A program made the position numbers and the translations under genes. Under the pieces are notes generated by a model, which had not been told where the DNA came from, did no database searches, and saw nothing but the letters and a program-made list of their open reading frames with translations. Below, piece by piece: positions 1-64,000 of a stretch of 64,000 nucleotides of DNA. Position 1 is the first letter of the stretch; every line of letters begins with the position of its first letter. Source of the stretch: Candidatus Thiodiazotropha sp. LNASS1 (lineage in GTDB: Bacteria > Pseudomonadota > Gammaproteobacteria > Chromatiales > Chromatiaceae); contig NZ_OZ156465.1 of the NCBI RefSeq assembly GCF_964212655.1, positions 2,914,001-2,978,000 of the forward strand, written 5' to 3'.

Positions 1-16
1 GATTGAACTGCAATAC

Positions 17-1246
17 TCAATCGACGGCTGCTTCGAGCGAGTTCATTACGTCACTTATACGCTTAATCCTCTCTCGGCGAATCGCATCGCCTAACAGCCT
101 GCCCATCAGCGTATGATCAAGGGTTGCCGATGACACCTCTGAAGCAGCCTGGTAGATGCGCATCAGATCATGCGCTTGAGGGTAGGGGCGTTGCCGAAAA
201 CCCAGTCGTCCCTGGTAATCTGCCTGACACACCAGGATGAATTGTTGTAAGCGCTGCGGTTGGCGAAAGGCATCCAAACCAGCAAGCAGTTTCAGAACCG
301 TTTTCGGCTTTAAATCGTATAATCGATGCAGATATCCATGAAATGTGGCGCAACGGCAGGCCAGTTCGCGAAAACGGGTCGGCGCCTTGATGCGATTGCA
401 TATCCGTTGAATCGCCTTTACGCCACGAGCCTCATGGCCATAGTGACTTGGCAATATCCGCTCTGGGGTGGTCGCCTTACCCAAATCGTGGGTAAGCGTG
501 GCGAACCTGACTTCCGGATCATCGCTCAAGTCAACGGCGACCTGTAGCGCCAACATGGTATGTTCACCGCAATCCACCTCCGGATGCCAGTGCTTCGGTT
601 GGGGAACGCCCCACAGCGCATCGATTTCCGGGAACACCCGTTGCAACGCACCCACCCCTCGCAAGGTCTCGAAAAAGGATCTGGGCCGCGGCTCGCCAAG
701 CGCCCCAGACAGCTCTTGCCAAACCCGCTCCGGAACCAGCTTGTCAAGCCTCCCGGCCACCACCATTTCAACCATCAGGGCCTCAGTCTCAGGCGCCACG
801 GTAAAGCCGAAATCGGCATAGCGCGCCATGAAACGGGCAACGCGCAGAATGCGGATGGGATCATCGACAAAGGCATCGGAGACATGACGAAGCAGGCGCC
901 TTTGCAGATCTTCACGGCCACCGAAAGGATCGATCAGCCGTCCCTGCTCATCCTCTGCAATGGCATTGATGGTGAGATCACGCCGGGCAAGGTCCTGCTC
1001 AAGGGTAACCGGACCATCGTCGGCGAAGTCGCCTTTGGCGCCATCCGCAGATCGTCGACTGCGGGCAAGCGCATACTCCTCATGGGTTTCGGGATGGAGA
1101 TAAATCGGAAAATGGCTGCCGACCTGCTGAAATCCACGGGCCGACATGATATCGGGATCAGCGCCTACAACGACAAAATCACGCTCCTTGACCGGCATGC
1201 CCATGAGCCTGTCTCTGACGGCCCCGCCTACCAGATAGGTCTGCAT
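17..1246 (-). CDS. cca: Multifunctional CCA protein (tRNA nucleotidyltransferase)
   Basis: Adds and repairs the 3' CCA end of tRNAs in the cytoplasm. The 409-residue product aligns along its length with the long gammaproteobacterial class II enzyme. It has the nucleotidyltransferase G-loop GGAVRD (residues 7-12), RRDLTINA in the head domain, and a C-terminal HD phosphohydrolase domain with HDLGK near residue 255. The catalytic carboxylate pair reads E21-R-D23, whereas E. coli has D-R-D, so the first metal ligand is Glu. The start codon overlaps the stop of the upstream DUF4124 gene by one base (TGATG), which suggests translational coupling. Only 16 bases lie beyond the stop in this window. 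Confidence 0.95.
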   Translation of the reverse strand: MQTYLVGGAVRDRLMGMPVKERDFVVVGADPDIMSARGFQQVGSHFPIYLHPETHEEYALARSRRSADGAKGDFADDGPVTLEQDLARRDLTINAIAEDEQGRLIDPFGGREDLQRRLLRHVSDAFVDDPIRILRVARFMARYADFGFTVAPETEALMVEMVVAGRLDKLVPERVWQELSGALGEPRPRSFFETLRGVGALQRVFPEIDALWGVPQPKHWHPEVDCGEHTMLALQVAVDLSDDPEVRFATLTHDLGKATTPERILPSHYGHEARGVKAIQRICNRIKAPTRFRELACRCATFHGYLHRLYDLKPKTVLKLLAGLDAFRQPQRLQQFILVCQADYQGRLGFRQRPYPQAHDLMRIYQAASEVSSATLDHTLMGRLLGDAIRRERIKRISDVMNSLEAAVD

Positions 1247-1716
1247 CAGTAGCCGCGGATTTCCTTGAAATTTTTCCGTGCGGCCTCGACTTTGTCCTCC
1301 GCCTCTTTGATGCGGTCGAAATATTCGGGTTTGATGCGGCTTCTTCCGCCGCTCAAATATTGTCGATCATCTTCGCCAAGCTCCTTGGTCCGTTCCAGAT
1401 CGGCTTCAGCATCTTCCAGCTCCTCGCGCGCCTTGGATAACCGCTCTTCTCGAGAAGCCTTCTTCTCCAGACGTTTTGCCCTGGCCTCTTCCATTGCCTT
1501 GCGGATGGCCGCATTGCGCTCCTCTGTATCGAGTTTCGATGCCTCAGAGGGACCCGGCTGAATTTCGATCTTCTCTACCGTACTGTCTGTCTTCGGCGGT
1601 GTATCGGTATAGGTCACATTACCCTCGGCATCCACAGACCGGTAGACATCTCCCGCTTGCAGCAGGGCCGGCAAGGCCGCTATCAACGATGCCAGAACTG
1701 TTATACGTATATCCAT
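1246..1716 (-). CDS. DUF4124 domain-containing secreted protein
   Basis: A 156-residue protein with a cleavable-looking signal peptide (residues 1-22, ending LLQAG). It then has the DUF4124 signature DVYRSVDAEGNVTYTDTPP, and a long, highly charged Lys/Glu/Arg-rich segment likely to form a coiled coil (about residues 65-150). DUF4124 proteins are periplasmic or envelope proteins of unknown function, common in gammaproteobacteria. It is cotranscribed with and overlaps cca. A second DUF4124 protein lies beside glnA at 23295-23795; the two share only the N-terminal domain. No function can be assigned beyond export. Confidence 0.85.
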   Translation of the reverse strand: MDIRITVLASLIAALPALLQAGDVYRSVDAEGNVTYTDTPPKTDSTVEKIEIQPGPSEASKLDTEERNAAIRKAMEEARAKRLEKKASREERLSKAREELEDAEADLERTKELGEDDRQYLSGGRSRIKPEYFDRIKEAEDKVEAARKNFKEIRGY

Positions 1717-2143
1717 GCTAATCCTCGACTACGTGGTTGATGACCTGTCTCACGCTTGAGTGTGGACTACACACACTGCAGGCACCATGATTTTGAGCAA
1801 CCACTGTTCGCGTTTGATCTGAACGTTAAGAGGCCCGTACTCATTAGACAACAATCTTTCGCTTCATTCATGAATCATTGAGTTCGGTCATGGCTATCAT
1901 AGGGTCTTCCCGTGTTTGCTCACAAGAGATAACTTCAGCAACAACCGACAAGTTACTGCTGTCATTTCCCCCGGGATTGGCCTACAGTCTCTCGAAATGG
2001 CCACAGTATCCTTCGCAAGATTTTGTAAATCCAGGAAGAAAACGACTGGTTTGTGCTTGTTATCGCTACATACTGGACTCTAAATTGATAGATTAGAAAT
2101 CCAGGGGTTCCATATCTGACAATGCCGAGGGGAGACATTAGAT
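1717..2143. other. Intergenic region between the DUF4124 gene and the PilZ gene
   Basis: About 430 bases between divergent genes. A 72-codon open frame at 1878-2096 (+) has no recognisable domain and no good ribosome-binding site, and I regard it as chance. I see no RNA gene, repeat or convincing promoter here. The only clear element is the GGGGAGA ribosome site just before the PilZ gene. Confidence 0.5.
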
Positions 2144-2467
2144 ATGAATGACTTTATCGAGAAGCGCGACTTTTATCGGATGGTGGTGGATGGCGAGGTC
2201 CGATACCGTATCGAAGGCGAGCGTCAGGTCTCCACCGGCAAGGTAAAGAATCTCAGTAATTCAGGCCTGCTGATGAGCTCCGACAGGGAGCTGACACCCG
2301 GCACCAAGATAATCATTGCCATCATACCGGGTCATTCCATCACACCCCCCCTGCTGGCGGATGCAAAGGTAATTCGCAGCGATTCCGCCGAGAGCGATCA
2401 ATTCAATATCGCCTGCAGTATCGACCGCATCCTGACGGAGAGCGACACAGGCCCCGATTTTCCCTGA
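2144..2467 (+). CDS. PilZ domain protein (probable c-di-GMP receptor)
   Basis: A 107-residue single-domain protein. The two PilZ ligand motifs are present: R8-x-x-x-R12 (RDFYR) at the N-terminus and N36-x-S38-x-x-G41 (NLSNSG), followed by the beta-barrel region. PilZ proteins bind cyclic di-GMP and change motility, adhesion or exopolysaccharide output; the partner here is unknown. The ATG follows a strong GGGGAGA ribosome site. It converges on the cytochrome c' gene with a single base between stops, so the two transcripts must overlap at their 3' ends. Confidence 0.88.
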   Translation: MNDFIEKRDFYRMVVDGEVRYRIEGERQVSTGKVKNLSNSGLLMSSDRELTPGTKIIIAIIPGHSITPPLLADAKVIRSDSAESDQFNIACSIDRILTESDTGPDFP

Positions 2468-2468
2468 T

Positions 2469-2939
2469 TCAGTTCTTGTACTTCTTGTGGCAGGCCTTGC
2501 AGGCTTTGCCCGTCGTCTCCAAGGCCTTGCCGAGGGATGCCTTGTCACCATTGACCGCGGTTTCACTCAAACCCCTGGCCGCCTCTGCCAGTTTCTGGTA
2601 TTTGGCTTCGAAGTCATCGAATTCCATCCAGATTTCCGGCAGCGCATCACTCTCCTCAGATTCTGAATCCTCGGGAAAGCCTGGCAACAGATTCAGCCCG
2701 GAGGCGCTTGCCAGGTCTTTTGCATGATGGGCGAACACCTTTTGGTCGAACGGAATCTTGCCTTTCATCATGTTGGACATCGCCTTCATATTCCAGCCGA
2801 AGACATTCATCACGCCCTGACGGTATTCGACCGCCCTCTCTATGTCATCGGCCCACGCTACCGGTGATGCGCATATCAACGATGACGCCAGCGTCAAGGA
2901 AAGCATACTCCCGGTGAAACTATTGTTTTTGCACTTCAT
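2469..2939 (-). CDS. Cytochrome c' family protein
   Basis: A periplasmic four-helix-bundle c-type cytochrome of 156 residues. It has a signal peptide ending around PVAWA, a mature part starting DDIERAVEYRQ, and the single heme site CKACH close to the C-terminus, followed by KKY as is typical of cytochromes c'. The family binds NO and CO and is linked to NO tolerance and anaerobic metabolism. The ATG at 2939 was chosen over an upstream in-frame start because GGGGG lies 8 bases before it and the signal peptide then begins cleanly (MKCKNNSF). There is an acidic SESEES stretch in the middle. Confidence 0.9.
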   Translation of the reverse strand: MKCKNNSFTGSMLSLTLASSLICASPVAWADDIERAVEYRQGVMNVFGWNMKAMSNMMKGKIPFDQKVFAHHAKDLASASGLNLLPGFPEDSESEESDALPEIWMEFDDFEAKYQKLAEAARGLSETAVNGDKASLGKALETTGKACKACHKKYKN

Positions 2940-3074
2940 TGAAAATCCCCCATGAATCGACAGGATGATGTATTGATAAATTCTATAATTGTAAACTGAA
3001 GGGCCATACTTTTTTAGGCTACAATAGTCGATCTGATTGTTACCTCGCCACACGCCTCCTGACCCTAGACCGAT

Positions 3075-6000
3075 ATGCAGCCATCGCCACGAATACGTGA
3101 GATTCCTTACAACTATACGTCCTTCTCTGACCGGGAGATCGTGATCCGGTTCCTTGGCAAACCCATGTGGGAACTGATCGAGGAGCTACGGGGAACTCGC
3201 CGCACCGGACGCTCTGCAAGGATGCTGTTCGAAGTACTAGGCGATATGTGGGTTATCAGCCGCAATCCCTACCTCCAGGACGACCTGCTCGACAATGAAT
3301 CACGCCGAGAGGCCCTGATCGGGGCGCTGAAACATCGCCTTGATCAATTCGAAAACCGTGCCAACGGCAATCAGAAGGCCTTGACCCTGTTGCATGCGGC
3401 AAGGGAAGCCGTGGACAGCTTCCATCGGCGCTTTGACGAACTGATGGCGTTGCGCCGCCGCAGCAAGACCAATCTCATCGGTTTGACCCGGCCAGACAAC
3501 GTGGATTTCAGTGGTTTCGCCCGTGTCTGCCATGCCACGGACGCAACCGACTGGCGGGTAGAGATACCCTTCGTTGTGATCACCCCCGACTCCGAGCAGG
3601 AGATCGCCCCCATCGTCAAGGCATGCATCGATTCCGGATTGACGCTGATCCCCCGCGGCGGAGGTACGGGGTACACCGGCAGCGCCGTACCTCTCGATCC
3701 CCATAGCGCGGTAATCAATACCGAAAAACTCGATTTCATCGATCAGATCGAGTATCGCGCATTACCCGGTGTCGATGACAAGGTCCCGACCATCCGTGTC
3801 GGCGCCGGTGTCGTTACACGCCGTGTATCCGAGATGGCGGAGGCAAACGGTCTCGCCTTCGCGGTCGATCCCACTTCCCAGGATGCCTCGACCATCGGCG
3901 GTAATATCGCCATGAACGCAGGCGGAAAGAAGGCGGTGCTCTGGGGTACTACCCTCGATAATCTCGCCAGCTGGCGCATGGTGATGCCCAATGGTGAGTG
4001 GCTCGAGATCGAGCGCCTCGACCATAATCTTGGCAAGATCCATGAACAGGAGGAGGTACGGTTCCGGCTTACCCGCTATCAAAGCGGCAACAATACGCCG
4101 GAAGCCGAACCAAAGGTCCTCAGCATGCCGGGAAGCGCCTTTCGCAAGGCGGGTCTCGGTAAAGATGTCACCGATAAATTCCTAGCCGGGCTTCCCGGTG
4201 TTCAGAAAGAGGGCTGCGACGGCCTGATCACTTCGGCGCGTTTTATCCTGCATCGGATGCCGCAACAGGTACGCACCCTGTGCATGGAGTTCTTCGGCAG
4301 CGACATCGGTAAGGCAGTACCTGCCATCATCGAAATCAAGCGCTATCTCGACAGGCACGATGAGGTTCAACTGGTGGGCCTGGAACATCTGGATGAGCGC
4401 TACTTGAAAGCGGTCAAATACTCCACCAAGGCACCCCGCCATGAGCATCCGAAAATGGTGCTGTTGGCCGATATTGCCAGTGACAATGAAGAGAGGCTGG
4501 AGCACGCGGCCGCAGAGGTCATACGCATGACAGAGGCCCGGGAAGGGGAGGCCTTTGTCGCCAGCAGTCCGGAGGCGCGCCGCAATTTCTGGCTCGACCG
4601 CGCCCGCACGGCAGCGATTTCAGCCCATACCAACGCCTTCAAGATCAATGAGGATGTGGTCATTCCACTGGACAAGCTGGCCGACTACAGCCGCGGTATC
4701 GAACGTATCAACATCGAGGAGTCGATCAAGAACAAGATTCGAATCGCCGAAGAGGTTATTGCCTATCTCGCCGGTGACCACTCAATGCGCAAACCGGATG
4801 ACGATTTTGAGACGAGTGACGAAAACCGCTCCATCCTACAGGCAAAGCTCGATCTGGCGCGGGAGGCTGTGACACAGGCCCGCCAACGCTGGCACTCGCT
4901 GCTCACTCAGCTCGACGCCCCCGCCAACGCCCATGACGCACTCTTCGACGAGGCTGTGCAACGCACTGTCGAACCCGATGACCGATTGCTCGACCTGCTG
5001 CTCAGACGCGACCTGGTCGTCTCCTACCGCAATGAAATCGCCACCCGCCTGGATGAGATATTCTCCGGGCAGGAGGTACGCCGAATCCGCCGAGCGATGC
5101 GTGATATCCACGCCCGTCTGCGAGATTCCCGCCTGTTCGTCGCCCTGCACATGCATGCCGGTGATGGCAATGTGCACACCAATATACCTGTCCACTCGGA
5201 TAACTATGCCATGCTGCAGCAGGCAGACCGCATTGTTGACCGCATAATGGATCTGGCGATTTCTCTCGGTGGGGCGATTTCGGGAGAACATGGCATCGGC
5301 CTCACCAAACTGCAATACCTGGCAGCGGACAAACTCACCGCATTCGCTGAATACAAACAGGAGGTCGACCCCCAGGGCCGGTTCAATCGCGGAAAGTTGA
5401 TCGAGGGTGCCGATCTGGAGATGGCCTATACGCCCTCGCTGCGCTTGCTGGAACAGGAGGCCATCATCCTCGAAGAGAGTGAATTGGGCACGCTCAACGA
5501 CGAGATTAAGCACTGTTTGCGATGCGGCAAGTGTAAACCGGTCTGCATGACCCACATACCCCGCGCCAATCTGCTCTATTCTCCGCGTAACAAGATCCTT
5601 GCCACCGGTCTGATCGTGGAGGCCTTTCTCTACGAAGAGCAGACCCGTCGCGGCATCTCCATGCAACACTTCGCTGAGATGAACGATGTCGCGGACCACT
5701 GCACGGTCTGTCACAAATGCGAAATCCCCTGCCCGGTAAATATCGATTTCGGTGAAGTGACGACGATGATGCGAAAAATCCTCGTCGACCGGGGTAAAAA
5801 GCGCAGAAACCTCGGTACAGCCGCCGCAATGACCTTTCTCAACATCACTCACCCCGCCGCCATCCGCTGGCTGCGCAAGGGACTGGCGGAGTGGGGCTTC
5901 AAAGGGCTCAATCTCGGCTATGCACTGGCTGGCAAGGCCGGTATGCGCAAGCCCAAAAACCAACCGCCCAAAGCCACCACAGGAACACCAAAGCCCCAGG

Positions 6001-6926
6001 CAATGGTGGTGGAGATGGTGCAAAAACCGATTCGGGTCGAACCGCCCAAACTGACCCTGCGGGATGCCCTGAAGCTGGAAACAACAGACTCTGTGCCGAT
6101 CCTGCGCAACCCAAGAAAGGTCAATGAAGAGAGCGATGCGATTTTCTATTTTCCCGGTTGCGGTTCTGAACGTCTGTTCAGTGAAATCGGTTTGGCTACC
6201 CTTGCCATGCTTTGTGAACTGGGGGCGGAGACGGTCCTGCCACCCAGCTATCTCTGTTGCGGCTATCCGCAAACCGCAGCCGGCCTCCACGAACGTGGAC
6301 ATCGCATCACCACCGAGAACCGGGTCCTCTTCCACCGTATTGCCAACACCCTGAACTACATGGATATCAAGACCGTGCTGGTCTCCTGCGGCACCTGTAT
6401 GGACCAACTGCTGAAATATCAGTTCGAGAAGATCTTTCCCGGCTGTCGCCTGCTCGATATTCACGAATACATGGTGGAGCGAGGAATCTCGTTACCGGGT
6501 AATCAGCAGACCGAGTATCTTTACCACGATCCCTGTCACACCCCGATCAAACACTACACACCGCAACAGGTTGCCGGCAAACTGATGGGCAAACCCGTAC
6601 TGCTGAGCGACCGCTGCTGCGGCGAAGCAGGTACATTGGGAACCAGCCGCCCCGACATCGCTAATCAGTTACGCTTCAGGAAATCGGAAGAACTCCACAA
6701 TGGCATAGATAGGCTGCTTAAAAATGACCCGGCTGCCACACCGCAGATTAAGCTTTTGACAAGCTGCCCTGCCTGCCTGCAGGGACTCAGTCGCTACACC
6801 GACGAGACCGCCTTAAGGCCTGATTATCTGGTGCTTGAAACCATCCGTCAGCTGCATGGCGAGGCGTGGCAACAGCGTTTCATCGATCAACTAATGCAGG
6901 ATGGCATTGAGCTTGTATTGGTCTAG
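3075..6926 (+). CDS. Giant FAD-linked oxidase / Fe-S oxidoreductase (DUF3683 fusion)
   Basis: A 1283-residue fusion protein. Order: an N-terminal DUF3683-type region (about 1-150); a FAD-binding type-4 domain with [10 protein letters not shown] near residue 195; a FAD-oxidase C-terminal domain with the histidine-rich [12 protein letters not shown] and [10 protein letters not shown]. Then come two 4Fe-4S clusters ([11 protein letters not shown] near 814, [12 protein letters not shown] near 875) and two CCG cysteine-rich domains (GCG and CCGYP near 1026-1060; CCGEAG near 1181). This combines in one chain the GlcD- or Dld-like and GlcF- or LldE-like parts of 2-hydroxyacid dehydrogenases. Oxidation of a 2-hydroxyacid with electron delivery to the quinone pool is inferred; the substrate cannot be read. 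It stands alone as a transcription unit. Confidence 0.88.
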
Positions 6927-7065
6927 CCAGACGCTATCCCGCCAGCGGTAAATTAGGGGATGTTTCAATATTATTTGAGTGGTTCCGGCGCAATCATGTG
7001 CGCCTTACTTCTGCTACTGTTTACTCATACTCAATACAATAATAAGCATACTGAAGGTGAGTTTA

Positions 7066-9885
7066 ATGACCGATACATTCGCGAAGGCCTGCATCAAACA
7101 TGATAAGGCACTGCGCCAGCGCGTTCACTTGCTCGGCGTACTGCTGGGTGAAGTCCTGCGCGAGCAGGTGGGCAAGGAGACTTACACAGTCGTTGAACGA
7201 TTGCGCAAAGGCTACCTGAAACTGCATGCAAAACCTGATCGTGCGCTCTATAACCGCCTCACCCGACTGATCGAATCCTTACAACCGGAGATGCTGAGTG
7301 CCGTGGTACGTGCCTTCAGTATCTATTTCATGTTGGTAAACATCGCCGAAGAGGCGTTTCTGCATCGTCAACGCCGGCGTATTGCAGGCAAGGGAAGCGA
7401 GCTTTGGGAGGGATCTTTCGATCACACATTACGTGGCTTCCGCAAGCAGGGCATTGCACCACAGCAACTGCAAAACATTCTTGATGATGCAGCCTATATA
7501 CCGGTTTTTACCGCCCACCCGACAGAATCGAAACGCCTGGTCGTCATGAAACTGTTACGGCGTATATTCCTCACAAGCGAGGTGCTGGATGCACCGAAAC
7601 GCGGCCTAAACCAACGGCAAGCGGCGATTAAATCGCTCAAGACGCAAATCCAGATCCTATGGAAAACCGAAGAGGTGAGGGCGGTGCGACCCGAGGTTCG
7701 GAATGAGATACGTCTTGGGCTTTACTACTTCCAAAACAGCCTGTTTGAGGCTATTCCCCAGGTTTTTCGCCGCCTTCAGAACGGTATCGACCGGGTCTAT
7801 GCCGACCATCAAGAGTATCATGGTATCCAGTTACCATCCTTTATTCGATTCGGTTCCTGGATCGGCGGAGACCGTGATGGCAATCCCTTTGTCACAGCGG
7901 AAGTCACCCGCCTTGCGCTGAAACAGCAACAGCAAACCATACTGGGTGAGTATATTCGTCGTGTCGACAAGCTGATTGCGGAGCTGACCTTCTCCGACAG
8001 ATTCTGTACGCCCAACTGGTCGTTCAACGAGAGCCTCAAATCCGACAACGAACGCTACCAGGCCTTCTTCCAAGACAATCCCAGACGCTTCGAGGATGAA
8101 CCTTACCGGCGTAAATTGTTCATTGTTCGTGAAAGACTGAAACAGTCACTGCAATCCGTTGAGGCGACGACAACTCCAATACAAGATTCGAATCCGGAAG
8201 CCTACACCACCGAGACAGCCTTCCAACGTGATCTAAAGCTGATATCCCATTCAATGCTCAGCCATGGCGATGAAGATGCCGCAGAGGGTGAGCTACAGGA
8301 CCTGATCCATCTTGCCGAAACCTTCGGCTTCTATCTGGCACGCCTCGATATCAGACAAGAGTCGTCCCTGCACACGGATGCCGTGGCTGAGATTCTCGGC
8401 ATTACCGGCGATGCGACCGCGTATCACAACCTGAACAGTCAGCAGCGCATGCAATTGCTCGACAGCGTGATTACCGAGGGTACGACACAACCGTTGCAGG
8501 TGGATAAACTCACCCAAGAGACCCGTGACATACTAGAGGTGTTTGACCTTATTGCGGACAGTAAACGCGATATCAGTCCCCTCGCGATTGGACAGTACGT
8601 AATTTCCATGACCCACCATGCCAGCGACATCATGGAGGTCGCATTCCTTGGCAGCCTCTCGGGTCTTATCGGTCTGCAGAACGGCGCCTGGTTCTGTCAG
8701 CTTGAGATTTCACCCCTGTTCGAAACCATCAACGACTTGAAGAACAGCGAATCGATCCTCGACGAACTGTTTTCCAACACTTGTTATCGGCAACTGCTTA
8801 ACGCCAATAATGATCGACAGGAAGTCATGCTCGGCTACTCAGACTCCGCGAAAGATGGCGGAATCATGGCCTCAGCCTGGAATCTCTATCAAACCCAAAA
8901 GCGTATTATCGCACTTGCGGAAAAACAAGGTATTCAGTGCAGACTCTTTCACGGTCGCGGTGGCACGGTAGGCCGTGGTGGCGGCCCCACCCATCAATCC
9001 ATTCTTGCTCAGCCCGGCAATACGGTTAAAGGGGAGATAAAATTTACCGAGCAGGGCGAGGTGCTTTCAAATAAATACAGCAATTTCGAAACTGCCATCT
9101 TCGAACTGACCATGGGCATCACCGGGCTTTTCAAAGCCAGTCTTGGTGAAGTACGAGATATCAGGGAGGAGAAACAGCAATACCTCGAAGCCCTGGAAGA
9201 GATCGCAACCATCAGCGAACACCATTTTCGACAATTGACCGAAGGCACCGACGGCTTTCTCGACTACTTCTATGAGGCCACACCGGTTAACGAGATCGGA
9301 ATGATGAATATCGGCTCACGCCCCTCGCATCGTAACAAGGGTAATCGTTCCAAATCATCGGTCAGGGCTATTGCATGGGTATTCGGTTGGGGACAAGCAA
9401 GGCAGAACATTCCCGGTTGGTATGGCATTGGCTTTGCGCTTGAGCAATGGCGCAAGCAAAAGCCAGGCCGCATGAATACCCTGCAGGCTATGTATAGGCA
9501 CTGGCCCTTTTTTCACGCGCTACTGAGCAATGCACAGATGGCGCTGTTCAAAACCGACATGACCATCGCCTGGGAGTACGCCAACCTTTGCGGTGATAAC
9601 TCCACACGGGATCGAATCTTCAGCGAAATTGAACTCGAATACGAGCGGACCAGGAAGCAGATTCTTAAGATAGCCCGAATAGATAATCTGCTGGATGACA
9701 TGCCAGTACTGCAAAAATCCCTCAGTCGTCGCGACTCCTACCTCGACCCCCTCAACCACATACAGCTGGGTCTCCTCAGACACTATCGCCACACCGATCT
9801 CCAGGAGGAAGAGGAAGAGATGTGGTTGCGTCCGTTACTGCGCTCAATCAACGCCATTTCCGCTGGACTGCGAAATACCGGTTAG
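7066..9885 (+). CDS. ppc: Phosphoenolpyruvate carboxylase
   Basis: Converts phosphoenolpyruvate plus bicarbonate to oxaloacetate (anaplerosis). The 939-residue protein has all family hallmarks: the catalytic-His motif [10 protein letters not shown] near residue 150, GGDRDGNP near 267, the glycine-rich loop [17 protein letters not shown] near 630, [10 protein letters not shown], and the invariant C-terminal NTG. The ATG at 7066 is preceded by GAAGGTGAG and gives a normal N-terminus. An open frame extends 29 codons further upstream but looks untranslated (Cys- and Leu-rich, no ribosome site). Confidence 0.97.
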
Positions 9886-10086
9886 ACGTATCGCAAAGGA
9901 TAGGATGCCCTGCAGCTGATCTTACCATCGAACCTTCCGGTCTCAGCCGGACATGTTTGTGAAGCTGCTTGCATATTTGTGAACTCAACCATTGGTCATA
10001 ACATTTCACTACTGTAGTTTTCGAACCGTGCGCCGATTAAAAAGAAGCGATTCGGCAGATGTCGTCTGTTCGCGCAACAAACAGAA

Positions 10087-11364
10087 ATGCAGATTAAGAA
10101 TATGTTGTTGATCAAGAATAAAACTCTGGTGGTGATAGTCATAGCACTGGGAATTACGCTGAGTGCCTGCGGCGGTGGCTCGAGCAGCGATACTTCGAGC
10201 ACCAACAGTACAGATCAGAACAACTCTCAAGACCAGGCAGAGCAGGATACTCCAGTTGCCAGTGATGAACCCCCTTCTGATCCGGTCCAGACAAACCAAA
10301 GGCCCACCGCTCGCGTGACTGCCTCACAACAGGTCACTTCGGGTGAGACCGTGACTTTGGACGGTTCCGGCTCAAGCGATCCTGATGGAGACACCCTGAA
10401 TTTTATCTGGAGTCAGACCCAGGGATCATCGATCGGCTTGGTGAACGTGGCAAATCCAACCCTCAGCTTCATAGCCCCAAGCGTCGAACAGGCAACCAGC
10501 TACAGTTTCCAGCTGCAGGTAAACGATGGCGAGCTCTCTGACAGTGCGGCGATATCCATCACCGTAACACCGATGGTGGACAGCACACCACCCACCATCG
10601 TTGCAAGAGTACCACAACCAAACACCACGGATGTCTCTGTCACAACCAGTATCAGTTTAGATTTTGACGAACCGCTGCTGGAATCCCTGATCAACAGTCA
10701 AAGCCTGCAGCTAAGTGTCGATTCCTCCCCTGTTTCGGCAAGCGTCAGCTACGACGATCAAAACAACCGCCTATCGCTGACCCCAGATGCTGCACTTACC
10801 GCGGCAACAACATACACGGTCACCCTTGCCGGTAACCTGCAGGACCTGGCTGGCAATCCAGTGGCAAGTGTCAGTTGGAACTTCACTACGGGATCGCAAT
10901 ACAACCTGGGAGAGACACCACAAAGCACCATCGATCTCTGTATGAGCACAAGTGATAAGGTGATGCTGAGCCTGATCAACAACGCCAGGGCCGTAGCAAG
11001 GTCCTGCGGCACGACCAACTATCCGACAGCGCCGTCGCTTGCCTGGCACTGCAGCCTCGAACAGGCAGCTCAAGGCCACTCCACATCGATGGCCGACAAC
11101 GATTTTTTCAACCATATAGGACTTGACGAATCAGATCCGGGAGACCGCATCACAGCTACCGGCTACATCTGGCGCACCTATGGCGAGAATATCGCGGCCG
11201 GTTACCCTGATGAGGAGAGCACCGTCTCCGCTTTGCTGGACAGCCCCGGTCATTGCGCCAATATCATGAATCCCGGTTTTAGCGAAGTGGGTACCGCGGT
11301 TGCTGAAAACTCCGCATCTACCTACGTCATCTACTGGACGCAGAATTTTGCCGACAGATTCTAG
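10087..11364 (+). CDS. Lipoprotein with PKD-like, Ig-like and CAP (SCP/PR-1) domains
   Basis: A 425-residue predicted outer-membrane or surface lipoprotein. A hydrophobic signal segment ends in the lipobox LSAC (Cys28), then comes a Gly/Ser/Thr/Gln-rich linker (about 29-75). Next are a PKD-like domain (DGSGSSDPDGDTL near 95-105) and a Big_5-type Ig-like domain (STPPTIVARVPQP onward to WNFTTG). The C-terminal CAP domain (about 290-425) has HSTSMADNDFFNHIG, YGENIAAG and SPGHCANIMNP. CAP domains in bacteria are envelope proteins of mostly unknown activity. The exact start (10087 or 10102) is unsettled because no clear ribosome site is visible. Confidence 0.85.
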   Translation: MQIKNMLLIKNKTLVVIVIALGITLSACGGGSSSDTSSTNSTDQNNSQDQAEQDTPVASDEPPSDPVQTNQRPTARVTASQQVTSGETVTLDGSGSSDPDGDTLNFIWSQTQGSSIGLVNVANPTLSFIAPSVEQATSYSFQLQVNDGELSDSAAISITVTPMVDSTPPTIVARVPQPNTTDVSVTTSISLDFDEPLLESLINSQSLQLSVDSSPVSASVSYDDQNNRLSLTPDAALTAATTYTVTLAGNLQDLAGNPVASVSWNFTTGSQYNLGETPQSTIDLCMSTSDKVMLSLINNARAVARSCGTTNYPTAPSLAWHCSLEQAAQGHSTSMADNDFFNHIGLDESDPGDRITATGYIWRTYGENIAAGYPDEESTVSALLDSPGHCANIMNPGFSEVGTAVAENSASTYVIYWTQNFADRF

Positions 11365-11683
11365 GGCCAGTTTAAAACAAGCTGAAGATCAGACCGGTAA
11401 AAACCCTCATCGAACAGGCCGCGGATAGGCGCAAATCACCACAAAATAACCGCTACTCTGCCGTTCCACTATTCCACCTACCGCATACGTTCCCACGCAG
11501 AGCGTGGGAACGAGAAGAAAATGATATAACGCTCGTTCCCATGCTCTGCGTGGGAACACATACCGTTAGATGTTCATGCCCATTCTGTTATGCCGCCTGC
11601 TGCATACGTCTCTTCTCAGCTTTTAGTCGATTGTCTGTCAGCTTACTCTCTAACCGACACGGCATGGGCCAGCATCTGCGAAT
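11365..11683. other. Intergenic region carrying a palindromic repeat pair
   Basis: About 320 bases between the convergent CAP lipoprotein gene and the unknown gene at 11684. It contains the GTTCCCACGC hairpin pair described separately; apart from that I see no coding frame, RNA gene or T-tract terminator. Confidence 0.6.
11484..11563. repeat. Head-to-head pair of GTTCCCACGC-type hairpin repeats (REP/MITE-like)
   Basis: Unit 1 (11488-11512) is a perfect hairpin, CGTTCCCACGC-AGA-GCGTGGGAACG. Unit 2 (11535-11557) is GTTCCCATGC-TCT-GCGTGGGAAC with a single wobble pair. The units are inverted relative to each other, so the whole block including GCATAC/ACATAC-type outer flanks forms a larger imperfect inverted repeat around an AT-rich centre. 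Palindromes of this sequence type recur as intergenic repeats in many proteobacterial genomes. A role in convergent transcription termination or as a non-autonomous mobile unit is inferred. Confidence 0.75.
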
Positions 11684-12361
11684 TTATTCGACCTGAAGTG
11701 ATTTGACCCGTGTTTTTATCTGTTCCATACGCGCAACTCCCTGTTCAAAAATCTCTCCGCACGCATCGGGAATAGGGTGACTTTCCGCCTGGGTGAGCAG
11801 CGCCTCCAGCTGGATCGGATCAAACAGGGTGACTGCGGCCTCGAACTCGGCCTGATCGGCACTCAACAGGGCAGGCAGCAGCTCATCCTGGGCAATCGGT
11901 GACTCGGGATCCAGAAGGTCCGCCACCAGAGGGCTTTCAAGCAACTCATAATGTGCCTGGCGAGCAATCTCTTCTTGTTCCAACTCTTGATGCGCAAGGG
12001 TGTCATTTCCCGAACCCTTCCACACCGATCGCATGATCACTTCCACCAGTTTTTTTATCGCCTCTTTGTTGGGCGTCTGATCATCAGCCAGGCGACATGC
12101 TGTTTCATAGGCCTGGTCGAGCCGTTCCTTCAATCCCAAAATGACATCGCTCTGCTCATGTGGACCTAGCGCCACAGCCTCTCCGACCAGGCCGCGTAAA
12201 TCTCCGATATAGGCCACCAGCTCCTCATGATCACGGCGCTGGGCCTCCCTCAATTGCGCTTGTGTCAGCTCTCGGGCCGCCTCGGGGAAGAGGGGATTAT
12301 CATGTTTTCGCAGCAGATGGCGTTCATGCCTTCCAGGGCGCTCACTAAACAACAAACTCAT
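11684..12361 (-). CDS. Uncharacterised Glu-rich helical protein
   Basis: A 225-residue acidic protein not recognised as any named family. It has no signal peptide or membrane segment. The sequence is almost entirely amphipathic helix with many Glu/Gln/Leu (for example ELEQEEIARQAHYELLE and the FDPIQLEALL repeat-like segment). An EAxxLFDPIQLEALL stretch near residue 185 may be a short interaction helix. I place the start at the ATG 12361 (MSLLFSERPG), with an AGAG just upstream; an in-frame TTG five codons earlier is an alternative. The frame is long and of compatible codon use, so I accept it as a gene without proposing a role. Confidence 0.65.
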   Translation of the reverse strand: MSLLFSERPGRHERHLLRKHDNPLFPEAARELTQAQLREAQRRDHEELVAYIGDLRGLVGEAVALGPHEQSDVILGLKERLDQAYETACRLADDQTPNKEAIKKLVEVIMRSVWKGSGNDTLAHQELEQEEIARQAHYELLESPLVADLLDPESPIAQDELLPALLSADQAEFEAAVTLFDPIQLEALLTQAESHPIPDACGEIFEQGVARMEQIKTRVKSLQVE

Positions 12362-12522
12362 ATTCAACTCTGTCAAAGAAGAGGTCTAAATGGAGAGTTT
12401 TACCATGAAAAGGCGGTCAATGGGCATATTCCTGGCCTACACAGCGTTCACCATCGGAAAGTCTCAGGAAAGGAGAAATAGTCCAAATTTTACTCGTGAA
12501 GCGCCTGTTAATAGCTAATTTA

Positions 12523-12536
12523 TTGATATTAATCAG
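12523..12536 (+). promoter_or_regulatory. FNR-type operator upstream of small ORF A
   Basis: TTGATATTAATCAG matches the FNR/Anr consensus TTGAT-N4-ATCAA at 9 of 10 defined bases. Placing a start site 41.5 bases downstream of its centre (near 12571) puts TACCCT (12559-12564) at the -10 position, the geometry of a class II FNR-activated promoter. The small ORF A begins at 12650. The site is seen in the sequence; regulation by FNR is inference. Confidence 0.5.
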
Positions 12537-12649
12537 TTGTTTCTGCGTCAAGAGCAATTACCCTACTCGGCGCAGTGTTAATGCTGCACAACGTTTACAT
12601 CGAGTTGCGTGAACTTTTATGGTCAGTGTCAAACTTGGAGGACATCACC

Positions 12650-12730
12650 ATGTTAGGTAGTGAAAAGGCAATCGTTGGAGCAATAGCCATTTTGGTACTC
12701 GGAATTGTCGCCGCAGTACTGCTTGGCTAA
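12650..12730 (+). CDS. Small membrane peptide A (26 aa), paralogue of 13550-13630
   Basis: Encodes 26 residues: a polar head MLGSEK, then about 20 uninterrupted hydrophobic residues with glycines at 3, 10, 18 and 26, so a single transmembrane helix almost fills the peptide. GGAGG precedes the ATG by 8 bases. The evidence for coding comes from the second copy at 13550-13630: 18 of 26 residues are identical and the remaining changes are mostly conservative, yet 10 of the conserved codons differ only at synonymous positions. This indicates protein-level selection after duplication. I do not recognise a family. It lies convergent to the hemerythrin gene. Confidence 0.8.
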   Translation: MLGSEKAIVGAIAILVLGIVAAVLLG

Positions 12731-12733
12731 ATG

Positions 12734-12764
12734 AAAAAGGGCGGTGGAGTAGCCTCTACCGCCC
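12734..12764 (-). terminator. Rho-independent terminator of the hemerythrin gene
   Basis: An 11-bp stem (12739-12749 with 12754-12764, one G-U pair) around the 4-base loop 12750-12753. On the minus strand it is followed by five T residues (12734-12738). It lies 28 bases beyond the hemerythrin stop. On the plus strand the same hairpin follows small ORF A but lacks a T-tract, so it would act less well there. Confidence 0.75.
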
Positions 12765-12791
12765 TGGCCTCTGCAAATCAATCGATAGGTG

Positions 12792-13226
12792 TTACATCAC
12801 CTGGCTGAGAAACTGTGCGGTAACCATGTCCATGCTCTTCACATGCTGGTCAAACCAGGCCCGCCATTCAACAAAGATATAGTCGGCAAGCTGCTGTAAT
12901 CCCTGCTCCCTCAACCACTGATCCTGCACTGACTCGATTCGTGTTAGCACCTCTGCATGCTCCGCCTTATGTACAGGGTAGGGCGGAAAGGCATAGCTTT
13001 CCATCAATCTGTTTTCACCCTCGAAATGGGCACGAGTATGCTCCACCCACTCAGCCAGCAGATGGCTGATCTGTTCAGGGTCCAGAGCGCCATCAATGGC
13101 TTGCAACACCATCTCACCCAGCCGGTTGATCAGGCCGACCTCCTCCATGTGGACTTCGTTCATGGATGTCAGGGCCACACTTGGCAACTCAGCAATATCA
13201 ACCACGGGCAAATGATATGGACTCAC
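12792..13226 (-). CDS. Bacteriohemerythrin
   Basis: A 144-residue single-domain, cytoplasmic, non-heme diiron oxygen-binding protein. All seven canonical iron ligands can be placed: H26; H67 and E71 in HFEGE; H86 and H90 in HKAEH; H128 and D133 in HVKSMD. Bacterial hemerythrins store, carry or sense O2 (some react with NO). Translation starts at GTG 13226 with GAGAG upstream. A perfect FNR palindrome sits 64 bases before the start codon and a terminator follows the gene. Two paralogous 26-residue membrane-peptide genes flank it on the opposite strand. Confidence 0.93.
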   Translation of the reverse strand: MSPYHLPVVDIAELPSVALTSMNEVHMEEVGLINRLGEMVLQAIDGALDPEQISHLLAEWVEHTRAHFEGENRLMESYAFPPYPVHKAEHAEVLTRIESVQDQWLREQGLQQLADYIFVEWRAWFDQHVKSMDMVTAQFLSQVM

Positions 13227-13549
13227 GATGGACTCTCGTAGCGGCTGTCGGAAACCGTGGCATGCTACTCGATTGACCTGTACAGACCTTTGATTTCGAT
13301 CAACACTCTGCCAGATAAGCCATGGGGATCTACCGATTGTTTGTCTGCAGGTAAACCATATTATTCAACAAATCATCGATATAGATATCACAAGGCTTAA
13401 TACCTTGTAATTATTATGGTATTTGATTGCAAATATTGAAATTCAATCTTTTCACACCAAGTGTATACATGAAACCAGATCCAAGGGACTGGTTGTGAGG
13501 CACGACAAAACGACTCTTTTTTAAGCTGTTTGTTAAAGGAGGCTACACT
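13227..13549. other. Divergent intergenic region, hemerythrin / small ORF B
   Basis: About 320 bases, AT-rich in its right half. It contains the FNR-type palindrome at 13290-13303 serving the hemerythrin promoter and, on the right, the long leader of small ORF B ending in an AAAGGAGG ribosome site. No promoter for small ORF B could be assigned with confidence, and no further coding frame is seen. Confidence 0.55.
13290..13303 (-). promoter_or_regulatory. Perfect FNR-type operator of the hemerythrin promoter
   Basis: TTGATTTCGATCAA is an exact TTGAT-N4-ATCAA palindrome. Its centre at 13296.5 is 41.5 bases upstream of an inferred start near 13255. On the minus strand TAGCAT (13262-13267) fills the -10 position. 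This fits a class II FNR/Anr-activated promoter driving the hemerythrin gene under low oxygen. The palindrome is directly visible; the start site and regulator are inferred. Confidence 0.7.
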
Positions 13550-13630
13550 ATGTTAGGCAGTGAAAAGGCCATTATCGGCGCGATCGGTCTCATTCTGCTC
13601 GGTATTATTGCATCGGTACTAATCGGATAA
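13550..13630 (+). CDS. Small membrane peptide B (26 aa), paralogue of 12650-12730
   Basis: Same length and plan as peptide A: MLGSEKAI head, hydrophobic helix, glycines kept at 3, 10, 18 and 26, ending in Gly-stop. A strong AAAGGAGG lies upstream of the ATG. Substitutions relative to A are mostly Val/Leu/Ile or Ala/Gly/Ser exchanges, and most synonymous positions have drifted. A 14-bp G-U-containing hairpin follows the stop immediately. The product would be a single-span inner-membrane peptide; role unknown. Confidence 0.8.
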   Translation: MLGSEKAIIGAIGLILLGIIASVLIG

Positions 13631-13637
13631 GCGGCAT

Positions 13638-13671
13638 CGCCTGGTGATTGAACTATCTCAGTCGCCGGGTG
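13638..13671 (+). terminator. Hairpin after small ORF B (possible transcript 3' end)
   Basis: A 14-bp stem containing several G-U pairs (13638-13651 with 13658-13671) around a 6-base loop starts 7 bases after the stop codon. No T-tract follows, so it is either a Rho-assisted end or a stabilising 3' structure for a short messenger. Confidence 0.45.
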
Positions 13672-13720
13672 TATCTGCGACATCTGTCATGGAAACAGGC
13701 TGTAGTTGTAGAATCGTCTG

Positions 13721-14608
13721 TTAACAACCGATGTCTGTTTCTGCATCGAATCCCGGATTGATCGCTTCATAGAGGGATGAGTAGTCTTCATCCCCGTAAC
13801 CTGCATCCTGACCGTTTAGAAGAACCTTCAGCGTGGCATTTGAAATCTCACTGTTCATACCCGATGCCTCTGTCACCTGCTGAAACAGGGCGATATCCTT
13901 GATCAGGTGCTTCAAGGGAAAGTTAGGATTGCTGTAGTCGTGCTCCATGAATTTCTTCAGTTTCTTGTCGAATGTGGGCGCATAGAGGGCACTCTGGCGC
14001 AATAACCCCATGAACTGCTCCACCTCCACACCCTCTGCGCGGATCAGGCCAAGACTCTGTGAGAATCCTACGGTAAGCGAGGCGATCAATTGGTTCATTG
14101 CCAATTTCACTGCAGCGCCCTTGCCTACAGGCCCAAGGTGCTCAACCTCCTTTCCAAGCCCCCGCAGCATCAGCAGGGTCTGGTGGTATGCGCTCTCTGA
14201 ACCTGCCGCCATGACAATCAGTTCGCCGGATTTTGCTTCCGGAATACTCCCCAATACGGGTACCTCGAGATAGTCTCCGCCCGCCGCCTCCACACTTGCG
14301 CCGATGTCACGACTCTCATCGGGAGAGATGGTGCCCATCTGCAGTATCGACTTTCCCTTTATCAACGGCTTCACCGAGCTATCGAACAGCACATCTTTGA
14401 TCGCTTTGGCATCACTGAGGGTCAGAATCAATACATCACCGGCAGTCACTGCTGCAGTGAGTGATGATTCCACGCTCAATCCCTCCTCCTTCGCGATCTT
14501 CAATCGTTCTTTCGAGCGGTTCCAGGCAATCACATCATGGCCACAATGAACCAGTCTGTGGGCAATCGGAAGACCCATCAAGCCAAGCCCCAGCAGTGCT
14601 ACTTTCAT
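13721..14608 (-). CDS. NAD(P)-dependent beta-hydroxyacid dehydrogenase family protein
   Basis: A 295-residue member of the 3-hydroxyisobutyrate dehydrogenase / glyoxylate-succinic semialdehyde reductase family. The N-terminal Rossmann motif is GLGLMG (residues 6-11). A substrate-binding segment EVPVLGSIPEAKSGEL follows, and then the catalytic lysine region KGAAVKLAMNQ, leading into an all-helical C-terminal domain. Substrate (glyoxylate, succinic semialdehyde, tartronate semialdehyde) cannot be decided from the sequence. It lies directly downstream of hemE (17-base gap), so it is probably cotranscribed. Confidence 0.88.
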   Translation of the reverse strand: MKVALLGLGLMGLPIAHRLVHCGHDVIAWNRSKERLKIAKEEGLSVESSLTAAVTAGDVLILTLSDAKAIKDVLFDSSVKPLIKGKSILQMGTISPDESRDIGASVEAAGGDYLEVPVLGSIPEAKSGELIVMAAGSESAYHQTLLMLRGLGKEVEHLGPVGKGAAVKLAMNQLIASLTVGFSQSLGLIRAEGVEVEQFMGLLRQSALYAPTFDKKLKKFMEHDYSNPNFPLKHLIKDIALFQQVTEASGMNSEISNATLKVLLNGQDAGYGDEDYSSLYEAINPGFDAETDIGC

Positions 14609-14625
14609 CGTCTTTCCCTCACGGA

Positions 14626-15696
14626 TTACTCTTCAGCATGGTAGACGCGACTCAGATCATGCACCGCCTCCACAAACACGCCCGCATGTTCAGGGTCGAT
14701 CTCGGGATGAATACCATGGCCAAGATTGAACACATGGCCGCTACCCTTGCCGAAACTGGCCAACACCTGAGCCACCGCTTCCCTGATCCGTTGCGGTGAT
14801 GCATATAAGGTACAGGGATCGAGATTACCCTGCAGGGCAACCCTATCGCCTACACGACGTCTTGCATCGGCCAGGCTCAAGGTCCAGTCGATACCCAATG
14901 CGTCACATCCGCTGTCAGCCATCTGTTCCAGCCATAATCCACCGCCCTTGGTAAACAGGATAGCGGGCACCTTGCGACCCTCCGTCTCACGCTTCAATAC
15001 CTGCAGTATCTGCCGCATGTAGGCAAGCGAGAAGGCCTCATAGTGCTGCGGCGTCAGCACACCACCCCAGGTATCGAAGATCATCACAGCCTGTGCGCCG
15101 GCATCAATTTGCGCATTCAGATAGGCAGCGACTACATCAGCGATTTTGCTCAACAGTCGGTGCATCAAATCCGGGCGGTCAAACATCATCCCTTTTACCT
15201 TTGAGAAATTCTTGGTGCCGCCACCCTCTACCATATAGGTCGCCAGGGTCCATGGGCTGCCACTGAACCCGATCAGCGGCACCCTCCCCTGCAATTCACG
15301 GCGAATGGTACGGACGGCATCCATGACATAGCCCAGGTCATCCTCCATATCCGGCACTGCCAATCCTTCGATAGCGGCTTCATCCCGTACCGGCCGCTCG
15401 AAATGGGGGCCTTCGCCTTCGGTGAAATAGAGGCCAAGTCCCATGGCGTCAGGTACGGTAAGAATATCGGAAAAGAGAATGGCCGCATCCAGCGGGTAGC
15501 GGTCCAAAGGTTGAATGGTGACTTCACAGGCCAGATCCGGGTTACGGCACAGATCCATGAAACTTCCCGCCTTGCTGCGGGTGGCCCGGTACTCAGGTAG
15601 ATACCGACCGGCCTGGCGCATCATCCAGACTGGGGTCACATCCACTGGTTCACGGCAGAGCGCCCGCAAAAATCGGTCATTTTTCAATCTAGCCAC
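14626..15696 (-). CDS. hemE: Uroporphyrinogen decarboxylase
   Basis: Catalyses the four decarboxylations of uroporphyrinogen III to coproporphyrinogen III in heme synthesis. The 356-residue product carries the signature [16 protein letters not shown] near the N-terminus and the [16 protein letters not shown] motif that supplies the catalytic Asp; the C-terminal [13 protein letters not shown] is also present. I chose the GTG at 15696, preceded by AAGGA at 7-base spacing, because the product then begins at the same point as the E. coli protein ([13 protein letters not shown]). The longer frame back to 15795 has no family support. Confidence 0.95.
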
Positions 15697-15864
15697 AGAG
15701 ATATCCTTCGAAACGGTTTTGCTATAAACAGCAGCCGATTGTACACGCAAAACAGTGCCCGTAGACACTCGATGTTTAATACGCAGAATCTGCAACTCAC
15801 CATTTTAGCCAATATCCGTGTATGGGATACTATCTCCGTAAAAGCAATGCTGTACGAGAAATCT

Positions 15865-16833
15865 ATGACACCCGTAAAACAGATCATCCTTGCCAAGAAA
15901 GACGCCCTTGCCTCGACCGTGGCTGAGCCGTTATCGCTGCTGGCCAGACGTTGTATTGCTGTCTGGGATGATATCGACGCACTGGACCGGGTACTGCTCG
16001 AACACATCGATCAGATCACCAACTGTGAATTTCTCTATGCCTGGGACCTGGAGGGACAAGAGATATCATCACTGATTCTGCCCGGCCAGGCGGACAAAAG
16101 CTGGCGGGGGAGGGACCTCTCCAAACGTCCTTATCTGAAAAACAATCTGCCGTTCAAAGGCATCATGCTCTCTTCGGTCTACCACAGCCAATTCTCTGAC
16201 AGGGAGTGTGTCACCGCCCTTCAGGCCGTCAGGAGGGATGAGGCGCTACTGGGTTTCATTGCAGCCGATTTCTCCCTCGACAAACTGGTTGCCGATGAAG
16301 AGCACATCAAGGAACCACAACATTGGCAGCAGTTCAAAGGCGATCCCGCGGTGCGCGGCACCCTGTTCATGCAGCAGAGGATCCAGAGCCGGTTGGATGA
16401 AAATATCGATTCGGTTCATGCGACCATCTATGACCTGATGACGCAACATGGGATTTTTCACTGTAAGATCCACTACTCCAGCGGCCGTTGCTCATTCTGG
16501 GTGCTTAACGATCCGTATACTTACCAGGTACATGGCGTTGACGAGATCGTCGACCCGGATATCGTACTGGCCTATCCTCTCCACCGTTATCCGGAAAGGG
16601 CCAAAGTATCGCCACAGCAGATACGCGAGGTATTCAGTGAGTTCAAGGCTCTGCGCTTTGCCGACGAAACCATCTATCTGCGCAGTGCCTCAATCAATAT
16701 CATGAATGGCATGTTGGGCCTCACATTCTCCTGCGACGGTTCGCACTACATGCCCGTGGAGGAGTTTATCGAGAAGAATCTGGGATTCTGGATCGGCGAA
16801 CTTGCCTCAGACCGACAATCAACGGGGGACTAG
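15865..16833 (+). CDS. PDC-type sensor-domain protein (cytosolic)
   Basis: About 322 residues. The first part (YAWDLEGQEISSLILPG, WRGRDLSKRPYLKN, GIMLSSVYHSQFSDRECVTALQAV, GFIAADFSLDKL) has the beta-sheet pattern of PDC/Cache sensor domains, including the RPYL/SxVY ligand-pocket region. The second half is not recognised. No transmembrane segment is visible, which is unusual because Cache domains are normally extracellular. Start ATG 15865 is my choice; in-frame starts at 15739, 15772 and 15847 exist and none has a strong ribosome site. Its stop overlaps that of the convergent ODP-type gene in a shared CTAG. Confidence 0.65.
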   Translation: MTPVKQIILAKKDALASTVAEPLSLLARRCIAVWDDIDALDRVLLEHIDQITNCEFLYAWDLEGQEISSLILPGQADKSWRGRDLSKRPYLKNNLPFKGIMLSSVYHSQFSDRECVTALQAVRRDEALLGFIAADFSLDKLVADEEHIKEPQHWQQFKGDPAVRGTLFMQQRIQSRLDENIDSVHATIYDLMTQHGIFHCKIHYSSGRCSFWVLNDPYTYQVHGVDEIVDPDIVLAYPLHRYPERAKVSPQQIREVFSEFKALRFADETIYLRSASINIMNGMLGLTFSCDGSHYMPVEEFIEKNLGFWIGELASDRQSTGD

Positions 16834-17588
16834 GGCAAGCGATAGTTGTTTTGCGTCACCAGATCGACACCGCACTCAAGGCTATCGATCCAATTGATGA
16901 ACTCATTGACAACCTTTTTACCCAGAAACGACCGGCCGTGCTGCGGCACTATCATGTCGATATCGAGTTGACGAACCATGTTCGCCCACAGATTGCACAC
17001 CTTGTTCGAGTTCATATAGCGCCTGTGGAAACCTTCCATATAAGGCATTATCTCCGATAACTTCTTCACCGGGGCATTCAGATCACCCGGGGGGAGATTG
17101 GCGCCGAGATCACCTGAAAAGAGGATGCGGCTGACCGGATCATAAAACTGAAAATTACCCTCTGCATGGAGAAAATGCGCAGGCAAGGCCATCAAGCGAA
17201 TATTGCCCAGTTCCAGATTGATCCCCTCATCGGGAATCGGCACAACCCGATCCTGTAACCTGCCGGGTCGGGTAAAATGGGGTATGAAACGTTCCCACAA
17301 TGCGGGAACCACCACCTTGCAGTCGGTGCCCACCAGCCATTTATTCACCGATGCGACGATATCCGGATCCTGATGCGACGCGATGACATAGTCCAGTCTC
17401 TTGACATTCATGTAATCACTGATGGCCATGAACAGGCGGGAATAGGTCAATTCACCGCCTGGATCGATCAAAGCCGCGTGTTGATGATCATAGATCAGAA
17501 ACTGATTCGCCTGGACGGCTTCACCCGATACCAGATCTCTGAATGCCACACAGATGTGACTACCATTATTAAATAACTCAACTGACAT
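16830..17588 (-). CDS. Metallo-beta-lactamase-fold ODP protein (oxygen-binding diiron)
   Basis: A 252-residue beta-lactamase-fold protein of the ODP/flavodiiron oxygen-reductase core type. It has the divergent metal motif ASHQDPDIVAS (in place of HxHxDH), then AHFLHAEGN, LFSGDLG and PQHGRS supplying the remaining His/Asp ligands. There is no flavodoxin domain. Family members bind O2 at a diiron site and often act as oxygen or redox sensors. It converges on the PDC-sensor gene (4-base overlap of stops). Together with the hemerythrin this adds to a local theme of oxygen-responsive iron proteins. Confidence 0.82.
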   Translation of the reverse strand: MSVELFNNGSHICVAFRDLVSGEAVQANQFLIYDHQHAALIDPGGELTYSRLFMAISDYMNVKRLDYVIASHQDPDIVASVNKWLVGTDCKVVVPALWERFIPHFTRPGRLQDRVVPIPDEGINLELGNIRLMALPAHFLHAEGNFQFYDPVSRILFSGDLGANLPPGDLNAPVKKLSEIMPYMEGFHRRYMNSNKVCNLWANMVRQLDIDMIVPQHGRSFLGKKVVNEFINWIDSLECGVDLVTQNNYRLP

Positions 17589-17750
17589 AATCTTTGCTAC
17601 ATCTTAATTTCATGTGTCTAAAAGATCGGCTGGTGATGAATTCAATGGCCAATATGAGACAATTATCGACAGAACTCGGAAAAGCTTAACTGGATCATAG
17701 TATATTTCAAGAAAAATCAGCCGACTATTGTAAAACTACTCTATAAACCA

Positions 17751-18416
17751 ATGGTGGAATCCGAGATGCTGTCCCATAGTTGGAACCTCTCACCAAGTGA
17801 AGCGGTTGTCCTACAGAATAGCTTGAGGCGGCAGGTCGTCGACCGAAACTGTTACACTGAACTGCAGCGCATTGCCGGTGTGGATGTGGGATTCGAGGCC
17901 CATGGCAGCATCACACGTGCCGCAATTGTGGTCTTGAGTTATCCCCAGCTGCAGCCCCTGGAACAGTCGATCGCCAGGCTACCCACCTCTTTCCCCTATA
18001 TTCCAGGCCTGCTCTCTTTCCGGGAAGTACCGGCCATTCTGCAAGCGCTGTCCAAACTCCAGCAACCTCCCGATATTTTTCTCTGCGATGGGCAGGGTAT
18101 GGCGCATCCACGACGCTTCGGGCTTGCGTGCCATCTCGGGGTGTATACCGACATACCCAGCGTGGGTGTCGCCAAAACCCGTTTGATCGGAAGCCATGCC
18201 GCTGTCCCTGTGGAGAAGGGGAGATGGGTTCCGCTGATTGACAAGGATGAGATGATAGGTGCCGTTTTACGTACGCGTAACGGTGTGAAACCTCTCTATA
18301 TATCCATCGGACACAAGATCTCCCTGGAGCGCTCGATCGAGCTGGTGCTGGCTTGTACAACCCGTTATAAATTACCTGAAACAACCCGTGCCGCCCATCG
18401 CTTGGCATCTGGTTGA
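17751..18416 (+). CDS. nfi: Endonuclease V
   Basis: Cleaves DNA (or RNA) near deoxyinosine/inosine. The 221-residue protein aligns with E. coli Nfi. It has AGVDVGFE (first catalytic Asp), PYIPGLLSFREVP (wedge and catalytic Glu), LCDGQGMAHPRRFGLA (second Asp), GVAKTRLIG and the C-terminal YKLPETTRAAH. Start may be 17751 or the ATG five codons later. Its 3' end overlaps the convergent histidine-phosphatase gene by 52 bases. Confidence 0.94.
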   Translation: MVESEMLSHSWNLSPSEAVVLQNSLRRQVVDRNCYTELQRIAGVDVGFEAHGSITRAAIVVLSYPQLQPLEQSIARLPTSFPYIPGLLSFREVPAILQALSKLQQPPDIFLCDGQGMAHPRRFGLACHLGVYTDIPSVGVAKTRLIGSHAAVPVEKGRWVPLIDKDEMIGAVLRTRNGVKPLYISIGHKISLERSIELVLACTTRYKLPETTRAAHRLASG

Positions 18417-18958
18417 TAGCAACCGAACTCCCAATAATCTCTTCCGGGTTTTCTAGGTCCACACCAACCCTTTTTCAACAAAGCACCTGCAATAAAATAG
18501 TTGAAAAGGCCGTGACCAACCAAGACTACATGGTTATCGCCTGTTGCCAGCTCCATCAGCTTCTCTGCCGCCTGTTCTGCCCGAAATCGCGTTTTTGACA
18601 GCGCTTCTCCGTTTGCGGCGAAACCCAGTAACCATAGCAGCCTCAACAGACCAACCCAGATCCCAACGGGCAGTGCTGTCGAACCGCTGTCAAAGTGTGG
18701 AATCATGGTTTCAGCAAACAGCGGATCCGAGAGATGTATATCACTGATACCAAGCGCACTAACCGACTCCAGGGAGCGCTTAAGGTGGCTGCAAACGACA
18801 ATATCATGTCCTGCTATTGCATCGATTGTCGTTGCGGGCGGGGTGTCCAAGATGCCTGATGCGTCATATCGTTCGGCAATCGATGGCAACTCATCGGCTC
18901 TGACACGGCCGCTCAGCTGATATTTGGGTCTACCGTGTCTGATTAAGGTAATTTGCAT
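18365..18958 (-). CDS. Histidine phosphatase family protein
   Basis: A 197-residue phosphoglycerate-mutase-like phosphatase. Catalytic motif LIRHGRP sits at residues 4-10, a CSHLKRSLES second-arginine region follows, and the C-terminal VVLVGHGLFN supplies the second histidine. A hydrophobic stretch around residues 97-115 (LPVGIWVGLLRLLWLLGF) is unusual for the fold. Substrate is unknown. The final 52 bases of this gene are antisense to the end of nfi, so both C-termini are read from the same DNA on opposite strands. Confidence 0.85.
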   Translation of the reverse strand: MQITLIRHGRPKYQLSGRVRADELPSIAERYDASGILDTPPATTIDAIAGHDIVVCSHLKRSLESVSALGISDIHLSDPLFAETMIPHFDSGSTALPVGIWVGLLRLLWLLGFAANGEALSKTRFRAEQAAEKLMELATGDNHVVLVGHGLFNYFIAGALLKKGWCGPRKPGRDYWEFGCYQPDAKRWAARVVSGNL

Positions 18959-19113
18959 GGCAATAGATTGTGTGAAGCCTCAACAACACGGCCAATTCAC
19001 CGCAACGATCTCAATAGTCAAACAGTTTCAGCTTCATCAATACCGGCTTCAAACTCTATAAATACCCATTTGAGTATTCATGGGCATACCTGGAATAGTT
19101 ACCGATGCACCTG

Positions 19114-19755
19114 CTAAACAAGCCTATTTTCCAAAACAAATTCAGCCAATGCCTTACCAAGGATCTTGTGATGAGGTTCATCAAGATGAATCCCATCGAC
19201 TTTACTGCTTTGTGTCACCTTGCCCGCATTGAAAAAGTGCGTTGATGATTCAGTTGCAACTTTGGCAAGTTCATCGCCTAAACCTCCGAATCGCTTCTCT
19301 GCATCTCTGAATTTTTCTGCAATCGGGCCTTTAGGTTGAGTAATTCTGGGCGGTGCGACAATCAGGATTTCCGGTACGGGCATCCCTGGCTCAATGGGAG
19401 ACTGCCTGATGATGTTGATCAGCTTTGCCATACCCTGCGAGGATAACCATGCACTATTGCCATGTGTACATTGGAAATCGTTGGTGCCGAGCATTAAAAC
19501 CACCAACTTCAGAGGGGAGTGCATCTCAATCACTTGGGACAATCCTTCAGCCCCATTTCTCCCTGGTTTGAATGGATCAGGCCAAACTGTACGACGTCCG
19601 TTAAGGCAGTTCTCAATAATACGAACCTCTTTTCCTGCCGTTAGAAGTGTATTCTCAAATATACCTGGCCAACGCCGGTCGAAAGGAAGCCGCTCTCTTG
19701 TATTGGGTATAATTCCCCAGGTCAAGCTGTCGGAATAAATTAAAACCTGCTCCAT
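19114..19755 (-). CDS. SGNH/GDSL-family hydrolase (arylesterase-like)
   Basis: A cytoplasmic-looking 213-residue esterase. Block I reads YSDSLTWG, so the usual GDS is SDS with the nucleophile serine retained; block II is NGRRT, block III LGTND, block V DGIHLD with the catalytic Asp/His. Members hydrolyse acyl or aryl esters. The ATG at 19755 (MEQVLIYSDS) is preferred because AGGA precedes it by 5 bases; longer starts at 19761 and TTG 19791 exist. No signal peptide. Confidence 0.88.
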   Translation of the reverse strand: MEQVLIYSDSLTWGIIPNTRERLPFDRRWPGIFENTLLTAGKEVRIIENCLNGRRTVWPDPFKPGRNGAEGLSQVIEMHSPLKLVVLMLGTNDFQCTHGNSAWLSSQGMAKLINIIRQSPIEPGMPVPEILIVAPPRITQPKGPIAEKFRDAEKRFGGLGDELAKVATESSTHFFNAGKVTQSSKVDGIHLDEPHHKILGKALAEFVLENRLV

Positions 19756-19877
19756 GTCCATCCTATATAGATACGCTGACCGTATAATCAAGACAATACA
19801 CGATTAGCGAGTTGATTACTGAAGCAGTCACCCTTTACCTGTCAATCTTATTGAGTTTCGAAGCGTATTTTCGAATA

Positions 19878-20279
19878 TCAATCTGAATTACGTATATGTT
19901 CGATATAGTGCGGACGATCATCCATCACCAATCTGACGCCCTCGGCCCAGGCCTGGAGCCGCTCATCACTCTTATCAAACTTCAGATCACAGCGGGCCCG
20001 GCCCTGACTGTTGAGAGGGATCGGGATCATATCCCGGTAGGTGTAGACGTTCTCACCCACATCACCACCTTCACAGGTGCAGGGAGACACGGGTATATCT
20101 GATTCGAGCTCTGCACCTTCATACACCAAGGCACCCGCCTGCCACCATCGGGTTCGTTCATCTGAACCACTCATGGTTTTAATGATAATGGCGCGTGAGA
20201 AACGTATTGTAAGGGTGCCGTTTTCAAATACGATTGATTCGACTTCACTGCCAGGCAGGTCGACTGAACTGGAATCCAT
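19878..20279 (-). CDS. Uncharacterised 133-residue protein
   Basis: Not recognised as a named family. It appears soluble and beta-rich, with no signal peptide. The middle holds a Cys pair in PCTCEGGD; a third Cys lies in RARCDLKF. The frame is uninterrupted and the composition is normal for this genome. It lies between the esterase and ntrC on the same strand but is separated from both by about 120-170 bases, so an operon link is weak. Confidence 0.6.
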   Translation of the reverse strand: MDSSSVDLPGSEVESIVFENGTLTIRFSRAIIIKTMSGSDERTRWWQAGALVYEGAELESDIPVSPCTCEGGDVGENVYTYRDMIPIPLNSQGRARCDLKFDKSDERLQAWAEGVRLVMDDRPHYIEHIRNSD

Positions 20280-20446
20280 AACTGTTTACCTAAGGCCTGT
20301 TAACACTCATCCGATCGGCAGCCACCGATTTGAATCAATCGCCGCCTGAATCAGTCTTGAATCATAACGTCATGCTCACGCCAAGCAAACATATTGATAG
20401 CGGGTTAATAGTAAGGGAGGCGTACCAATGTTGAGACATTTACGAC

Positions 20447-21856
20447 TCAAGACTCCTCCAAACCAAGCTCCTTTATTTTTCGGGTCAAGGTATTGCGCCC
20501 CCAGCCAAGTAAGCGGGCCGCATCCTGCCGTCTGCCGGCGGTGTGCTCCAGGGCTATTTCGATCATTGCCGATTCGAAATCCGGTTCTGCTTCGTTGAGT
20601 ATGCCTTCACCACCTTCCTGAAGCCTTTTTCTCGCCCAGTCGCGCAATTGTTGTCGCCAGTCCTCAGGGTAGGCGGATTGCGTGTCATTGCTTTCTTTCA
20701 ATTCGCTCGGCAGATCATCAATGTGTATCTCTTGCCCGGAGGCCATTACCGTCAACCAGCGAGCCGTATTTTCCAGTTGGCGAACATTGCCCGGCCACTC
20801 CAACTGGCTCAGGTAGGCTTCAGTCTCCGGTAACAGCAACTTCGTCTCAACCGCAAGTTCTTCTGCGGCGCTTTTGAGAAAATGTTTCATCAGCAACGGA
20901 ATATCCTCCCGCCGTTGACGCAATGAGGGAATATGAATACGTATGACATTCAAGCGGTGGAACAGATCTTCCCTGAAGGAGCCCAGTTTTACCAAACCTT
21001 CCAGATGCTGATGGGTGGCGGCGATGATACGTACATCCACTTTGACCGGCTCATGACCACCGACCCGATAGAACTCACCATCGGCTAACACCCTAAGCAA
21101 TCGCGTCTGCAATTCCGCCGGCATGTCCCCGATCTCATCCAGGAACAGGGTACCGCAATCCGCCTGCTCGAACCGTCCCGTACGGCGCGTCTGCGCGCCG
21201 GTAAAGGCCCCGCGCTCATGACCGAACAACTCCGATTCCATCAGGTCCTTCGGTATTGCGGCCATGTTCAATGCGATGAATGGCCCAGTGGAACGAGTGC
21301 TGTGACGGTGCAAGGCATGGGCCACCAACTCCTTTCCGGTACCGGACTCACCATTGATCAATACGGTAATGTTTGATCTCGCCAGGCGCCCGATGGCACG
21401 GAATACTTCCTGCATCGCCGGTGCTTCACCGATAATCACCTTCTCCTGATCCAGATTGTCCTGAGTTGGTTTCTCATCCTCCGATATTTGCTGACGGCAT
21501 GCCCGTCTGATCTGTTGTACGGCCTCATCCACATCAAAGGGTTTGGGCAGATACTCGAAAGCACCGCCATGGTAGGCGGATACAGCACTCTCGAGATCAG
21601 AATGAGCGGTCATGATGATCACCGGCATATCCGGAAAACGCGTATGAAGCAACTCCAGCAGTTCCAATCCATCCATTCCCGGCATGCGGATATCCGAGAC
21701 CACAACATCCGGCTGTTCTCTATCCAGATAGTTCAACACCCGGTCCGCACTCTCGAAACAGGTGACATCCATATCCGCTTTTTCCAGGGTCTTCTGCAGC
21801 ACCCAGCGAATCGAGCGATCGTCATCGATGACCCATACCCGGCATGATCTATCCAT
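20447..21856 (-). CDS. ntrC: Nitrogen regulation response regulator NR(I)
   Basis: A sigma-54 enhancer-binding activator, 469 residues. The receiver domain has acidic pocket D11-D13 and phosphoacceptor D55 in [10 protein letters not shown]. The AAA+ domain has Walker A GESGTGKE and the sigma-54-contacting loop GAFTGA. The C-terminal Fis-type helix-turn-helix is [21 protein letters not shown]. It is partner to NtrB immediately upstream (8-base overlap). NtrC operators with matching sigma-54 promoters are visible upstream of both ntrB and glnA in this window, so autoregulation and glnA activation are expected. Confidence 0.96.
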
Positions 21857-22924
21857 CTACCTGCTCCAGTGGAAGTAATACTCTAAAAACCGTATGTCCC
21901 GGCTTACTGGTGAACTCGATCAAACCCTGATGCCTGTTGATCAGGGTTTGGGAGATTGAGAGACCCAAACCCATGCCATCGCTACCCGATACCAATGGAA
22001 AAAAGACTCGCTCCTGAAGCTCAACCGGTATACCCGGTCCGTTATCCGAGATCTCGATCGACACCACAAGGCGATGGCGTATATTGCCGATTGTGAATTG
22101 ACGAAGGATTCTGCTGCTTATCCCCATGGTCCCCCTGGGCCCGGCAGCTCGAACGCCATTCCTCAATATATTGAGGAATGCCTGGATCAATTGATCCATA
22201 TCCCCCTTTAAATCAGGAATGCTCGGGTCGTAGTCTTTGATGATCTCCAGCCCCGGACCGGTCTCCACCCGTACCAGACTGCAGACACGTTCAAGCACCT
22301 GATGAATGTTGACCCACTTCATCACCGGAATCTTGTTCGGCCCCAACATCCTGTCCACCAGGTTCTGCAGCCGGTCGGCCTCTTCTATGATTATCTGGGT
22401 ATATTCCGCCAGGGCGGCATCGGGAAGCTCTCTCTCCAACAGCTGTGCTGCACCCCTGAGTCCGCCCAGGGGATTCTTGATCTCATGGGCAAGGCCTCTC
22501 ACCAATGCCCGACTGGCCTGGTTACGTGCCAGTAACTGTTCCTCCCGCGAAATTCTCAGTTGCCTGTCGACCTGTTGAATCTCGACCAGAAATTCATTGA
22601 CATTCTGATCCAGCCTTATAGGTATCACAGTGCAATCGACCATGATCTCCTTGTCCTCACGTACAATTATCTGGTGTTCCCGCTCAGTGAATGGCTGGCC
22701 GGTCTGCAATGACCTTTCAAGTTTTCATGAACCACATTTCCGGAGCAGCTGACCAGTTCGCCAGCGGGTGTGCCGATCACCTTACGGGCACTGACACCAA
22801 ACATCATCTCAGCTGAAGAGTTGATATATTGCAGTCTGAACTCCCTATCAAACAGCAGAATGGCGGTACTCAGATTATCGAGTACCCGTTTCTCCATGCC
22901 TGTGATTGCCTGATCAGAATTCAT
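21849..22924 (-). pseudogene. ntrB: Nitrogen sensor kinase NR(II), interrupted by a one-base frameshift
   Basis: The PAS sensor half (22924 down to about 22715; VLDNLSTAILLFDREFRLQYIN) and the kinase half (frame open to 21849) lie in different frames. The kinase half has the phosphoacceptor His in GLAHEIKNPLGGLRGAAQLL, and an ATPase domain with DNGPGIP and GMGLGLSIS. The break is at the GG at 22713-22714. Restoring one G (AAAGGG TCA TTG) joins ENLK to GSLQTGQPFTERE, as expected from E. coli NR(II), and gives a normal 358-residue protein. Either the gene is inactive or the base was lost in sequencing; I favour the latter because both halves are otherwise intact. Confidence 0.85.
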
Positions 22925-22936
22925 GGCCTAATTTGA

Positions 22937-22951
22937 GCAATTTGCGGGCCA
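22937..22951 (-). promoter_or_regulatory. Sigma-54 promoter of ntrBC
   Basis: The minus strand reads TGGCCCGCAAATTGC, which fits TGGCACG-N4-TTGC with the invariant GG and GC separated by exactly 10 bases. The predicted start near 22925 would almost coincide with the ntrB ATG at 22924. The ATG nine codons in (22897) may therefore be the functional start for transcripts from this promoter. Confidence 0.7.
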
Positions 22952-23143
22952 ACACTTCCGAGTCTAAGCATATTCTTTTCCCATCGGTAGTGACTGTCCG
23001 CTTGATCTGTTAAATGATTGATTTTAGAAGGCAGAAATTCCGCTTAGGATCACAGTCTGGCTATCTGATCACAATTATGCATGCTGGTACGCCATCGGGT
23101 GCGACTGCAACTCAGTACAACAAGAATTACCAAATCCAACTTA

Positions 23144-23160
23144 TGCACCATTATAGTGCA
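23144..23160. promoter_or_regulatory. NtrC operator upstream of ntrB
   Basis: TGCACCATTATAGTGCA fits the NtrC binding dyad (TGCACC-N5-GGTGCA type) with a perfect outer TGCAC/GTGCA. It lies about 220 bases upstream of the ntrB sigma-54 promoter start, a usual enhancer distance. Its 15-base core is identical to the operator at 25613-25627 in front of glnA. Confidence 0.75.
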
Positions 23161-23294
23161 CAGCTGGCGGGCAGGCTTGCTCCTGTAGGTGATTTGAGCG
23201 TTTCACAGACGCCTGGATACAGGGCCTGTTAACACTACTCCAATCGACCCAGCCAATAAGCGGGCCAAATCATTAATAATTGAACAAGATGGTA

Positions 23295-23795
23295 TTAATT
23301 AACCGCCGGCTGGCGCAGGTGAAAGGTGATGCTATTGGACTCTTTGAGGGACTCCCCTTCACTGGTGACGATCTTTGCCTGCAAAGAGTGGGTGCCACGA
23401 CTCAATTGCTGAAGGATTAGTTGAGTCTGCTTGATATCCGATTCGAGTTTGGTGCCATCCACATAGAGGTGAATCACATGGCCCTCTGCAAGATCGGGCG
23501 AGAGGGTGATGCCCACCGGAACCGAACCATCCTCATTGCGAATGGTTTCATCATCATTCGGCTGGACGATTGAAAAGGTGGCATATTCACCTGCCGCCGC
23601 ACGGGCCTCATCACTCTGCTCATCCGGTGGCAGCGCGGTTGTCTTCTTGCTGTCGGTGACCTTAATGCGTTCCGCATCCGGATGATAGCGTTCGGAATAG
23701 ATCACCTCGCCGTCTTCGGAGATGTACTTGTAGACATCCCGGGCGAACAGGGGCAATGCCAACAACAGAATCATTATCAGTACGACAATACGCAT
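23295..23795 (-). CDS. DUF4124 domain-containing secreted protein
   Basis: A 166-residue protein with a signal peptide (MRIVVLIMILLLALPLFA), the DUF4124 motif DVYKYISEDGEVIYSERYHP, and a C-terminal beta-sandwich-like region (VPVGITLSPDLAEGHVIHLYVDG) resembling an Ig-like fold. The ATG at 23795 was chosen over a TTG two codons earlier. Genes of this type often sit between glnA and ntrBC in related bacteria, as here. Envelope function unknown. Confidence 0.83.
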   Translation of the reverse strand: MRIVVLIMILLLALPLFARDVYKYISEDGEVIYSERYHPDAERIKVTDSKKTTALPPDEQSDEARAAAGEYATFSIVQPNDDETIRNEDGSVPVGITLSPDLAEGHVIHLYVDGTKLESDIKQTQLILQQLSRGTHSLQAKIVTSEGESLKESNSITFHLRQPAVN

Positions 23796-23853
23796 GCACA
23801 AAGAATAGACCAGTCATACCCAACAAAACAAGCGACTGTGTTCGCATAACCAC

Positions 23854-23879
23854 AAAAAAGCGCCCCCACAGGGGGCGCT
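23854..23879 (-). terminator. Rho-independent terminator of glnA
   Basis: On the minus strand a perfect 9-bp stem (AGCGCCCCC / GGGGGCGCT) with a TGT loop is followed at once by five T residues. It lies about 30 bases past the glnA stop. Confidence 0.92.
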
Positions 23880-23910
23880 CTTGCTACACATCAAAACAAA
23901 TCGAGACACT

Positions 23911-25317
23911 TTACAGGCTGAAGTACATATCGAACTCAACCGGATGCGTAGTCATACGCATGGTAGTGACCTCTTCCATTTTCAGATCGATATATCCGTC
24001 AATCAGGTCGTCGGTGAATACACCGCCCGCCGTGAGGAAGCCACGATCCGCATCCAGCGCCTCAAGTGCCTGGTCGAAGCTGTGACAGACAGTCGGGATA
24101 CTGGCGGCCTCTTCAGCAGGCAGGTCATACAGATCCTTATCCATGGCATCGCCGGGATGGATCTTGTTCTGGATGCCGTCGATGCCGGCCATCAGCATGG
24201 CGGCGAAGGCCAGGTAGGGGTTGGCGGTCGGATCGGGGAATCGTACCTCGACGCGGCGGGCCTTGGGGCTGGAGACCCATGGTATACGGATGGAAGCGGA
24301 TCGGTTACGGGCGGAGTAGGCCAGCATGACCGGGGCCTCGAAGCCGGGCACCAGGCGCTTGTAGGAGTTGGTGGAAGCATTGGTGAAGGCATTCAGGGCT
24401 CGGGCATGCTTGATGATACCACCGATGTAGTAGAGAGCCGTCTCGGAAAGACCGCCATACTGATCACCGGCAAAGATATTCTCGCCACCCTTGGCCAGGG
24501 ATTGATGCACGTGCATACCGGAACCGTTGTCACCCACCAGCGGCTTGGGCATGAAGGTGGCGGTCTTGCCGTAGGCATGAGCCACATTCCAGGTACAGTA
24601 CTTCTGGGTCTGCACCCAGTCGGCACGCTCAACCAGTGTGCTGAACTTGGTGCCGATCTCACACTGGCCGGCTGTGGCCACCTCGTGGTGGTGTACCTCG
24701 ACAGGTACGCCCATCTCCTCCATGGCAAGGCACATGGCGCCACGCAGATCGTGCAGTGAGTCAACCGGGGGGACCGGGAAGTAGCCGCCCTTCACACCGG
24801 GACGATGACCGATGTTACCGTCTTCGTAAACACGCTCGGAATTCCAATCAGCCTCTTCGGAGTCGATTTTGACCATGGAGCCACTCATGTCGATACTCCA
24901 GCGCACATCATCGAGGACGAAGAACTCGGGCTCAGGGCCGAAGAAGGCCGCGTCGGCGATCCCGGTGGAGGCGAGATAGGCCTCGGCACGCTTTGCCAGA
25001 GAGCGGGGATCACGCTCGTAACCCTGCATGGTGGAGGGTTCCAGGATATCGCAGCGGATGATCAGGGTGTTTTCGTCGGCGAAGGGATCGATGACCGAAC
25101 TATCATCTTCTGGCATCAGGATCATGTCCGATTCGTTGATGCCTTTCCAACCGGCGATGGATGAGCCGTCGAACATCTTGCCGTCGGTGAAAAAGTCCTC
25201 ATCGATCTGATTAGCAGGCAGTGTTACGTGCTGTTCCTTACCACGAGTGTCGGTGAAACGCAGATCGACGAATTTCACGTCATTGTCTTTGATCATCTTC
25301 AGGGCTTTTACGGCCAT
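23911..25317 (-). CDS. glnA: Glutamine synthetase, type I
   Basis: ATP-dependent amidation of glutamate, the main ammonium-assimilation enzyme (dodecamer, cytoplasm). 468 residues starting [23 protein letters not shown]. It has [11 protein letters not shown], the [10 protein letters not shown] metal-binding region, the [14 protein letters not shown] segment with the adenylylation tyrosine near residue 396, and [32 protein letters not shown] lies 8 bases before the ATG. The promoter region carries a sigma-54 site and two NtrC operators, and a strong terminator follows. Confidence 0.97.
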
Positions 25318-25421
25318 CTTAATCTCCAGGATTTTCAGTTATTAAATGCTGAGCATAATCAGCCATTCGTAGCTTTATGCAGCCGGCCAAGGATACCGGA
25401 CGCTTTGGATAACGCAGAAAA

Positions 25422-25436
25422 GCAGATTTCATGCCA
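25422..25436 (-). promoter_or_regulatory. Sigma-54 promoter of glnA
   Basis: The minus strand reads TGGCATGAAATCTGC with GG and GC 10 bases apart, as sigma-54 RNA polymerase requires. Start is predicted near 25410, giving a leader of about 95 bases before the glnA ATG. It is paired with NtrC operators about 200-245 bases upstream. Confidence 0.7.
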
Positions 25437-25612
25437 CTCGAATAAAAAAGTCTTACAATGTCGATCCCAAGCAGTTCCATCTCCAATAAAAAGTCTTGAA
25501 ACGCAATAAAAATTAGAGAGTTAATCTAACTCTACGGCCTCTTCCACCGGAATGGGCTTCAAGCTGCCAACAGATAAGACAAATGATGCTGACAATTAAG
25601 GCGAGAGGGCGC

Positions 25613-25627
25613 GCACCATTATAGTGC
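25613..25627. promoter_or_regulatory. NtrC operator 1 of glnA
   Basis: GCACCATTATAGTGC, flanked by C and G that extend the dyad, is identical in core to the ntrB operator. Its centre is about 31 bases (three helical turns) from operator 2, the same-face arrangement known for NtrC enhancers. Confidence 0.75.
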
Positions 25628-25643
25628 GAGTCAATTATTTCAC

Positions 25644-25658
25644 GCACCATAAAAGTGC
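25644..25658. promoter_or_regulatory. NtrC operator 2 of glnA
   Basis: GCACCATAAAAGTGC, a second NtrC dyad with the same outer GCAC/GTGC arms. Its last base overlaps the stop codon of the CDF transporter gene. Confidence 0.68.
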
Positions 25659-26794
25659 TAGCCGAACCAGATGTGGACATCCCTGAATATCTCCGATCCC
25701 TTGACCGCCGCCTGATAATCGCTATGTAACTGCTCTGCTTGCTGATTAGAGACGAAGCAGTGTAATGGCAAGTAAAGCTCGATATCAATGCGTCCTGAAA
25801 GATAGTGAAGAACCACGCGCGCTTTCTGGTCATAGCAGGAAACACCACGGCAGACCCGGTCGAGTGCGGCCTCTGCCTCCGACCTAAGCGGCAGGTGGGT
25901 ACAGGAGGGCCCAGCCTCATCATCCTCCGGGTCGATATGGACGGTGACATCTTCCAGTACATCCACCCGGTCGATCAATCCGTACTGGACCACTTCGGCG
26001 ATTCGGTGCCCCTCGGAGACACTCACCCAGGGATCGACCTGGACATGAACATCGGCCATGGCATGACCTCCCAGCTTCCGGGTGCGCAGCATATGTACAC
26101 TCTTGACCCCTGAAATATTGCCGATCACTTCGCGAATCTGCGTTAAAGATTCCTCTTCAAGACCCGCATCCGCCAACTCCTGGGATGCCGTCCAGCCCAG
26201 ATCCCAACCGATTTTGATTATCATCAAACCGACAAGTACTGCTGCGATGGCATCCAGATAGGGAAGGCCCATCATGGTGCCGCCAATACCTACGAACACC
26301 ACTACCGAAGAGACGGAGTCGGTTCGGTGGTGCCAAGCATTAGCCCGCAGCAGGTTTGAATTGATCTGGTTGGCGAAGTAGCGGGTGTAGAAGAAGAGCC
26401 CCTCATTGGCAAGAATGGAAAAGGCGGCCACATAGAGGGTAAAGGTTTCCGGCTGTAACAGCTGCTCGGGTGTAAACAACCGATCTGCGGCATCCCAGAC
26501 GATCCCGACACCAACCGCGATCAGAAAACCGCCCAGCACCAGGGTGCCGATGGTCTCGAATCGACCGTGACCGTAGGGATGCTCCTCATCGGGGGCCTCT
26601 TTTGCATGCCGTGCGGTAAACAGCACCAGGGCATCTGTCAGCAAATCGGATAGCGAATGCACGCCATCCGCCAATAGGGATTGGGAATGACCCAACCAAC
26701 CGAATAACAATTTGACGATAGCCAGTATTGTATTGGTCAATGCGCCTGCTACGGCAACCCGGCGACTGACATCATAGCGTTCTTCCCGACTCAT
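25658..26794 (-). CDS. Cation diffusion facilitator (CDF) family metal exporter
   Basis: A 378-residue inner-membrane antiporter that exports divalent metal (Fe, Zn, Mn or similar) against protons. The transmembrane metal-site motifs are LADGVHSLSDLLTDALVL and HPYGHGRFETIG. Six predicted helices are followed by a cytoplasmic ferredoxin-like domain with the HVQVDP and VTVHIDPEDDE strands. A further C-terminal extension of about 80 residues contains a second region with CYDQKARVVLHYLSGRIDIELYL. The start codon overlaps the stop of the TusA-like gene (ATGA), so it belongs to the operon with the PP-loop enzyme and TusA-like protein. Confidence 0.9.
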   Translation of the reverse strand: MSREERYDVSRRVAVAGALTNTILAIVKLLFGWLGHSQSLLADGVHSLSDLLTDALVLFTARHAKEAPDEEHPYGHGRFETIGTLVLGGFLIAVGVGIVWDAADRLFTPEQLLQPETFTLYVAAFSILANEGLFFYTRYFANQINSNLLRANAWHHRTDSVSSVVVFVGIGGTMMGLPYLDAIAAVLVGLMIIKIGWDLGWTASQELADAGLEEESLTQIREVIGNISGVKSVHMLRTRKLGGHAMADVHVQVDPWVSVSEGHRIAEVVQYGLIDRVDVLEDVTVHIDPEDDEAGPSCTHLPLRSEAEAALDRVCRGVSCYDQKARVVLHYLSGRIDIELYLPLHCFVSNQQAEQLHSDYQAAVKGSEIFRDVHIWFG

Positions 26795-27030
26795 GATTCG
26801 CTGTCCTGCACAACTTCCACTATCACAATGTACTCCCCGTCATGGCTCTTTGCCTCTATGACAAGATGTCCATTGATGCGCGACCACGCCGGGATATCCT
26901 TAAGCACGCCCGGATCGGTACAAACTGCCTCGACCTGGGCACCGGCAGGAAGGCCTTCGACGGCATCTTGCACCCTGATCACCGGCATCGGACAAAGCAG
27001 ACCGCGACAGTCGAGTATCCTGCGGTTCAA
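26791..27030 (-). CDS. TusA-family sulfurtransferase
   Basis: A 79-residue sulfur-relay protein of the TusA/SirA/YeeD fold. The catalytic motif CPMPVIR sits near residue 14, preceded by another Cys in LDCRGLLCP. I place the start at TTG 27030, which is spaced 8 bases from AAGGAG and overlaps the upstream stop as TTGA; the GTG at 27039 sits on top of the ribosome site. The tight coupling to a PP-loop tRNA-type enzyme suggests it donates persulfide sulfur to that enzyme. A role in dissimilatory sulfur metabolism is possible but has no support here. Confidence 0.85.
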   Translation of the reverse strand: MNRRILDCRGLLCPMPVIRVQDAVEGLPAGAQVEAVCTDPGVLKDIPAWSRINGHLVIEAKSHDGEYIVIVEVVQDSES

Positions 27031-28070
27031 ATCAACCACTCCTTCGGGACCTCGTGAGCCGGCATCGGCACTACCTTCAGTGACCGGCTATCACCCGCTA
27101 GATCGGTAAAGCGCAGTTCAACCTCCGCCGCGTTTCGTCCCTGGCTGTAGCGGGCCACTACACGCCCAATCAACTCGATATCCCGCTCATTGATTTCGCC
27201 ATCGATCAAGGCCAGCGGACCGCCATGACTCACTGTATTGATATGCGGATAATGCTTCCGATAGCCTTGAAGGAAATTGGCCTCGCCCTCTTCACGGGCG
27301 ATGATCACCTTGAAACGGCTCGATGGCCGCAAGTGCCTGCCTACCTTCAGCAGCATGATGTCATCCAACTCATACTGTTTACTTCCGCGGGCGTTCCAAA
27401 GATCCTTCAGCTTCACTGTGTATTGTTCATCGGTAAGAAAACAGCAGCCGCCGGCAGGCTGAGCATAGTCCTCAATACCGAATTGCGCCGCCAGCGCCAT
27501 TTGGGGTTTGCGGCTTCGTCCGGAAAAGTCATATAGCCGGTTTCGATCAACCCAGCCCTCTCTCTCAGGCCGTGTCATGGGCAGATTCCTGGCGCATAGC
27601 GGCCTTAACAACAGGTCATGGGCGCCTGATTCTTCGGAGACGATAGGCATGGTCTCCTTACGTTGCGACATCGGTCGTTGACCGATCACCTCTCCCGTGA
27701 TGATGAAATCGAAATCCTTGGCCTTAATCCATTCATAGGCCTTGTGCACCATGAAAACCTTGCAATCGAGACAGGGGTTCAGATTGGCCCCATATCCATG
27801 CTTGGGATTGAGCAGTATCTGTTTGTACTCCTCGATGATATCGACGATGTGCAGTTTCATACCCAGTTGCTCCGCAACCCAAAGGGCATTGTTTCTTTTT
27901 TCCTTTTTCTGGTCGCGTTTGCGTATGGCATGCGTATGGCCTTCGACGCAGAAACCGGTGAAGAAGTTGATGCCCTCCACATGGATGCCCTGTTCCTGGA
28001 TCACGCGTGCAGCCAATAGGGAGTCCAACCCTCCGGAAATCAATGCTACTGCTTTTCGTTGTTCGCTCAT
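27027..28070 (-). CDS. PP-loop ATPase, tRNA-thiolation type (MnmA/ThiI-like, distinct)
   Basis: A 347-residue protein with the N-terminal adenylating PP-loop SGGLDS (residues 12-17), a CLDCK cysteine pair near 98, and GGCCFLTDE near 208. The C-terminal half (VGRHLRPSSRFKVIIAREEGEANFL) resembles the NFACT-R RNA-binding domain. This architecture is usually labelled tRNA (5-methylaminomethyl-2-thiouridylate)-methyltransferase, but it is not classical MnmA. tRNA sulfuration using sulfur from the coupled TusA-like protein is inferred. It is first gene of a three-gene operon. Confidence 0.8.
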   Translation of the reverse strand: MSEQRKAVALISGGLDSLLAARVIQEQGIHVEGINFFTGFCVEGHTHAIRKRDQKKEKRNNALWVAEQLGMKLHIVDIIEEYKQILLNPKHGYGANLNPCLDCKVFMVHKAYEWIKAKDFDFIITGEVIGQRPMSQRKETMPIVSEESGAHDLLLRPLCARNLPMTRPEREGWVDRNRLYDFSGRSRKPQMALAAQFGIEDYAQPAGGCCFLTDEQYTVKLKDLWNARGSKQYELDDIMLLKVGRHLRPSSRFKVIIAREEGEANFLQGYRKHYPHINTVSHGGPLALIDGEINERDIELIGRVVARYSQGRNAAEVELRFTDLAGDSRSLKVVPMPAHEVPKEWLI

Positions 28071-28260
28071 CGATATGCGCTGTATAAAAAGTGCGGAATT
28101 ATACCTTAACTATGCTCGCTATACGCGGGATTAACGGCCTCACAATAGTTTACAAAAGAGTATAAAAAGCAATGCAGGGTATAAGGATATAATGGTCCCA
28201 TTCTAACACTTGAAGCGATTCGTAAACATCGAAAAACGTTGACTTTAATCGGAGTACACC

Positions 28261-28710
28261 ATGGATGTCGTTCGTAACCTGGCCCTTGTGTGCCTGCTTT
28301 TTCTCTCCTCCACTGCTGTATCCGCCGATAACCTGTTGGATAGCCTGACCAGCCAATTGGGTATTACCACCGAACAGGCTGCCGGAGGCGCCGGTGCCTT
28401 GTTCGAACTGGCAAAAAATCGTCTGGCCGACGAGGATTTCTCCCAGATCGCCGCAGTGGTGCCCGATATAGACAGCCTTATCGCCGCCGCACCCTCATTG
28501 AGTGACTCCACAAGTGGACCCGGCGCCGTGGCATCCATGTTGGGAGGAGAGAGTGGATTGGGCAATCTGGCTAGTCTGGCCACATCGTTCAGTCAGCTGG
28601 GGCTGTCACCGGATATGATCGGTCAGTTCACACCCATCTTACTCGAATACCTGCAACAGGCGGGCGGCGGCACAGTGATGGAAGTGATGAAAGGAGCGCT
28701 AGCCATGTAG
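28261..28710 (+). CDS. DUF2780 domain secreted protein
   Basis: A 149-residue exported protein. Signal peptide MDVVRNLALVCLLFLSSTAVSA is followed by NLLDSLTSQLGITTEQAAGGAGALFELAKNRL, the typical DUF2780 (VcgC/VcgE-like) start, then an Ala/Gly/Ser-rich helical body. CGGAG precedes the ATG. Function of the family is unknown. It lies alone upstream of glyQ and reads toward it. Confidence 0.82.
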   Translation: MDVVRNLALVCLLFLSSTAVSADNLLDSLTSQLGITTEQAAGGAGALFELAKNRLADEDFSQIAAVVPDIDSLIAAAPSLSDSTSGPGAVASMLGGESGLGNLASLATSFSQLGLSPDMIGQFTPILLEYLQQAGGGTVMEVMKGALAM

Positions 28711-28942
28711 ATCAAACCTTCCTCACAGGCCTTCAATCTGTGCAGTGGCCCTCGCTGAGGCCAATACCGTCCCAGGGCCGGTACGCAACACCCAAACCAC
28801 CGACACCATCCACAACCCTGCACCTGCAGACCATGCTGTAGCCCAGCTGCGATCAGACGCTCCGACAATGCTCGGGTTAGCCATTGACTGAGAGCATCGT
28901 TATACTTACGCGGTTTTCTACCGCATCAATCGGGGTTTCGAT

Positions 28943-29881
28943 GTGAATCAAGTGACAGAATCGAATCGAAGTGAAATCAGGACCTTTCAGGATCTGCTCA
29001 TCGCTTTGCAAGACTATTGGGCAGACAAAGGCTGCGTCATCCTGCAACCCTACGACATGGAGATGGGTGCCGGCACATTCCACACTGCAACCTTTCTGCG
29101 TTCAATCGGCCCTGAACCCTGGTACGCCGCTTATGTGCAACCCTCCCGTCGACCCACCGACGGTCGCTATGGCGAAAATCCAAACCGCTTGCAGCACTAT
29201 TATCAATATCAGGTCGTACTGAAACCCTCACCCAAGGATATCCAGCAACTCTATCTCGGTTCCCTCGAGATGCTCGGGCTCGATCTCAATAGCAACGACA
29301 TTCGTTTTGTGGAAGACAATTGGGAATCTCCCACACTCGGCGCCTGGGGCCTGGGCTGGGAGGTCTGGCTGAATGGCATGGAGGTAACCCAGTTTACCTA
29401 CTTCCAGCAGGTAGGCGGGTTGGATTGTCGTCCCGTGACCGGAGAGATCACTTACGGGCTGGAGCGTATTGCCATGTACCTTCAGGGGGTGGAGAGCCTG
29501 TTCGACCTGGTTTGGACCGAAAGTCCTCAGGGTATTGTTACCTACGGTGATGTATTCCATCAGAACGAAGTGGAGCAGTCCGCTTACAATTTCGAACATG
29601 CCGATGTGAACTTCCTGTTCGGTCATTTCGACCAGTGTGAGAAGGAGTCCAAAAAGTTGATCGAACTGGGTCTGCCGCTACCGGCCTATGAGCAGGTTCT
29701 CAAAGCTTCCCACACCTTCAATCTGCTGGATGCCCGCCATGCCATCTCAGTCACCGAGCGTCAGCGCTACATCTTAAGAGTCCGTGGCCTGGCCCGGGAT
29801 GTGGCACAAGCCTATTATGACGCCCGCGAACGACTCGGCTTTCCTATGTTGACGTCAACAAAGGAGGCCGCCAATGGTTGA
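28943..29881 (+). CDS. glyQ: Glycyl-tRNA synthetase alpha subunit
   Basis: Catalytic subunit of the bacterial alpha2-beta2 GlyRS. 312 residues; from [31 protein letters not shown] through [35 protein letters not shown] it is nearly identical to E. coli GlyQ. The start is GTG 28943 with GGGG upstream; a second in-frame GTG three codons later is possible. Its 3' end overlaps glyS by 8 bases. Confidence 0.97.
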
Positions 29882-31963
29882 TCAGGCCCACCTGCTGTTC
29901 GAACTCGGCACCGAAGAGTTGCCTCCGAAAGCACTCAGGCAGTTGTCTGCCTCACTCACAGAGAATTTTACTCTCGGACTCGAACAGGCCAATCTCGGTC
30001 ACGCAGAGGTCGAGAGTTATGCCACTCCACGTCGATTGGCATTGCTGATCCGAGACTGCGCCATACGTCAACCCGATCGTGAAATCGACCGGCGTGGCCC
30101 AGCGATCAAGGCCGCTTTCGACGAGGCCGGTAAACCGACCAAGGCTGCGGAGGGCTTTGCCCGTTCATGCAATACCACGGTAGATCAGTTGCAACGCCTG
30201 GAAACCGACAAGGGGGAGTGGCTGAGCTATCGTATTCATGAGACTGGAAAACCGGCCGTCGACCTTCTGCCGGAGATCGCAACTCAGGCGTTGAACAAGC
30301 TTCCCATACCCAAGCGCATGCGCTGGGGTGATTCCGAGGCGCAATTCGTGCGGCCGGTACACTGGTTGACATTTATTCATGGTGAACAGGTTGTACCCTG
30401 CGAAATACTCGATGCACAGTCTGACCGCCTGACTTATGGTCATCGTTTTCATCACCCGGAAGCAATCACCATCTACAATCCGGAAGACTACAGCTCGGTG
30501 CTGCAAGACCTTGGATATGTAATTCCCAGCTTTGAGGAAAGAAGAGAGAAGATACATAGCTTGGTTGAGAAAAGCGCAGCCGAAGTCGCCGCCACAGCCG
30601 ATTTCGATCCGGACCTGCTCGACGAGGTGACCGCACTTAATGAGTGGCCGGTGGCGATATCCGCCAGTTTTGAAGAGCGTTTTCTCGAGGTGCCCCAGGA
30701 AGCCCTGGTCGCCACCATGAAGGGTAATCAGAAATATTTCCCCCTGTTCAATAGTGATGGCGAACTGATGAACCAGTTTGTCACCATTGCCAATATCGAA
30801 AGCCCGAAGCCGAAAATCATTCGGGAAGGAAATGAGCGCGTCATTCGCCCAAGGCTGGCGGATGCGATGTTTTTCTGGCAACAGGATGGCAAGGTCAGAC
30901 TCGAGGATCATCTGCAATCCCTAAAAAAGGTGGTCTTTCAGAACAAGCTTGGATCCATGTATGAAAAGTCAGCGCGTGTAGCTGATCTTGCCAAGCAGAT
31001 CTCAAGCCATATACAGGGTAATCCCGATCTCGCACAACGGGCCGGACTGTTGAGCCGATGTGATCTCATGACACATATGGTTGGCGAATTTCCATCCATG
31101 CAGGGTGTCATGGGACGCTACCAGGCATTGCGAGACGGCGAGGACCCGGAGCTGGCACAAGCCTTGGATGAGTTCTATATGCCGCGCTTCTCCGGTGACC
31201 AACTGCCACAGACAAAGACGGCATCGCTATCTCACTGGCGGAAAAACTCGATACGCTGATCGGTATTTTCGGGATAGGTTTAAAGCCGACCGGTGATAAG
31301 GATCCCTTCGCATTGAGACGCACCGCGCTCGGTGCGCTACGCATCATACGTGAGCACTCACTTACGCTTAATCTACGAGAGCTGCTCGATACAGTTTCAC
31401 AATCCATGTCAGACAAACTGACAGAAACAGCTGTGGTGGATGAAGTCCATCAGTTCATGATGGACAGACTCAGAGGCATTTACATCGATGACGGTGTGAG
31501 TATCGATCTATTTCAGGCGGTAGCCGAAGTAGAACCCGGCAACCTGGCTGATTTCGACCGACGAATCAATGCCATGAACGACTTCAGCAAATTACCGGAA
31601 GCGGAAAGCCTCTCCGCGGCGAACAAACGCATACGCAATATCCTGAAAAAGAGCGAAGAACAACTGGCGCAACGCGCCGATCCTTCACTCTTCCAAGATG
31701 ACGCCGAACGCACCCTCGCCAACAAACTTGATGAACTGACACCCCAGGCCAAACCTCTGTTCGAGCGCGGCGAATACACGCAGGGACTCAAAATACTGGC
31801 GGGCCTCAAGGAACCGGTTGATCATTTTTTCGATCAGGTCATGGTCATGACCGATGATACTACTGTGCGAAACAATCGCCTGACACTGTTGAAACAACTG
31901 GAAGGTCTGTTCCTCAGCGTGGCCGACATCTCCAGACTGCAAACTCAGGAAGGGCACAAATGA
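29874..31963 (+). pseudogene. glyS: Glycyl-tRNA synthetase beta subunit, interrupted by a one-base frameshift
   Basis: Two frames together make a complete GlyS. The first (29874-31259) ends shortly after GDQLPQTKT. The second picks up at about 31220 with GIAISLAEKLDTLIGIFGIG and runs to 31963 with the helical C-terminal tRNA-binding part. Inserting one G in the GG at 31220-31221 (AAG ACG GGC ATC) restores a 696-residue protein, matching the usual length. As glyQ/glyS are essential and no second GlyRS is seen, a sequence error is more likely than real loss. The stop overlaps the next gene as ATGA. Confidence 0.9.
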
Positions 31964-32295
31964 ACCGGGACTCATACCAGGAAATGCTCGCGGAGGTGAA
32001 GGCATTCCACAAAAAACATCGTTTTCATGAGACAGGCGGGGAAGAGCTAACCTATCGTGTCGCCTTGATGGCGGAGGAGCTGGGCGAGATCTCCAGTTGT
32101 GTCACCAAGGGTAAGAGTAAACAGGCATTGGCGGAAGAGGTGGCGGATCTTCTAATACTGGTCATGGGGACTGCCATCGCCGAGGATTTCGATCTCAATC
32201 AGGCATTTTGGGACAAAATGGAAAAACTCAGTATACGCGAATCCCGTATGATCAACGGTCGTATCCGGGTCTCAGAATTTCGTGATGCGGATTAA
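31960..32295 (+). CDS. MazG-type nucleotide pyrophosphohydrolase-like protein
   Basis: A 111-residue all-alpha NTP pyrophosphatase domain. The metal-binding helices read LMAEELGEISSCV and ALAEEVADLLILVMG, giving the ExxE...ExxD pattern of MazG/dUTPase-2-like enzymes. It is likely to hydrolyse a (non-canonical) NTP or dNTP to the monophosphate. It is embedded in the glyQS-gmhB-plsC operon, overlapping glyS by 4 bases; this is an extra gene compared with the usual glyQS-gmhB-plsC layout. Confidence 0.8.
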   Translation: MNRDSYQEMLAEVKAFHKKHRFHETGGEELTYRVALMAEELGEISSCVTKGKSKQALAEEVADLLILVMGTAIAEDFDLNQAFWDKMEKLSIRESRMINGRIRVSEFRDAD

Positions 32296-32311
32296 AAGTA
32301 AGTACTTACTT
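32296..32311. promoter_or_regulatory. 16-bp perfect palindrome before gmhB
   Basis: AAGTAAGTACTTACTT occupies the gap between the MazG-like gene and gmhB, ending two bases before the GTG start, where a ribosome site would be expected and none is seen. Perfect dyads of this shape are typical operators for dimeric repressors such as TetR-type proteins. No matching regulator lies nearby. Confidence 0.4.
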
Positions 32312-32313
32312 CT

Positions 32314-32868
32314 GTGAAACTTGTCATATTAGATCGGGATGGTGTAATCAATCAGGATTCGGACGCATATATAAAGAGCCCCGAAGAATGGATACCCATC
32401 GACAACAGCCTGCAGGCCATCGCCAAACTCAGCCGGGCTGGTTACCGTGTATTTGTAGCCACAAATCAGTCCGGTCTTGCCCGCGGCATGTTCGACATCG
32501 AGACATTGAATGCCATTCATCAAAAAATGATTGGTGCAGTGCAAGCGGTGGGCGGAAGCATCGAAGCCATACTATTTTGTCCCCATGGACCGGATGACCA
32601 CTGCGACTGCCGAAAACCCAAAACAGGCCTCTATGAGGAGATAGGCCAGCGCACCCAACAATCACTCAAGGATGTACCGGTGGTTGGAGACTCATTGAGG
32701 GATATTCAAGCTGCGATCAGTATCAAGGCAAGCCCAATCCTGGTTCGCACTGGCAACGGCGAGAAAACGGTCGAAAAACTTAGAGCAACCTATCCTCAAG
32801 TACCTGTATTTAAGGATCTCTTTAGCGTAACCGAGCATTTGATCGAACAACAAAGAACTAACCAATGA
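32314..32868 (+). CDS. gmhB: D-glycero-beta-D-manno-heptose 1,7-bisphosphate 7-phosphatase
   Basis: HAD-superfamily phosphatase of ADP-heptose synthesis for LPS core. 184 residues; nucleophile motif DRDGVIN (D7, D9), motif II VATNQSG, the zinc-loop cysteines CPHGPDDHCDCRKPK, and motif VVGDSLRDIQAA. The start is GTG 32314 without a clear ribosome site; a 16-bp palindrome lies directly before it. The stop overlaps plsC (ATGA). Confidence 0.93.
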   Translation: MKLVILDRDGVINQDSDAYIKSPEEWIPIDNSLQAIAKLSRAGYRVFVATNQSGLARGMFDIETLNAIHQKMIGAVQAVGGSIEAILFCPHGPDDHCDCRKPKTGLYEEIGQRTQQSLKDVPVVGDSLRDIQAAISIKASPILVRTGNGEKTVEKLRATYPQVPVFKDLFSVTEHLIEQQRTNQ

Positions 32869-33587
32869 TCCTTTTCAAATCCATTCTCTATTTTGTCCTG
32901 CTGTTGACCAGCACCATTACAATTGCAACCGTCGGTACACTGATTGGTTGGGCGCTTCCGAAGAACGGCATCCATTGGTTCGACCATGCCTGGAGTCGGA
33001 TCAATCTGTGGGGACTGGAACACATCTGCGGTTTAAAATACAGACTGCAGGGTGAAGAGAATATCCCCGAAGAGAGCTGCATAATCTTCGCCAAACACCA
33101 ATCAGCCTGGGAGACGATTGCACTTATCAGTCTTATACCAGGCCCAAAGTCATGGGTATTGAAGCGAGAACTACTTTTCGTACCCTTTATGGGCTGGGTA
33201 ATGTACTACTTCAAACCCATCGCCATCGATCGTAAATCGGGGCGCAAAGCCGTCGAACAGATCATCGAACAGGGTACAGAACGACTCGAATCGGGAAAGA
33301 ACGTATTCGTATTTCCCGAAGGTACGAGGGTTGCCCCGGGGACACGCAAACGCTATGGAATAGGCGGTGCGCTGTTGGCAGAAAATTCAGGTTATTCGGT
33401 ACTGCCGGTCGCGCATAACGCAGGGGTGTTCTGGCGCCGGCGCGATATCAGAAAATACCCCGGTACCATCGATGTCCGCATAGGGCCTCTCATCCAGACA
33501 AAGGGTCTTAGCGCCGCGAAGATCAATCAAGCGGCTGAGGAATGGATCGAGTCTACGGTTGAGCATCTGCCTCAGAGCCGAGGCTGA
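32865..33587 (+). CDS. plsC: 1-acyl-sn-glycerol-3-phosphate acyltransferase
   Basis: Transfers an acyl chain to lysophosphatidic acid at the inner membrane. 240 residues with an N-terminal membrane helix (residues 5-30), the catalytic KHQSAWE (HX4E form of the HX4D motif) and FPEGTR, followed by the PVAHNAGVFW segment. Last gene of the glyQ operon; its transcript converges on gyrB. Confidence 0.92.
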   Translation: MILFKSILYFVLLLTSTITIATVGTLIGWALPKNGIHWFDHAWSRINLWGLEHICGLKYRLQGEENIPEESCIIFAKHQSAWETIALISLIPGPKSWVLKRELLFVPFMGWVMYYFKPIAIDRKSGRKAVEQIIEQGTERLESGKNVFVFPEGTRVAPGTRKRYGIGGALLAENSGYSVLPVAHNAGVFWRRRDIRKYPGTIDVRIGPLIQTKGLSAAKINQAAEEWIESTVEHLPQSRG

Positions 33588-33598
33588 TGGGTATACTG

Positions 33599-33794
33599 AG
33601 TCCGCAAATGAACGCTAATAAACGCAAATAAAGAAAGATAAGGGCATATTGCGCGTGTAATGTGCTGCTTGCAGTAACACGTTTATCTTATTATTGCTTC
33701 TATTAAACAAGTCCTGAAAAGATCTAGCTAGCTTGGATAAAGCGCTTAAATATCAAAAATGAAATTTGCGTTTATTAGCGTTCATTTGCGGACT
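33599..33794. repeat. 196-bp element bounded by 31-bp perfect inverted repeats
   Basis: The left arm 33599-33629 and right arm 33764-33794 are exact reverse complements; a 134-bp AT-rich core separates them. It lies in the gap between convergent plsC and gyrB. A diverged copy of one arm (27 of 31 bases) occurs at 52828-52858. Short size, terminal inverted repeats and multiple copies suit a MITE-like element; acting as a bidirectional transcription end is another possibility. Confidence 0.75.
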
Positions 33795-33804
33795 TTCAAA
33801 ACAA

Positions 33805-36228
<2,424 letters not shown>

Positions 36229-36317
36229 TCAGTAACCCAGGAAACGGGATCCAACGCGCTATTATACCTATAAATTCTCAATCCATACGAACCATTTCTA
36301 TATTTGAGAAGGCTTGG

Positions 36318-37394
36318 TCAATACAGAAAAGAAATATCGCCATGTTCCACGTGGAACATTTGACAAGCATCTGCAGAAATTAGATTTTTTGACCTATCTG
36401 AATCGAGTGTTGTCACAAAACTCTGAACATTCATGTCCTCAATCAACTTGAGTAAATTTGCGTATCTTTCACTATCCAGTTCTGAATGCAGATCATCGAC
36501 TAATAGAACCGGACTTTCCCCTGTTCTATCTTCTAATATTTTCGTCTGAGACAGCAGCATGATGGCTGCTGCTATTTTTGTCTCACCTCTTGAAAATATA
36601 TTTTTTATCGGTTTTCCATCCTGCAATATTTTCAGATCAGACCTATGAGGCCCACAACTGGTAAAACCGCGTTCTTTGTCTATTTTGCTATTTCTATCTA
36701 ATGCCTCAGCTAATGTGAATTCCTCTTTCCATCCCTGTTTTACTTTCAGTGAGATAGGTTTAATTAAGCCTGTTACATCGATTATGGTGTTGACCGTTTC
36801 ATTCCAGCTTTTCGTATATTCCGACATTCTCCGATCTATCTCATTACCCAACTGGATCAGCTGCCTATCCCAAACCTTTATCTGTTCTCTCGATCCTCGT
36901 AGTGCATTGTTTCTCTGAATCAGTGCTTTCTTATACCTATTTACCAGGTTTGCATATTCGTGTTCCACGTGGAACATTCCCCAGTTTAAGAGTCTTCTCC
37001 TGTTTTTGGGATCATCCTCAATAATGCGTTGTATATTGGGTGTGATGATTGAAAGTGGTATTGATTTAGCAAGATCTGAGCGTTTTTTCAGATTCTCGCC
37101 ATCTTTGCGTATCAGAGTGCCGCTGACTGTTTTTCGCAAGCCTATGTGATGTCTGTTATTTGTTGCCGTCTGTAAGGACGTAAATAGGTTGAGGTGCTCC
37201 TCGCCCTCTCTTATCAGACGTCCTGTTTTTTGTTGTCTGAAAGAACGTGCTCTGGCAAGCAGATAGATTGACTCTAATAGGGTTGTCTTTCCAGCTCCAT
37301 TGCACCCGACAATGATATTTATTTTTTTATGTGGGGATAGTTCCGCGTTGGCAATATTTCGCAGATTTTCGATCTTTATTGTTTCTATGTGCAA
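36318..37394 (-). CDS. recF: DNA replication/repair protein RecF
   Basis: SMC-like ATPase that helps load RecA at gaps. 358 residues with Walker A GCNGAGKTT, signature SRGETKIAAA and Walker B LLVDDLHSELD. It begins with TTG at 37394. The pentapeptide FHVEH occurs twice, in WGMFHVEHEYAN and near the C-terminus in MFHVEHGDI. In both places the codons form a perfect parS-like 16-bp palindrome. Confidence 0.95.
   Translation of the reverse strand: MHIETIKIENLRNIANAELSPHKKINIIVGCNGAGKTTLLESIYLLARARSFRQQKTGRLIREGEEHLNLFTSLQTATNNRHHIGLRKTVSGTLIRKDGENLKKRSDLAKSIPLSIITPNIQRIIEDDPKNRRRLLNWGMFHVEHEYANLVNRYKKALIQRNNALRGSREQIKVWDRQLIQLGNEIDRRMSEYTKSWNETVNTIIDVTGLIKPISLKVKQGWKEEFTLAEALDRNSKIDKERGFTSCGPHRSDLKILQDGKPIKNIFSRGETKIAAAIMLLSQTKILEDRTGESPVLLVDDLHSELDSERYANLLKLIEDMNVQSFVTTLDSDRSKNLISADACQMFHVEHGDISFLY
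36343..36358. promoter_or_regulatory. parS centromere site 1 (inside recF)
   Basis: TGTTCCACGTGGAACA, a perfect 16-bp palindrome (18 bp with the flanking A/T), matches the chromosomal parS form known from pseudomonads and the general GTTNCACGTGNAAC consensus. parAB of the chromosomal type are 15 kb away. Confidence 0.8.
36961..36976. promoter_or_regulatory. parS centromere site 2 (inside recF)
   Basis: An identical TGTTCCACGTGGAACA, 618 bases from site 1. It encodes FHVE of the conserved RecF WGxFHVEH motif. Two identical 16-bp palindromes within one gene near the origin are unlikely by chance. Confidence 0.8.
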
Positions 37395-37430
37395 TTTGTT
37401 GTGTTACTACCTTTCAATCCTAAATTATTT

Positions 37431-38531
37431 CTAGATCCTCATAGGCATTACAACGTATCTGCTTTCTTCGTTTTCCTTACCATAGATCAGGGCACTGCTG
37501 TTTGTATCCTTGAGTTCTATGATTATTGCCTCCTCTCCTATCGCATTGATTGCGTCTAACAGGTATCCAACATTGAATCCGATTTTCAATTCATCACCAC
37601 TGTATTGCACTTCGAGCTCCTCTTCCGATTCTTCTTGCTCCGGATTGTGGGCCTGAAGTTGCAACAGGTTTTCTCTTAATTCAAATCGTATACCTCGATA
37701 TTTTTCATTAGACAGAATCGATGCACGGGTAAGTGATTGTCGGAGACTGTTTTTGTCTGCCTCGACTTCTTTGTCTGATCCAGTAGGCATCACCCGTTGA
37801 TATTCAGGAAATCTGCCGTCGATCAGTTTTGATGTGAAAACAGCATTATCAAGTAATACGCGAATATAGCTGTTGCTCAACTCTATTTTGATGTCATTGT
37901 CATTGTTTGTGAGTAAACGGCCTAATTCCAATACCGCCTTTCTCGGTAGAATGATCTGCTGGTTGATCTCTTCTGGCGCAGCGTTCATAGCCTGGCTCAT
38001 AGCCAGTCGGTGCCCATCCGTTGCAACTGTCCTTAAGTCGCCCTTGTTTATCTCGAACAACATGCCGTTGAGGTAATAACGTACGTCTTGTTGAGCCATG
38101 GCAAATTGCGTCTTTTCAATCAGTCGATTGAGTGTTGCCTCTTTAATGGTCATTATGTTGTTACTGGGTGTTGGCTCTATGACCGGATAGTCTCTTGCTG
38201 GAAGCAGGCTAAGTGAAAAACGGCTTCTGCCTGACTGTAGGCGAACCTTGTCTTCACTGACATCAAGTGTAATCGGTGCAGATTCAGGGAGTGCTTTACA
38301 GATGTCCAGAAGCTTTCGGGCAGGCAGCGTGAAATCGGCCTCTCCCTCACATTCAACTTGAGCCTCTGTTCTCAATTCGACTTCGAGGTCAGTGGCTGTG
38401 AGTTGGATCATGCCGTTTCCGGCATTGACAAGAATATTGGCGAGTATAGGTAGTGTTTGGCGTCTTTCTACGACACCGGCAATCTTCTGCATTGGTTCGA
38501 GAAGGTTTTCCCTATCTGTCTTTATCTTCAT
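37431..38531 (-). CDS. dnaN: DNA polymerase III beta subunit (sliding clamp)
   Basis: Ring-shaped processivity clamp. 366 residues, three clamp domains; typical N-terminus MKIKTDRENLLEPMQKIAGVVERRQTLPILANIL and C-terminal YVVMPMRI. A DnaA box lies 3 bases upstream of its ATG. Between recF and dnaA as in most gammaproteobacteria. Confidence 0.98.
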   Translation of the reverse strand: MKIKTDRENLLEPMQKIAGVVERRQTLPILANILVNAGNGMIQLTATDLEVELRTEAQVECEGEADFTLPARKLLDICKALPESAPITLDVSEDKVRLQSGRSRFSLSLLPARDYPVIEPTPSNNIMTIKEATLNRLIEKTQFAMAQQDVRYYLNGMLFEINKGDLRTVATDGHRLAMSQAMNAAPEEINQQIILPRKAVLELGRLLTNNDNDIKIELSNSYIRVLLDNAVFTSKLIDGRFPEYQRVMPTGSDKEVEADKNSLRQSLTRASILSNEKYRGIRFELRENLLQLQAHNPEQEESEEELEVQYSGDELKIGFNVGYLLDAINAIGEEAIIIELKDTNSSALIYGKENEESRYVVMPMRI

Positions 38532-38757
38532 GTTTATCCACTCAGCATTTAATTAATTCTTTTTAAGAAAGTAGAACTGTTATTATTATTAGACCTTGGG
38601 TCAGCATGGGGGTAAGTTTTTAACCGATTGTTTTTTATAGTATTTTTTCATTTTCTTTTGTGATTTACCGTATTCTGTTCTTGCCAATTATCTGTTGATG
38701 GTTTGTGGATAGCTCAGCATTTCAATCTTACCCGATTTTCTCAACATTTTATCCACA
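38532..38757. other. Candidate replication origin (dnaA-dnaN intergenic, DnaA boxes)
   Basis: 226 bases, strongly AT-rich (runs such as GTTTTTTATAGTATTTTTTCATT). Three DnaA-box-like sites are seen: 38534-38542 TTATCCACT, 38704-38712 (reverse complement CTATCCACA) and 38749-38757 TTATCCACA, the perfect one touching the dnaA stop codon. The AT-rich part between could be the unwinding element. Alternatively these boxes control dnaN transcription. The nearby parS sites and gene order support origin proximity. Confidence 0.55.
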
Positions 38758-40092
38758 TTAACTGCTGAGGGTTCTCAACAGATTGGAATAGTCTTCAGAA
38801 ATACGGGGGTCGCTCTCACGCAATTCCTTGACCTTGCGATTGGCGTGAATGACTGTTGTATGGTCTCTTCCGCCAAAGGCATTGCCAATCTCCGGAAGAC
38901 TGTGATTTGTCAGCTCTTTGGCAAGTGTCATGGCGATCTGTCTGGGCCTGGCTATGGATCTGCTGCGTTTTGATGAGGTTAGATCAGATGTGCGGATTTG
39001 AAAATACTCCGCAACCGTCTTTTGAATGTTCTCAATCGTGATCTGTTTGTCATGAGCTGCGAGCATGTCGCGCAAGGCATTCTTGGCAAAGTCGAGATTG
39101 ATCTCACGTCCTGTAAAGGTGGCGTTGGCAATGACTCTGCGTAGTGCCCCTTCCAACTCCCGGATATTGGAGCGGATCCGCTTGCCCATGAAAAAAGCGA
39201 CTTCATTTGGCAGTTCGACATTCAATTGCAGCGCTTTGCTTTGCAGGATGGCGACCCGTGTCTCCAGATCAGGGGGTTCTATGGCGACGGTCAAGCCCCA
39301 ACCAAATCGCGACTTGAGCCTCTCTTCCAGTCCGCTGACCTCTTTCGGGAAGCGATCGCTGGAGAGGATGATCTGTTGCTGGGATTCGAATAGTGCATTG
39401 AATGTGTGGAAAAACTCTTCCTGAGAGCGCTCCTTGCCGGCGAAAAATTGTATATCGTCGATCAACAGGGCATTGACTGAGCGATAGTGCTTCTTAAATT
39501 GTTCGATGGTGTTGTGTTGTAACGCCTTTACCATCTCGGCGACGAATCGTTCCGAATGAAGATAGACTACACGTGCCTGCGGATTTTTCTTCAGCATCAT
39601 ATTGCCCACCGCATGCATGAGATGGGTCTTTCCCAGGCCCACACCCCCATAGATAAAGAGCGGGTTATAGGCCTTTCCGGGATTTTCACCGATCTGAATG
39701 GAGGCAGCGCGTGCGATCTGGTTCGATTTTCCTTCGACAAATGTATCGAATACGAAGCTTTGATTGAGGTTGCTGTCGATCGAAGGGGTCTTCTCCTCGG
39801 ATGCGGTAAGCTTGTTGGAGTTAACCTGATTGTTCTGTTTCTGTGTAGGCCGTCGTTTGCTGCCGATCTCCACTTTGACGGTCGGCGGATTGCCATCACA
39901 CAAACTATTCAGATGATCCTGAATTGTATCCAGGTAGTGATTGCGTACCCAATCCAGTACGAATCGGTTGGGTGCGAGAAGTTTCAGATGGTTTTGATCT
40001 TCAACGATTTGCAGCGGGCGTATCCAGGTGTTGTACTGTTGAGGTGATAACACCTGCTCAAGATGTTCTGTACATCGTTGCCAAAGGTTCAA
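38758..40092 (-). CDS. dnaA: Chromosomal replication initiator DnaA
   Basis: Binds DnaA boxes and melts the origin. 444 residues; domain [27 protein letters not shown], a variable linker (about 85-115), AAA+ domain with Walker [11 protein letters not shown] and Walker [10 protein letters not shown], and C-terminal box-binding [15 protein letters not shown]. The start codon is TTG at 40092, preceded by GGAGAGAG. Confidence 0.97.
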
Positions 40093-40263
40093 GTTCTCTC
40101 TCCAGCAGCGTTGGATGAGTTGAGATCGATTCCTATAACCAGCTAACCGGCTCTGTGACGCCCTCTGGCCATACCCTTTCGAACTGTCAAGTCTACCTGC
40201 GGTCGGAGCAGTTATCTATAGCCGAATGGGAGTAGGCGTCCACTTTTTTTAGCGGATTGTCTA

Positions 40264-40293
40264 TTGACAGGGACTGGTGTTTAGGACTAGGCT
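40264..40293 (+). promoter_or_regulatory. Probable sigma-70 promoter of rpmH
   Basis: TTGACA (40264-40269) followed after 18 bases by TAGGCT (40288-40293). The -35 is perfect and the -10 weak. It lies 65 bases upstream of rpmH in the dnaA/rpmH divergent gap. Confidence 0.5.
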
Positions 40294-40357
40294 ACGCGTC
40301 TTTTTTTCGACCATAAATTATTTTTCAATTTATTGGCGGATCTACCGGTAAGCAGCT

Positions 40358-40492
40358 ATGAAAAGAACCTTTCAACCAAGTAATCTGAAGAAGGCGCGTA
40401 CCCACGGTTTCCGTGCGCGTATGGCAACACGTAACGGCCGCAAGGTGCTGAAGGCACGTCGGGCCAAGGGACGTGCACGCCTGGCACTCTGA
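40358..40492 (+). CDS. rpmH: 50S ribosomal protein L34
   Basis: A 44-residue, highly basic ribosomal protein: [19 protein letters not shown] at the N-terminus, then [17 protein letters not shown] to the C-terminus, essentially the E. coli sequence. Start of the rpmH-rnpA-yidD-yidC-mnmE run. The rnpA frame begins inside its last codons. Confidence 0.97.
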
Positions 40493-40871
40493 ATATATAC
40501 GCTCCTTGCCAACATCCGAAGGGACTTTTCCCCGTCGTTGCAGACTTGTTAAGCCCGGCGACTACCGTCGGGTTTTTGGTGATGGGGAACGCTCTTCCGA
40601 TAGCTTGTTTCTGGTGCTGGCCGGATCCAATCAGCTTGATTGCGCACGACTCGGTTTGGCGGTTTCAAAAAAAAGCTGTCCCAGTGCCGTACATAGAAAC
40701 CGCATCAAGCGTCTGATTCGGGAAAGTTTCAGACTAAACCAGGCGCTGCTCACCGGACTCGATCTGGTGGTTGTGTCTAGACATGGCGCTGTAAATGCCG
40801 AGAATAGGCAATGTTTGAATTCCCTTGAACAACATTGGCGAAAGATGGTGGAAAAATGCGCCGCATCGTGA
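40473..40871 (+). CDS. rnpA: Ribonuclease P protein component
   Basis: Protein cofactor of RNase P for tRNA 5' processing. 132 residues with the family core [13 protein letters not shown] and [15 protein letters not shown]. The GTG at 40473 lies within rpmH (20-base overlap); a TTG at 40506 is an alternative and neither has a convincing ribosome site, so translation is probably coupled to rpmH. Confidence 0.92.
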
Positions 40872-41092
40872 TCTCTCTGATCAAGCTCTACCAAACGATC
40901 CTGAGCCCGTTTGTGGGACAGCATTGCCGTTTTTATCCCAGTTGTTCCACCTATGCGTTGGAGGCCTTGGAAAAGCACGGTACCCTGCAGGGTCTCTGGC
41001 TCTCTATCAAACGAGTCTCCCGCTGTCATCCTTGGCATGAAGGCGGTGTAGATCCGGTACCCGAACCCCGAAAAAAGCAGTTACATGGATAA
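40856..41092 (+). CDS. yidD: Membrane protein insertion efficiency factor YidD
   Basis: A 78-residue peripheral membrane protein aiding YidC: amphipathic N-terminus [18 protein letters not shown], then CRFYPSCSTYALEALEKHG and RCHPWHEGGVDPVP. Start ATG 40856 with GGTGGA upstream; overlaps rnpA by 16 bases and yidC by 8. Confidence 0.94.
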   Translation: MRRIVISLIKLYQTILSPFVGQHCRFYPSCSTYALEALEKHGTLQGLWLSIKRVSRCHPWHEGGVDPVPEPRKKQLHG

Positions 41093-42749
41093 TATACGAC
41101 TGATCCTATTCTTTGTTCTCGCCTTCGTTGGTTTGCTGCTCTATCAAGCCTGGCAACAGGACTATGGTCCGCAAACCCAGCAGAAACCACAGAGCGCATC
41201 TACTCCGGCAAGCGTTGACACTTCGGCTGATGCCGCTGCTGTACCGACAGTAGAGGTAACGGCTGAATTGCCTGCCGCCGCCGGGCCTGTGAACGCGGAT
41301 GGCTCCGCCGGATCCATCCAGGCGAAAATCGTAAACGTCGAAACGGATTTGATGAAGCTGGAGATATCCACCCGGGGTGGAACGGTGCAGAAGGCGCTGC
41401 TGCTCGATTACCCCATATCCCTTGAGCAACCTGAAGTGAAAGTCGAGCTTCTGAGTCCTCGGGAACCCGACATCTTCATCGCCCAATCAGGCCTGATCGG
41501 CAGCGAAAAAGGGAAGGCGCCCGACCATGAAGCGATATACCAGGTTCAACAGGGCCACTACAAAATGGTTGATGGCAGCGATGAACTGGTGGTGCCATTG
41601 GTCTGGACACATAGTGATGGCATTCAGGTCACCAAAGAGTTCATATTCCGCCCCGGCAGTTACCTTGCCGATGTTCGCTATCAGATAGATAACCAATCCG
41701 CCGTGGGATGGGCAGCCAGGGATTACGGTCAGTTACAGCGAATGGAACCAAGTAGTGACGGCAACGGTTTTACCACCTACACCTACACGGGCGGGGTCTT
41801 CTATAACCCTCAGGACAAGTACGAAAAGGTGGACTTCGACGATATGGCGAAGAAGAAGCTGAATGTCGAATCGGATCAGGGGTGGCTGGCGATGATTCAG
41901 CACTATTTTCTGAGTGCTTGGATACCGCCCAAGGATCAGGTTGAGCATTACTATACCAATGCGCTCGCTGGTGGAAAATATTTGATCGGTAGTTACTCTC
42001 CCACAGTAACCGTGCCGGCTGGTGAAAGCACCACTCTGACCCGCAGACTCTATGTTGGTCCGAAGCTGCAGGATCAGCTGGAGGTTATTGCGGAAGGACT
42101 CGAACTGACCGTCGATTACGGCTGGCTCACCGTGATAGCGAAACCGATCTTCTGGCTTTTAAAGACTATCCACACCTGGGTCGGCAACTGGGGTTGGGCG
42201 ATTATCATTCTCACCCTGCTGATAAAGGCGGCTTTTTTCAAGCTGTCGGAAACCAGCTACAAGTCGATGGCGAATATGCGTAAGTTCACGCCCAGGATAC
42301 AGGCGATAAAGGATCGCTATGGCGATGACAAGCAACGCGTTCAGGCCGCCATGATGGAGCTCTATAAAAAGGAGAAGATAAACCCACTCGGCGGTTGTCT
42401 GCCCATATTGGTTCAAATACCTGTTTTCATCGCCCTCTACTGGGTGTTGCTGGAGAGCGTGGAGTTGCGACAGGCACCGTGGGTTCTGTGGATTGAAAGC
42501 CTGTCGGAAAAGGATCCCTATTTCATATTGCCATTGATCATGGGTGTCTCCATGTTCGTGCAACAGAAACTCAATCCGGCGCCACCTGATCCGATGCAGG
42601 CGAAGATCATGATGACACTGCCATTTGTGTTCACCATATTCTTTGCTTTCTTCCCTGCCGGGCTGGTGCTCTATTGGGTGGTCAACAATCTGATATCGAT
42701 TGCTCAACAGTGGTATATCACGCGCAAGATCGAACAAGCGGCGAACTGA
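41085..42749 (+). CDS. yidC: Membrane protein insertase YidC
   Basis: Inner-membrane insertase/chaperone, 554 residues. Order: an N-terminal transmembrane anchor (6-22); a low-complexity Ala/Pro/Thr linker (30-70); a large periplasmic beta-sandwich; then the conserved five-helix core with GGCLPILVQIPVFIALYWVL and PAGLVLYWVVNNLISIAQQWYI. The core contains the hydrophilic-groove Arg region (KAAFFKLSETSYKSMANMRK). Confidence 0.97.
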   Translation: MDNIRLILFFVLAFVGLLLYQAWQQDYGPQTQQKPQSASTPASVDTSADAAAVPTVEVTAELPAAAGPVNADGSAGSIQAKIVNVETDLMKLEISTRGGTVQKALLLDYPISLEQPEVKVELLSPREPDIFIAQSGLIGSEKGKAPDHEAIYQVQQGHYKMVDGSDELVVPLVWTHSDGIQVTKEFIFRPGSYLADVRYQIDNQSAVGWAARDYGQLQRMEPSSDGNGFTTYTYTGGVFYNPQDKYEKVDFDDMAKKKLNVESDQGWLAMIQHYFLSAWIPPKDQVEHYYTNALAGGKYLIGSYSPTVTVPAGESTTLTRRLYVGPKLQDQLEVIAEGLELTVDYGWLTVIAKPIFWLLKTIHTWVGNWGWAIIILTLLIKAAFFKLSETSYKSMANMRKFTPRIQAIKDRYGDDKQRVQAAMMELYKKEKINPLGGCLPILVQIPVFIALYWVLLESVELRQAPWVLWIESLSEKDPYFILPLIMGVSMFVQQKLNPAPPDPMQAKIMMTLPFVFTIFFAFFPAGLVLYWVVNNLISIAQQWYITRKIEQAAN

Positions 42750-42767
42750 TCAGGGTTTGTTAACACC

Positions 42768-44114
42768 ATGCAGCCGGTTGATACCATCGCGGCTGTAGCG
42801 ACCCCCCAGGGGCGAGGGAGTGTGGGCATCGTCCGCATCAGTGGGCCCGCATGCAGAGATATCGCCGACGCGCTGTTGGATACAATACCATCACCCAGAC
42901 AAGCGTGCTTTATGCCGTTTCTCGATCAGGATCGCGCGGTGATCGATAGTGGTCTGGCCATTTTTTTCCCCAAGCCCCACTCATTCACCGGTGAGGATGT
43001 GCTTGAATTGCAGGGGCACGGTGGTCCGGTTGTTATGGATCTGCTGCTCCAACGCACACTTCAGTTGGGCGCACGCCTCGCACGACCGGGTGAGTTCAGC
43101 GAACGGGCCTTCCTAAACGGCAAGCTCGATCTGGTGCAGGCCGAAGCGATAGCAGATCTGATCGATGCGGAAAGCCAGGCTGCGGCTCGATCGGCCACGC
43201 GTACCTTGCAAGGAGCATTCTCAAACAAGATAGACCGGCTGGTGGAGTCATTGATCGAATTGCGTCTCTATGTGGAGTCAGCGATCGACTTCCCAGAGGA
43301 GGAGATCGACTTTCTCACCTGCAGTAATGTCAGTGAGCGTTTACATTCAATCCTCGATGAGATCGAATTGACTCGTCAAAGCGCACATAGCGGCAGATTG
43401 CTGAGAGATGGATTGACCCTGGTAATCGCGGGCAGACCGAATGCCGGTAAATCGAGCCTGTTGAACGCTCTGGCCGGCGCCGAGGCCGCGATCGTCAACG
43501 ATATACCCGGCACCACCAGGGATCTGCTGCGTGAACGTATTACCATCGATGGCATGCCGCTGCATATTATCGATACCGCAGGTCTGCGGGAGAGTCATGA
43601 CCCGGTTGAAGCAGAAGGGATTCGTCGCGCAAAAAAGGAGATCGAGCAGGCTGACCGGGTACTTTGGGTTTTTGACGATTCTATTGATCCGCATCACCTC
43701 GCCATCGATCGAGATCAATTGCCAAAGGGTGTCCCGGTCACTCTGATCCGCAATAAAATCGATATTGCCGGCAACACTCCCGGCATACTTGAGGATGAGT
43801 CAGAGGTTGAGGTTGCCTTGTCGGCCACCCGTGGCGATGGCATCGATCTGCTGACTACCCACCTTAAACAGTGTGTGGGTTACCGGCATCTGGGAGAGGG
43901 TGATTTTATCGCCAGACGCCGTCATCTGGATGCCCTGGAACGTGCCATCGGGCATCTCCGTCAAGGGGAGTTGAGCCTGCAACGAGACCAGGCGGGCGAA
44001 TTGCTGGCTGAAGATCTGCGCCTGGCCCAACAATCGTTATCTGAGATTACCGGTGAATTCACGGCTGATGACCTGTTAGGGCGTATCTTCAGTAGCTTCT
44101 GTATCGGAAAATAG
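42768..44114 (+). CDS. mnmE: tRNA modification GTPase MnmE
   Basis: With MnmG makes the cmnm5 modification of U34 in tRNAs. 448 residues: an N-terminal folate-binding domain ([22 protein letters not shown]), an inserted G domain with G1 [10 protein letters not shown]3 DTAGLRE and G4 RNKID, and the C-terminal catalytic-Cys motif FCIGK. Its partner mnmG is 4 kb downstream, separated by an inserted cassette on the opposite strand. Confidence 0.97.
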
Positions 44115-44247
44115 GGTATGACTTCAGGCAGTGGGTAATTGAAGCCGCATCATTGACGTTTTTTTTGATCAAGCACATTGCAGCCATGGTAAAGTCGGGG
44201 CTAACTGTGGTGCAATAGGTTAACGTAATGAATGAGGAGGCGAAATT

Positions 44248-44484
44248 ATGTTGGGTGAACCCCATGATCTGTTACATGAATTTCCGGAATATGCCGATAA
44301 AATTGCCGAATTACGCGCCAGTAACGATGTCTTCCACAATTTGATGGATGAATATGACTGGCTGGATGCGCACATCCGCAATCTTGAGGAGTTGCACAAC
44401 CCTGTTTCGGATTTCCATATGGAGGAGATGAAGAAGCGCCGGGTATTGTTGAAAGACAGGCTGTATGCCTTCTTACATGGCTGA
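44248..44484 (+). CDS. YdcH family protein (DUF465)
   Basis: A 78-residue helical-hairpin protein: LGEPHDLLHEFPEYADKIAELRASNDVFHNLMDEYDWLD and EEMKKRRVLLKDRLYAFLH, the DUF465 pattern. Preceded by GAGGAGG. Function of the family is unknown. It ends 6 bases from the convergent transglutaminase gene. Confidence 0.88.
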   Translation: MLGEPHDLLHEFPEYADKIAELRASNDVFHNLMDEYDWLDAHIRNLEELHNPVSDFHMEEMKKRRVLLKDRLYAFLHG

Positions 44485-44490
44485 TTGAGG

Positions 44491-46473
44491 CTATCTTCGT
44501 CGCGGGCGAAACTGACGAACCTGTCGCGCAAATGTACGCTGTTGTTCATAGTCCCTCGTTTGAGAGGCATAGCGCAGCCTGATGTAGAGATCGATGATCG
44601 TCATAATCTGGTCCGCCAGATCCGGACGGTTACGAGCAGCCCGCTTTGCATAATCCATCGGACCCTCATAGGCTCTGCGGGTGATGCCAAGGTTTGACAG
44701 CTTTTTGCAAAAGCGTTGATAGAGTTGTTGTGTTGGGGTGAGCCGTAACCTGCCCTGGTGGATGGTTATAAAGGCTATAGTTATTAATATGGTCAACACC
44801 AGTCCCAGTGTGATCAGGCTCCTTTGTATCGTGGAATAGTTTTCTAGTTCGAATTTACGCATCAGGGTGAACTGGTGTTCCTTACTGTAGCCGATAATCC
44901 AACGACGCCATTGGATATTGAAACTATCAAGGACATTGGCAAACTGACGTACTATCGATGCAGCCAATCCACTTCCTCCTATCTCAAATAGGGCCGGTGC
45001 ACCCTCTTCACCGAATGTCAGTCGTAAGGGGTATTCTATGCGCTCCGGGGCGACGGCTGCAGTGGGGTCGACTCTTACCCAACCCTGATCCTCCAACCAT
45101 ATTTCTGACCAGACATGGGCATGATATTGGCGGATAATGAAGTAGCCACCTAATTCGTTGTACTCACCACCGTGATATCCCAAAATCAGACGTGAAGGTA
45201 TACCTGCAATTCGCATTAATTGACTGAAGCTCGTGGCATAGTGTTCACAAAAGCCGGACTTGTCTTCAAATAGAAACTCATCCACGGGATTGATGAAATA
45301 TGTAGGTGGAGAGAGTGTGTATACAAATGGGTTTGTGTTGAAATAGCGCAATGCCTGTCCAACAATCTCCTTGTTGTTTCTAGATTCAGCCTGCCAACTG
45401 GCAACCAATTCACGCTGTCGTGTCGTCACCGTATCGCCAATTTGTAATGCCCTTTTACGTAACTTTTTTGACAACTTTTTCATGCGATACTGGGTCATGG
45501 ATTGAAGGCTGTAGTTTATTGGTTGAGATACCGGCTTGTTGTGAACCAGTTGAAAGTCATATGTAAGTCTGCTACTTGCTGGCGCTTCAAGAGGTACATC
45601 GAGAGCAATAAGCCAATCTTCATCATGTGGTTCCAGGAAGATTTCATATTTGACTGGTTGGCCAGATATAATTAACTTTGTGTTGTTATGTGTTTTAGGC
45701 CATGCTTTATCCGAGTACCAACTGTATCCGTCGGTATCCCACAGAACCAAACCACGCCAATAGCGTTGCTGGACTGGTGGTGGGTTATGTTTGAATTCCG
45801 CTCTGAATGCCACCTCTGATGACTCGATAAGGTTACTGACTGAACCAGGTGTGACTCGATCACTGAGACCGGTCCGAGCTGCCGATTCTGGCCCAAAGCT
45901 CCACAGCGGTTGAGTGATACGTGGAAATACTATGAACAGGATAATTGCTATGGGTAGTGCCTGGGTAGTTATTTGAAACGCTTTGATGAGAGGTTGCAGG
46001 AAATAGGATGCCGGTATTACCTGGTTCATCTCCGATAACAGCGCTGTGAGACAAGTAACGATGATGATGAGATAGAGTGTCAACAGTAATGATTGGCTGA
46101 ACAGGAATTGTGTAATGATGACAAAATAGGAGATAAATACTGAAATATAGATTTCCCTGCGCTTTTTTATCTCCATTACCTTCAGCATTAACATCATTCC
46201 CAATAGCGCGACACCCGCATCTCGACCCAGCAGGGTCTGGTATTGCGAATAGACGATAGCGATTGAGACGAGAGTAACCGCCATAAGCAACCAGCGTCCG
46301 GGTTGCAGCCTGCTTGAATAGAGACTGGCTATGCGCCATATGAATATTAGAGATAAATAGAGTGAAATGTTTAGCGGGATGTTGCTGACGTGCGGCAATA
46401 ACGCCAAGCCCATGATCAGGGTGAGCTTCGACAAGAAAGCCGGCGTTACCGTGTAGTCAACCGGCTGTTTCAT
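44491..46473 (-). CDS. Transglutaminase-like membrane protein with DUF3488
   Basis: About 660 residues: a multi-span membrane part (roughly 1-185, DUF3488 type), a large extracytoplasmic region, a transglutaminase-core domain with catalytic triad motifs SGFCEHYATSF (Cys), YHAHVWSEIW (His) and VRVDPTAAV (Asp), a further transmembrane segment, and a cytoplasmic tail. I chose the ATG at 46473, which overlaps the upstream DUF58 gene by 17 bases; the frame extends to 46602 but that part is antisense-free overlap without family support. It belongs to the MoxR-DUF58-transglutaminase cassette, thought to act on protein maturation or the envelope. Confidence 0.88.
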   Translation of the reverse strand: MKQPVDYTVTPAFLSKLTLIMGLALLPHVSNIPLNISLYLSLIFIWRIASLYSSRLQPGRWLLMAVTLVSIAIVYSQYQTLLGRDAGVALLGMMLMLKVMEIKKRREIYISVFISYFVIITQFLFSQSLLLTLYLIIIVTCLTALLSEMNQVIPASYFLQPLIKAFQITTQALPIAIILFIVFPRITQPLWSFGPESAARTGLSDRVTPGSVSNLIESSEVAFRAEFKHNPPPVQQRYWRGLVLWDTDGYSWYSDKAWPKTHNNTKLIISGQPVKYEIFLEPHDEDWLIALDVPLEAPASSRLTYDFQLVHNKPVSQPINYSLQSMTQYRMKKLSKKLRKRALQIGDTVTTRQRELVASWQAESRNNKEIVGQALRYFNTNPFVYTLSPPTYFINPVDEFLFEDKSGFCEHYATSFSQLMRIAGIPSRLILGYHGGEYNELGGYFIIRQYHAHVWSEIWLEDQGWVRVDPTAAVAPERIEYPLRLTFGEEGAPALFEIGGSGLAASIVRQFANVLDSFNIQWRRWIIGYSKEHQFTLMRKFELENYSTIQRSLITLGLVLTILITIAFITIHQGRLRLTPTQQLYQRFCKKLSNLGITRRAYEGPMDYAKRAARNRPDLADQIMTIIDLYIRLRYASQTRDYEQQRTFARQVRQFRPRRR

Positions 46474-47428
46474 TGTCAGTGCCGTAGCGGGCAAGCAGTG
46501 AGAGACAACGTTGTTGATGTAAGGGTCCCGAGCCGGTAGGAATCTTTTCACCAGGCATCTGCAGACTGTAAGATTGCTCCTGTTCCTCAGCCTGTAAAAC
46601 AAATCGACAGAGCAGGCTGAGACGGTGTTCGGTTTCGAACGCTTTCAGCAGCTCCCAATCGAGACTGACCTGTTCACTCCTGTCACCACCAAACTGCTTG
46701 CTCAGCAGCCCCCGCTCCCTGGCCTGTGCCTTCCAGTCGATTTGACGTGGCGAATCACCTACACGGTAGCTGCGCAAACCTATGAAGTCGTCGGCACCAA
46801 CGCCTCTGTCACCACTGTCGCTGTGACTGTAGATCGCCGTAGTTGGTGGTTCACCCTGTTTGGCCGGTTTGGGATAGACAAGACAGCTTTGCTCAAGCTG
46901 AGCATAACTCCAGGCTCGAAAGAGACCGAGTGGATAGGTGGTCTGTATGATGATTTCAGGTATTGGCAGAAGACCGCGCCGTTCTGTCTTGATCGGTAAA
47001 TGCAGCTCGCCATGCGAGCCGGCTTTGACATCGACACTACCACCAAGCTGGTTTCTGGATTTGATGGCAATCCCATAACGATCGGCCGTACCGTCATTCA
47101 TTACCCGGAGGGTAAAATCGGCGGTTTGGCCGGCAAAGACCGATGCAGCCTCACCTGGCTGTATCATCAGGCCGAGTAGATTACGCCAGGTATGCAGTAT
47201 GCATATCAGCCAGATACCGCCGAGCAGAAAAGTCATCAAGTGACCCAGATTACTGCCATAGTTGATAGAACCGGCCAGCATCAACATCAGTAACAGGGCC
47301 AATAGCATTCCCTGGCGGGTCGGCAGGATATAGATGCTGCGCGCTACTATGCGGACCCTGCCGCGGGATTCCGGCCGCCCGCGTCGGCGAAAGCTCTTCA
47401 GCCACTGTCCTGTCGTTATCGTTGTCAT
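46457..47428 (-). CDS. DUF58 domain-containing protein
   Basis: 323 residues: two adjoining membrane helices (GMLLALLLMLMLAGSINY and LGHLMTFLLGGIWLICILH), a beta-rich segment, and the DUF58 core YRVGDSPRQIDWKAQARERGLLSKQFGGD. Standard middle gene of MoxR-DUF58-transglutaminase cassettes; overlaps the transglutaminase gene and lies 1 base from the MoxR gene. Confidence 0.9.
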   Translation of the reverse strand: MTTITTGQWLKSFRRRGRPESRGRVRIVARSIYILPTRQGMLLALLLMLMLAGSINYGSNLGHLMTFLLGGIWLICILHTWRNLLGLMIQPGEAASVFAGQTADFTLRVMNDGTADRYGIAIKSRNQLGGSVDVKAGSHGELHLPIKTERRGLLPIPEIIIQTTYPLGLFRAWSYAQLEQSCLVYPKPAKQGEPPTTAIYSHSDSGDRGVGADDFIGLRSYRVGDSPRQIDWKAQARERGLLSKQFGGDRSEQVSLDWELLKAFETEHRLSLLCRFVLQAEEQEQSYSLQMPGEKIPTGSGPLHQQRCLSLLARYGTDNETAG

Positions 47429-47429
47429 C

Positions 47430-48347
47430 TCAAGGGATCGGTACGGAACTGATTAGGTTCATCACCAGGCTGTCACCCTGAGGCTCAGCGCTATCGCCCG
47501 CCGGTTGAAGCCGATGGCCTACGGTGGCGGGCAGAATGGCCTGCAGATCTTCGGGTAAAACCATGTTGCGGCCTTCGATCATTGCCCATGCCCGTGCGCC
47601 CTGCAAGATAGCCAAACCGGCTCGCGGGGAGAGACCGTGGCGGTAGTCCGGAGATGTGCGGCTAAATGAAAGAATGTCCTGGCAGTAGTCGATCAAGGCG
47701 TCCGCCACATGAATCTGTGAAACCCGTTGCTGATATGCTGTCAGTCTCTGATTGTCTATCACTGCAGGCATCTTATTGAGCATTTGCCGTCGGTTCTCGC
47801 CGCCTAGCAGTTCTCTCTCCGCCTCTCTTTCGGGATAACCTATGCGGATGCGCATAAGAAAACGGTCAAGCTGGGATTCCGGCAGGGGGAAGGTACCCAC
47901 TTGATGGGCCGGGTTTTGCGTGGCGATGACAAAAAACGGTTCAGGCAGGCCATGGGTGACGCCATCAGTGGTGACCTGCCGCTCCTCCATGGCCTCCAAT
48001 AAGGCACTTTGCGCCTTGGGTGTGGCGCGGTTGATCTCATCGGCCAGGACCAGCTGGGCGAATACCGGTCCGTGATGGAATTGAAAACGCTGTTCGCTTC
48101 GCTCATAAATCGACACACCGATGATATCCGAGGGCAGAAGGTCACTGGTAAACTGGATGCGTTGATAGTGGAGTCCCAGCATGTGTGCCAGGGTATGGGC
48201 CAGGGTGGTCTTGCCAACGCCGGGCAGATCCTCGATCAAAAGGTGTCCCCGTGCCAGCAGACAGGCAATGGAGAGTTTAATCACCTCCTGTTTGCCCAGC
48301 AGGATCCTCCCGGCGGCTTCGATAATCTTTTTTAGTTCAGAACTCAT
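47430..48347 (-). CDS. MoxR family AAA+ ATPase
   Basis: 305 residues: Walker A DLPGVGKTTLAHT, Walker B LVLADEINRATPKAQSALLEAMEE, sensor 1 VIATQNPAHQVGTFPLPESQLDRF, and a C-terminal lid domain. MoxR ATPases are chaperone-like and act with neighbouring von Willebrand/DUF58 proteins. First gene of the cassette, divergent from mnmG. Confidence 0.93.
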   Translation of the reverse strand: MSSELKKIIEAAGRILLGKQEVIKLSIACLLARGHLLIEDLPGVGKTTLAHTLAHMLGLHYQRIQFTSDLLPSDIIGVSIYERSEQRFQFHHGPVFAQLVLADEINRATPKAQSALLEAMEERQVTTDGVTHGLPEPFFVIATQNPAHQVGTFPLPESQLDRFLMRIRIGYPEREAERELLGGENRRQMLNKMPAVIDNQRLTAYQQRVSQIHVADALIDYCQDILSFSRTSPDYRHGLSPRAGLAILQGARAWAMIEGRNMVLPEDLQAILPATVGHRLQPAGDSAEPQGDSLVMNLISSVPIP

Positions 48348-48432
48348 AGATTTCCGTGGTGTCTGTGGTATCGGCTAAAATAGCCGATTCGCGATTAAAG
48401 AATTTTTGCTCCAGCACCGAATATGGAGACCC

Positions 48433-50307
48433 ATGTTTTATACCAACAGTTATGATGTGATTGTAGTGGGCGGCGGGCATGCCGGTACCGAGGCGGCATT
48501 GGCTGCAGCGCGAATGGGTGCCCGGACTCTGCTGCTCAGTCACAACATCGAGACCCTGGGTCAGATGAGCTGTAATCCCGCCATTGGCGGTATCGGCAAG
48601 GGCCATCTGGTCAAGGAAGTGGATGCCTTGGGTGGAATTATGGCCCATGCGGCGGATCTCGGCGGGATTCAATTTCGCATCCTCAATTCTCGCAAAGGCG
48701 CGGCGGTGCGCGCCACCCGTGCCCAGGCAGATCGGGTGCGCTACAAGGCGGCTGTTCGGTATGCCCTGGAGAATCAAGCCAACCTGGAGATCTTTCAGCA
48801 GGCGGTGGATGATCTTCTGGTTGAGCAGGAACGGGTGACCGGTGTCGTCACCCAGATGGGGTTGAAGTTTCGCGCCGATGCAGTGGTTTTGACCGTGGGC
48901 ACCTTTCTCGGTGGCCGAATCCATATCGGGATGTCCAACTATGAAGGTGGTCGAGCAGGCGATCCTCCCGCCAATGCACTTTCCCAGCGATTGCGAGAAC
49001 TTCCTTTTCGTGTCGATCGCCTGAAGACCGGCACCCCGCCCCGAATCGATGGCCGCAGCATCGACTATTCACAGCTGCAGGCTCAGCCAGGCGATACACC
49101 CACACCCGTATTTTCATTTCTGGGGTCGCCCGAGCAGCACCCCCGGCAGGTCAGCTGCCATATCACCCACACCAATCGGGAAACCCATGAAATCATCCGT
49201 GGCGGTCTCTCCCGCTCACCCATGTATACCGGCGTCATCGAAGGTGTCGGGCCTCGCTACTGCCCCTCTATCGAGGACAAGATCGTACGTTTCGCGGATA
49301 AGGAATCGCACCAGATCTTCATTGAACCCGAGGGGCTGGATACCCATGAAGTCTATCCCAACGGTATCTCCACCAGTCTTCCGTTCGATATCCAGTACCG
49401 CCTGGTTCGTTCCATGAATGGGTTCGCGAAGGCGCATGTGACGCGGCCCGGTTATGCCATCGAGTATGATTTCTTCGACCCCCGCGACCTGCAGGCGACA
49501 CTGCAGACAAAATATCTGCAAGGCCTCTTCTTTGCCGGTCAGATCAATGGCACCACCGGATATGAAGAGGCGGCGGCTCAGGGGCTGCTGGCCGGAGTTA
49601 ATGCGGTGCTCTACTGCCGGGAACAACCCCCGTGGACACCGCGAAGGGATGAGGCCTATCTCGGGGTGATGGTGGACGACCTGATCACTCAGGGTACCCT
49701 GGAGCCGTATCGCATGTTTACCAGCCGAGCCGAGTACCGGCTGTTGTTGCGTGAGGATAATGCCGACCTGCGCCTGACCGAAACCGGCCGCCATCTCAGT
49801 CTGGTCGATGATCGTCGTTGGGAGGCATTCTGCCGCAAACGTGATGCCATCGAACGTGAGCAACAGCGCCTGAAGGGGATCTGGCTTACCCCCGGCGATG
49901 TCGAACCGGCTCAGGCGGAAGCCATCTTGGGGGGCGTGCTTTCCAAAGAGGCCTGTGCCATCAATCTGCTCGCCAGACCGAACGTAGCCTATCGGCAACT
50001 GATGGGCTTGGCCAAACTGGGCCCGGGCGAAACAGACCCGCAAGTCATCGAACAGCTCGAGGTGCAGGCAAAATATGCCGGTTATATCGATCGCCAGCGG
50101 GGCGAGATCGAGAAACAGCGCACCAATGAGGCGGTTTTACTGCCTGATGGACTCGATTATGCGACGGTACGCGGACTCTCTTCGGAGGTGATGGAGAAAC
50201 TGCAGCGGTACCGGCCCCAAACCCTCGGGCAGGCAGGGCGTATTCCCGGTGTCACGCCTGCCGCTATCTCCCTGTTGTTGATTCATCTGAAAAAGCGGTC
50301 AGCCTGA
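48433..50307 (+). CDS. mnmG: tRNA uridine-5-carboxymethylaminomethyl modification enzyme MnmG
   Basis: FAD enzyme partnered with MnmE. 624 residues from the ATG at 48433 (GGAG six bases upstream). FAD motif [18 protein letters not shown], conserved [22 protein letters not shown], and the middle [14 protein letters not shown]. An in-frame TTG at 48406 extends the frame without family support. The stop overlaps rsmG by one base. Confidence 0.97.
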
Positions 50308-50969
50308 TGGTTGATGAGATGTATGATAGTGCTGCCTGCCGGCAACGACTCGTGGCGGGCGCCTCCGAGATGGGGCTGGATCTCGATGCGCGGCAACAAG
50401 CCCTGATGATGGAATTTCTGGCACTGCTGGTGAAATGGAACAGTGCTTATAATCTGACGGCGGTTCGTGAGCCCCTTGAGATGGTCGGACGACACCTGTT
50501 GGACAGTTTGGCACTCTTGCCTCACCTGAAACCCGGGCCCTGCCTCGACATGGGTACCGGTGCCGGCGTACCGGGGATACCCTTGGCGATTATGCGGCCC
50601 GATTCAGATTTCGTGCTGCTTGACAGTAACAGCAAAAAGATCCGTTTTGTGCGACAAGCCAAGCTGGAATTGGGATTGGTGAATGTCCAACCGGTGCATG
50701 CCAGGGTGGAGCAATATCAAGCCGACAGACCCTTTAAGACCCTGATTGCCAGGGCCTTTACCGCCTTACCGAATATGTTCGCACTGAGTGCCGGCCTGCA
50801 CCAGCCGGGGGTAGAAATCCTGGCCATGAAAGGGAGTATTCCAGAGCAAGAGATCGCACAACTGCCGGCCCATGTGATGACTGATGTCATCCCACTGAGG
50901 GTTCCCTTCGAGGCGGGTGAACGCTGCCTGGTGCGGATCGGCCAAGTCGCCGGATTTCATGCAAAGTGA
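50307..50969 (+). CDS. rsmG: 16S rRNA (guanine-527-N7)-methyltransferase
   Basis: 220 residues; SAM motif CLDMGTGAGVPGIPLAI, upstream WNSAYNLTAVREPLEMVGRHLLDSL, and ARAFTALPNM region. Coupled to mnmG (TGATG) as in most gammaproteobacteria. Confidence 0.96.
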   Translation: MVDEMYDSAACRQRLVAGASEMGLDLDARQQALMMEFLALLVKWNSAYNLTAVREPLEMVGRHLLDSLALLPHLKPGPCLDMGTGAGVPGIPLAIMRPDSDFVLLDSNSKKIRFVRQAKLELGLVNVQPVHARVEQYQADRPFKTLIARAFTALPNMFALSAGLHQPGVEILAMKGSIPEQEIAQLPAHVMTDVIPLRVPFEAGERCLVRIGQVAGFHAK

Positions 50970-51043
50970 CAGAAAGGGTACCACCTTCAACGGCACTACC
51001 GTTATGATAGGCAGTTCCTGTTATCGCGGAACCGAAATACGCC

Positions 51044-51835
51044 ATGGGTTACATCATCTCAATCGCCAATCAAAAGGGCGGCGTCGGTAAGACCACGACC
51101 ACCGTCAATCTGGCGGCCTCCCTCGCTGCCATGAAGAAACGGGTGTTGCTGGTGGACATGGATCCACAGGGCAATGCCAGTATGGGCAGTGGTATCGACA
51201 AACATAGCCTGGAGAACTCCTGTTGTGAACTGCTGCTGGGGGATTCGACCCTGCGTGAAGCGGTGCAACGGGCACCCGAGGCAAACTTCGATGTGCTGCC
51301 CTCCAATGCGGATCTTACGGCGGCGGAAGTCGGCTTGATGAACAGTTCGATGCGGGAAAAGCGGCTTAACATCGCGCTGGCACCCGCGAAGGCCAGCTAT
51401 GATTATATCCTGATCGACTGTCCGCCATCCCTGAATATGCTGACCCTCAACGCCCTGGTGGCGGCGGATGGCGTACTGATTCCGATTCAGACCGAATACT
51501 ATGCCCTGGAAGGCCTGACAGCACTGATGAATACGGTGGAACAGATACAGACCCATCTCAATCAGGATCTGCAGATAGAAGGTTTTCTGCGCACCATGCA
51601 TGATCCACGAAACAATCTGGCGATCGATGTCTCCGGACAGTTGCTTTCCCATTTTAAGGATGCCGTGTTCAACACAATCATCCCGCGCAACGTGCGTGTT
51701 GCCGAGGCGCCTAGCCATGGCGTACCGGTGTTGCTGTATGACAAGAGCTCACGCGGCGCCACTGCATATCTGGCCCTGGCCAGTGAGTTGCTGAGACGGC
51801 ATCGCATGCGCGATGTGCAAACCCAAACCGCCTGA
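51044..51835 (+). CDS. parA: Chromosome-partitioning ATPase ParA (Soj)
   Basis: Walker-type ATPase that moves ParB-parS complexes. 263 residues; deviant Walker [13 protein letters not shown] at the N-terminus, DMDPQGNAS, and [15 protein letters not shown]. It has no N-terminal DNA-binding extension, as expected of a chromosomal (type Ib-like) ParA. It is followed after 13 bases by parB. Confidence 0.96.
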
Positions 51836-51848
51836 CGGACAGAGAGAT

Positions 51849-52730
51849 ATGGCGACAAAGAAAAGAGGATTGGGTCGCGGTCTCGATGCCCTGCTGGGGG
51901 GTGTGCAGGCCGAGGCCGAGAGCAAACAGACGACATCAACCAAACACGATAATCTGCATCGACTACCGGTGGATCTGATCCAGCGCGGTCGCTATCAGCC
52001 GAGACGGGAGTTCGATGCCGACAGCCTGCGCGAACTGGCAGACTCCATCGCCGCCCAGGGGGTGATCCAGCCGGTTGTGGTACGTCCGGTGGAGAATGAG
52101 CGCTACGAACTGATTGCCGGTGAGCGGCGCTGGCGCGCAGCCCAGCAGGCGGGCCTGGATGAGATCCCGGTGGTGATCAAGGAGGTCACCGAAGAGGGCG
52201 CCATGGCGATGGGTTTGATCGAAAATATCCAACGGGAGGATCTCAATCCCCTGGAAGAGGCGAATGCCTTGAGCCGCCTGCTGCTGGAGTTCGGACTGAC
52301 CCATCAGGAGGTGGCGAAGGCCGTCGGCAAGTCACGTACAACCGTGACCAACCTTTTGCGCCTGTTGGAGCTCAACGAAGAGGTCAAGGCACTGGTTGAG
52401 AGCAGGCGCCTGGAGATGGGCCACGCTCGATGCCTGCTTGGACTGAAAGGAGAGGACCAGACCCGGGCGGCAAACCAGGTGGTGGCCAAGGGACTCTCAG
52501 TGCGTGAAACGGAGCGCCTGGTGCGCCGCTTACAGAATCAGGAGGAGAAGCCGAAACCCGCCCGCGCCACTCAGGTGATGGATCCCGATATTCGCCGCCT
52601 GGTCACTGATCTGTCGGAGAAGCTGGGGGCCAAAGTCGATCTGCAACAGGGGAGCAAGGGTAAGGGTAAACTGGTCATCGGCTATAACAGTCTCGATGAA
52701 CTCGAAGGGATCCTCGATCATATAAAGTGA
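51849..52730 (+). CDS. parB: Chromosome-partitioning protein ParB
   Basis: parS-binding CTPase, 293 residues. N-terminal ParA-stimulating peptide KKRGLGRGLDALLGG; CTP-binding motifs GERRWRAAQQAG and LIENIQREDLNPLEEA; HTH (LTHQEVAKAVGKSRTTVTNLLRLLEL); C-terminal dimerisation domain (KLVIGYNSLDELEGILDHI). I chose ATG 51849, where family homology begins, over an in-frame start at 51813 inside parA. Candidate target sites are the two parS palindromes in recF. Confidence 0.96.
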   Translation: MATKKRGLGRGLDALLGGVQAEAESKQTTSTKHDNLHRLPVDLIQRGRYQPRREFDADSLRELADSIAAQGVIQPVVVRPVENERYELIAGERRWRAAQQAGLDEIPVVIKEVTEEGAMAMGLIENIQREDLNPLEEANALSRLLLEFGLTHQEVAKAVGKSRTTVTNLLRLLELNEEVKALVESRRLEMGHARCLLGLKGEDQTRAANQVVAKGLSVRETERLVRRLQNQEEKPKPARATQVMDPDIRRLVTDLSEKLGAKVDLQQGSKGKGKLVIGYNSLDELEGILDHIK

Positions 52731-52799
52731 AGCAACGAAATTAGCCACAATACACAGCCACTGAATCGGTGACTTGATGATTGTGAGTTGTATCGGAAA

Positions 52800-52858
52800 G
52801 CCGTAAATAGACGCGAATGATTATTTAAGTCCGCAAATGAAAGCGAATAAGCACAAAT
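52800..52858. repeat. Diverged copies of the plsC-gyrB inverted-repeat arm
   Basis: 52828-52858 matches the 33599-33629 arm at 27 of 31 bases. The stretch just before it (about 52800-52827) is a more diverged tandem copy (CCGTAAATAGACGCG...). It lies in the gap between parB and the convergent peptidoglycan-binding gene. No second inverted arm is seen here. Confidence 0.6.
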
Positions 52859-52943
52859 ATATCTATTTACTGGACAACACTCACCGTGTAGACGAGGTAG
52901 AGTGACCCCGAACAACGGCAGGCGCAACAACTTGGCAGCAACC

Positions 52944-53747
52944 CTACTTCAGGGAGTAGTAGTTGAAATTATCCTTGCCGACTTGATGAAAACCGGTGCG
53001 GCGCTGGATCTTTCCCGCAAGCAGATTGCCATCAATGGTATTGAGACGAGGCTTGAACGGATTGCCTGAATCGACCTTTTCTATGAGAAAATGGTGCTGG
53101 CGTGTGGCAACGGCACCGATGTCCGCCAGTTTGATGTTTTGTACGAACTGAGGGCTCCAGGTATTCAGTCCTATATTTCCTCTGGGCGCGCCGACAGCGA
53201 TATCCCACCGGATAGTCTTTAGCCCGGCCTTTCGATAGCAGTAGACACAGAAAATACCGCACCAGCTTTTTTTCTTTCCGCCGACGAATGGCTGTGGACT
53301 CCAGGCCTTGCTGTGGGGATCCTTGAAGTTGGCATCCTGCAGGGTGACGTTCGCGGCCTCTTTGAAGATGGTCTTAACGATATCGATACCTTTCGGCCTA
53401 CCGCCTATGAGCTGAGTGAAATCCACCTTTCCGACAAGTTTACCCGCTTCCGACAAAACCCTTTTTCGTATTTCCGCATGCTTGCCCTTATCAACGGGTG
53501 GAATACCCAACAGGTTCTTCAATAATGCGATCAGCTGTGCCCATGTGTTCGGCCCGACGATACCGTCGGCAACGAGTTGATTGTCGCGTTGAAACTGCTG
53601 GGTTCTGGCAGCTGATTTTGCACCGAAGATACCGTCTGTAACCAGTTCTGGTTTAGCGGATACGGCTTTGTTGAGATATTGCTGAACCCGAATGACGTCA
53701 TCTCCTCTAGAGCCGTATTTTATTACTCGTGATAAAGTCGTTTCCAT
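52944..53747 (-). CDS. Peptidoglycan-binding, cysteine-peptidase-like protein
   Basis: 267 residues. The N-terminal PG_binding_1 domain (GSRGDDVIRVQQYLNKA, DGIFGAKSAARTQQFQRDNQLVADGIVGPNTW; residues 12-75) is followed by a C-terminal domain with a Cys motif KSWCGIFCVYCYRKAG and a later ATRQHHFLIEKVDSGN. These look like the nucleophile and histidine of a CHAP/NlpC-type cell-wall amidase or peptidase. No signal peptide is visible, so it is cytoplasmic, autolysin-like, or exported by another route (for example as a cargo of a contractile or type VI system). No such system is in this window. The ATG follows GGGGCAAG. Confidence 0.75.
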   Translation of the reverse strand: METTLSRVIKYGSRGDDVIRVQQYLNKAVSAKPELVTDGIFGAKSAARTQQFQRDNQLVADGIVGPNTWAQLIALLKNLLGIPPVDKGKHAEIRKRVLSEAGKLVGKVDFTQLIGGRPKGIDIVKTIFKEAANVTLQDANFKDPHSKAWSPQPFVGGKKKSWCGIFCVYCYRKAGLKTIRWDIAVGAPRGNIGLNTWSPQFVQNIKLADIGAVATRQHHFLIEKVDSGNPFKPRLNTIDGNLLAGKIQRRTGFHQVGKDNFNYYSLK

Positions 53748-54097
53748 GGTCTTGCCCCAATCGCAATGATTTTGTATTGCATAAAGTATAGGGGTGAAAT
53801 TTATACGTATTTGTTACTTATTTACATTGACTTTATGTGTATTCAACCGGTACTAAAAAGGATTCATCCGATTTAAATTCCATTTGGTTGTGTCATGTTA
53901 TTCAATGTGGTCGAGAACAATTATGAAGTTTTCGGCACTTGCAGATTTTTATGACGATACTTACGAAGTCGGATACGAAATATTGTGGCAGGGTGTGCCC
54001 GACGGATGGATGTAGAGTGGTATCGCGTCGTCTATGCTTGGACCTGACACAGGATTAAGTAAACGACTGTGTTCAATACCGGAATAGGGAGAATGGA
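53748..54097. other. Intergenic region upstream of the NPPGP-repeat gene
   Basis: 350 AT-rich bases between divergent genes. Only short open frames are present (for example a 30-codon frame from about 53922), without independent support. No repeat or RNA gene is recognised. Confidence 0.5.
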
Positions 54098-54469
54098 GTG
54101 ATCGAGAGATTCAGGCTGGTTTCATTGTCGCTTGTGTTGTTTTTTTTGACAAATGCGGGGATGGCAAAAGATATCGACAACAATCCTCCGGGTCCGGTCG
54201 GTGGCCCCGGTACCAATTGGGAGAATCCCCCAGGACCTGAGGGTGGGCCGGGAGCCTCACCCGACCGGCGCTATCGCTATCGCACCAATCCACCCGGGCC
54301 GGTGGGAGGCCCGGGGTCAGGGTGGTATTACAAGCGGCCCTATCGCCACTACCGCTATGACAGGGATAACAATCCACCGGGACCGAAAGGCGGACCTGGG
54401 ACCAATTGGGAAAACCCTCCGGGACCCAGGGGTGGTCCGGGCGTCTCTCCCAACCGCAGATATCGCTGA
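54098..54469 (+). CDS. Secreted NPPGPxGGPG-repeat protein
   Basis: 123 residues: a signal peptide (LVSLSLVLFFLTNAGMAK) and then a mature part made of five copies of NPPGPxGGPG, spaced in alternating pairs (NNPPGPVGGPGTNW / ENPPGPEGGPGASP, and so on). A Tyr/Arg-rich insert (YYKRPYRHYRYDRD) splits the third from the fourth copy, and it ends SPNRRYR. Collagen-like low complexity and strongly basic tail. The start is GTG 54098. Function unknown; an extracytoplasmic structural or matrix role is a guess. Confidence 0.75.
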   Translation: MIERFRLVSLSLVLFFLTNAGMAKDIDNNPPGPVGGPGTNWENPPGPEGGPGASPDRRYRYRTNPPGPVGGPGSGWYYKRPYRHYRYDRDNNPPGPKGGPGTNWENPPGPRGGPGVSPNRRYR

Positions 54470-54603
54470 AACGGTCGATGGCCGATCCAATATAGAAAAG
54501 GGCCATACGGCCTGATAATCTCCGACCGATCCATATTCCGGGTTGGTGCGGTTGGTTATGGCCGAAAATTGATGTCTTATGAAAAAATTTATGCATCTAT
54601 CCT

Positions 54604-54632
54604 TTGACCTTATATCAAAGACCCCTTATACT
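54604..54632 (+). promoter_or_regulatory. Sigma-70 promoter of the atp operon
   Basis: TTGACC (54604-54609), a 17-base spacer and TATACT (54627-54632), each one mismatch from consensus. Predicted start near 54639, giving a leader of about 43 bases before atpI. Confidence 0.7.
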
Positions 54633-54681
54633 CCTCCCTCCTTGCTGGTTAGGCTCATATAAAGGGTACCGGGAAACCGGA

Positions 54682-55933
<1,252 letters not shown>

Positions 55934-55945
55934 TTTAACCTTTAA

Positions 55946-56206
<261 letters not shown>

Positions 56207-56261
56207 TCCGGGCCATTGAGCGAACTCTCTATCATCTCGTCCAACGAGAGGTAATTCCGGG

Positions 56262-56732
56262 ATGAACATCAATCTGACGCTTATAGGTCAGCTGCTCGCT
56301 TTTGCGGTGTTCGTGTGGTTCACGATGAAGTATATCTGGACCCCGATCATGGGTGCGCTGGAGACCCGCAAAAAAGAGATAGCCGATGGCCTGGCCGCCG
56401 CCGAGCGCGGGCAGCACGAACAGGAGCTTGCGAAAGAGCGGGCCAAGGATGTTCTGCACGAAGCCAAATCGCAGGCAGCTGAGATCGTGGCTCAGGCGCA
56501 GAAACGGGCAGCTGAAATTGTCGATGAGTCAAAGGACACCGCACGCACAGAAGGCGAGCGTATCCTGACCGCTGCGCAGGCAGAGATCGAGCAGGAGTCG
56601 AACCGCGCTCGTGAACACCTGCGTGAAAAGATCGGCGAACTGGCCGTGGTCGGTGCTGAGAAGATCCTTAGAAAGGAGATCAACGCAGCGGCGCACAAAG
56701 ATATCGTCAACGAGCTGGCACAAGAGATTTAA
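56262..56732 (+). CDS. atpF: ATP synthase Fo subunit b
   Basis: 156 residues: N-terminal membrane helix (LIGQLLAFAVFVWFTMKYIW), then a long Ala/Glu/Lys-rich coiled coil forming the peripheral stalk. Confidence 0.95.
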   Translation: MNINLTLIGQLLAFAVFVWFTMKYIWTPIMGALETRKKEIADGLAAAERGQHEQELAKERAKDVLHEAKSQAAEIVAQAQKRAAEIVDESKDTARTEGERILTAAQAEIEQESNRAREHLREKIGELAVVGAEKILRKEINAAAHKDIVNELAQEI

Positions 56733-56741
56733 GGCGGAATC

Positions 56742-57281
56742 ATGGCAGGTGAAGCAACCACTATTGCCCGACCCTACGCCGAAGCGGTGTTTGCGCGCGC
56801 TGAAGAGAGCGGCAAGCTCGACGTCTGGTCCGATATGCTGAGCTTTCTTACCTCGGTGGTGGAGAGCCAGGAGATGGCCCCGATCGTCGGTAATCCGCTG
56901 ATCGAGCAGGACGCCCTGGTGTCACTGCTGCTGGAGATCGCGGGCGACAAGGTCGACGAAGAGGGCGGCAATCTGATCAAGGTGTTGGTCGAGAACGGCC
57001 GACTCACTGTGCTGCCGGAGATCGATGCACTCTTTGAAGAGCTGAAAGCGGACAAAGAGCGTGTCAGCAAAGTACATGTCACCTCCGCCTTCGCCCTCGA
57101 TGCGGCGCAGGAAAAACTCATTGCCGAAGCCTTAAAGGCCAAGTTGGGACGCAACGTCACCATCACCAGTGAAAAAGACCCCGAGCTGATCGGCGGTATT
57201 CACATCCGTGCGGGCGACATGGTTATCGACGGCTCCGTCCGTGGACAACTGCAGCAACTGGCGAACGAATTGGGAATCTAA
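56742..57281 (+). CDS. atpH: ATP synthase F1 subunit delta
   Basis: 179 residues; [26 protein letters not shown] at the N-terminus and the C-terminal [29 protein letters not shown] hallmark. Joins F1 to the b-subunit stalk. Confidence 0.95.
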
Positions 57282-57294
57282 GCGAGAAGCCATC

Positions 57295-58836
57295 ATGCAA
57301 CTCAATCCATCCGAGATCAGTGACCTGATCAAAAGCAAGATCGAAAAATTCGATCTTAAGACCGAGGCCCGAAACGAGGGTACGATCATCAGTCTGACCG
57401 ACGGCATTGCCCGAATCCACGGTCTCGAGGACGCCATGTCCTACGAGATGCTGGAGTTTCCCGGGAATACCTACGGTCTGGCACTCAACCTGGAGCGCGA
57501 TTCAGTCGGCGCCGTGGTATTGGGTGACTACAAGCACCTGAGTGAAGGCGATGCCGTTCAATGTACCGGCCGCGTACTCGAGGTGCCGGTGGGCGAAGCT
57601 CTGCTGGGCCGCGTGGTCGACTCGCTGGGCAACCCCCTGGACGGCAAGGGCGACATCACCGCCGATGAGACCTCTCCCATCGAGAAAGTCGCGCCGGGCG
57701 TTATCGAGCGTAAGTCGGTTGACCAACCGGTGCAGACCGGCCTCAAAGCGATCGACGCCATGGTGCCGATCGGCCGTGGCCAGCGTGAGCTGATCATCGG
57801 TGACCGTCAGACCGGTAAGTCGGCTGTGGCCATCGACACCATCATCAATCAGAAAGGCACCGGCATCAAATGTATCTACGTCGCCGTCGGCCAGAAGAAC
57901 TCCACCATCGCCCAGGTGGTGCGTAAGCTGGAAGAGCACGGCGCTATGGAGCACACCATCATAGTGGCGGCGCCCGCGGCGGATTCCGCGGCCATGCAGT
58001 TCCTGGCCCCCTACTCCGGCTGCACCATGGGCGAGTACTTCCGCGACAAGGGCGAAGATGCGCTGATCATCTACGACGATCTGACCAAGCAGGCCTGGGC
58101 CTATCGTCAGGTCTCCCTGCTGCTGCGACGTCCGCCTGGCCGTGAAGCCTATCCCGGTGATGTCTTCTACCTCCACTCCCGTCTACTCGAGCGCGCCGCG
58201 CGCGTCAACGCCGACTATGTGGAGAAGATGACTGAAGGCAAGGTGAAAGGCCAGACCGGTTCACTGACCGCCCTGCCGATCATCGAGACCCAGGCGGGTG
58301 ACGTGTCGGCCTTCGTACCGACCAACGTTATCTCGATTACCGACGGTCAGATCTTCCTCGAGGCGGATCTGTTCAACGCCGGTATCCGCCCAGCGATCAA
58401 CGCCGGTCTTTCAGTCTCCCGTGTGGGTGGTGCCGCGCAGACCAAGATCATCAAGAAGCTGGGCGGCGGTGTGCGTCTGGCCCTGGCCCAGTATCGTGAG
58501 TTGGCGGCCTTCTCCCAGTTCGCTTCCGATCTGGACGAGGCGACCCGCAAACAGCTGGAGCGCGGTGAGCGTGTTACCGAGCTGATGAAGCAGGCCCAGT
58601 ATTCGCCGCTCTCCATTGCCGGCATGGCGGTCTCGCTGTTTGCCGCCAATGAGGGTTATCTGGACGATGTCGATGCCAGCAAAGTGGTCGACTTCGAGGC
58701 CTCGTTGCACGGCTACATGAAGAGCAGCCAGAAGGAGCTGATGGACAAGATGAACGAGACCGGTGACTACAACACCGAGATCGAGCAGGCGCTGCACGAT
58801 GCGTTGAAGGACTTCAAGGCCAACCATACCTGGTAA
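57295..58836 (+). CDS. atpA: ATP synthase F1 subunit alpha
   Basis: 513 residues from ATG 57295 ([19 protein letters not shown]). Walker [11 protein letters not shown], and [17 protein letters not shown] region; non-catalytic nucleotide site. An extended frame back to 57208 overlaps atpH and is not used. Confidence 0.97.
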
Positions 58837-58870
58837 GCCGAGTACGTAACACGAGATAAGGTTCAGAGTT

Positions 58871-59731
58871 ATGGCAGGCGCAAAAGAGATACGCACACAG
58901 ATTGCCAGTATCAAGAATACGAGCAAGATCACCAAGGCGATGGAGATGGTGGCGGCCTCGAAGATGCGTAAGGCGCAGAACCGGATGGCGGCCACGCGGC
59001 CCTATGCGGATAAGATGCGCAACGTCATCGGGCATCTGTTTCATGCGCATCCAGAGTATAAGCACACCTTCATGATCGAGCGTGAGGTTAAACGGGTTGG
59101 GTATATCATCGTTTCCTCCGATCGAGGGCTCTGCGGTGGTTTGAACAATAATCTGTTTCGCAAGCTGGTCAAGGATATGAGGGTCCATAGGGACAGCGGT
59201 ACAGAGGTCGATTTCTGCACTATCGGCAACAAGGCGCTGGGGTTTTTCGGCCGTTTCGGCGGTAATGTGGTCAGTCAGGCGACCCATCTGGGGGACACGC
59301 CCCACATCGAGGATCTGATCGGCACGGTCAAGGTGATGCTGGATGCCTATGCCGAGGGCAAGATCGATCGTATCTACATCGCCTACAACCACTTCGTCAA
59401 CACCATGACCCAGAGTCCTACTGTCGAACAGCTGGTGCCCATAGCCTCCACCATGGAGGAAGAGTTGAGGCACCACTGGGACTACATCTACGAGCCGGAT
59501 TCGAAAGATGTACTCGACAACCTGCTGAGCCGTTATGTGGAGTCCCTGGTCTACCAGTCCGTGGTGGAAAACGGTGCCAGTGAGCAGTCTGCACGAATGG
59601 TGGCGATGAAGGCGGCCTCGGACAATGCGGGTGAGCTGATCGACGAGCTGCAGCTGATCTACAACAAGGCGCGCCAGGCCGCGATTACCCAGGAGATCTC
59701 GGAGATCGTCGGCGGTGCGGCGGCTGTCTGA
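58871..59731 (+). CDS. atpG: ATP synthase F1 subunit gamma
   Basis: 286 residues, the rotor shaft: [32 protein letters not shown] at the start, [15 protein letters not shown], and C-terminal [21 protein letters not shown]. Confidence 0.97.
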
Positions 59732-59734
59732 TGA

Positions 59735-61177
<1,443 letters not shown>

Positions 61178-61196
61178 TCGGCTGGGAGTAGAATAG

Positions 61197-61625
61197 ATGG
61201 CCATGACAATCCATGTGGACATCGTCAGCGCCGAGGGCGAGATCTTCAGCGGTCTCGCTGAGATGGTATACGCCCCTGCGGTAATGGGTGAGGTGGGAAT
61301 CGCTCCCCGCCACACGCCGCTGGTGACTCAACTGAAACCAGGTGAGATTCGGGTCGACACCGGGAATAATCAGGAGATGCAGCACTTTTATGTCTCCGGC
61401 GGTATTCTCGAGGTTCAGCCCCATGTGGTTACCGTACTCGCCGATACGGCGATTCGTGCCACAGACCTCGACGAGGCGGCCGCCCAGGAGGCCAAGCGCC
61501 GTGCCGAAGATGCCATGGCGAACCGAACCTCCGAGTTCGAATACGCCAAGGCACAGGCTGAACTGGTGGAGGCAGCAGCACAGTTGCGAGCCATCGAGCG
61601 CATCCGCAAGGGTAAGGGCGCCTGA
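61197..61625 (+). CDS. atpC: ATP synthase F1 subunit epsilon
   Basis: 142 residues: N-terminal beta-sandwich ([45 protein letters not shown]) and a C-terminal helical hairpin. Last gene of the operon. Confidence 0.95.
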
Positions 61626-61646
61626 TTATCCCATCCTAAAATAATA

Positions 61647-61666
61647 GGGCCTGACTCGTCAGGCCC
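61647..61666 (+). terminator. Hairpin at the end of the atp operon
   Basis: A perfect 8-bp stem GGGCCTGA/TCAGGCCC with a CTCG loop, 22 bases after the atpC stop. No T-tract follows, so termination may be partial, or the hairpin may protect the 3' end while some transcription continues into the FKBP gene. Confidence 0.5.
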
Positions 61667-61680
61667 CACGCCATACCGCT

Positions 61681-62169
61681 ATGTCCAAAGAAATCATCCA
61701 GAACGGAAAATTCGTCTCCCTCACCTACTCCATTGCCGATCCGGATGGCAATACCCTGGAGCAGAGCGATCTTCCGGTCAGCTATATCCATGGCGGCGAA
61801 ACCGAACTGATTGGCGGTATGGATCGCGCGGTAGCCGGTAAGTGCCAGGGTGATGAAGTCACTCTTACCATCCCCTCCAGTGATGCCTTCGGTGAGTATG
61901 ATCCGGACCTGACCTTCACCGATGAAATCGATAATGTGCCCCCGCAATTTCGTCAGTTGGGTGCAGAAGTACAGATGCAGAATGAGGCCGGCGAGGTAAA
62001 AAGTTTCTACGTCACCAAGATCGAGAATGGTAAGTTGACGGTTGACGGCAACCACCCTCTCGCAGGCAAGACACTGGTGGTTAAGGTCAAGATTCTCGAG
62101 GTTAGGGAGGCGACCAAGGAAGATGCCATGTCAGTGGGTTTGCCGGGCCAATCCCATACACTGAATTGA
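61681..62169 (+). CDS. FKBP-type peptidyl-prolyl isomerase, SlyD-like
   Basis: 162 residues: split FKBP domain (KFVSLTYSIADPDGNTLEQSD, and later FYVTKIENGKLTVDGNHPLAGKTLVVKVKILEV) with an inserted IF chaperone domain (DEVTLTIPSSDAFGEYDPDL...). This is the SlyD/FkpB layout. The His/Cys-rich metal-binding tail of E. coli SlyD is absent. Catalyses proline isomerisation in cytoplasmic protein folding. Confidence 0.9.
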   Translation: MSKEIIQNGKFVSLTYSIADPDGNTLEQSDLPVSYIHGGETELIGGMDRAVAGKCQGDEVTLTIPSSDAFGEYDPDLTFTDEIDNVPPQFRQLGAEVQMQNEAGEVKSFYVTKIENGKLTVDGNHPLAGKTLVVKVKILEVREATKEDAMSVGLPGQSHTLN

Positions 62170-62305
62170 CACCTCCATACTTTCATCTCCCCGCAAGCGT
62201 ATAAAGCTTACTCTGATCCGGCGTGTGATTTTTTTACCTGGAAGCTGGTACTGCCGAATGGTATTAAGCTATCCTCGGGATTGGTTACAGCATTGAGGTG
62301 AGTTG

Positions 62306-63676
62306 ATGGATCTGGGGGCACTGATTTTGGCTGCGGGCGAAGGTACGCGAATGCGTTCCAGGCTTCCCAAGGTTCTGCACCAGTTGGCCGGCAAGGCGCT
62401 GCTCGGTCATGTGATCGATACGGCACGCTCGGTCAATCCTGATGAGATCACTATTGTCTATGGCCACGGGGGTGAGTTGGTGCCTACTCAGCTCTCCGCC
62501 CAGGATCTGACATGGGTGGAACAGACCGAACGCCTCGGTACCGGCCATGCGGTGATGCAGGCGTTGCCTTCCCTGCGAAAAGTCGACCAGGTGCTGATTC
62601 TGTACGGTGATGTACCCTTGATCAGCAGTTCGACACTGACCGGTCTGCTGAGTTGCTTGAGACTGAGCGACCTGGCGCTGCTGACGGTCGATCTACCCGA
62701 TCCCACTGGATATGGGCGGATCGTGCGTGACGGTATGGACCGGATCATCCGCATCGTCGAACAGAAGGACGCCAGTCAACGCGAGCAGGAGATTACCGAG
62801 ATCAATACGGGGATCCTGGCGGTAAAACGGGAGAGACTCGAGAAGTGGCTTGCACAACTCGATAACAACAATGCGCAAAAAGAGTACTATCTGACCGACA
62901 TCATCGCCATGGCGGTTGAGGACGGGGTCAATATCCAGGCGGTCCATCCGGACAGTGAAGAGGAGGTCATGGGGGTCAATGACCGCAAACAACTGGCCTA
63001 TCTCGAACGTTACCATCAACGCCAGTTGGCCGAGTGCTTGATGCACAACGGCGCCACCCTGGCGGATCCCTCGCGCATCGACATTCGCGGTCGCCTGACC
63101 ACCGGACAGGACGTTTTCCTTGATTGCAATGTCATCATCGAGGGTAACGTCAGCCTTGCGGACGGGGTCAGGGTCGGTCCGAACGTGGTGCTGAAAGATT
63201 GTTCAATCGGCGAGGGGACGGAGATCTTTGCCAACAGTGTATTGGAAGCCGCCGAGATCGGCAGCGAATGCCGTATTGGCCCCTTTGCCCGGATTCGGCC
63301 GGAGAGCAGTCTGGCCGATCATGTCCATATCGGTAATTTCGTCGAGATAAAGAAGAGCCTGGTGGCAGATGGAAGTAAAATAAATCACCTCAGCTACGTC
63401 GGTGACAGCGAGATCGGTGAACAGGTCAATATCGGCGCCGGCACCATCACCTGCAATTACGATGGCGCCAACAAGCACAAAACGGTCATCGGTGATCGCG
63501 CCTTCATCGGTTCGGACACCCAGTTGATCGCGCCGGTGGTGGTCGGTGAGGGTGCGACCATCGGTGCCGGTTCAACCATCAGCAAAGACGCACCATCGGA
63601 ACAGCTGACCCTGACACGGGCAAAACAGATCAGCATCGATGGCTGGCAGAGACCGGTCAAGAAGCCGAAAGCGTAA
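62306..63676 (+). CDS. glmU: Bifunctional GlmU (GlcN-1-P acetyltransferase / GlcNAc-1-P uridyltransferase)
   Basis: Makes UDP-GlcNAc for peptidoglycan and LPS. 456 residues: N-terminal pyrophosphorylase LILAAGEGTRMRSRLPKVLH, then a left-handed beta-helix C-terminal domain with hexapeptide repeats (VRVGPNVVLKDCSIGEGTEI, VNIGAGTITCNYDGANKHKT). The ATG at 62306 follows GAGGTGAG; a TTG one codon earlier is possible. The next gene, glmS, is the preceding step of the same pathway. Confidence 0.97.
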   Translation: MDLGALILAAGEGTRMRSRLPKVLHQLAGKALLGHVIDTARSVNPDEITIVYGHGGELVPTQLSAQDLTWVEQTERLGTGHAVMQALPSLRKVDQVLILYGDVPLISSSTLTGLLSCLRLSDLALLTVDLPDPTGYGRIVRDGMDRIIRIVEQKDASQREQEITEINTGILAVKRERLEKWLAQLDNNNAQKEYYLTDIIAMAVEDGVNIQAVHPDSEEEVMGVNDRKQLAYLERYHQRQLAECLMHNGATLADPSRIDIRGRLTTGQDVFLDCNVIIEGNVSLADGVRVGPNVVLKDCSIGEGTEIFANSVLEAAEIGSECRIGPFARIRPESSLADHVHIGNFVEIKKSLVADGSKINHLSYVGDSEIGEQVNIGAGTITCNYDGANKHKTVIGDRAFIGSDTQLIAPVVVGEGATIGAGSTISKDAPSEQLTLTRAKQISIDGWQRPVKKPKA

Positions 63677-63696
63677 CATCCAGGGGGAGTTAGAGC

Positions 63697-64000
63697 ATGT
63701 GTGGCATTGTCGGTGGAATCGCACAACGGGATGTTGTTCCCATCCTGATGGAGGGTCTGAAACGCCTTGAATATCGGGGTTATGACTCGGCCGGTGTTGC
63801 GGTATTGGATGAGCGTCAGCACATTCAGCGAATTCGTTCCGTAGGCAAGGTCGCCGCGCTCAAGGACCTGATCGATGGCGCCGCACTTTCAAGCAGTCTG
63901 GGTATCGCCCATACCCGTTGGGCTACACACGGTATGCCGGCGGAGCGCAACGCCCACCCTCATATGAGCGGCGAGCGGGTGGCGATCGTACACAACGGTA
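63697..64000 (+). CDS. glmS: Glutamine-fructose-6-phosphate aminotransferase (partial, right edge)
   Basis: The first 101 residues of the glutaminase domain. Cys2 nucleophile in [26 protein letters not shown], and [25 protein letters not shown] lies 7 bases upstream of the ATG. The rest lies beyond the window. Confidence 0.96.

What the first reader, a model, noticed from the sequence alone, without database searches (positions are those of the whole stretch)
12650..13630. Duplicated 26-residue membrane-peptide genes bracketing a hemerythrin
ORFs at 12650-12730 and 13550-13630 encode single-helix peptides of equal length. 18 of 26 residues are identical, but 10 of the 18 shared codons differ synonymously and nonidentical residues are mostly conservative (Ile/Leu/Val, Ala/Gly/Ser), which shows selection on the peptide. 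Both have strong GGAGG-type ribosome sites, conserved glycines at 3, 10, 18 and 26 and a polar MLGSEK head. They flank a bacteriohemerythrin gene on the opposite strand. I know of no named family like this; they are too short for standard gene callers. A low-oxygen or oxygen-handling membrane module is the inference.
Basis: partly seen in the sequence, partly recalled or inferred. Interest (0 to 1): 0.75.

Follow-up and report, generated by a model that had tools for sequence, protein, structure and literature searches.

The report
Low-oxygen-controlled tiny membrane-helix gene pair
Clam symbionts related to Thiodiazotropha carry one or two 26-residue membrane-helix genes that look kept by natural selection, and the main copy, like its hemerythrin neighbour, sits behind what looks like a textbook switch for low oxygen.

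Summary
In detail: two 26-codon ORFs, 18/26 residues identical, 10 of 18 shared codons synonymous, both with GGAGG sites, flanking an antisense hemerythrin gene. The genus is Candidatus Thiodiazotropha. Copy 1 (PEP1) is found in 20 of 22 listed congeneric genomes (one a remnant without start codon), copy 2 in 10; two genomes of other genera hold single distant copies elsewhere. No match in Pfam, NCBIfam, PHROGs, PDB, phages or plasmids. PEP1 pN/pS is 0.29 in frame, 0.89 and 3.2 in the other forward frames. New here: PEP1 has a class II FNR-type promoter (TTGAY-N4-RTCA, 22 bp, TACCCT or close; centre -41.5) in 17 of 19 genus loci, and the hemerythrin has one in 16 of 16. The 64-kb window matches this pattern only there (0.17 expected). 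PEP2 has none of its own. PEP1 keeps its box where hemerythrin has left the locus, so the low-oxygen inference is supported but a joint module is not. Likely function: FNR-induced single-helix accessory of a low-oxygen membrane complex, packing through small residues (A7, G10, A11, G18, S/A22, G/S26). bd, aa3-like and Nor-like oxidases fail as obligatory partners; cbb3 stays possible. Partner unproven.

The parts
12523..12536 (+). FNR-type operator TTGATATTAATCAG of PEP1
   Evidence: one of 2 class II pattern matches in 64 kb; TTGAY-N4-RTCA at this place in 17 of 19 genus loci
12559..12564 (+). -10 element TACCCT, 22 bp after the operator; predicted transcription start about 12571
   Evidence: the start is inferred from -41.5 geometry, not mapped
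12637..12641 (+). Shine-Dalgarno core GGAGG of PEP1
12650..12730 (+). PEP1, 26-aa single-helix membrane peptide MLGSEKAIVGAIAILVLGIVAAVLLG
12738..12765 (+). G+C-rich hairpin right after PEP1, at the convergent junction with the hemerythrin gene (terminator-like; T run only on the minus strand; the terminator scan does not flag it)
12792..13226 (-). hemerythrin-domain protein (144 aa), neighbour with the same type of promoter
13262..13303 (-). class II FNR-type promoter of the hemerythrin gene (TTGATCGAAATCAA - 22 bp - TAGCAT)
   Evidence: 16 of 16 hemerythrin loci
13538..13542 (+). Shine-Dalgarno core GGAGG of PEP2
13550..13630 (+). PEP2, 26-aa paralogue MLGSEKAIIGAIGLILLGIIASVLIG; no FNR box of its own found
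13638..13671 (+). hairpin after PEP2 (terminator-like, no T run)

Best explanation
PEP1 is a true small-protein gene with its own promoter and its own hairpin end. Low oxygen activates FNR, which binds the operator centred at -41.5 and switches on a short mRNA (leader of about 80 nt, 78-nt coding part, hairpin). The product inserts as one helix in the inner membrane (polar residues 3-6, helix 7-26). It packs through a small-residue ridge (A7, G10, A11, G18, S/A22, G/S26) against a larger membrane protein of the low-oxygen respiratory chain, as an accessory or modulating subunit, or less likely against itself. PEP2 is a tandem duplicate without an FNR box of its own, under somewhat looser selection. 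Shown by sequence: the gene, selection, promoter architecture and its conservation, hydrophobic helix, invariant small residues. Inferred: FNR binding and activation, single-gene transcript, membrane insertion, accessory role. The partner is a guess: cbb3 oxidase is the one oxidase class tested that occurs throughout.
For: Conserved ORF in 20 of 22 listed congeneric genomes at one syntenic place in 19 of 19 genus loci opened (window plus 18). pN/pS 0.29 for PEP1 (15 distinct sequences) and 0.45 for PEP2 (9). Class II FNR-type promoter in 17 of 21 upstream regions (19 genus, 2 outgroup), 0.0005 expected from letter shuffles (its pattern demands the 22-bp spacer). One search measured the spacer without demanding it: 22 bp in 13 of 13 loci where it picked this box; in 4 others it picked another place and the box shows. 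-10 is TACCCT in 15, close forms in 2. 29 perfect FNR boxes in the genome against 2 for the reversed control; near them a cytochrome d1 protein, multihaem and c-type cytochromes, COX3-like proteins and NnrS. FNR orthologue over the NCBIfam cut-off in 11 of 11 genomes. FNR-like boxes upstream of ccoN in G000, G049 and G117 (ccoN position in G117). Mean hydropathy of residues 7-26 is 2.6-2.9 in 5 of 5 computed; A7, G10, G18 invariant in 24 of 24, position 11 A/S, 22 S/A/T, 26 G/S. E. coli FNR-activated promoters mostly have the site near -41.5 (PMC3688515, passages).
Against: No expression or protein data. No partner gene travels with the peptide: the outgroup copies lie beside a tmcA-like gene (G049) and before a gene that I read by eye as speE (G117), and neither has the promoter. 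cbb3 also occurs in genomes that lack the peptide, so the profile does not point to it. Copies look damaged in G010 (no start codon, leader displaced) and altered in G011 (CTG start, box lost) and G001 (weaker ribosome site). One reverse frame also has a low pN/pS, 0.44. Of 15 FNR boxes opened, 5 lie inside long ORFs. The promoter pattern was written after seeing these sites, and the loci are related by descent.
Confidence: 0.5

Rival explanations
1. A YohP-like stress peptide: it acts by itself, dimerising through glycines and changing membrane properties or membrane potential to lower metabolism when oxygen is short; no dedicated partner enzyme.
For: Same size and build; YohP (27 aa) rises under oxygen limitation and is said to dimerise through an unusual glycine motif (PMC12719787, abstract and passages). 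Invariant small residues on the helix. No travelling partner gene seen.
Against: The large aliphatic residues are conserved too, more than a simple dimer would seem to need (inference). No sequence comparison with YohP was made.
Confidence: 0.25
2. The toxin half of a type I toxin-antitoxin pair (membrane-depolarising peptide held down by an antisense RNA).
For: Short hydrophobic peptide, duplicated. The start codon is predicted mostly paired in 4 of 8 leaders folded, as in a held-down message.
Against: Ribosome site predicted open (0.70-0.76 unpaired) in 4 of 8 leaders, but only 0.24-0.57 in the other 4. No promoter-like site on the opposite strand (a weak scan that also misses the PEP1 promoter). 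No Rfam match better than E 0.52. PEP1 has no match on phages or plasmids. A conserved activator-type promoter is unlike a silenced toxin (inference).
Confidence: 0.1
3. An FNR-induced regulatory RNA (FnrS-like) whose small ORF is secondary or part of a dual-function RNA.
For: Short predicted transcript with hairpins; conserved letters at the predicted start and just before the ribosome site.
Against: Substitutions follow the reading frame (pN/pS 0.29 against 0.89 and 3.2 in the other forward frames); a start-region hairpin showed no significant covariation (80-85 of 500 shuffles reach the observed values); the middle of the leader is poorly conserved.
Confidence: 0.08
4. A membrane partner or anchor of the neighbouring hemerythrin, making an oxygen-handling unit.
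For: Adjacent in 16 of 16 loci that keep hemerythrin, with the same type of promoter in front of hemerythrin in 16 of 16.
Against: PEP1 and PEP2 stay in three genomes where hemerythrin left the locus (a relative lies elsewhere); no match to this hemerythrin in G049; the genes are convergent, so not one transcript.
Confidence: 0.07

Closest known systems
YohP of Escherichia coli (27 aa small membrane protein; PMC12719787, abstract and passages seen)
   Same: Size, single helix, glycine-based packing, higher under oxygen limitation.
   Different: The paper places yohP between the mdtQ pseudogene and dusC and links it to starvation and stationary phase; the word fnr does not occur in its text. 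Sequences were not compared here.
CcoM, 36-aa subunit of cbb3 oxidase of Pseudomonas stutzeri (PMC10433244, abstract and passages seen; the original paper PMC4742706 is not held)
   Same: Tiny protein tied to oxygen-limited life; a cbb3-class oxidase is present in the peptide-bearing genomes.
   Different: No PDB chain matches the peptide profile at E <= 10; 26 aa rather than 36; no physical link shown.
CydX-type subunits of bd oxidase (recalled)
   Same: Small single-helix oxidase subunits (recalled).
   Different: The window's own genome has no CydA match at E <= 1e-10, so this partner is excluded here.
FNR-activated genes of E. coli such as ydfZ and fnrS (PMC3688515, passages)
   Same: Operator at -41.5 or -42.5.
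   Different: No sequence relation claimed or tested.

Membership tests
FNR class II activated promoter | TTGAT-N4-ATCAA-like operator | tested here: met
   TTGATATTAATCAG at 12523; TTGAY-N4-RTCA in 17 of 19 genus loci, 0 of 2 outgroup loci
FNR class II activated promoter | Operator centred near -41.5 (here: 22 bp to the -10 element) | tested here: met
   22 bp in 13 of 13 measured freely, 17 with the pattern that demands 22; the start itself is not mapped
FNR class II activated promoter | FNR regulator in the genome | tested here: met
   11 of 11 genomes over the NF008365 cut-off
FNR class II activated promoter | Binding and low-oxygen induction | not testable with these tools
   needs expression data
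Small single-helix membrane proteins (a kind, not a sequence family) | Under 50 aa, one hydrophobic helix | tested here: met
   26 aa, mean hydropathy 2.6-2.9 over residues 7-26 in 5 of 5 computed
Small single-helix membrane proteins (a kind, not a sequence family) | Selected as a protein | tested here: met
   pN/pS 0.29 and 0.45
Small single-helix membrane proteins (a kind, not a sequence family) | Translated and found in the membrane | not testable with these tools
   needs Ribo-seq or proteomics
CydX (bd oxidase subunit) | CydA in the same genome | tested here: not met
   No CydA match in G000 at E <= 1e-10
CcoM / cbb3 oxidase subunit | cbb3 oxidase in the genome | tested here: met
   380-400-bit COX1 class in 20 of 21 peptide-bearing genomes tested, G008 with fragments only; ccoN named in G000 and G049, ccoO in G000, ccoP in G000, G049, G117
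CcoM / cbb3 oxidase subunit | Sequence relation to a solved subunit | tested here: not met
   No PDB chain at E <= 10; CcoM itself was not compared by name
Type I toxin | Antisense RNA antitoxin | tested here: inconclusive
   No opposite-strand promoter-like site in a weak scan
Pfam, NCBIfam, PHROGs, Rfam families | Match over threshold | tested here: not met
   Pfam with both window peptides, NCBIfam and PHROGs with 9 members (only Psb35 at E 0.47 for 2 members), Rfam on 12300-13800 (only SNORD35 at E 0.52, under its gathering score)

The most novel reading that the evidence does not exclude
PEP1 is an unrecognised single-helix subunit or tuner of the cbb3 high-affinity oxidase, switched on by FNR together with a hemerythrin oxygen carrier, forming with it an oxygen-scavenging route that lets clam symbionts breathe at very low oxygen beside sulfide.
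Probability: 0.12. Interest if true: 0.78.

Novelty: new member of a known kind. Interest (0 to 1): 0.5.

Why it matters
It adds a selected small-protein family with a low-oxygen type of promoter, matched by none of the libraries searched, to uncultured chemosynthetic symbionts, and shows that conserved promoter geometry can back up ORFs of 26 codons that gene callers may skip. It gives a precise prediction: PEP1 and the hemerythrin rise together at low oxygen, PEP2 need not. In gill metatranscriptomes of Ca. T. endolucinida one hemerythrin is among the 36 named genes that are in the top 100 in all three hosts (PMC13137333, section 24 part 1 and passages seen); what I saw does not tell which hemerythrin, so this is a lead only.

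Tried and rejected
Joint module with hemerythrin: rejected as obligatory. CydX-like role: rejected. aa3-like oxidase as obligatory partner: its ~500-bit class has no match in G049 and G117; Nor-like class (~265 bits): none in G001, G003, G006; the class names aa3-like and Nor-like are my reading of bit scores.

Wider family: class-level scans of 369 genomes gave only the genus at E <= 0.001 with A1; with A3 ten more genomes had hits (E 4.5e-4 to 0.094), all partial and in frames of 104-454 aa, taken as chance membrane segments. Of 210 family genomes, outside the genus only G049 and G117 have full-length hits in a small ORF; the weaker hits there (E 0.07 and up) are partial, a few of them in short frames of 20-49 aa, and were not opened.

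Start-region hairpin: 88% of cells paired, covariation not significant. One search was the same test with brackets misplaced by me and is not used. The test used 13 leaders; duplicates were entered once, and G010, G011 and G117 were left out. Mobile origin: no phage or plasmid match with PEP1. Structure prediction was not run: the peptide is under the 30-aa minimum.

Selection test: reverse frames gave 0.92, 0.44 and 2.87, so one reverse frame is also low. Dropped before the pN/pS count: G010 and G011. G186 was not opened, so promoter and synteny counts rest on 19 of the 20 peptide-bearing genus genomes. Chance figures come from shuffles (letters, dinucleotides, where 2 of 100 shuffles had two or more matches), the patterns were written after seeing the sites, and the loci are related, so they overstate the strength. 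Hemerythrin 16 of 16 uses a loose -10 (TRNNNT) and a spacer of 22-24; in 5 loci the box lies only 0-37 bp before the first possible start codon, so the true start is probably further in. PEP2: the hemerythrin box lies 206-289 bp upstream of it in 6 of 9 loci, so action at a distance is not excluded.

Full report
What is there. Both ORFs are exactly as reported: 26 residues each, 18 identical, GGAGG ribosome sites, on the plus strand on either side of a minus-strand hemerythrin-domain gene. Local order: a CAP/YkwD-like protein (under the NCBIfam cut-off), a 230-aa protein with no Pfam or NCBIfam match, PEP1, hemerythrin, PEP2, a 3-hydroxyisobutyrate-dehydrogenase-like protein, hemE.

Whose it is. 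The scan of named genomes gave 10 loci: 5 bear the name Candidatus Thiodiazotropha, 4 are gamma-proteobacterial symbionts of the clams Ctena or Stewartia, 1 is a Chromatiales MAG. The T. endolucinida contig (275,134 bases) has the same length as contig C2 of congeneric genome G009, from which I take the genus. The window lies in a one-contig genome of 4.75 Mb.

Spread. With profile A1, 20 of the 22 congeneric genomes shown have the peptide, G014 and G017 do not. The 20 include G010, a remnant without start codon, and G011, with CTG. PEP1 or its remnant sits at one syntenic place in 19 of 19 genus loci opened (window and 18 others). In G017 hemE, the dehydrogenase and the 230-aa gene keep their order with neither peptide nor hemerythrin between them; the G014 contig is only 3.6 kb. 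PEP2 is in 10 of the 20. Of 210 family genomes only G049 (beside a tmcA-like gene, with a T-tailed hairpin) and G117 (before a gene that I read by eye as speE) have a full-length copy outside the genus. Class-level scans of 369 genomes add nothing convincing. Libraries: no match over threshold.

Selection. Pooled pairwise pN/pS is 0.29 for PEP1 (15 distinct sequences), 0.45 for PEP2 (9), 0.33 together (24). The same PEP1 DNA in forward frames +1 and +2 gives 0.89 and 3.2, in the reverse frames 0.92, 0.44 and 2.87. In 24 distinct sequences A7, G10 and G18 are invariant; 11 is A or S, 22 is S, A or T, 26 is G or S. On a helix such residues make a small-residue face, the usual mark of tight helix packing (established knowledge); that it packs against a partner is inference.

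Promoter. Upstream of PEP1 the genus keeps TTGAY-N4-RTCA, then 22 bp, then TACCCT (15 loci) or a close form (2), in 17 of 19 genus loci and 0 of 2 outgroup loci. This puts the operator centre 41.5 bp before the predicted start at 12571, the position of most FNR-activated promoters in E. coli (PMC3688515, passages). The hemerythrin has the same architecture in 16 of 16 loci. A generalised pattern hits the 64-kb window twice, at these two genes, with 0.17 expected. Over 23 stretches totalling 336 kb it hits 37 times, 33 of them at PEP1 or hemerythrin; of the 4 others, 2 are in G010 (what I take for the displaced PEP1 box, and the reverse reading of the hemerythrin box) and 1 each in G018 and G004. 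The genome holds 29 perfect FNR boxes against 2 of the reversed control. I opened 15 of the 29: 5 lie inside long ORFs. Of ten genes near the rest, Pfam names a cytochrome d1 protein, multihaem and c-type cytochromes, two COX3-like proteins and NnrS; two have no match and one is a T2SSF protein 847 bp off. An FNR orthologue is in 11 of 11 genomes tested. PEP2 shows no such promoter in 9 of 9 loci.

What it does. Shown: a selected gene with a low-oxygen type of promoter and a hydrophobic one-helix product. Inferred: FNR activation, membrane insertion, accessory role. Partner by elimination: no CydA in the window's genome; no aa3-like match in G049 and G117, no Nor-like match in G001, G003 and G006; the cbb3 class in 20 of 21 peptide-bearing genomes tested, with only fragments in G008; FNR-like boxes before ccoN in G000, G049 and G117 (the G117 position rests). 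cbb3 also occurs without the peptide (G014, G017 and others), so this is compatibility, not proof.

Against a hemerythrin module. In G004, G018 and G013 a gene of 396-399 aa lies where hemerythrin should be, yet PEP1 with its box, and PEP2, remain; only the G018 one was scanned, and it is fatty-acid-desaturase-like with a second match to a transposase domain. G049 has no match to this hemerythrin. Common control plus adjacency is the better description.

Known kind. It works like small stress-induced single-helix proteins (YohP, CcoM; CydX recalled) but was not shown to belong to any of those families. In the listings of the searches made no paper describing this peptide appeared; the library holds open-licence papers only.

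Noticed in passing
window 11684-12376 (-): 230-aa protein with no Pfam or NCBIfam match, one match in each of 10 of 10 genomes tested, including two other genera at 49-50% identity; a conserved unnamed family.
   Followed up: partly
window 12571-12583: CGCAGTGTTAATG right at the predicted start of the PEP1 transcript (CGCAATGTTATTG in many other loci) is conserved in most genus loci; possible second regulator site or 5' hairpin.
   Followed up: no
window 12619-12651: Possible hairpin that puts the PEP1 ribosome site in a loop and the start codon in a stem; 88% of cells paired, no significant covariation.
   Followed up: partly
L035 (G010), L037 (G011), L039 (G001): Apparent decay: G010 lacks the start codon and its leader lies displaced; G011 has CTG and no box; G001 has a weaker ribosome site and an MLDND head.
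   Followed up: partly
L027, L028, L033: A gene of 396-399 aa lies between the two peptide genes in place of hemerythrin; the L027 one matches fatty acid desaturase and also a DDE transposase domain.
   Followed up: no
L029, L030, L031, L032, L034, L035: In six genomes a gene of about 630 aa lies between hemerythrin and the dehydrogenase, where PEP2 is elsewhere; the L029 one is a histidine kinase with a receiver domain.
   Followed up: no
window 26214: A perfect FNR box (TTGATTATCATCAA) lies inside a coding region (25658-26794, cation-efflux-like by eye), probably not regulatory.
   Followed up: no
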